Assembly (NCBI GenBank): GCA_003022005.1
Contig: PXRQ01000069.1
Span: forward strand, 1 to 26,210
Direction: 5' to 3'
From: Halobacteriales archaeon QS_5_70_15
GTDB lineage: Archaea; Halobacteriota; Halobacteria; Halobacteriales; Haloarculaceae
Length of the DNA: 26,210 bases
Part shown: positions 1-26,210 of the stretch, in pieces
How positions within the stretch are numbered: the stretch's first letter is position 1
Layout of the letters: each line of letters begins with the position of its first letter
Notes under the pieces: generated by a model
What the model was told of the DNA's origin: nothing
What the model saw: the letters and a program-made list of their open reading frames with translations, nothing else
Databases searched by the model: none
Program-made: the position numbers and the translations under genes

Positions 1-269
1 GTTCTCAAATACGTTTTCGAACGCAGCACTGCCGACCGCAGAATCGTGGTTGCAAGCGTTCGCCGTCTGGTGGAATCGATGCTAAAGCTAACACGACCCG
101 GTCGGGGCAGGATCCGTCGGTGGCCGCCCCGGCGATCACGCGACGCGAGCGCGCGGACGCGACGGCGCGGCTGGACGCACGCGCGGACGGCTCATCTCGG
201 ACATACCTACTCGAACGTCGTCGCCACCCCGGTGCGGTCACGTCGTTCAAGGGGTTTCGTTCGACAGTC
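1..269. other. Left edge, no supported gene
   Basis: I see no convincing gene here. The open frames across it on both strands encode Arg/Ser-rich, low-complexity products unlike the acidic proteins around them, and none has a recognisable domain. It lies downstream of the small minus-strand gene ending at 270. An A/T-rich patch near 88-100 could be a promoter element but has no gene at the expected distance. Confidence 0.5.
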
Positions 270-359
270 TCAACCGAGGAGGAACGAGGCGAAGTACGCC
301 ACCGCCGAGGAGATCATCAGGAACGCGAAGAGCAGCGCGATGATCTGCTGTCGGTTCAT
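270..359 (-). CDS. 29-residue single-pass membrane peptide
   Basis: This is a complete ORF starting with ATG at 359 and ending in TGA at 270. The product begins MNRQQIIALLF and is almost entirely one hydrophobic helix (about residues 5-28) after a short polar N-terminus, which fits a single-pass membrane peptide with no room for a soluble domain. Support comes from a TATA-like element, read on the minus strand as CTTAAG at 383-388, about 26 nt upstream of the ATG, the spacing of a leaderless haloarchaeal transcript. It stands alone, with no co-directional partner close by. The function is unknown. Tiny membrane proteins of this style occur in haloarchaea, but I cannot name a family with certainty. 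Proteins this short can arise by chance; the promoter and hydrophobicity argue against that. Confidence 0.6.
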   Translation of the reverse strand: MNRQQIIALLFAFLMISSAVAYFASFLLG

Positions 360-382
360 ACGACCGGGTTCGTCCGGACGGA

Positions 383-388
383 CTTAAG
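383..388 (-). promoter_or_regulatory. TATA element for the 29-residue peptide
   Basis: CTTAAG, palindromic so it reads the same on both strands, is centred about 26 nt upstream of the ATG at 359. That would place transcription start at or next to the start codon. Confidence 0.45.
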
Positions 389-447
389 CCTCCGGTCGGA
401 GTCTCCCGCTTCGAGGTCGGAGACGGCCCCTCGCGAACGGAGGAACG

Positions 448-453
448 CTTTTG
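448..453 (+). promoter_or_regulatory. TATA element for mini-ORF plus SDR
   Basis: CTTTTG lies about 30 nt upstream of the mini-ORF ATG at 482 and about 150 nt upstream of the SDR ATG at 601. No better A/T-rich element is visible near 570-576, where a leaderless SDR transcript would need one. Transcription therefore probably begins next to 482. Confidence 0.45.
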
Positions 454-481
454 CCGTGCCTGTCCGACTCGCCGCCCGTTC

Positions 482-604
482 ATGCCACGCGCGACACTCG
501 ACGGATTCGAGGCGGCGCTCGAACGACGCCGGGGGGCCGCCGACCGGCCCGCCGGGACGCTCCGGTCGACCGACGGCACCGGGGACCTCCCCGACGGGCG
601 ATGA
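482..604 (+). CDS. 40-codon leaderless mini-ORF coupled to the SDR gene
   Basis: ATG at 482 opens a 40-residue frame starting MPRATLDGFEAALERRR and ending in a TGA at 602-604 that overlaps the SDR start (ATGA, 601-604). Codon third positions are mostly G or C, like neighbouring real genes. A TATA element about 30 nt upstream puts the likely transcript start at this ATG rather than at the SDR. I recognise no domain; the peptide has roughly equal numbers of Arg and acidic residues. It could be a leader peptide that delivers ribosomes to the SDR start by termination-reinitiation, or simply untranslated leader that happens to be open. Two similar arrangements occur at 13584-13631 and 20015-20086. 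Confidence 0.4.
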   Translation: MPRATLDGFEAALERRRGAADRPAGTLRSTDGTGDLPDGR

Positions 605-1329
605 CGGCGACCGATCTCGCGGGGCGGACGGCGGTCGTCACGGGTGGCGGACGGGGCATCGGCCGGAGCGTCGCGCGCGGGCTGGCGGCGGAGGGGATGC
701 GGGTGGTGCTCGCCGCACGGAGCGAGGGGGAGATCGACGCGGTGGCCGAGGAGGTACGCGAGCGGGACGGCGAGGCCATCGCCGTCCCGACGGACGTCAC
801 GGACACCGACGACGTCACCCGGCTGTTCGAGCGCGCACGCGACCGGTTCGGACGGGTCGATCTCCTCGTCAACAACGCGGGGACGAACGCCGACGGGAGG
901 CTCTGGGAGCTCGACGACGAGGCGTGGGAGACGGTGATCGACGTGAACCTCAACGGGGCGTTCCGGTGTGCCCGCGAGGCGCTCGCCGGCGGGATGGTGG
1001 CGCGGGGCGAGGGGACCATCGTGAACATGGGCTCGCTCACGGGGAAGGTCGGCTTCGCGGGGACGAGCGCCTACGGCGCCTCGAAACACGGTCTCCAGGG
1101 GCTGACGAACACGCTCGCGAAGGAGCTGAAGGACACCGACGTCCGGGTGAGCGCGGTCTGTCCCGGCCAGGTCGCGACCGATCTCACCGACAACATCGCC
1201 GAGGTCGACCGGCTCGGGACCGAGGACGTCACGGGGATCGTCGTGTTCCTCGCCACCCGTCCCCCGAACGTCTACGTGCCCGAGGTCGTGGCGGTGCCGC
1301 CCGACAGCATTCCCGTGGTGTCCCACTGA
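601..1329 (+). CDS. Short-chain dehydrogenase/reductase (SDR)
   Basis: This 242-residue classical SDR has the usual family length. It carries the Rossmann glycine motif TGGGRGIG near residues 13-20, an NNAG motif, the catalytic Ser145, and Tyr158 and Lys162 in YGASK. The family uses NAD(P)H to interconvert hydroxyl and keto groups; members near acyl-CoA genes often act on 3- or 4-hydroxyacyl-CoA. I chose ATG 601 because it gives MTATDLAGRTAVVTG, the normal SDR N-terminus; a longer frame from 451 adds Arg-rich sequence without homology. The start overlaps the stop of the 40-codon mini-ORF (ATGA). The ACAD10/11-like kinase gene follows 89 nt downstream from its own promoter. The exact substrate cannot be read from the sequence. 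Confidence 0.92.
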   Translation: MTATDLAGRTAVVTGGGRGIGRSVARGLAAEGMRVVLAARSEGEIDAVAEEVRERDGEAIAVPTDVTDTDDVTRLFERARDRFGRVDLLVNNAGTNADGRLWELDDEAWETVIDVNLNGAFRCAREALAGGMVARGEGTIVNMGSLTGKVGFAGTSAYGASKHGLQGLTNTLAKELKDTDVRVSAVCPGQVATDLTDNIAEVDRLGTEDVTGIVVFLATRPPNVYVPEVVAVPPDSIPVVSH

Positions 1330-1387
1330 CCGGCACCGGGATCTCCCTTCTCGGCTCCCGGGGGACGGGGACGCCCCGGCGTCAACA

Positions 1388-1393
1388 GTTAAA
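1388..1393 (+). promoter_or_regulatory. TATA element for the phosphotransferase gene
   Basis: GTTAAA is about 28 nt upstream of the ATG at 1419. This fits a leaderless transcript and supports that start over upstream in-frame alternatives. Confidence 0.5.
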
Positions 1394-1418
1394 CCGGCCC
1401 CCGCCGTCCCTCCGCGGC

Positions 1419-2474
1419 ATGACCGGCGACGAGAGCTACCTCGACCGGCTCGTCGACGAGGCGGCGCTCCGGGCGTGCCTCGAGTCCGAACTCGGGCCGG
1501 CCGAGGCGTTCGCGGTCGAACACCACGGGGAGGGCCACTCCAACGAGACGCTGTTCGTGACCTGGGGTGACCGGGAGCTGGTGCTGCGCCGGCCGCCGGC
1601 GGGCGAGACGGCCGAGAGCGCCCACGACGTCCTCCGGGAGTACCGCGCCATCTCCGCGCTCGCGGACACCGAGGTCCCGGTGCCGGCCGCCGTCCTCGCC
1701 TGCGAGGACACGGACGTCATCGGCGGGGAGTTCTACCTGATGGACCGGCTCGAGGGGGACGTCGTCCGCGAGACGGAGCCCGAGCGGTTCGCGACGCCCC
1801 GGTACCGGCGGCGGATGGGCGAAGAGCTCGTGGACACGCTCGCCGCCATCCACACCGTCGAGTACGAGGCGGTCGGACTGGGTGATCTCGGGTACCCGGA
1901 GGGGTTCACCGAGCGCCAGATCGAGCGGTGGGGCGAGCAGTTCGAGTGGGCCGCCGAGACCACCCGCGAGTCCCGCGAGGTACCCCATGTCGACGAGATC
2001 GGCGAGTGGCTGGAGGCGAACATCCCGGGCGAGTACGAGCACACGCTCGTGCACGGGGACTTCAAGCTCGACAACGTCATGTTCGCGCCGGGGACGCCGC
2101 CGCGCATCAACGCCGTCATGGACTGGGAGATGGGGACGCTCGGCGACCCGCTCCGGGACATCGGCTGGTTGCTCGTCTACTGGGACACCGACCCGATCGT
2201 CCCCGAACTGATGCCGGGGTTCCTCGACCGATCGGGCTACCCCTCCCGCGAGGAACTGATAGCCCGCTACGAGCGGGCGTCGGGCATCGAGTTCGTCCAC
2301 CGGGAGTTCTACGTGGTGCTCGCGCTCTACATGCTCGCCGCGGTCTGTGAGATGTTCTACGCCCGCTACCTGAACGGGAACTCCGACGACGAGCTCTACC
2401 CGAAGATGGAGGCGCTCGTTCCCGACATCGCCCGGCGGGCGAAGGAGCTCGTCGACGGCGATCGGTCGGTCTGA
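1419..2474 (+). CDS. ACAD10/11-like acyl-CoA phosphotransferase (APH-fold kinase)
   Basis: This 351-residue protein belongs to the aminoglycoside phosphotransferase/ACAD10-ACAD11 kinase fold. The catalytic loop HGDFKLDN is at residues 212-219 (catalytic Asp214, metal-binding Asn219). The metal-binding DWE motif is at 235-237, followed by GDPLRDIGW. In animals this domain is fused to an acyl-CoA dehydrogenase (ACAD11); in the bacterial levulinate pathway the homologue LvaA phosphorylates 4-hydroxyacyl-CoA. An SDR lies directly upstream and an acyl-CoA dehydrogenase 0.6 kb downstream, the same set of activities. A role in 4-hydroxyacyl-CoA phosphorylation is inferred; antibiotic resistance is unlikely given the sequence style and context. 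The frame stays open far upstream, but ATG 1419 has the promoter and begins the conserved protein. Confidence 0.88.
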   Translation: MTGDESYLDRLVDEAALRACLESELGPAEAFAVEHHGEGHSNETLFVTWGDRELVLRRPPAGETAESAHDVLREYRAISALADTEVPVPAAVLACEDTDVIGGEFYLMDRLEGDVVRETEPERFATPRYRRRMGEELVDTLAAIHTVEYEAVGLGDLGYPEGFTERQIERWGEQFEWAAETTRESREVPHVDEIGEWLEANIPGEYEHTLVHGDFKLDNVMFAPGTPPRINAVMDWEMGTLGDPLRDIGWLLVYWDTDPIVPELMPGFLDRSGYPSREELIARYERASGIEFVHREFYVVLALYMLAAVCEMFYARYLNGNSDDELYPKMEALVPDIARRAKELVDGDRSV

Positions 2475-2580
2475 GACGAGAGCCCCTCGAACCGCCCGGG
2501 TCGGGGTTTCTCGATACGCCCCGGATATTCGTACTGGTCGGAGATAACTGATACCGATAGCGATAGCTCGACGGTACACT

Positions 2581-3006
2581 CTACTGGGGCCGCAGAACGG
2601 CGTTCCGGTGGCGACGTCTACTCCGGGAGCGGTGCCTCGACCTCGAGACGAGGAACGCCTCGCTCGCCAGGTTGGCGACGCCGAGCATCGTGTGACAGGG
2701 CAGCGGGTCCTCGAAGAAATCGGCGAAGACGGACTTGTAGCCGTCGTAGTCGCCGTGGATATCCACCAGGTAGCTCGTCACCTTGACGACATCCTCGAAG
2801 CCGGCGTCCACCTCCGCGAGGATACGACCGACGTTCTCGAACGCCTGCCGCGTCTGCGTCTCGACGTCGTCGCCGACCACGTTCCCGTCCGCGTCGGTCG
2901 CGACCTGGCCGGACATGTAGAGCGTTCCGTCGGCGACGACGGCGTGGACGTACTGCCGCTCGGTCGAGTCGTACAGCCCCTCGGGCATGACCTCGGTTCG
3001 GGTCAT
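2581..3006 (-). pseudogene. RidA/YjgF-family gene with a 2-nt frameshift near its 3' end
   Basis: Residues 1-120 match the Rid (YjgF/YER057c/UK114) family: a YVHAVVADGTLYMSGQ strand pair, GDDVETQTRQAFENV and VVKVTSYL. These are small trimeric proteins, some of which deaminate 2-imino acids. After Val120 (about 2646) an extra TC dinucleotide shifts the frame. The expected ending EVEAPLPE with TAG at 2618-2620 is in another frame, and the literal reading adds about 20 Arg/Ser-rich residues to the stop at 2581. The ancestral protein would be about 128 residues. The Arg that binds the substrate carboxylate in RidA (ARSC region) aligns with His in PCHTML, so even a repaired protein would not be a canonical imine deaminase. 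ATG 3006 is supported by a TATA-like element about 29 nt upstream. The frameshift could be real or a sequence error. Confidence 0.75.
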
Positions 3007-3031
3007 CTCGCCCGGGGTACGATCCGGCCGG

Positions 3032-3037
3032 GGATAG
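3032..3037 (-). promoter_or_regulatory. TATA element for the RidA-family gene
   Basis: Read on the minus strand as CTATCC, this lies about 28 nt upstream of ATG 3006, as expected for a leaderless start. Confidence 0.35.
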
Positions 3038-3112
3038 TCGTGTGGTGGGCGCCCCGGCCGGGAACACCTGTGCGGCGGGGAACGATCCCGGAACGCGCCG
3101 CGGTCGGTCCGG

Positions 3113-4339
3113 CTACCGTTCGTAGGAGAGCCGGTAGTCGTTCCCGCTCTCGGGGTCGTACTCGTGGGGGTCGCCGTGGAGGTGCTCGACCGCCTGCTCG
3201 TCGAGGTCGTACGGGTACTCGCCGTCGAGGAGTTCGCGCGCCGCCGTGATCTGCTGGATGGAGGGCGTCCCCTCCTCCAGCCAGTTCAGCCGTGCGTCGC
3301 GGTAGAACCGCTGGATCGGCACCTCGCGGTAGTAGCCCAGGCCGCCGAACACCAGCATGGCCCGGTCGGTGACCCGGCGGGTGACCTCGACCGCCAGCAG
3401 CTTGCAGAGGTCGGCCTCGATGCCCGCCCGCCCCCGCTCGTCGACCGTCCGGGCGGCGTCCTCGACGACCAGCCGGAGCGCGTACACGTCCCGTGCCATC
3501 TCCGCGAGGTACTCCTGGACCGCCTGCCGTTCGGCGATGGGTGTCCCGAAGGTCACCCGCCGTTTCGCCCAGTCGACGGCCTCCTCGAGACAGCGCTCGG
3601 CGATGCCGAGCGCGTTCGCGCCGATGTAGACCCGGCTCACCCGGAGGTGCCCGACGGCGTCGCGCATCCCGCCCTCCGGGTCGTCGCCGAGGAGGTTCCC
3701 CGCGGGGACCCGCACGCCGTCGAAGCGGAGGTAGGCGTGTTCGACGCCGTGGCTCCCCATCGTCTCGGGCATCTCCCGGACCGTGACGCCCGCCGCGTCC
3801 CGCGGGACGACGAGGATGCCGAACCCCTCGTCGGTGCGGGTGACGACGTTGAAGTAGTCCGCGAAGTCCGCGTTGGTGATGTGGTGTTTCGCCCCGTTCA
3901 GGACGTACTCGTCGCCGCGGCGCTCGGCGGTGGTCTCGATGTCGGTCCCCGACCCCGCGTGGGGTTCGGTGAGCGCGAGGGCGAACGACGCGCCGTCCTC
4001 GACGATCTCGGCGAGCCACCGGTCGCGCTGGTCGTCCGTGGCGGCGTGTGCGAGGAGTTCGGCGGCCGTGTTGTGGACGTGGAGTATCACCCGCAGCCCG
4101 CCGGAGACCTTCGCCCACTCCTTCTCCAGTTCGACGAACTCGCGGTGGGTCAGGTCCAGTCCCCCGTGGGTCTCGGGCACGGTCGCGGTGAGGAACCCCA
4201 GTTCGTGCCACTCCTCCCACCGTTCCTCGCGCGGGAGCTCCCCGGTCTCGTCCCACGCCTCGGCGCGTGGTTCGACCTCCGTCCAGAGGTAGTCGAGCAC
4301 GGCCTCCCGGTACGCCCCGAAGTCGCGGTCGCTGCGCAT
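3113..4339 (-). CDS. Acyl-CoA dehydrogenase
   Basis: This is a 408-residue acyl-CoA dehydrogenase, an FAD enzyme that oxidises acyl-CoA to 2-enoyl-CoA. Visible hallmarks are the FAD/substrate segment with ALTEPHAGSGTD, the mid-domain region around GVRVPAGNLLGD, and the C-terminal helix motif YRDARLNWLEEGTPSIQQI, in which Glu356 aligns with the catalytic base of the medium-chain enzyme family. It has a short acidic C-terminal tail (HEYDPESGNDYRLSYER) beyond the usual end. It is transcribed towards the RidA-family gene, 106 nt away, and convergently with the kinase gene. A TATA element at 4366-4372 supports ATG 4339. With the ACAD11-like kinase and SDR nearby it could handle 4-phosphoacyl-CoA as LvaC does, or be an ordinary beta-oxidation enzyme; the sequence does not decide. 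Confidence 0.93.
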   Translation of the reverse strand: MRSDRDFGAYREAVLDYLWTEVEPRAEAWDETGELPREERWEEWHELGFLTATVPETHGGLDLTHREFVELEKEWAKVSGGLRVILHVHNTAAELLAHAATDDQRDRWLAEIVEDGASFALALTEPHAGSGTDIETTAERRGDEYVLNGAKHHITNADFADYFNVVTRTDEGFGILVVPRDAAGVTVREMPETMGSHGVEHAYLRFDGVRVPAGNLLGDDPEGGMRDAVGHLRVSRVYIGANALGIAERCLEEAVDWAKRRVTFGTPIAERQAVQEYLAEMARDVYALRLVVEDAARTVDERGRAGIEADLCKLLAVEVTRRVTDRAMLVFGGLGYYREVPIQRFYRDARLNWLEEGTPSIQQITAARELLDGEYPYDLDEQAVEHLHGDPHEYDPESGNDYRLSYER

Positions 4340-4365
4340 GTCGAACGGGGTTCGCCGGCGGGTCG

Positions 4366-4372
4366 GATAACT
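4366..4372 (-). promoter_or_regulatory. TATA element for acyl-CoA dehydrogenase
   Basis: Minus-strand AGTTATC is centred about 30 nt upstream of ATG 4339, fitting a leaderless start. Confidence 0.45.
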
Positions 4373-4508
4373 CTACGGTGCCCCGTCACCTCCCGGGCGG
4401 CGGACGGGTACTCGGTCGAGAGCGTGGCGAGGTCCTCGTTCGAACGGGGTCGCGATCCGCACGGAGCGCACCCACAGAGACTTACCGACCAGCGCGGGAC
4501 GTGACGGT

Positions 4509-4814
4509 ATGTACACCTGTGACACCTGCGGGGAGGAGTTCGAGACGCTGTCGCGGCTCCGACTGGACCACGACCCGTGTCCGGTGGCGGAGCGACAGCG
4601 GCGACGCGAGGCGGCGGTCCGGCGACTGCGGGACGAGTGGGGGATCGAGGTGGGCGACCTGTGTCGGGTGATCGCGACGGGCGAGGAGGTGGAGGTCGTC
4701 GACGTCGAACCCGGAGTGGAAGACGAGGACGAACCCAGGGTCGTGTGGATCCCCGCGGGAGAAACGGACGAACCGGAGCGGCGACACCCGAGCCCGGCGG
4801 GCGAGCTCGTGTAG
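4509..4814 (+). CDS. Small zinc-finger protein
   Basis: This 101-residue protein starts MYTCDTCGEEFETLSRLRLDH. Cys4, Cys7, His21 and Cys24 form a compact C2H2/C2HC-like zinc finger at the extreme N-terminus. It is followed by an Arg-rich helix (about 28-45) and an acidic C-terminal part containing a short beta-rich stretch (VEVVDVEP). Such small haloarchaeal zinc-finger proteins are often assumed to be regulators, but no function can be assigned here. CTTACC at 4481-4486 lies about 25 nt upstream of ATG 4509, supporting this start. The gene stands alone, divergent from the acyl-CoA dehydrogenase across 169 nt. Confidence 0.8.
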   Translation: MYTCDTCGEEFETLSRLRLDHDPCPVAERQRRREAAVRRLRDEWGIEVGDLCRVIATGEEVEVVDVEPGVEDEDEPRVVWIPAGETDEPERRHPSPAGELV

Positions 4815-5023
4815 CTCCCCGGAACGCGGCGGCTCCGCCGACCGCGCCGTGTCGATGCACTACGGAACGACGCGCGCGGTACCTCGATGCCGAGGGCGTT
4901 CCCGAACCCGTCCCACTGCCCCCGGCGAGTCGGTCCGCGCCGGGTGGTCGAGCGACCCACCGGAGGCGTCCGACGCCGGGGAAAGACCTAACGTGGTCGG
5001 TGGTGATCCCGTCCGTACCGTAG

Positions 5024-6991
5024 ATGACCTCTCCGGACACGACCGAGCGGGTGGCCGTCGTCGGTGTCGGGACGACCGGTCGCGGGATCGCCGGCGCGTT
5101 CGCGGCCGCCGGCTACGCCGTGACGCTGACCGACGCCGACGGGGACGCGCTCGCCGAGGCATCCGGGCGGCTGGCGGAGCGCCTCCCGAGCGGCGACGCC
5201 GAGGGTTCGGGGGGCGTCCCCGGGCGAATCGAGACGGCGACCGATCCCCGTACCGCGTTCGCGGCCGCCGACCTGGTCGTCGAGGCGGCCCTCGGGAACC
5301 CGGACCGCACGCGGGACGGCCTCGCCACGGCGGACGAGCTCGCACCCGAGGACGCCCTCCTCGCGGTCGAGGCCGGAGCGGTCCCGGTCGCGGACCTCGC
5401 CGCGGCGACCGACCGCCCGGGACGGGTCGTCGGGATGCGCTTCTCGCGCCCCGTCGATTCGACGAACGCAGTGGAGGTGGTCCGGGGCGAGCACACCGCC
5501 GACGGGGCCGTCGAGACCGCGCGGGCCGTCGTCGAGATCCTCGACAGGACGCCCGTCCTCGTCGAGCGGGACGTCCCGGGACTCGTCCTCGACCGGATCG
5601 GCCTGCGGTTCGGACTCGAGGCCGTCCGGCAGGTCGACGCGGGGGGGACGGACGTCCGAACGGTCGACGCCGCCGTCCGGCGCCTCGGGCTGCCGATGGG
5701 CCCGTTCGAGGCGCTCGACCGCGCCGGGCTCGACGTCGCGGCGGGGGTCGCCCGGTCGATGCGCGACCGCGGCGTGGACCTGCACCTCCCGGACCTGCTC
5801 GCGTCGAAGGTCGACGCCGGCGAGCACGGCGTGGCGACCGGGCGGGGGTTCTACGACTACCCCGCTCCCGGCGAGTACGCACGGCCCGACGTCCCCCGTG
5901 AGCGGCGGTACGAGTTCGACCCGAAGGCGCTGCTCGCACCCGCGGCGAACGAGGCCGCGTGGCTGCTCGCGGAGGGCGTCTCGACGGTCGACGGGATCGA
6001 CACGGCGACCCGTGCCGGGATGGGCTGGCCGCGGGGGCTTCTCCAGTTTGCCGACGAGTACGGTCTCGACCGACTCGTGAACACGCTCGAACGGCTCCAC
6101 GAACGGTCCGGGTGGGCGGCGTACGAACCCCATCCGCGGCTCCGCGGGATGGTCGAGGACGGCGACGTCGGGCTCGTGGGCGGGACGGGGTTCCACGACC
6201 ACGAGTACGAGCGCGAGCGGTTCGAGACCGTCCGGTACGAGCGCCGCGAGCGGGTGGCGTGGATCACGCTCGACCGCCCGGACAGGCTGAACGCGCTGGA
6301 CTCTGCGAGCTGGGCAGGTCTGGAGGCGGCGCTCGAACGCGCCGCCGGCGACGACGCCGTCCGCGCGACGGTCCTGCAGGGCGAGGGAAGAGCGTTTTGC
6401 GCGGGCGACGACATCGGGGAGATACGGGGCTGGGGGGACGAGACGGCGGCCGACGAGGCGCTCCATGAGACGCTCGGGGCGACCGTGGAGACGATGCGCG
6501 AGCATCCCAAACCCCTGGTCGCGGCCGTCGACGGCCCCGCCAACGGCGGCGGGTGCGAGCTGGTCCTCCTCGGCGACATCGCCGTCGCCAGCCCGGAGAG
6601 CGACTTCGCGCTCCCGGAGGGGCGCATCGGCGCGCTCCCGCCCATCGCGCTCACCTACGGCCGGACGAACCTCGGCAAGAAGGCCCTGATGGAACTCGCG
6701 CTCACGGGCGAACAGTTCCCCGCGAGCGAGGCCGAGTCGATGGGGATCGTCAACCACGTCGTCGACGGCGAGCAGGTGGTCGACGTGGCCCGCGAACTCG
6801 CCCGGTCGACGGCCTCGTCGGGGCCGGAGTCCGTCGCGGCGATCAAGGGGCTCTGGGCGTCGATGGAGGACGACCTGCTCGACCGATGGTTCGACGAGGC
6901 GCTGGGGACGCTCGCCGAACGGGTCAGTTCGGCGGAAGCCGAGGAAGGGCTGTCGGCGTTCCTCGAGAAGCGGTCGGCCGAGTGGGAGTAG
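5024..6991 (+). CDS. 3-hydroxyacyl-CoA dehydrogenase/enoyl-CoA hydratase fusion with a degenerate dehydrogenase active site
   Basis: This 655-residue protein has the archaeal fused architecture: an NAD-binding Rossmann domain (about 8-175, GVGTTGRGIA), dehydrogenase helical domains (about 176-385) and a crotonase domain (about 400-650). The hydratase half looks intact, with the oxyanion motif near GRAFCAGDDI and the paired catalytic Glu512 (GGGCE) and Glu532 (LPEGRIG), spaced 20 apart as in crotonase. The dehydrogenase half does not. The segment that is GLHFFNP in active enzymes reads GMRFSRP, so the catalytic His is Arg139. The SNTSS segment reads VEAGAV (115-120), and the conserved Asn of the NR motif is Asp190. 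The partner Glu151 is kept. It is probably a hydratase with a structural or altered dehydrogenase module. A weak TATA (CCTAAC, 4987-4992) precedes ATG 5024. The hairpin array begins at its stop codon. Confidence 0.92.
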   Translation: MTSPDTTERVAVVGVGTTGRGIAGAFAAAGYAVTLTDADGDALAEASGRLAERLPSGDAEGSGGVPGRIETATDPRTAFAAADLVVEAALGNPDRTRDGLATADELAPEDALLAVEAGAVPVADLAAATDRPGRVVGMRFSRPVDSTNAVEVVRGEHTADGAVETARAVVEILDRTPVLVERDVPGLVLDRIGLRFGLEAVRQVDAGGTDVRTVDAAVRRLGLPMGPFEALDRAGLDVAAGVARSMRDRGVDLHLPDLLASKVDAGEHGVATGRGFYDYPAPGEYARPDVPRERRYEFDPKALLAPAANEAAWLLAEGVSTVDGIDTATRAGMGWPRGLLQFADEYGLDRLVNTLERLHERSGWAAYEPHPRLRGMVEDGDVGLVGGTGFHDHEYERERFETVRYERRERVAWITLDRPDRLNALDSASWAGLEAALERAAGDDAVRATVLQGEGRAFCAGDDIGEIRGWGDETAADEALHETLGATVETMREHPKPLVAAVDGPANGGGCELVLLGDIAVASPESDFALPEGRIGALPPIALTYGRTNLGKKALMELALTGEQFPASEAESMGIVNHVVDGEQVVDVARELARSTASSGPESVAAIKGLWASMEDDLLDRWFDEALGTLAERVSSAEAEEGLSAFLEKRSAEWE

Positions 6992-7210
6992 CGAGGTCTG
7001 AGCGGAGCGAAGACCTCGGAGAAGCGAACGGCGAACGCAGTGAGCCGTGAACAGCGAGACGCGACCGGAGCGAGCGTCTCGGAACGGCGAGCGGTGACCG
7101 ACGGGAACCGCGAGCAGCGAGGGCGCAGCGAACGGAGCGAGCGAGCCCTCGGAAACGCGAGCGGGGAGCGGAGCGACCCGCGAGCAGCGAGCAGCGAGGG
7201 CGCAGCGAAC
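6992..7210. repeat. Tandem array of hairpins, about 63-bp unit, with compensated stem changes
   Basis: Directly after the TAG at 6989-6991 come three copies, plus a partial fourth, of a unit of about 63 bp containing one long and one short hairpin. Long hairpins: 6992-7018 (stem CGAGGTCT), 7055-7081 (CGAGACGC), 7118-7151 (CGAGGGC, loop region enlarged). Short hairpins: 7028-7048 (ACGGC), 7091-7111 (GCGGT), 7161-7181 (GCGGG). Five loops are exactly 11 nt: GAGCGGAGCGA, GAACGCAGTGA, GACCGGAGCGA, GACCGACGGGA, GAGCGGAGCGA. The sixth contains GAACGGAGCGA inside a 20-nt loop. Spacers are 9 nt (GAnnnGCGA) within a unit and 6 nt (GAnCAG) between units. A 23-nt exact direct repeat links 7111-7133 and 7188-7210. 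Stems differ between copies but always pair. Confidence 0.9.
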
Positions 7211-7232
7211 TCCCGACGACAGTGTGTCCGGA

Positions 7233-8181
7233 TCAGCCGAACTCGAACGCCTCGCCGATGCCCTCGTGTATCCGGGCCGCGTTCGGGAGCTGGTAGTCCT
7301 CGAGTTCGTACAGCGGGTAGACGACGTCGTAGCCGGTGACCCGCTTCACCAGCGCCTCCTGGTACAGCGGCGCCTCCTCCTGGACGAGGCTGGTTATCTC
7401 GCCGGCCAGTCCCCCGGTCCGGGGCCCCCCTGGACGACCGTCGCGCGACCGGTCTTGTTGAACGACTCGACGATACCCCCGCCGTCGAGCGGGCACGGCG
7501 ACCGGAGGTCGACCGGCTCGACGTCCACCTCCCCCGCGAGCTCCTCGGCGGCCGCGAGCGTTGGGCGGGTCGTCGCTCCCCGGGTGAACACCGAGGCGTC
7601 CGACGCCTCGCGGCGGACGGCCGCCTCGCCCATCGGCGCCTCGTAGGTCCCCGTCGGATCCGGGTCCGCGAACGCGCGGTAATCCGCTCGGGCTCGAGGA
7701 ACACGACGGGGAGGTCCATGGGGTCAACGAAATTCATCCCGTCCGGACGTCGCCCTTGCTCGCGGCACCGTCGCCGAACACCGCGAGCGTCACGTCGTCC
7801 GCCCCTGGTACTTCCGACCCCGGGCGTGGCCGACCGCCTGCGGGACGGTCGTCCCGACGGCGACGGTGTGCGGGAGCCGGCGGAGGTGCGCCGTCGGGCC
7901 GACGTGCGCGGCCTCCTCGCCGCGGCACTCCATCCGGAAGGGGAGCTCGCTGCCGCGCTGGAGAGTCATCCTCCGTTCCTCGATGGCCCGCGAGCGGACC
8001 ACCGTCCCGTAGATCGACCGGAGCGTGTCGTCGTCGAGGTCCATCGCCACCACCGCCTCCCCGTCGTAGCTCCCGTCCGCCGCGATGACCTGCTCGATCG
8101 CCTCGTAGTCCTCGGGTAGCGGGCCACCGTCTCGACCCCCGCCCGCGGACCGGTCGAGGGATCCGCGTCCGTGCGTGACAT
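7233..8181 (-). pseudogene. Decayed, chimeric 2-oxoacid dehydrogenase E1 alpha/E1 beta remnant
   Basis: The start (8181) still has a TATA-like element (8208-8215) and an N-terminus MSRTDADPSTGPRAG. The E1 alpha frame then slips near 8140, continues with LPEDYEAIEQVIAADG and CRGEEAAHVGP, lacks about 45 residues of the usual sequence near 7880, slips again near 7800 and reaches FGDGAASKGD at about 7760. There it joins directly to the second half of an E1 beta (MDLPVVFLEPER). The E1 beta part has further slips near 7690 and 7425 and ends with the normal C-terminus AARIHEGIGEAFEFG, TGA at 7233. The thiamine-motif tail of E1 alpha and the N-terminal half of E1 beta are missing. It resembles the usual haloarchaeal pyruvate-dehydrogenase-type E1 more than the intact pair at 11176-13307, so it is a separate paralogue rather than a copy of it. 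Confidence 0.85.
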
Positions 8182-8253
8182 TCGCTACCGAGCGCCCCGT
8201 CGGACGTGGTAAATCGCGTCGACGCACCGTCCGGAACCGGTAGCCCGGAACGC

Positions 8254-9702
8254 CTACGGGAGGAACTCGACACCGGTGAACTCGATCCGGGCCCCGCCAT
8301 CGTCCCCCTCCGTGATGGTGAACTGCCAGACGTGGGCCTCGGCGATCCACCCGACGATCAGTAGCCCGAGGCCGCCGGATCCGGTCCCGGTGCCCCCCCT
8401 GCCCGGTCCGGACGTCCGTTTGGGATCGACCAGCCGCTCCCGCCGGTCTACCGGGATCCCCGGGCCGTCGTCCTCGACGTAGAGCCCGTCCTCCCCGAAC
8501 CGGCCGACCCGGACGGTCACGTCCTCGCCCCCGTACTCGATCGCGTTCCGGAACAGGTTCTCGAAGAGGTGTGACAGCCGGTCGGGATCGCCGCGGATCC
8601 GCATCTCGTCGACCACCGCCAGTGTCGCGTCCGCCGCCTCGACCATCCGCCAGCAGGAGGTCGCGAAGTCCGTCACCCGGATCGGCTCCGCGTCCGCCTC
8701 CGTCACCGTCTCGTCGAGGTTCGTGAGGGTCTCGGTGTCCTCGATGATCGACACAATACGGTCGATCGTCTCCTCGAGGGCCTCCAGGTGGTCGCTCTCG
8801 CACTCCTCCCGGACGAGTTCGAGCCGCCCCTGGGCGGCCGCGAGCGGGCTCCGGAGCTGGTGGGAGGTGACCCGCCTGATCTCGTTGAGCCGGGCGTTGC
8901 GGCGCTCGAGTTCCCGGGCCCGGGCTCTGCGCTCCGAGACGTCCCGGCAGATCAGCAGGACCGACGGCTCCCCGCGCCAGTCGATCGCGGCCGCGGTCAG
9001 CTCGACCGGCGTGACGAGACCGTCCAGGCCGACGATCGGCTGCTCGAGCCGATCGATCTGTCGTTCCCCGGCCCGGATCGCGGCCAACGTCTCGGCGGTG
9101 ATCTCGTGCGTCTCCGGGGAGATCAGGGTCGCCGGTGACACCCCCTCGAGGGCGTCGCAGTCGTCGGCTCCCAAGAGGTCCAGCGCGGGCCCGTTGGCGT
9201 ACACGATCGAATCTCCCTGGAGGACGGCCATCGCATCGGGGATCGCCTCGAGAATGACCGTCGTCCGGGTCTCGGGATCGTTCAGCGGGGCTCGGGTTCG
9301 ATGGAAGTCGATCGCCCGAGTGATCAGCGAGGCGAGGCGAGCCCACCGCCCCTCGATCCGCTCCTTGATGAGGTAGTCGGTCACGTGGGCGTGGATGGCC
9401 CGACTCGCGACCCGTTCGTTGCCCTCGCTGGTGACGAGGATGAACGGCTGGTCGGGTCGCTGGGCCCGGACGGTTTCGAGGAAGGCGATCCCGTCGATGT
9501 CCGACAGGTCGTGGTCGCTGACGATGCAGACGACGTCGTTCCGCTCGCGGAGCGTCCGGAGGGCTTCCTCGACCGAGGCGGCGGAGATCACCTCGTAGGG
9601 GAGCTGTTTCGGGAGCTCCCGGGTGAAGGCCGCCTCGAACGCCGGATCAGCCGTGACCTGGAGGAGCGCCGGTGTCTCGGCCGCGACACGATTGTGCTCC
9701 AC
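8254..9702 (-). CDS. Hybrid sensor: receiver, PAS and histidine kinase
   Basis: This 482-residue soluble protein has no membrane segment. Residues 11-125 form a receiver domain with phospho-acceptor Asp63, conserved Thr91 and Lys113. Residues about 145-260 form a PAS domain. The dimerisation box TSHQLRSPL contains His281, and the C-terminal ATPase has an N box (LFRNAIEYGG), G1 (VEDDGPGIP) and G2 (GSGGLGLLIV). Receiver-PAS-HisKA-HATPase is a common haloarchaeal layout; the signal is unknown. The start is GTG at 9702. A good TATA box (CATAAATAG on the plus strand, 9726-9734) lies 24-32 nt upstream, and the nearby ATG at 9712 is out of frame. It sits between the broken E2 gene and the E1 remnant, so it may have been inserted into an old dehydrogenase operon. 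Confidence 0.9.
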   Translation of the reverse strand: MEHNRVAAETPALLQVTADPAFEAAFTRELPKQLPYEVISAASVEEALRTLRERNDVVCIVSDHDLSDIDGIAFLETVRAQRPDQPFILVTSEGNERVASRAIHAHVTDYLIKERIEGRWARLASLITRAIDFHRTRAPLNDPETRTTVILEAIPDAMAVLQGDSIVYANGPALDLLGADDCDALEGVSPATLISPETHEITAETLAAIRAGERQIDRLEQPIVGLDGLVTPVELTAAAIDWRGEPSVLLICRDVSERRARARELERRNARLNEIRRVTSHQLRSPLAAAQGRLELVREECESDHLEALEETIDRIVSIIEDTETLTNLDETVTEADAEPIRVTDFATSCWRMVEAADATLAVVDEMRIRGDPDRLSHLFENLFRNAIEYGGEDVTVRVGRFGEDGLYVEDDGPGIPVDRRERLVDPKRTSGPGRGGTGTGSGGLGLLIVGWIAEAHVWQFTITEGDDGGARIEFTGVEFLP

Positions 9703-9725
9703 CCGAGTTCATAGGCGATGTCGAA

Positions 9726-9734
9726 CATAAATAG
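9726..9734 (-). promoter_or_regulatory. TATA box deciding the GTG start of the hybrid kinase
   Basis: Minus-strand CTATTTATG is about 28 nt upstream of GTG 9702. It is one of the clearest TATA boxes in the window and argues for a leaderless GTG start. Confidence 0.55.
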
Positions 9735-9850
9735 ATGCCGCCGTACCTCGACGTTCGGCGTGGCCGAGTCCGGTCCCGTGGACGACGGAGCGCACGATGC
9801 CGGGGAACCCGCGAGCGGGTCGATCGCCGCGAAAGGATGCCCCCGGCCGC

Positions 9851-11186
9851 CTACAGCCGCGAGAGCAGCACGTCCGAGTCCTCGAGGGCCTCGATGACGT
9901 ACTCCATGAACTGGCCGGCGGTGACGCCGTCGATCAGCCGGTGATCGTACGACAGCGTCAGGGGGATGACCTTCCGGACCTCCATCTCCGTGTCGCTCAC
10001 CGCGACCGGCTTGTTCCCGATCCGCCCGACGCCCCTGATGGCGCTCTCCGGGTGCCGGATGATCGGCGTTCAGGTCGACCGACCGCTCGCGGGTCCGCTC
10101 GACGAGGTCCCCGAGTTCGGCACCGAGCTCCTCGATCGACTTCTCGTCGACGTCCTCGACCACGGGGACCATCAGCCCGTCCTCGGTGTGCGTGGCGACG
10201 CCGACGTTGTAGTAGTGCTTCTCGACGATCTCGTCGCTCTCGTCGTCGATGCTCGCGTTGAGCAGCGGGAACTCCTGCAGGGCCGGCACGACCGCCTTCA
10301 GCACGAGCGCGGTGTAGGTGACCCGCGTCTCGAGCTTCTCGTCGAGCCGCTCCTTCAGCGCGACGAGGTCGCGGGCGTCCGCCTCGAACCCCGAAGTGAC
10401 GTGCGGGATGGTCTGCTTCGACCGGACCATGTTCTCCGCGACGGTCTTGCGGAGCCCCCGGAGGGGCCGCCGGACGACCTCGCCCGACTCGTCGATCTCG
10501 ACGCTCTCGACCGGTTCGGCCGCCGTCGTCGTTCCTCCGGCCCCGACGCCGTCGTCGGGCGTCACCGTGGCGGGTTCCGCCTCTACCGCTCCCTCCTCGG
10601 CTGACTGCCGCTCGACGTAGGCGTCGACGTCCTCGCGGAGCACGCGCCCGCCGGGACCGCTCCCCTCGATGCTGGCGAGGTCGACCCCCTGCTCGCGGGC
10701 GTACCGGCGGGTGCTCGGCGCGGCGAACGCCCGGCCGTCACCACCGTCGTCGGCCGCCCCCGTGCCGTCGTCGGCCGCCTCGTCGGCCTCGGGGGTCGCC
10801 CGGCTGACGGCCGAACGGACCTCGCCGCTACCCGCCGACTCCGCCGCGGCGGCAGGCCCGGGTTCGGCTCCCGGTTCGGCCTCGGACTCGGCGTCCCCGG
10901 ATACCGGGGTCGTCTTCGCGCCCCGCGGCGGGTTGTCCGTCTCGAACACGGCGATGATCTCGCCGACCTCGACGACGTCACCGGGGTCGGCCCGGAGTTC
11001 GACGACCAGCCCCGGACACGGGACGGGTATCTCGACGAGCGCCTTGTCGGTCTCGATCTCGCAGAGCGGACCGTCCTCGTCCACCTCCTGTCCTTCCTCG
11101 ACGAACCACTGGTCGATCTCGGCCTCCGTCAGCCCCTCGCCGGGGTCGGGGAGCGGGAACTCGTAGCGTTGTCGTTCAGAACTCAT
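9851..11186 (-). pseudogene. 2-oxoacid dehydrogenase E2 (dihydrolipoyl acyltransferase), internally deleted and frameshifted
   Basis: The first 373 residues are a good E2: a lipoyl domain with lipoyl-Lys48 in EIETDKALVEI, an acidic Ala/Gly-rich linker, a peripheral-subunit-binding domain (about 154-191, STRRYAREQGVDL) and the start of the catalytic domain to ERSVDLN. At 10067 the frame breaks. The next frame resumes with PIIRHPESAI and runs through the active-site motif DHRLIDG to the normal end DVLLSRL, TAG 9851-9853. About 25 residues containing the conserved GGTFT.TN.G..GG segment are missing. Read literally, the ORF instead continues in a basic nonsense frame to 9588, inside the kinase gene. 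ATG 11186 overlaps the E1 beta 3' end by 11 nt. Unless the break is an assembly error, this locus makes no working E2. Confidence 0.8.
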
Positions 11187-12174
11187 AGCTCATCACCGCC
11201 TCGATCGCGTGCTGCGCCCGGTCCGCGTCGGGGAGGTACTCGTCCTCGATGACGTTGCCGGGGAAGTGGACGTCGAAGCCGGTCGCCCGCCGGATGGGGG
11301 CGTGGAGCCGGTCGAACGCGTACTCGTTTATCAGCGCCGCGAGCTCGGCGCCGAGCCCGAGCGTCCGCCGGGCCTCGTGGAACACCACGCACCGGCCGGT
11401 CTTCCTCACCGACTCGAGAACCGTTTCGACGTCGAGCGGCGAGAGCGTCCGCAGGTCGACGATCTCGACGTCGGCGTCGACCCGGTCGGCGGCCGTCTCG
11501 GCGTGCCGGACCATCCCGCCCCACGAGAGCACGGTCAGGTCCTCGCCCTCGCGGGCGATACGGGCCTCGTCGAGCGGGAGCGTGTACGCCGCCTCGGGGA
11601 CGGGTTCGCGGTGGGTCCGGTAGAGCTTCTTGTGCTCCATGAACACCACTGGGTCGTCGTGGCGGATGCTCGCGGCGAGCAGGCCCTTGGCCTCGGCGGG
11701 ACCGCTCGGGTAGACGACCCGCACGCCCGGAGTGTGGACGAGGAAGGTCTCGGTGGACTCGGAGTGGTACTCGCTGGCCTTCACGCCGCCACCACAGACC
11801 ATTCGCACCGTGAGTGGAACGTCGAGCGCCCCGCCCGAGCGTTCGTGCATCTTCACGAACGTGTACATGAACTGGCCGAAGGCGGGGTAGAAGAAGCCCA
11901 TGAACTGGATCTCGGGGACGACCCGCTCGCCGCGCATCGCCATCCCCACCGCGGTGCCCAGGATACCGTTCTCCGAGAGCGGCGTGTCGATGACGCGCTC
12001 CTCGCCGAACTCCTCGAGCAGGCCCTCGGTCGTCCGGTAGACCCCGCCGATGGGGCCGATGTCGTAGCCCATCAGCCGGACCGACTCGTCGTTCCGCATC
12101 TCCTGGCCGAGCGTGCGGTTGATCGTCTCGACGAGGTTGCGCTCGGTCGCCTCGTCGGTCACCGCGTCGCTCAC
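11176..12174 (-). CDS. 2-oxoacid dehydrogenase E1 component, beta subunit
   Basis: This 332-residue transketolase-like beta subunit is of normal length and intact. Recognisable blocks are GGVYRTTEGL, the strongly conserved DTPLSENGILGTAVGMA, EIQFMGFFYPAFGQ, DDPVVFMEHKKLYR and the C-terminal RTLSPLDVETVLESVRKTGRCVVFHEA. With E1 alpha it forms the thiamine-diphosphate enzyme that decarboxylates a 2-oxoacid and acylates E2 lipoyl groups. It starts with GTG at 12174, overlapping the E1 alpha stop (GTGA), so translation is probably coupled. Substrate class (pyruvate or branched-chain) cannot be fixed; it differs clearly from the pyruvate-type remnant at 7233-8181. No E3 gene is in the window. Confidence 0.92.
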   Translation of the reverse strand: MSDAVTDEATERNLVETINRTLGQEMRNDESVRLMGYDIGPIGGVYRTTEGLLEEFGEERVIDTPLSENGILGTAVGMAMRGERVVPEIQFMGFFYPAFGQFMYTFVKMHERSGGALDVPLTVRMVCGGGVKASEYHSESTETFLVHTPGVRVVYPSGPAEAKGLLAASIRHDDPVVFMEHKKLYRTHREPVPEAAYTLPLDEARIAREGEDLTVLSWGGMVRHAETAADRVDADVEIVDLRTLSPLDVETVLESVRKTGRCVVFHEARRTLGLGAELAALINEYAFDRLHAPIRRATGFDVHFPGNVIEDEYLPDADRAQHAIEAVMSYEF

Positions 12175-13307
12175 TGGAACCCCTCCCCCGTCCAGTCGGT
12201 GAACGGGTTCTCGCCGTCGAGTTCGCGCCGGAGTTCGGCCCGCTGGTGGCGGTCGTTCCAGGACTCCCCCCGGAGGTGGTTCGCGAACATCGTCTCGGGG
12301 TCGGAGTCGGGGACCGTCCGGGCGGAGGCGACGGCCGCGTCGACCATCTCCTCGACCTCCGTCTCGATCCCCTCGATCTCCGCCCGGTCGATGATCCCCT
12401 CGGAGAGGAGGTAGGTCTCGAACCGGTCGACCGGGTCGCGCTCGAGCCAGTACTCCCGCTGCTCCTCGTCGCGGTAGACGCTGGGCTCGTCGGCGGTGTT
12501 GTGCTCGACGATGCGGTACGTGACACACTCGACGAACGTCGGCCCCTCGCCGGCGCGGGCACGATCGACCGCCTCCTTGCACGTCTCGTAGACGGCGAAG
12601 ATATCGTTCCCGTCGACGCGCTCGTTGGGGACCCCGTAGGCGTCGCCCTTCTGGGCGAACGTCTCGCTCGCGGTCTGCCGGTGGGCCGGGACCGAGATGG
12701 CCCACTGGTTGTTCTGGCAGACGAAGACGGCGGGGACGTCGAAGACACCGGCGAAGTTGAGCGCCTCGTGGAAGTCGCCCTCGCTGGTCGACCCGTCGCC
12801 GACGAACGTCAGCGACACCGTGTCCCGGCCGTTGAGCTTGTCGGCCAGCGCCGAGCCGACGGTGTTGGGCAGGTTCGCCCCCAGCGGGACGTAGACCGGC
12901 GTGAAGTTCACCGCCGGTTCCGCATCCTCGTCGACCGGGAGGTGCTCGTCGATGGTCTCGGGTTCGAGGCCCATCAGCCCGGCGAGCGCCCGGTCCATCC
13001 GGACGCCCCAGTAGAACATCCCGGGGATCTGCCGGTACAGCGGGAGGCACCAGTCGCCCCGCGAGAGCGCCGCACACGCGCCCAGCGGCGTCGCCTCCTC
13101 GCCCCGCGAGCGGGAGATGATGCTCACCTCGCCGCTGCGCTGGAGCCGCAGCGCCCGCTCCTCGTACCCCCGGGTCTGCTTCATCGTCCAGTAGAGCTCA
13201 CGGAGCTCGTCGTCGTCGAGCTCCGGCGGCTCGCCCACGAGGCTCCCGTCGGGTGCCAGCACCCGGTAGAAGTCCTCGGACGGCTTCTCTTCGGACCAGA
13301 GTACCAT
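12171..13307 (-). CDS. 2-oxoacid dehydrogenase E1 component, alpha subunit
   Basis: This 378-residue protein has the thiamine-diphosphate motif starting at GDG (170-172) and ending at NN (199-200), with GDFHEALNFAGVFDVP between. It also has SRGEEA near residue 67 and HNTADEPSVYR in the phosphorylation-loop region, which is involved in E2 contact in relatives. It is intact and normal in length. Two in-frame ATGs exist, at 13322 and 13307. The TATA element at 13332-13339 is only about 14 nt from the first but 25-32 nt from the second, so I chose 13307 (MVLWSEEKPS). It heads an E1 alpha-E1 beta-E2 operon with overlapping genes, but the E2 is broken, so the function of the pair depends on an E2 and E3 from elsewhere. 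Confidence 0.93.
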   Translation of the reverse strand: MVLWSEEKPSEDFYRVLAPDGSLVGEPPELDDDELRELYWTMKQTRGYEERALRLQRSGEVSIISRSRGEEATPLGACAALSRGDWCLPLYRQIPGMFYWGVRMDRALAGLMGLEPETIDEHLPVDEDAEPAVNFTPVYVPLGANLPNTVGSALADKLNGRDTVSLTFVGDGSTSEGDFHEALNFAGVFDVPAVFVCQNNQWAISVPAHRQTASETFAQKGDAYGVPNERVDGNDIFAVYETCKEAVDRARAGEGPTFVECVTYRIVEHNTADEPSVYRDEEQREYWLERDPVDRFETYLLSEGIIDRAEIEGIETEVEEMVDAAVASARTVPDSDPETMFANHLRGESWNDRHQRAELRRELDGENPFTDWTGEGFQ

Positions 13308-13331
13308 ATGGCCGTGACCCATGACGGGGGG

Positions 13332-13339
13332 TAACTTAA
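13332..13339 (-). promoter_or_regulatory. TATA element for the E1 alpha operon
   Basis: Minus-strand TTAAGTTA lies 25-32 nt upstream of ATG 13307. It is too close to ATG 13322 to serve that start. Confidence 0.55.
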
Positions 13340-13383
13340 TGATACGCCAGCGCCGCCGTCCCGCCCACTCGCCGTTCGTCTCC

Positions 13384-13437
13384 GGTCGGTCGGCCCGGTC
13401 ACCCGTCCCCGGCCGGTCGGCCCGGTCGCCCGCTCCC
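13384..13437. repeat. Two tandem 27-nt copies
   Basis: Two adjacent 27-nt blocks share most positions, including an identical 13-mer GGTCGGCCCGGTC at 13388-13400 and 13415-13427. They lie between the divergent E1 alpha and LutC transcription units. Confidence 0.7.
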
Positions 13438-13470
13438 ATCTGATCCCCGTCGGAGCCCCCGGTTCGTGGA

Positions 13471-13512
13471 GAAGCCGGTTCCCGACCCACGGAAGAAGCC
13501 GGTTCCCGACCC
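13471..13512. repeat. 18-nt exact direct repeat, 24-nt period
   Basis: GAAGCCGGTTCCCGACCC occurs at 13471-13488 and 13495-13512. The repeats lie 41-82 nt upstream of the TATA element of the LutC unit, where activator or repressor sites could sit. Confidence 0.75.
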
Positions 13513-13552
13513 GCGCGGTCCCGCCGTCGCCACACCGCCGCCCTCCCGAGGG

Positions 13553-13558
13553 TATTTT
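13553..13558 (+). promoter_or_regulatory. TATA element for the LutC operon
   Basis: TATTTT lies 26-31 nt upstream of the mini-ORF ATG at 13584 and 70-75 nt upstream of the LutC ATG. Transcription therefore probably starts at the mini-ORF. Confidence 0.55.
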
Positions 13559-13583
13559 GGGGACGGCGGCCTCCCGTCGAGTC

Positions 13584-13631
13584 ATGATACCGAGGAACGG
13601 ACGGGGATCCGGCGTGGTGATCGACCGATGA
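13584..13631 (+). CDS. 15-codon leaderless mini-ORF coupled to LutC
   Basis: The peptide MIPRNGRGSGVVIDR is encoded from ATG 13584, with TGA at 13629-13631 overlapping the LutC ATG (ATGA). A TATA element about 28 nt upstream places the likely 5' end at this ATG. The product is too short for a domain. Coupled reinitiation at LutC, or a translational control peptide, is inference; it may also be non-functional leader. Confidence 0.4.
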   Translation: MIPRNGRGSGVVIDR

Positions 13632-14191
13632 CCGGACTGGTCGAGACCTTCGAGACGTCGCTGGACGCGCTCGACGTGACCCGGGCGCGGACCGCCCCGG
13701 ACGGCCTCGCGGACGCGCTCGGCGACGCGACCGTCGAGCCGGTCGTCGGCGCGCCGCTCCCCTACGAGGGGTTCTCGCTACCGGAGTGGATACCGACCCA
13801 CCCGACGCCGGGGGAGCTACGGGAGGCCCGGACGGGCGTCACCGGCGTCGGCGGGGCCATCGCCGAGTACGGGACGCTCATCGTCCAGTCCCGGCCGGGC
13901 GGCGACGAGCCGGTGAGCCTCTACCCCGAGCGGCACGTCGCGGTCCTCCGCGCGACGGACCTCGTCGCGGGCGTCCCGGAGGCGCTCGCGTTCCTCGGCG
14001 AGGAGTTCGACGCGGGGCGCGACTCCGCCGTGTTCGCCACGGGGATGAGCGCCACCGCCGACATGGGCGAATCCGTCCGCGGGGTCCACGGCCCGCGGGA
14101 GGTCCACGTCGTCATCGTCGAGGACGGGGACGGGTCCGGCGAGGGGACCGGACGTGTCGACGACGGCTCCGGGGGTGACGGCGACCGATGA
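13628..14191 (+). CDS. LUD-domain protein, LutC-like
   Basis: This 187-residue LutC/YkgG-type LUD-domain protein has the family pattern of a variable N-terminal half followed by TGVTGVGGAIAEYGTLIV, LYPERHVAVL, the ATGMSATADM segment (GPSRTADI-like in relatives) and GVHGPREVHVVIVE. LutC is one of three subunits of the LutABC complex that oxidises L-lactate to pyruvate; its own chemistry is unsettled. An acidic Gly-rich tail follows the domain. ATG 13628 overlaps the mini-ORF stop, and the gene's stop overlaps the ATG of the LutB-LutA fusion (ATGA, 14188-14191), so the two are co-translated. Confidence 0.9.
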   Translation: MTGLVETFETSLDALDVTRARTAPDGLADALGDATVEPVVGAPLPYEGFSLPEWIPTHPTPGELREARTGVTGVGGAIAEYGTLIVQSRPGGDEPVSLYPERHVAVLRATDLVAGVPEALAFLGEEFDAGRDSAVFATGMSATADMGESVRGVHGPREVHVVIVEDGDGSGEGTGRVDDGSGGDGDR

Positions 14192-16434
14192 GCCGGTCGA
14201 CCCGCCGGAAGGCCGCCGAGATCCGTCACCTCCTCGAGACCGAGGGGGAGGCCATGTACGACAACACGCGGGTGCTCAACGAGGGCCGGTACGAGGCCAT
14301 CGAGAGCTTCGACCGGTTCGAGGAGCTCCGCGAGGAGGCCCGCTCGATCAAGGAGGCCGCCATCGCGGACCTCGACGGGTTGATCGAACGGGTCCGCGAG
14401 AGCGTCGAGGAGAACGGCGGCCACGTCCACCTCGCCGAGGACGCCGCGGATGCCAGGGCCTACGTCGAGGAGGTGTGTGGCGAGGCGGACGCCGAGACCG
14501 TCGTGAAGTCGAAGTCGATGACGACCGAGGAGATCGAGCTGAACGAGGGTCTCGAATCCCGCGGCGTCGACGTCTACGAGACCGACCTCGGGGAGTTCGT
14601 CATCCAGCTGGCCGACGAGGCGCCGAGCCACATCGTCGCGCCGGGCTTCCACAAGTCCCGCGAGGAGATCGCCCGGCTGTTGAACGAGGCCTACGAGCCC
14701 GAGGAGCCCCTCGAGACCGCCGAGGAGCTGACCCGGTTCGCCCGGGACGTCCTCGGCGAGCACATCCGCGACGCGGACGTCGGCGTGACGGGCGCGAACT
14801 TCGTCCTCGCCGGGTCCGGAACGATCGTGCTCGTCACGAACGAGGGCAACGCCCGGAAGACCGCGGTCACGCCGGACACGCACGTCGCGGTCGCGGGCGT
14901 CGAGAAGCTCATCCCCTCGATCGACGACCTCTCGCCGTTCGTGGAGATCATCGCCCGCGCGGCGACGGGTCAGAGCATCGCCCAGTACGTGACGATGCTC
15001 TCCCCGCCCACCGACTCGCCGACGCTCGACTTCGAGAACCCGCACGGGTCGATCGAGGGCGGGAGCGAGGACCGCGAGTTCCACCTCGTCCTCCTCGACA
15101 ACGGCCGGACGGCGATGCGCGAGGACGAGGACCTGCGCGAGACGCTCTACTGCATCCGGTGTGGGGCCTGCTCGAACTCGTGTGCGAACTTCCAGCAGGT
15201 CGGCGGCCACGCCTTCGGCGGGGAGACCTACTCGGGGGGCATCGGGACCGGGTGGGAGGCGGGCGTGGAGGGGCTCGACTCGGCCGCGGAGTTCAACGAC
15301 CTCTGTACCGGCTGTTCGCGCTGTGTGAACGCCTGCCCGGTGAAGATCGACATCCCGTGGATCAATACGGTCGTCCGCGAGCGGGTCAAACGCGGCGAGG
15401 ACCCCGACGCGTTCGACCACCTCGTCGACGGGCTCGTCCCGGACGAGGAGGAGCCGGGGTTCGACCCCCGGAACCGCTTCTTCGGGAACCTCGAGACGGT
15501 GGCGAAGGTCGGAAGCGCGCTCGCGCCGGCGTCGAACTGGCTCGCCGACGCGGGACCGGTCCGGGCGGCGATGGACCGTTGGCTCGGGATCGACCGCCGG
15601 CGGGACCTCCCGGAGTTCCGGCGGGAGACCCTGCGGAAGTGGTTCGAGCGGCGCGAGTCGGACGGTCGGGCCGGTCGGGCTCCGTCGAACGCGAGCGCGG
15701 ACCGCGAGGTCGTCCTCTACCCTGACGTCTACACGAACCACGTCCAGGTCGAGCGGGGGAAGGCGGCGGTGCGGGTCCTCGAGGCGCTCGGGGCCGACGT
15801 CCGGATCCCCGACGCCGGCGAGAGCGGTCGGGCGCCGCTCTCACAGGGGATGGTCTCGACCGCCGGCCGGGCGGCCGAGGGGACGTACGACGCGCTCGCG
15901 AGACACCTCGACGCCGGGCGCGACGTCGTCGTCGTCGAGCCATCGGACCTCGCCATGTTCCGCCGGGAGTACGAGCGGTTCCTCCCGGAGGCCTCCCACG
16001 AGCGGCTCGCGGAGAGCAGCTACGAGGTGATGGAGTACGTCTACGGCCTGCTGGAGAACGGCGCCGACGCCGACGCGCTCGCGGCGGGCGACGGGAACCG
16101 GAACGGGAACGGCGAGAAGCTCGCCTACCACAGCCACTGCCAGCAGCGGACGCTCGGCCTCGAGACGTACACCGAGGCCGTGTTCGACCGCCTCGGCTAC
16201 GACGTCACCACCTCGGAGGCGGAGTGCTGCGGGATGGCCGGCTCGTTCGGCTACAAGTCCGAGTACTACGAGCTCTCGACGAGCGTCGGCGAGTCGCTCC
16301 TCGAGGAGTTCGACACCCGGGGACGGTGGGTCGTCGCAAGCGGGACGTCCTGTCTCGACCAGCTCGAGGGGCTCCTCGACCGGCCGACCGCACACCCGGT
16401 CCAGGTCCTCGACCCAGTCCGGACCGAACGCTGA
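14188..16434 (+). CDS. LutB-LutA fusion: LUD domain, two 4Fe-4S sites, CCG-type C-terminal region
   Basis: This 748-residue protein joins the LutB and LutA functions of the lactate-oxidation complex. The LUD domain is at about 70-300 (GVTGANFVLAGSGTIVLVTNEGN). It is followed by a ferredoxin-like part with two complete 4Fe-4S sets: Cys322, 325, 328, 332 and Cys373, 376, 379, 383. The C-terminal LutA part (about 510-748) should carry two CCG motifs. The second is present (HSHC with Cys651, and CCGMAGSFGY with Cys680-681). At the first site the sequence is GESGRAPLSQG (Glu545-Ser546-Gly547), so both cysteines are absent. A short Asn/Gly-rich linker sits near residue 637. Pyruvate produced here could feed a pyruvate dehydrogenase. 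No lactate permease gene is in the window. Confidence 0.9.
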   Translation: MSRSTRRKAAEIRHLLETEGEAMYDNTRVLNEGRYEAIESFDRFEELREEARSIKEAAIADLDGLIERVRESVEENGGHVHLAEDAADARAYVEEVCGEADAETVVKSKSMTTEEIELNEGLESRGVDVYETDLGEFVIQLADEAPSHIVAPGFHKSREEIARLLNEAYEPEEPLETAEELTRFARDVLGEHIRDADVGVTGANFVLAGSGTIVLVTNEGNARKTAVTPDTHVAVAGVEKLIPSIDDLSPFVEIIARAATGQSIAQYVTMLSPPTDSPTLDFENPHGSIEGGSEDREFHLVLLDNGRTAMREDEDLRETLYCIRCGACSNSCANFQQVGGHAFGGETYSGGIGTGWEAGVEGLDSAAEFNDLCTGCSRCVNACPVKIDIPWINTVVRERVKRGEDPDAFDHLVDGLVPDEEEPGFDPRNRFFGNLETVAKVGSALAPASNWLADAGPVRAAMDRWLGIDRRRDLPEFRRETLRKWFERRESDGRAGRAPSNASADREVVLYPDVYTNHVQVERGKAAVRVLEALGADVRIPDAGESGRAPLSQGMVSTAGRAAEGTYDALARHLDAGRDVVVVEPSDLAMFRREYERFLPEASHERLAESSYEVMEYVYGLLENGADADALAAGDGNRNGNGEKLAYHSHCQQRTLGLETYTEAVFDRLGYDVTTSEAECCGMAGSFGYKSEYYELSTSVGESLLEEFDTRGRWVVASGTSCLDQLEGLLDRPTAHPVQVLDPVRTER

Positions 16435-16459
16435 ACCGGTCGGCGGTCCCTGCCGACGT

Positions 16460-16527
16460 GTACTCCCGTCCCGCCGGTACTCCCGTTCGGTGGGGATTCC
16501 CGTCCGGTCGGCGCTCCCGGTCCGTCC
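16460..16527. repeat. 17-nt tandem repeat, four copies
   Basis: Four consecutive 17-nt units occupy 16460-16476, 16477-16493, 16494-16510 and 16511-16527. The first two begin GTACTCCCGT, and all share TCCCG at the same position. A more diverged unit may precede them at 16443. They lie in the 178-nt gap between the lactate genes and the acyl-CoA synthetase, upstream of its TATA element. Confidence 0.7.
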
Positions 16528-16582
16528 CCGTGGTCGCCGCGGGCGTCCCTTCCGCCGCCCGCCGTCCCGGCCGTGAGAAACG

Positions 16583-16588
16583 TATTTG
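16583..16588 (+). promoter_or_regulatory. TATA element for acyl-CoA synthetase
   Basis: TATTTG lies 25-30 nt upstream of ATG 16613. It supports that start rather than the in-frame TTG at 16586, which falls inside the element. Confidence 0.55.
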
Positions 16589-16612
16589 CCCCTGCTCCCG
16601 GCACGTCGTGCC

Positions 16613-18268
16613 ATGACGTGGTACGTCACTCTCGATGCGGACTCCTACGAGGCGGCGCGCGAGGGGTTCGAGTGGGACCTGCCCGAGGGGTACGACGCCG
16701 TCTGGAACGTCCTCGGCAAGCACGAGAACCCCGACGAGCGGGTCGCCCTCTACCAGGCGTACCCGGACGGCCGCCGGGAGACGTACACGTTCGCGGACCT
16801 CGACGCCGAATCGAGCCGGATGGCGAACGCGCTGGCCGAGCGCGGCGTCGGCTTCGGCGACCGGGTGGGCATCGTCCTGCCGCAGAAGCCGGCGAACCCC
16901 GTCACGCACCTCGCCTGCTGGAAGCTCGGCGCCGTCTCCATCCCCCTCTCCGTGCTGTTCGGCGAGGACGGCCTCGGCTACCGCCTCCGGAACGGCGGCG
17001 CGAGCGTCGTCGTCTGCGACGCGAGCATGACCGGAACCGTCGAACGTGTCCGGGGGGACTGCCCGGCCCTCGAGCACGTCGTCGAGGTCGACGGCGGGGA
17101 CGCCCCCGACGGCGACGTCGAGCCGTACGGCGCGGTGCTCGACGGTCAGCCGGCGACCCACGAGCGTGCGGACGTCGGCGCGGACACGCCGGCGACCATC
17201 GTCTACACGAGCGGGAGCACGGGCGACCCGAAGGGGGTGCTCCACACCCAGGGGAGCTGGGTCGGCCACTGCCCGGGCTACCAGATGTACTTCGAGCGGG
17301 ACGTGCTGGAGAAGTCCGTTGTCTGGACCCCCGCCGACTGGGCGTGGCTCGGCGCGCTCGCCGACGCGGTGTTCACTACCTGGCACTACGGACGTCCCAT
17401 CGTCGGCTACCCGGCGGGGAAGTTCGACCCCGAAACCGCCCTCTCGCTCATGGACGAGTTCGGGGTGACCGACACGTTCCTCCCCCCCACCGCGATACGG
17501 ATGATGATGGACGTCGAGGCGCCGGCCGAGCGGTACGACCTCGAACTGGACGCGATCTGCTCGGGCGGGGAGCCGCTCACCTCGGACATCCTCGAGTGGG
17601 CCGACGCCGAGCTGGAGGGGGTCGTCGTCAACGAGTTCTACGGACAGACCGAGGCGAACATGCTCTGTGTCAACTGCCAGGGCTGGTTCGAGGCCCGCCC
17701 GGGGAGCATGGGGAAGGTCCCGCCGGGCCGGGAGGTCGCTGTCGTCGACGGCGAGACGGGCGAGGAGCTCCCCGCGGGCGAGGTCGGCGAGATCGCCGTC
17801 GACCACACCACCGACGACCCGATCGTCTTCGAGGAGTACTGGCGGATGCCCGACGAGACCGGGGCGACCCGGGTCGGCCGGTGGCACCTGACCGGCGATC
17901 TGGGGTACCGCGACGGGGACGGCTACTTCTGGTACAAGGCCCGCGCGGACGACGTCATCATCACGAGCGGCTACCGCGTCGGGCCGGGCGAGGTCGAGGA
18001 CGCGGTCCTCGAGCACCCGGCGGTCGCACAGGTCGGGGTCATCGGCGTCCCGGACGACACCCGCGGCGAGGTGATCAAGGCGTTCGTCGAACTCCGGCGA
18101 GGGGCCGACCCCTCCGACGCGCTCCGCGAGGAGATACGCGACGTCGTCCGCGACCGCCTCGCGAAGTACGAGTACCCCCGCGAGATCGAGTTCATGGACG
18201 AGCTCCCGCAGACGACGACCGGGAAGATCCGACGGGTGGCGCTGCGCGAGTACGAGGGACTGAACTGA
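16613..18268 (+). CDS. AMP-forming acyl-CoA synthetase (medium-chain/acetyl-CoA synthetase-like)
   Basis: This 551-residue ANL-superfamily enzyme activates a carboxylic acid with ATP to an acyl-adenylate and then to acyl-CoA. The phosphate-binding motif YTSGSTGDPKG is near residue 198. NEFYGQTEANM (A5), the hinge-containing KARADDVIITSGYRVGPGEVE and the C-terminal catalytic Lys538 in TTTGKIRR are all present, so it looks active. The lack of the long N-terminal extension typical of true acetyl-CoA synthetases and the overall pattern suggest a medium-chain or broad-range acid; the substrate is not readable. It stands alone, transcribed towards the DUF35 gene, and could supply CoA thioesters to the acyl-CoA enzymes elsewhere in the window. 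Confidence 0.92.
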   Translation: MTWYVTLDADSYEAAREGFEWDLPEGYDAVWNVLGKHENPDERVALYQAYPDGRRETYTFADLDAESSRMANALAERGVGFGDRVGIVLPQKPANPVTHLACWKLGAVSIPLSVLFGEDGLGYRLRNGGASVVVCDASMTGTVERVRGDCPALEHVVEVDGGDAPDGDVEPYGAVLDGQPATHERADVGADTPATIVYTSGSTGDPKGVLHTQGSWVGHCPGYQMYFERDVLEKSVVWTPADWAWLGALADAVFTTWHYGRPIVGYPAGKFDPETALSLMDEFGVTDTFLPPTAIRMMMDVEAPAERYDLELDAICSGGEPLTSDILEWADAELEGVVVNEFYGQTEANMLCVNCQGWFEARPGSMGKVPPGREVAVVDGETGEELPAGEVGEIAVDHTTDDPIVFEEYWRMPDETGATRVGRWHLTGDLGYRDGDGYFWYKARADDVIITSGYRVGPGEVEDAVLEHPAVAQVGVIGVPDDTRGEVIKAFVELRRGADPSDALREEIRDVVRDRLAKYEYPREIEFMDELPQTTTGKIRRVALREYEGLN

Positions 18269-18360
18269 GCCGCGGTCGGGGTCCGGGTCCCGCCGGCGGT
18301 CCTGCGTCGGCCCGGGTGGGGGGCCCTCTGCCGGTCCCGTACCCGGCCCGGCGAGGGGTC

Positions 18361-18810
18361 CTACGACGGGTCGAGCGGCCGGAACTTCGGGAGGACGACC
18401 TCCTCGGTGATCCGGTCGAAGACCACCTCGACGGCCATCCCGTTCTCGACGTCCCCTGGGTCACGGTCCACGAGGGCCGTGAACATCCGCGGCCCCTCCG
18501 CGAGGTCGACGTACGCGAGGACGTAGGGTATCTCCTCGGCGAAGGCGGGCTCCTGCACCACCCGACGGACGACCGTGTGCGCGTAGACGCGGCCCTCGCC
18601 GGACGCGACCCGCCACTCCAGGTCCGCACGCCCACAGAACCGACACCACGGTCGCGGGAAGAACTGCGCCTCGCCGCAGTCGGAACACCACTGGAGGCGG
18701 AGTTCGCCCTCGCGGGTCCCGGCCCAGAACGGCTCGGCGTAGGGCTCGTCCGCGAGCGCCGGCAGTGGCCGGGCGGCCGCTCCCCCCGTGTCGGGTCCGC
18801 CGGCGGTCAT
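18361..18810 (-). CDS. DUF35 OB-fold/zinc-ribbon acyl-CoA-binding protein
   Basis: This 149-residue DUF35 (ChsH2-like) protein has a rubredoxin-like zinc ribbon with Cys42, Cys45, Cys56 and Cys59, followed by an OB-fold (GRVYAHTVVRR to VEVVFDRI). DUF35 proteins bind thiolase-fold partners and complete their acyl-CoA site, as in archaeal acetoacetyl-CoA thiolase/HMG-CoA synthase complexes and in steroid side-chain aldolases. Its ATG (18810) overlaps the stop of the thiolase-like gene (ATGA), giving a co-translated pair that very probably forms one complex. Confidence 0.9.
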   Translation of the reverse strand: MTAGGPDTGGAAARPLPALADEPYAEPFWAGTREGELRLQWCSDCGEAQFFPRPWCRFCGRADLEWRVASGEGRVYAHTVVRRVVQEPAFAEEIPYVLAYVDLAEGPRMFTALVDRDPGDVENGMAVEVVFDRITEEVVLPKFRPLDPS

Positions 18811-20018
18811 CCGTCCACCCCTCGCCGCAGGACGATGGTCGTCGTGTGCTGGTAGTTCCTGTCGTAGGAGAGCCCCCCGAGCCCGGTGAGCAGGCCCACG
18901 GAGGCACCGGGGACCTGCCGGTCGCCCCCGCGGCCGGTGAGCTGTCTGACCGCCTCGTTGACGCCCGTGAACCCGCCCGCCCGCCCCGTCTGCCCGGAGG
19001 AGTGCTGGCCGCCGCCCGTGTTCAGCGGGACGTCGCCGTCGAACGAGAGGTCGGTCCGCTCGACGAACGCGCCGCCCTCGCCCTTCGCACAGAGGCCGAT
19101 GTCCTCCAGCTGGAGGACGACCGAGATCGGATAGTTATCGTACAGCTGGTAGAAGTCCATCCCCTCGACGGTGCGTTCGGAGCCCGCGAACGCCTCCTCG
19201 GTGGCCCGGGCGATGCCCGTGGTCGTGACGTCCGGGCGCTGGCTCGTGTCGGCGTTGACCATCCGCTTGCCGTACGTCTCGATCCGTACCGGCGGGCCCT
19301 CGAACCGGTCGGCGTTCCCCGCCCGCGTGAGGAGGACCCCGTAGCCGGCGTTCACCGGGATGACGGCGTCGAGAAGCCGGATCGGGTCCGAGAGGACCGG
19401 GGAGTCGAGGTAGTCGTCCATCGTGATCGGTTCGTCCTGGTACGCGAGCGGGTTGCGCGTCGCGTGCTCGCGGGAGGTGATCGCGATCTTCCCCAGCTGT
19501 TCGGGCTCGATGCCGTGCTCGTGTTCGTAGCGGTTCTGAACGAGCGCCACCCGGGAGTTCGGCCCCTGGTAGCCGAACGGCGCCATGTAGTTGGTCTCGA
19601 AGCCGTGCTCGGGCGCCGGGATGGGGAGCGTCTCGGCGCTGCCGGGGGGTCTGGGCGTGTCCGCGCCGAGACAGAGCATCGTCTCGGTGACCCCCTGCTG
19701 GACGGCCAGCGCGCCCTGGAGGAGGAGTTCGGTGGGGCTGGCGCCGCCGTGTTCGGCCACCGTCAGCCAGTCGATGTCCTCGAACCCGAGGAGTTCGGCG
19801 AGGTTGTCGGCGTAGCGGGCGGTTTCGCGCTGGTTCGGTATCACGATACCGAGCCCGTCGACGTCGTTCTTCGCGAAGTCCGTCCCCTCGAGGGTCAGGC
19901 TCGCCGCCTCGCGGAAGTACTCCTCGACGCTGCTCGTCGACTCGCCGCGGTCGGCCCTCGCCCGGCTCTTCGCCGTCTCGCCGACGGCGCCGACGACGAC
20001 GTCGGGGGCGAACGTCAT
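18807..20018 (-). CDS. Thiolase-fold (SCP2-type) protein lacking the nucleophilic cysteine
   Basis: This is a 403-residue thiolase-superfamily protein of the SCP2/lipid-transfer branch. The fold is clear (VVVGAVGETAKSR at the N-terminus, GLCAKGEGGAFVE, and NTGGG near 333-337). Where active thiolases carry Cys in the ACAS motif, this reads GGAS (Gly92). The conserved GHPxG is GQTGR (342-346), so two catalytic residues of the Claisen reaction are missing. YDNYP at 293-297 occupies the segment where Ltp2-type aldolases have an important Tyr nearby. With its DUF35 partner it more resembles a retro-aldolase or acyl-CoA-binding complex than a thiolase; this is inference. It begins at ATG 20018, overlapping the stop of a 23-codon mini-ORF. 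Confidence 0.88.
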   Translation of the reverse strand: MTFAPDVVVGAVGETAKSRARADRGESTSSVEEYFREAASLTLEGTDFAKNDVDGLGIVIPNQRETARYADNLAELLGFEDIDWLTVAEHGGASPTELLLQGALAVQQGVTETMLCLGADTPRPPGSAETLPIPAPEHGFETNYMAPFGYQGPNSRVALVQNRYEHEHGIEPEQLGKIAITSREHATRNPLAYQDEPITMDDYLDSPVLSDPIRLLDAVIPVNAGYGVLLTRAGNADRFEGPPVRIETYGKRMVNADTSQRPDVTTTGIARATEEAFAGSERTVEGMDFYQLYDNYPISVVLQLEDIGLCAKGEGGAFVERTDLSFDGDVPLNTGGGQHSSGQTGRAGGFTGVNEAVRQLTGRGGDRQVPGASVGLLTGLGGLSYDRNYQHTTTIVLRRGVDG

Positions 20019-20086
20019 CCGGACGTCACCGGGCGACGGGGGCGACGGATGGCGAACGGTGCGTCCGGGGGACGAGCGGCCGACAT
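20015..20086 (-). CDS. 23-codon leaderless mini-ORF coupled to the thiolase-like gene
   Basis: ATG 20086 opens a 23-residue frame (MSAARPPDAPFAIRRPRRP and four more residues) ending in TGA 20015-20017, which overlaps the thiolase-like ATG (ATGA). The product is basic and Pro/Arg-rich, unlike the acidic proteins around it. A TATA element at 20112-20117 is 26-31 nt upstream of this ATG but about 95 nt from the main start. This is the third such arrangement in the window. A leader-peptide or coupling role is inferred; expression is untested. Confidence 0.4.
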   Translation of the reverse strand: MSAARPPDAPFAIRRPRRPVTSG

Positions 20087-20111
20087 ACGCGCCACCACTC
20101 CACGGTAGGCG

Positions 20112-20117
20112 CTTAGA
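20112..20117 (-). promoter_or_regulatory. TATA element for the mini-ORF/thiolase-like/DUF35 operon
   Basis: Minus-strand TCTAAG is 26-31 nt upstream of ATG 20086. I see no comparable element 25-30 nt upstream of the thiolase-like ATG at 20018. Confidence 0.5.
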
Positions 20118-20236
20118 GGTTCCCCTTCGGCGGGCGCGGGGGAGCCGACGGGGATCGGACGGCGACCGCCCGGACCGGCGGGCGGGCGGCGCCGCCGACC
20201 CGAAGCGACATACCGGCCGGACGAGAGGGGTCGGTC

Positions 20237-20983
20237 ATGAGCGAACTCGACGGCGAGGTGATCGTCGTGACGGGCGCGAACCGCGGACTGGGACGGGAGA
20301 TGAGCCTGCGGTTCGCCCGGGAGGGCGCGCGGGTCGTGCTCGTCGGTCGCACGGCGTCCGAACTCGAGGCGGTGGCCGAGGAGGCCGACGCGGAGGGGGC
20401 GGGCGGGACGCTGGTCGCGCCCGCGGACGTGACCGAGTCGACCGCGGTCGAGTCGATGATCGAGTCGACGCGCGACGCGTTCGGCCGGGTGGACACCCTC
20501 GTCAACAACGCCGGCATCGGTCTGCTGAGCCTCGAGGACGGCGGCCGGCCGACCCACGATGTTCCCGAGGAGCGGTGGCGGCGGATCGTCGACGTGAACC
20601 TGACCGGGGTGTTCCTCTGCTCGAAGGCGGCCCTGCCGGGGATGCTCGAGCGGGGCCGGGGGAACGTCATCAACATCTCCTCGGGGCTGGGCCGCTACGC
20701 GGCGCCGGGGTACGCCCCGTACAACGCCTCGAAGCACGGGCTCGAGGGGCTGACGAAGACGATGGCGCTCGACTACGAGGAGGCGGGTGTCAACGTGAAC
20801 GCGCTCGACCCCGGCGGACGGGTGAACACCGCCTTCTGGGACCACCTCCCCGACGACGAGCGGGCGGAGATACTCGGGCCCGAGGTGATGAACGACGCCG
20901 CGGTGCTGCTGGCCGCACAGGGGCCGGGCGGCGTGATCGGGGAGTCGATGAACGCCGAGGACTGGGAGGCACGGCTGGGCTGA
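20237..20983 (+). CDS. Short-chain dehydrogenase/reductase (FabG-like SDR)
   Basis: This 248-residue classical SDR has TGANRGLG at about 13-20, NNAG, Ser149 in ISSGLG, and Tyr162 and Lys166 in YNASK. These are consistent with an active NAD(P)H-dependent 3-oxoacyl or alcohol dehydrogenase. The C-terminus (GVIGESMNAEDWEARLG) matches plant- and archaeal-type SDRs with a modified end. It is divergent from the thiolase-like operon, sharing a roughly 150-nt promoter region, so the two units may be regulated together. A TATA-like CATACC at 20209-20214 is about 26 nt upstream of ATG 20237. The substrate is unknown. Confidence 0.92.
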   Translation: MSELDGEVIVVTGANRGLGREMSLRFAREGARVVLVGRTASELEAVAEEADAEGAGGTLVAPADVTESTAVESMIESTRDAFGRVDTLVNNAGIGLLSLEDGGRPTHDVPEERWRRIVDVNLTGVFLCSKAALPGMLERGRGNVINISSGLGRYAAPGYAPYNASKHGLEGLTKTMALDYEEAGVNVNALDPGGRVNTAFWDHLPDDERAEILGPEVMNDAAVLLAAQGPGGVIGESMNAEDWEARLG

Positions 20984-21084
20984 GCGGCCGCGATCCGCCC
21001 GGCGTCGGTCGGTTGCAACGGAGTGAAACAGTCCGAAACGACCGCCATGGTACAACTGTCCGGGGCCGGAAACGGGGAGAAACG

Positions 21085-22218
21085 ATGCGAACCGACCGAA
21101 CCCCCGATCCGGACCGAACCGTCGCCCGCCTGCAGGGCGAGCGGGCGCTGGAGGGGGAGTACCTGGGAACGGCGACCCGGTTCGAGCGGCTGGCCGACGC
21201 CGTCGAGGACTGTGCGATGTTCCTGCTCGACGGGACCGGTCGCGTCCGGACGTGGAACACCGGCGCCGAGCGGACCACCGGGTACGCGAGCGGCGAGGCG
21301 GTCGGGGAACACGTCTCCGTCCTCTACCGCGAGGAGGACGTCCGGAGTGGCGTCCCGGACCACGAGCTCCGCGAGGCAGCCGCCGAGGGACACATAAGCG
21401 AGGAGGGCTGGCGGGTTCGGGAGGACGGGTCGGCGTTCCGCGCGGACGTGACGATCACAGCACTCCGCGACGAGGGCAAGCTCGTGGGCTACACGACGGT
21501 CATGCGGGACCGCACGCGCCGCCGCCGTGAGCAGGAACTGCTCGAACAGCAGGAGCACCTGGAGGACCTCGTCGCGACCATCTCACACGACCTGCGGAAC
21601 CCCATCTCCGTCGCGCAGGGGCACGCCGAGCTGGCCGCCGAGACGGGCGACCTCGACCGTCTCGAGTCGACCACACGGGCGCTCGAGCGGGCGACCGAGC
21701 TGCTCGACTACCTCGCGAAGCTGGCGGAGGAGGGGAGCCGGACCACGGAGCTCGAGCCGGTCGGGCTGCCCGAGGCGGCCGAGGCGGCGTGGCGCGGCGT
21801 CGAGACCGACGGGGCCACGCTGGAGGTCGCGGGGTCCACGACGCTCGTGGCGGACCGACAGCGGCTCCGCCAGCTGCTCGAGAACCTGTTCGGGAACAGC
21901 GTGGAACACGGTTCCACACGCAATCGGCCGTCCCCCGACGACAGCGCCGAACGCGGCGGCTCGGACGTGACGGTCAGGGTCGGCCCGCTCGAGACGGAGC
22001 GGGAGCGTGGGTTCTTCGTCGCGGACGACGGCCCCGGCATCCCCGAGGCCGAGCGAACGGAGGTGTTCGAGATGGGATACACGACCGACCCCGAGGGGAC
22101 GGGCTTCGGGCTGGCGATCTGCGAACGGATCGCCGACGCGCACGGGTGGTTCCTCGACGTGACCGACGCGGCCGGGGGCGGGGCCCGCCTCGAGGTGTCG
22201 GACGTCGAAACCGGGTAG
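21085..22218 (+). CDS. PAS-domain sensor histidine kinase
   Basis: This 377-residue soluble kinase has one PAS domain (about 30-145, including LLDGTGRVRTWNTGAERTTGY), a short coiled segment (145-162), an H box ISHDLRNPI with His168, an N box (LLENLFGNSVEHG), G1 (VADDGPGIP) and G2 (GTGFGLAICERI). All residues for autophosphorylation are in place. There is no membrane segment or receiver domain; haloarchaeal kinases of this type often sense intracellular redox or ligands, but nothing here identifies the signal. The frame is open upstream, but ATG 21085 follows a purine-rich GGGGAG, a weak ribosome-binding site, and begins the conserved protein. A poor TATA-like TACAAC lies near 21052-21057. Confidence 0.9.
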   Translation: MRTDRTPDPDRTVARLQGERALEGEYLGTATRFERLADAVEDCAMFLLDGTGRVRTWNTGAERTTGYASGEAVGEHVSVLYREEDVRSGVPDHELREAAAEGHISEEGWRVREDGSAFRADVTITALRDEGKLVGYTTVMRDRTRRRREQELLEQQEHLEDLVATISHDLRNPISVAQGHAELAAETGDLDRLESTTRALERATELLDYLAKLAEEGSRTTELEPVGLPEAAEAAWRGVETDGATLEVAGSTTLVADRQRLRQLLENLFGNSVEHGSTRNRPSPDDSAERGGSDVTVRVGPLETERERGFFVADDGPGIPEAERTEVFEMGYTTDPEGTGFGLAICERIADAHGWFLDVTDAAGGGARLEVSDVETG

Positions 22219-22255
22219 CCGTCCCGTCGGGGCCGGCACGACGACCACGCCGAGG

Positions 22256-22303
22256 GGTCGACACCCGGGCCACGGATGCCGACCCCGACCCCGGGTGTCG
22301 ACC
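22256..22303. repeat. 14-bp perfect inverted repeat with 20-nt loop
   Basis: GGTCGACACCCGGG at 22256-22269 pairs perfectly with 22290-22303. It lies 38 nt after the kinase stop and upstream of the next gene's TATA element. There is no T-tract after it, so it is not a typical archaeal U-rich terminator; a structural terminator, an mRNA-end stabiliser or a protein-binding site are possible. Confidence 0.85.
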
Positions 22304-22440
22304 GGCCACGTTCGAACGGCGATGGTCCGGCCGTGGTCGCACGAGGGCGGGGTCGCCGCCGCCCGATCGGCCACCGGATCGCGGACGGGTTCGCGTCCCG
22401 GGAACGACAGGATAGTGTGTCTCGGGCCGGAAGGGGGCGT

Positions 22441-23121
22441 ATGGCAGACAGCGGGGAGCCCGACGGGTCGCCCCGGAGGCGGTACGACGTGTGGCGCTGT
22501 CCGGAGTGCGGTCACGAGCACCCCAAGAACAACCCGCCTTGCGACCGGTGTGGCGCGATGCGGCTCGACCGGGTGGAGGTCACGGAGGACGACTTCGACG
22601 CCGAACTGGACGCCCCGAGCTTCCTCGATCTGCTGGCGGAGAACCCGCTTCCGGCCGTCGTCGCGGTCGCGGTCGTCGCGGTCGCGGTCGTCGCGGTGCT
22701 CGCCGGGTCGGGCGTGTTCGTCGTGAGCGATCCGTTCGGGCTGGGCTACCGGTACGGCGCGGTCGACGCGGTCGAACCTGACGACGACGGGACGTTCACC
22801 GCCGGGGAGTTCCGCGCCGCGGTCGAGGAGGAGTACGAGGTCGAGACGGTCCGGTACAGCGGCCGGCGGCTCGAACTCGTCTACGAGACCGGCGCGGGTT
22901 CGAACGAGGCGTTCACCGGGGAGGTCGCGACGGTCGCGGAGCTCTACGCCCGCTACGCCGCATCGGGCGGTGACGCCGAACGGCTGCGGATCGTGGCGAC
23001 CGCCGACGGGGACCGGGTCGGCCGGCTCACCGTCGAGTCCTCCTGGGCCCGCGAGTTCGCCGCGGGGGACCTCTCCCGGGAGGAGTACCTCTCCCGGATC
23101 GCCTCGACGGCCGGTCGCTGA
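22441..23121 (+). CDS. Zinc-ribbon single-pass membrane protein
   Basis: This 226-residue protein has an N-terminal zinc ribbon (Cys20, Cys23, Cys34, Cys37, with CPECGHEHP), an acidic stretch and one transmembrane helix (about 69-95). A C-terminal domain of about 130 residues begins at SDPFG. The zinc ribbon would be cytoplasmic and the C-terminal domain probably outside. The membrane helix is encoded by a 15-nt tandem repeat giving VVAVA units (22657-22698). GGATAGTG at 22410-22417 supports ATG 22441 as a leaderless start. The family is unrecognised by me and its function is unknown. Confidence 0.8.
   Translation: MADSGEPDGSPRRRYDVWRCPECGHEHPKNNPPCDRCGAMRLDRVEVTEDDFDAELDAPSFLDLLAENPLPAVVAVAVVAVAVVAVLAGSGVFVVSDPFGLGYRYGAVDAVEPDDDGTFTAGEFRAAVEEEYEVETVRYSGRRLELVYETGAGSNEAFTGEVATVAELYARYAASGGDAERLRIVATADGDRVGRLTVESSWAREFAAGDLSREEYLSRIASTAGR
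22657..22698 (+). repeat. 15-nt in-frame tandem repeat in a transmembrane segment
   Basis: The unit GTCGTCGCGGTCGCG occurs as two exact copies (22657-22671, 22672-22686), and 11 of the 12 bases of a partial third copy (22687-22698) match. It encodes VVAVA repeats of the membrane helix, so slippage by one unit would add or remove five residues without breaking the frame. Confidence 0.85.
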
Positions 23122-23485
23122 CGGGGACCGCGGTCGGCCGGCGGATCCGACCCCTCGCCGGGGCCGGTCGACCGTTTCACGGGCCCTGCCGGTCCGACCG
23201 TGGGGGGACCGACACTCGTCCCGCGAGGAGCAGGCCCGCCCGCCGGACCGGGGGCATCCCGGCGCAGGCTGCCGTCCTGTACCGGTCAGATGGCCGCGCG
23301 GCGGGTACGGTTCTCGGGTGACAGCGCCCCGACCTGGCGGGCGGCCCGTCGACCGGCCGTGTCGTCGTTTCGCCCGACAGTTACGGCCGTGGACGTGTGG
23401 AGAATGCGTCTCGTGACGGCTCCGCTGGTAACGGTGGTCCCCGCGAAACCGCTCCGCCGACGACGGCGACGGGCCGTGGCGCCGG
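23122..23485. other. Convergent intergenic region, no supported gene
   Basis: These 364 nt separate two convergent genes. Open frames exist on both strands but give Arg-rich products without recognisable domains. A short frame from ATG 23404 has a TATA-like TTACGG only 18-23 nt upstream and a run of six Arg residues; I do not call it. No clear U-rich terminator is visible for either gene. Confidence 0.5.
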
Positions 23486-23788
23486 TCAGCCCTCGACCCG
23501 CTCGTAGACGGCCGTCGCCGCCTTCATCGCCAGTACCGGGAGGCTGACCGCGAACGCGAACGCCGCGGTCCACCCGAGGACGAGCCCGGCGATGCCGCCG
23601 TTCGACACCGCGACCGCGAGGGCGTACGCGGCCGCGCCGACCACCACGAGCGCCAGCCCGAGGAGGACGCCCGCGACGAGCGCGTCCCGGCCGAGCCGGG
23701 CCAGCCGGCGTCGGACCGCGCGTCGGCGTCCGGCGGCCGAGCCGAGCCACGTCCGGAGGCGCGAGACGACGCCCCCCGCGACGCCAAT
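23486..23788 (-). CDS. Small two-helix membrane protein, probable non-ATG start
   Basis: About 100 residues with an Arg-rich amphipathic N-terminus (RRRAVRRRLARLGRD) followed by two hydrophobic helices (roughly 40-63 and 70-92), so probably an integral membrane protein of unknown function. It overlaps the 3' end of the regulator gene. The frame has no ATG, GTG or TTG near its beginning. The sequence GAGGAGGAACCCTGATTGGC gives a strong purine-rich ribosome-binding site, the regulator's TGA and an overlapping ATT (23788-23786), or a CTG at 23791. A normal overlap would read TGATG, so the start may be a mutated ATG or a true ATT/CTG start. The TTG in this string is in a frame encoding a basic nonsense product. 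Confidence 0.6.
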   Translation of the reverse strand: MGVAGGVVSRLRTWLGSAAGRRRAVRRRLARLGRDALVAGVLLGLALVVVGAAAYALAVAVSNGGIAGLVLGWTAAFAFAVSLPVLAMKAATAVYERVEG

Positions 23789-24792
23789 CAGGGTTCCTCC
23801 TCGCCGCCGGTGACCGACTCCGACGCGGTCGCCGCTCGGGCCGTCCCGTCGCTCTCGTCCCCGCCGGCCCTCCCGGAGTTCGGCCCGGCTCCGACCGGCC
23901 GCCGCTCGGTCGAGACGACCGCGAGATCGCCGTCCAGCGTCGCGACCAGTTCCTCCCCGTCGAGTTCGATGCTCACCCGGAGTCGCCAGGGGTCCTCGCT
24001 CGCCACCTCCGTGTGCTCGTCGGTGACACACCAGTCGAGCGTCCAGAACGGGACGGCGTTGAGATCGACCCCGTGGTCGCGGTAGAACGACACCACCTCG
24101 GCGTCGTCGAGCAGCGCGAGCCCGGTCGAGGAGCTCGTCGTGAGGTTACAGCGCACACACTCGTAGTCGACCCGGATCTCGAGGCCCATCGCGTCCGTCT
24201 CGGTCGCGTGCCGGACGTTGGTCTCCATCCGGCCGTTGCACTCCGGGCAGACGCCGTCCTTCGAGAGACAGGAGAGGTGTCGGGCGCGCTGGTTGAAGGC
24301 GTCGAGGGCCTCCTCCCGGGTGCGGTCCTCCAGCCCGCCGGGCGGGAACGGGTAGCCGCCGTGGGACCGGCCGCACTCCGAACACTCGATGTGGAAGTGC
24401 TCGTCCTCGTAGCGGGTCTGCAGCGTGCTCCCGCAGTCGACGCAGGTCCCCTCGACGGGGAACGGATCGAGTTCGGGGCTCTGGTTCAGCGTGCCCGCCA
24501 GCACCGACCGGATGACCGCGCGTCCGGCCTGCCGGAACTCGTATCCCTCCTGGGTCTTGCGGACGAACTGCCCCACCAGCTTGTCGAGGTGGTAGTTGAA
24601 CTGCGCGGAGTCGCGCATTCCGACCCGGCGACGCAGGTCCGAGAACGCGGCCGGCCGGTCGGCCTCCCGGAGCGCCTCGAGTATCCGCAGTCGGGTCTCG
24701 TTGCCGACGACGGCGAACGCCTCCGCGGGCGGGAGACACTCCTCGCAGGTGAGGAGCGTGCTCTCCTCTCCGGACTCGCGTGATTCGCTCAT
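23788..24792 (-). CDS. Winged-helix transcription regulator with two zinc ribbons
   Basis: This 334-residue protein has an N-terminal ArsR-like winged helix (about 25-100, VVGNETRLRILEAL and SAQFNYHLDKLV). It is followed by two four-Cys zinc sites: Cys117/120 with 137/140 and Cys182/185 with 212/215. The C-terminal beta-rich domain ends in a disordered acidic/Ala tail. The layout occurs in haloarchaeal regulators, which typically bind DNA as dimers; the ligand is unknown. ATG 24792 has a TATA element (plus-strand CTAAAA, 24818-24823) at 26-31 nt. An inverted repeat GTACG-N8-CGTAC (24793-24810) sits between TATA and start codon, where a self-made repressor would bind. A small membrane protein gene overlaps its stop. 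Confidence 0.85.
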   Translation of the reverse strand: MSESRESGEESTLLTCEECLPPAEAFAVVGNETRLRILEALREADRPAAFSDLRRRVGMRDSAQFNYHLDKLVGQFVRKTQEGYEFRQAGRAVIRSVLAGTLNQSPELDPFPVEGTCVDCGSTLQTRYEDEHFHIECSECGRSHGGYPFPPGGLEDRTREEALDAFNQRARHLSCLSKDGVCPECNGRMETNVRHATETDAMGLEIRVDYECVRCNLTTSSSTGLALLDDAEVVSFYRDHGVDLNAVPFWTLDWCVTDEHTEVASEDPWRLRVSIELDGEELVATLDGDLAVVSTERRPVGAGPNSGRAGGDESDGTARAATASESVTGGEEEP

Positions 24793-24810
24793 GTACGACT
24801 GGTAGCGTAC
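24793..24810. promoter_or_regulatory. Inverted repeat, candidate autoregulatory operator
   Basis: GTACG (24793-24797) and CGTAC (24806-24810) are perfect inverted arms separated by 8 nt. They overlap the expected transcription start of the winged-helix regulator. Binding there would block transcription; this is inferred from position and symmetry only. Confidence 0.4.
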
Positions 24811-24817
24811 GAAGCGG

Positions 24818-24823
24818 CTAAAA
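24818..24823 (-). promoter_or_regulatory. TATA element for the winged-helix regulator
   Basis: Minus-strand TTTTAG is 26-31 nt upstream of ATG 24792, fitting a leaderless start. Confidence 0.55.
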
Positions 24824-25004
24824 CCTTCGCTGAAACGCGCTTTTGAGCCATCCCCGTGTTTCTCGGGACGCGGCGGTCGTCTCCGACCGTCCGCTGTTCC
24901 TACCGGACGACAGCGAGCCGCCGGAACGAACGGCGACACTCGGAAGGGGCCACACCTCCCGCGGTATCGGAAATCGTCACACGGTCCTGTATACCGATGT
25001 ATCG

Positions 25005-25041
25005 GTGATCGCCCGACCGGGTACCGGGTTTCGGCGATCAC
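25005..25041. repeat. 9-bp inverted repeat next to a 14-bp palindrome
   Basis: GTGATCGCC (25005-25013) pairs with GGCGATCAC (25033-25041) across a 19-nt loop. The left arm overlaps the palindrome ACCGATGTATCGGT (24993-25006). Confidence 0.7.
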
Positions 25042-25098
25042 GAGCGACGACGCACGGCCGTATCAGAGCATCCGAGCGAGCGAAGCGAGCGAGGTTCA

Positions 25099-25129
25099 CC
25101 GCCCCGAGGCCCGCGGGGCCGAGGGGCGG
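25099..25129. repeat. Hairpin with symmetric GA/GA internal loop
   Basis: Stem CCGCCCC/GGGGCGG (7 bp), then GA opposite GA, then GGCCC/GGGCC (5 bp), closed by a GCG loop. Tandem G-A mismatches are stable in RNA, so this could fold as one 14-layer helix. Confidence 0.75.
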
Positions 25130-25139
25130 CCTCTTTCAC

Positions 25140-25216
25140 CCATGTTTTTACGAGGAGTGGCTCCCGCAGCGGGCGCCGGAGGCGCGAGCGAGGAAGCCCG
25201 ACGAGCAAAAAGATGG
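25140..25216. repeat. Imperfect long-range inverted repeat enclosing two hairpins
   Basis: CCATGTTTTTA (25140-25150) faces CAAAAAGATGG (25206-25216) with two mismatched positions. The 55-nt interior contains hairpins CCCG-CAG-CGGG (25163-25173) and GCGCC-GGA-GGCGC (25173-25185). The layout recalls a small non-autonomous repeat element; I could not find a target-site duplication. Confidence 0.55.
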
Positions 25217-25226
25217 TTCGGTAGCC

Positions 25227-25232
25227 TTATAC
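25227..25232 (+). promoter_or_regulatory. TATA element for aIF2 gamma
   Basis: TTATAC lies 32-37 nt upstream of ATG 25264, so the transcript would have a leader of only about 5-10 nt. This is among the best TATA matches in the window. Confidence 0.6.
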
Positions 25233-25263
25233 GCCGCAGGAGCCGATAGCCACTACATTACTG

Positions 25264-26210
25264 ATGTCGGGAACACATCGACAACCGGAGGTGAACATCG
25301 GGCTGGTCGGCCACGTGGACCACGGGAAGACGACCCTGGTCCAGGCCCTCTCGGGCCAGTGGACCGACCAGCACTCCGAAGAGATGAAGCGGGGCATCTC
25401 CATCCGCCTGGGGTACGCCGACGCGACGTTCCGGCGGGTACCGGGCGTGGACCCGCCGGAGTGTTTCACGGTCGAGGCGGAGGTCGACGGCGAGGAGACG
25501 GAGTTCCTTCGTACCGTTTCCTTCCTCGACGCCCCGGGCCACGAGACGCTGATGGCGACGATGCTTTCGGGTGCTGCGATCATGGACGGCGCGGTCCTGG
25601 TGATCGGCGCGAACGAACCGGTGCCCCAGGCCCAGACGGAGGAGCACCTGATGGCGCTGGACATCATCGGCATCGAGAACATCGTCATCGCCCAGAACAA
25701 GATCGACCTCGTCGCCGACGCCGAGGAAGCCCGAGAGAACAAGCGGGAGATCGAATCGTTCATCGAGGGGACCGTCGCCGAGGGGGCACCGATCGTCCCG
25801 TTGTCGGCCCAGCAGGAGGTGAACATCGACCTGCTGATCGCCGCCATCGAGGAGGAGATCCCGACCCCCGAGCGCGACCCGGACGCCGACACGCGGCTCC
25901 AGGTCGCCCGCTCGTTCGACATCAACCGCCCGGGGACGACCCACGAGGACCTGAAGGGCGGGGTCGTCGGCGGGTCGCTCTCGCAGGGGGTCCTCGAGGT
26001 CGGGGACGACATCGAGGTCCGCCCCGGCCGCCAGAAGGAGGAGGACGGCCCCTACGAGGCGGTCTCGACGTCCGTCCGGTCGGTCCAGGCCGGCGGGCGG
26101 ATGGTCGACTCCGTGCGGCCCGGCGGGCTCGTCGGCGTCGGGACCGGCCTTGACCCCTCGGTGACGAAGGGCGACGCGCTCGCCGGGCAGGTCGCCGGTC
26201 CCCCGGGGAC
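25264..26210 (+). CDS. eif2g: Translation initiation factor aIF2 subunit gamma, partial (3' end outside window)
   Basis: This is the first 315 codons of the GTPase subunit of archaeal initiation factor 2, which carries initiator methionyl-tRNA to the small ribosomal subunit. The G domain has G1 GHVDHGKT (about 16-23), a switch region with [12 protein letters not shown]3 DAPGHE and G4 NKID, followed by the start of beta-barrel domain II ([21 protein letters not shown]). The switch wording and lack of an EF-Tu-like domain pattern identify aIF2 gamma rather than aEF1A or SelB. The usual zinc-knuckle region between G1 and G3 is present only as PECF, with few cysteines, as in other haloarchaea. 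ATG 25264 gives the expected N-terminus and follows a strong TATA element. Confidence 0.97.

What the first reader, a model, noticed from the sequence alone, without database searches (positions are those of the whole stretch)
6992..7210. Tandem hairpin array with covarying stems and a near-constant 11-nt loop
Three units of about 63 bp (63, 63, then about 70 because one hairpin is enlarged) each hold a long hairpin (7-8 bp stem beginning CGAG) and a short one (5-bp stem). Stem sequences differ between copies yet stay perfectly paired: CGAGGTCT, CGAGACGC and CGAGGGC for the long stems; ACGGC, GCGGT and GCGGG for the short ones. Loops keep a GAnCGnAGnGA-like 11-mer, with fixed 9-nt and 6-nt spacers. 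Compensated change between copies points to selection on structure, or to a copying mechanism that regenerates palindromes. The array starts at the stop codon of the hydroxyacyl-CoA fusion gene. I recall GCGA-rich intergenic tracts in other haloarchaea but know no described function.
Basis: partly seen in the sequence, partly recalled or inferred. Interest (0 to 1): 0.8.

Follow-up and report, generated by a model that had tools for sequence, protein, structure and literature searches.

The report
Tandem array of GA-capped hairpins
Right after a fatty-acid gene of a salt-loving archaeon lies a short array of hairpins whose stems vary freely while a special cap stays nearly the same, and the same cap recurs in other archaeal plasmids and in repeat families of unrelated bacteria, which makes it a lead on why microbes keep such repeats.

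Summary
Window 6992-7210 holds three units (63, 63, 70 bp) plus a truncated fourth; each has a long and a short hairpin whose stems differ but pair. The '11-nt loop' is itself folded: GA-NN-GNA-NN-GA, a 2-bp mini-stem with a GNA triloop between GA/GA steps (inferred tandem G-A pairs). Its inner pair, not used to choose rows, is standard in 30 of 33 hairpins. As RNA the + strand beats all shuffles (z -3.86), the - strand does not (-0.70).

The same double hairpin sits in a conserved intergenic element of haloarchaeal plasmids: of 13 elements read, 11 carry capped hairpins at one spot, 2 do not. The cap also marks repeat families of unrelated bacteria: one genome has 36 copies in 400 kb, free outer pairs always complementary. 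Loop-reversed decoys find few, mostly single matches.

Best reading: a haloarchaeal REP/BIME-like array of capped extragenic palindromes, kept because one strand folds stably; not required by this gene (no array behind a Halomarina orthologue). New variant of a known kind. Whether it acts as DNA or mRNA is open.

The parts
5024..6991 (+). upstream gene: 3-hydroxyacyl-CoA dehydrogenase / enoyl-CoA hydratase fusion; its stop codon TAG 6989-6991 abuts the array
   Evidence: (Pfam 3HCDH, 3HCDH_N, ECH_1)
6992..7018 (+). unit 1 long hairpin, 8-bp stem, cap GAGCGGAGCGA
7028..7048 (+). unit 1 short hairpin, 5-bp stem, cap GAACGCAGTGA
7055..7081 (+). unit 2 long hairpin, 8-bp stem, cap GACCGGAGCGA (inner C.C mismatch; drawn as an open loop in the fold)
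7091..7111 (+). unit 2 short hairpin, 5-bp stem, cap GACCGACGGGA
   Evidence: not among the rows of R1
7118..7151 (+). unit 3 long hairpin, 7-bp stem, enlarged 20-nt loop containing a further cap-like sequence
7161..7181 (+). unit 3 short hairpin, 5-bp stem, cap GAGCGGAGCGA
7188..7210 (+). truncated fourth unit; 7189-7210 repeats 7112-7133
25076..25090 (+). isolated minimal capped hairpin (GC-GA-GC-GAA-GC-GA-GC), not part of the array
   Evidence: E 0.0063

Best explanation
The array is a haloarchaeal, REP/BIME-like set of extragenic palindromes. Its repeated unit is a double hairpin. The hairpins are closed by the cap GA-[2-bp mini-stem]-GNA-[2-bp mini-stem]-GA or a near variant; the short hairpin repeats the joint at its foot (GC-GA-stem ... 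stem-GA-GC in units 2 and 3). Shown: the copies, the pairing, covariation including the inner pair, the excess over decoys, occurrence at several genomic sites, an occupied/empty contrast in a conserved plasmid element, and no array at an orthologous gene end. Inferred: selection acts on the GA-rich strand when single-stranded (replication, repair or transfer DNA, or the transcript), because a GNA mini-hairpin on tandem G-A pairs is very stable and nuclease resistant; tandem copies arose by duplication, and stems then drift with compensation. At this locus the array would be transcribed as the 3' end of the beta-oxidation mRNA, between convergent frames, where it could protect the 3' end; this last step is a guess.
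For: Structure: MFE equals centroid, z -3.86; opposite strand -0.70. Inner pair 30 of 33 standard with three Watson-Crick types though not selected, against 78 of 206 Watson-Crick in loop matches with at most 2 stem pairs. Stems of 5 bp or more: 10 of 111 true loops against 0 of 578 over five permuted loops. Plasmids: R1 against decoy R2. Double hairpin inside a conserved element: (9 of 19 pairs changed on both sides, 0 of 500 shuffles). Bacteria: and 97/98 (R1 against decoy), 102, 118, 119, 124. No array at the orthologous gene end of Halomarina sp. PSR21, 64% protein identity. Stability of GNA mini-hairpin DNA: PMC4686876, passages seen.
Against: No chromosome of the host or of any haloarchaeon could be searched, so genome-wide copy number and context are unknown. 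DNA folding energies do not beat shuffles (z -1.06), only RNA energies do, which favours RNA over ssDNA. Orientation is mixed (G065: ++ 6, -- 5, +- 4, -+ 3), which weighs against a pure mRNA role. In the GC-rich genomes G218 and G166 many copies fall inside called ORFs (G218 contig 10 of 11; G218 11 of 24 and G166 13 of 18); those simple ORF calls are unreliable at 67-72% GC, but 'extragenic' is not shown there. Rows of A1 were picked for perfect outer stems, so outer pairing there is by construction, and four window hairpins are among them, so R1 scoring those four is no test. Genome searches scored at most 68-150 candidates per bacterial genome. Stem changes between units 1 and 2 look too clustered for stepwise compensation.
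Confidence: 0.6

Rival explanations
1. The array is an mRNA 3'-end element of the upstream gene (stabiliser or termination aid) selected for that gene.
For: It starts at the stop codon on the sense strand and only the + strand folds well as RNA; a second tandem array in Halomicrobium mukohataei starts just after a stop codon, also sense; some IMG/VR hits seem to overlap a stop and the next start, sense (read by eye, no gene calls).
Against: No T run follows; the Halomarina PSR21 orthologue has a 29-nt gap and no array; elsewhere hairpins lie antisense to both neighbours, upstream of genes, or in an intron-like stretch on the strand opposite to a tRNA (with 74, 79, 118, 131).
Confidence: 0.2
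2. Palindromes are regenerated by template switching (one arm copied onto the other), with no selection for folding.
For: Between units 1 and 2 the long stem changes at four adjacent pairs while the cap differs at one of 11 positions, faster than stepwise compensation would suggest.
Against: The cap recurs in archaea and bacteria and its inner pairs covary; single stem mismatches lean to G.T over A.C on the GA strand (haloarchaeal 5:3, bacterial 8:0, viral 0:0; small numbers, families not independent); plasmid orthologues mostly show single-pair changes.
Confidence: 0.14
3. Sites for a specific enzyme (Y1/RAYT-type transposase or another hairpin-binding protein) that spread the units as mobile DNA.
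For: Multi-copy families in some genomes, insertion-like occupied/empty contrast in the plasmid element, nesting of one unit in another (L005), a unit at an anticodon-loop intron position.
Against: No Y1_Tnp match in hairpin-rich genomes G065, G166, G218 and in 13 of 16 haloarchaeal plasmids; matches in G204, G123, G150, G180 and 3 plasmids; no constant tag shared by bacterial and archaeal families; no target duplication established.
Confidence: 0.15
4. Compositional accident: GCGA-rich DNA makes such patterns by chance.
For: Any-loop hairpins are not in excess; the loop motif alone is only mildly in excess.
Against: Permuted loops and decoy models fail; homologous double hairpins with compensated change.
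Confidence: 0.03

Closest known systems
REP / BIME extragenic palindromes, GTAG and CGTC super-families (Di Nocera 2013, PMC3733652; abstract, passages, section 6 and the first of two parts of section 17 seen)
   Same: Short hairpins, multi-copy, mostly intergenic, variable stems, some clustered; the bacterial G065 family even has a TGTC tag with stems beginning AT, as described for CGTC REPs.
   Different: The window units carry neither tag; here an 11-nt cap sits on 5-8 bp stems, while CGTC REPs are described with 8-9 bp stems and 4-5 nt loops; tandem direct array, not head-head dimers; no consistent Y1 link (the paper too finds no dedicated transposase for CGTC REPs). BIME is a recalled name.
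GNA mini-hairpin DNA such as d(GCGAAGC) (PMC4686876, passages seen; the original papers cited there not seen)
   Same: Centre of the cap: two base pairs closing a GNA triloop.
   Different: Biophysics of synthetic oligos; here set on GA/GA joints in natural repeats, sometimes with A-T inner pairs.
PATEs, MITEs and SMRs of Haloquadratum (PMC3119063, passages seen)
   Same: Transposase-free repeats of a haloarchaeon, some inserted in palindromes of others.
   Different: Those are defined sequence families with IS605-like palindromes or inverted termini; here stems are free and the cap is fixed. Sequences were not compared.
Integron attC sites (boxes recalled, no call)
   Same: Three bacterial hits (L191, L192, L202) look like attC sites by the recalled RYYYAAC/GTTRRRY boxes, with the cap at the hairpin tip (by eye).
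   Different: No such boxes were noticed in the window array.
Double-hairpin elements of fungal mitochondria (recalled; search listing only)
   Same: Double hairpins with variable stems (recalled).
   Different: Different genomes; not compared here.

Membership tests
GTAG/CGTC-tagged REP | unpaired GTAG or CGTC/TGTC tag at one foot of the stem | tested here: not met
   window hairpins are flanked by AG/GA and GCGA/GA(A/G)C; a TGTC tag is seen in the bacterial G065 family
GTAG/CGTC-tagged REP | multi-copy, predominantly intergenic palindromes | tested here: inconclusive
   array intergenic; plasmid relatives mostly in unannotated DNA of an incomplete gene table; host genome not held
GTAG-tagged REP | association with a RAYT / Y1 transposase | tested here: inconclusive
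   Y1_Tnp absent from G065 and from 15 of 22 other genomes or records; window itself not scanned for it
PATE / IS605 remnant | near-terminal palindromes of conserved sequence with IS605 ends | not tested
   no IS605 ends were compared
any Rfam family | covariance-model match | tested here: not met
   0 matches for the window at gathering score and 0 at E up to 5 for 6900-7300
intrinsic terminator | hairpin followed by a T run | tested here: not met
   no T run after 7210 by eye; scan_promoters_terminators was not run
GNA mini-hairpin | two pairs closing a GNA triloop | tested here: inconclusive
   met by three of the five 11-nt caps of the array (units 1 long, 1 short, 3 short); unit 2 long has an inner mismatch, unit 2 short has triloop GAC; 21 of 36 G065 copies have GNA

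The most novel reading that the evidence does not exclude
GA-NN-GNA-NN-GA is a general structural cap of single-stranded nucleic acid, reached repeatedly in both domains: haloarchaeal double hairpins, several bacterial repeat families, tips of attC-like sites and phage gene junctions. The repeats are held together by this fold, not by sequence, and form a structure-defined superfamily of palindromes that persists because the folded strand resists nucleases or is seen by a general hairpin-processing machinery.
Probability: 0.35. Interest if true: 0.82.

Novelty: new variant of a known kind. Interest (0 to 1): 0.62.

Why it matters
Why prokaryotes keep small palindromic repeats is an old open question. 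A cap shared by apparently unrelated repeat families, with exchangeable stems, says that what is kept is a fold. That makes the question testable: which strand folds, as DNA or RNA, and what protects, reads or copies it. It also gives a search model that finds such repeats where searches by stem sequence would not.

Tried and rejected
A genome-contig scan with the fusion protein gave only a Herbaspirillum and a Streptomyces locus, so no haloarchaeal chromosome was reached; the two served as entry points to bacterial genomes. IMG/VR: the long-hairpin pattern gave 17 stretches, none with more than 2 of 4 free pairs complementary, a plain negative. The short-hairpin pattern gave 88 stretches; one search scored L088-L167 only (80 loci, 82 matches, 17 with all five pairs, several from near-identical phage contigs); L168-L175 entered only the later scans of all loci. 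The plasmid core pattern found nothing in IMG/VR. Phage records: no match to the array. In the phylum of G001 the model evidence is modest by genome count (31 of 120 against 19 of 120 for the decoy) and clear only by copy number (at most 9 against 2). Two plasmid matches (W14 at 106159 and 328107) are probably coding chance: the second lies inside a P-type ATPase gene and the first lies before the same pair of downstream genes, apparently an unlisted copy of it. Survey of perfect hairpins in the haloarchaeal loci: with 11-nt loops and stems of at least 7, GA...GA ends are commonest (27 of 159, next 6; six of the 27 from the L186 array); with loops of 7-15 nt and stems of at least 6 they rank only seventh (94 of 4331); these loci were fetched for similarity, so this is no unbiased sample. 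Behind the Halomarina PSR21 orthologue there is no array, but R1 has one 39-nt match (21.8 bits, E 8.3e-5, with a long loop) 115 nt past the stop, inside the convergent frame. Searching GACCGCAGGGA with two mismatches in the window is at chance. Rejected: Rfam families (no match to these hairpins), simple composition (decoys). Literature: the searches listed no paper that I recognised as describing this cap in repeats; only listings were seen except for three papers, many hits were not listed, and the library is open-access only.

Full report
What is there. The sequence at 6992-7210 holds three tandem units and a truncated fourth (direct repeats with spacing 63 and 70; tandem period 63). Each unit is long hairpin, 9-nt spacer, short hairpin, 6-nt spacer. 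The stop codon of a 3-hydroxyacyl-CoA dehydrogenase / enoyl-CoA hydratase fusion (Pfam) is directly before the array. Against shuffles the excess is specific: 11-nt loops closed by at least 5 bp are 5 against a mean of 0.49 (1 of 2000 shuffles), while hairpins with any loop of 3-15 nt are not in excess (9 against 6.3, 121 of 500).

The loop is a structure. Folded as RNA, the + strand 6989-7188 gives the array as both MFE and centroid, -91.3 kcal/mol, z -3.86, 0 of 200 shuffles; the - strand has z -0.70. With 6985-7215 the z is -3.30, but the long hairpins of units 2 and 3 give way to other pairings. With DNA parameters neither strand beats shuffles (z -1.06 and -0.84). The fold shows the 2-bp inner stem in the caps of unit 1 long and all three short hairpins, an open loop in unit 2 long, and GA facing GA also at the feet of the short hairpins of units 2 and 3. 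From 33 distinct hairpins chosen only for the loop letters and at least 5 outer pairs (four of them from the window), the inner pair, which was not used in the choice, is standard in 30 of 33 with GC, CG and AU types plus one GU; among loop matches with at most 2 stem pairs 78 of 206 are Watson-Crick. Variants with one inner pair, no cap, or T-A inner pairs occur (L005, L006 and L184, L181). That the GA/GA steps form sheared G-A pairs is inferred.

Decoys. In about 1.2 Mb (four haloarchaeal plasmid records, two whole and two in part, plus the window) 10 of 111 GANCGNAGNGA loops have stems of at least 5 bp, against 0 of 578 for five permuted loops (its 'rc' row is the same set seen from the other strand). 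A model of the 33 hairpins (R1) and a decoy with the 11 loop letters reversed (R2) were searched alike. Sixteen haloarchaeal plasmid records, all fetched because they resembled the array, the window or the element below: R1 matches all 16 at E up to 1, with 37 matches at E up to 0.01; R2 matches 9 of 16, best E 0.17. Eight of the 16 gave no row to R1; seven of those eight have an R1 match at E up to 0.01 (two matches in one of them probably coding). In 120 genomes of the phylum of G001 (entered through a Herbaspirillum locus): R1 31 genomes, 54 matches, at most 9 per genome; R2 19 genomes, 20 matches, at most 2. In 100 genomes of the phylum of G002 (Streptomyces locus): R1 58 genomes, up to 49 matches per genome; R2 13 genomes, at most 2. 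Only the top candidates per genome were scored. In the window R1 has five array hairpins at E 2.1e-7 to 8.4e-5 (four are its own rows; the fifth, 7091-7111, is not) and 25076-25090 at 0.0063; R2 nothing better than 0.16.

Relatives in haloarchaeal plasmids. BLAST of the array matches 13 plasmid records, 11 of them haloarchaeal; 12 of 13 matches have no listed gene under them, in a gene table that is incomplete. One hit opened a larger element: 159 plasmid records with 241 places, 60 listed, all of those haloarchaeal, and a 64-nt core in 148 records, 214 places, up to 100% identical between genera. In 70 of the 148 one place covers at least 80% of the core; the other 78 are shorter matches, consistent with interruption, but I read only 13 elements. 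Of these 13 (L004, L005, L176-L185, L187), 8 carry a double hairpin like the window unit at one spot (in L184 the short one lacks the cap, L178 and L181 are imperfect), 1 a nested version (L005, a second double hairpin inside the first), 2 one capped hairpin plus another hairpin (L176, L183), 2 none (L180, L185). The alignment of the 8 with window units 1 and 2 has 9 of 19 pairs changed on both sides, 0 of 500 shuffles; further pair types are not in excess (76 of 500). Beside the element, 9 of 13 have a gene annotated as DNA-binding or OB-fold protein, 3 a TFIIB-family gene, 1 neither; of four such DNA-binding proteins tested only one passes the Pfam OB-fold cut-off. A second tandem array, six near-identical copies of about 70 bp with the variant loop GACCAGCGAGA, starts just after a stop codon in Halomicrobium mukohataei. 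In a Haloarcula plasmid a double hairpin fills the 55-nt intron that ARAGORN, only when introns are allowed, draws in a tRNA gene, antisense to the tRNA.

Relatives in bacteria. In 400 kb of G065 the pattern TGTCAT-NNN-GA-N7-GA-NNN-ATCT, which leaves stem and inner letters free, has 36 matches (29 distinct). The three free outer pairs are Watson-Crick in 36 of 36, the first inner pair in 36 of 36, the second in 27 of 36 plus one T-G; the triloop is GNA in 21 of 36. On the 29 distinct rows paired cells, doubly changed cells and covariation score exceed all 500 shuffles, the counts of pairs and of pair types do not. With the cap motif itself (GANYGNARNGA), stems are 5 of 5 paired in 21, 4 of 5 in 1 and at most 3 in 27; 38 reversed-loop controls never reach 4. 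By simple ORF of those 22 are intergenic: ++ 6, -- 5, +- 4, -+ 3. In a 385-kb contig of G218, 11 of 25 cap matches have at least 4 pairs against 0 of 35 controls, but 10 of the 11 fall inside called ORFs, mostly antisense, at about 72% GC where such calls are unreliable. Other genomes hold families with other stems and flanks. Y1 transposases are absent from G065, G166 and G218, present in G204, G123, G150 and G180.

Mechanism. GNA mini-hairpins with at least two G-C pairs are reported as extraordinarily stable, nuclease-resistant DNA (PMC4686876, passages). The cap is that mini-hairpin set on a GA/GA joint. I therefore think the GA-rich strand is kept foldable. Single stem mismatches lean to G.T over A.C on that strand (haloarchaeal 5:3, bacterial 8:0, viral 0:0), as expected if that strand, not the duplex, matters; numbers are small and families are not independent. 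RNA or ssDNA cannot be told apart: energies favour RNA, mixed orientation favours DNA. The Halomarina sp. PSR21 orthologue of the fusion gene (64% identity) has a 29-nt gap to a different, convergent frame and no array, so the array is not essential to this gene; one R1 match with a long loop lies 115 nt on, inside that frame.

Status. A tandem, tagless, haloarchaeal variant of palindromic repeats. It fails the tag test of GTAG/CGTC REPs (PMC3733652) and has no Rfam match; in anatomy it resembles a REP cluster. Function at this locus remains inferred.

Noticed in passing
L185:2477-2540 and its relatives (L176-L187): A 64-nt non-coding core, up to 100% identical between haloarchaeal genera, in 148 plasmid records, inside a conserved intergenic element of several hundred bases next to a 'DNA-binding' or TFIIB-family gene in 12 of 13 read; no Rfam match in the loci scanned. 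Possibly a plasmid ncRNA, origin or transfer site.
   Followed up: partly
L186:2484-2950: Tandem array of six near-identical hairpin units of about 70 bp between two sulphur-transport genes of Halomicrobium mukohataei.
   Followed up: partly
L191, L192, L202 (unnamed bacterial genomes): Sites that look like integron attC sites with the GA cap at the tip, on the strand of the recalled RYYYAAC...GTTRRRY reading (by eye).
   Followed up: no
L096, L100, L109, L137 (IMG/VR contigs): Capped hairpins that by eye overlap a stop and the next start codon; nearly the same hairpin lies between different sequences in L096 and L109.
   Followed up: partly
L006:2958-3085: Double hairpin at an intron-like position of a tRNA gene beside 22 predicted tRNA genes on a Haloarcula plasmid, antisense to the tRNA.
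   Followed up: partly
window 7233-8300 (- strand): The convergent neighbour is a short open frame with a sub-threshold Transketolase_C match; the frames upstream are interrupted. The gene may be broken or the sequence faulty.
   Followed up: partly
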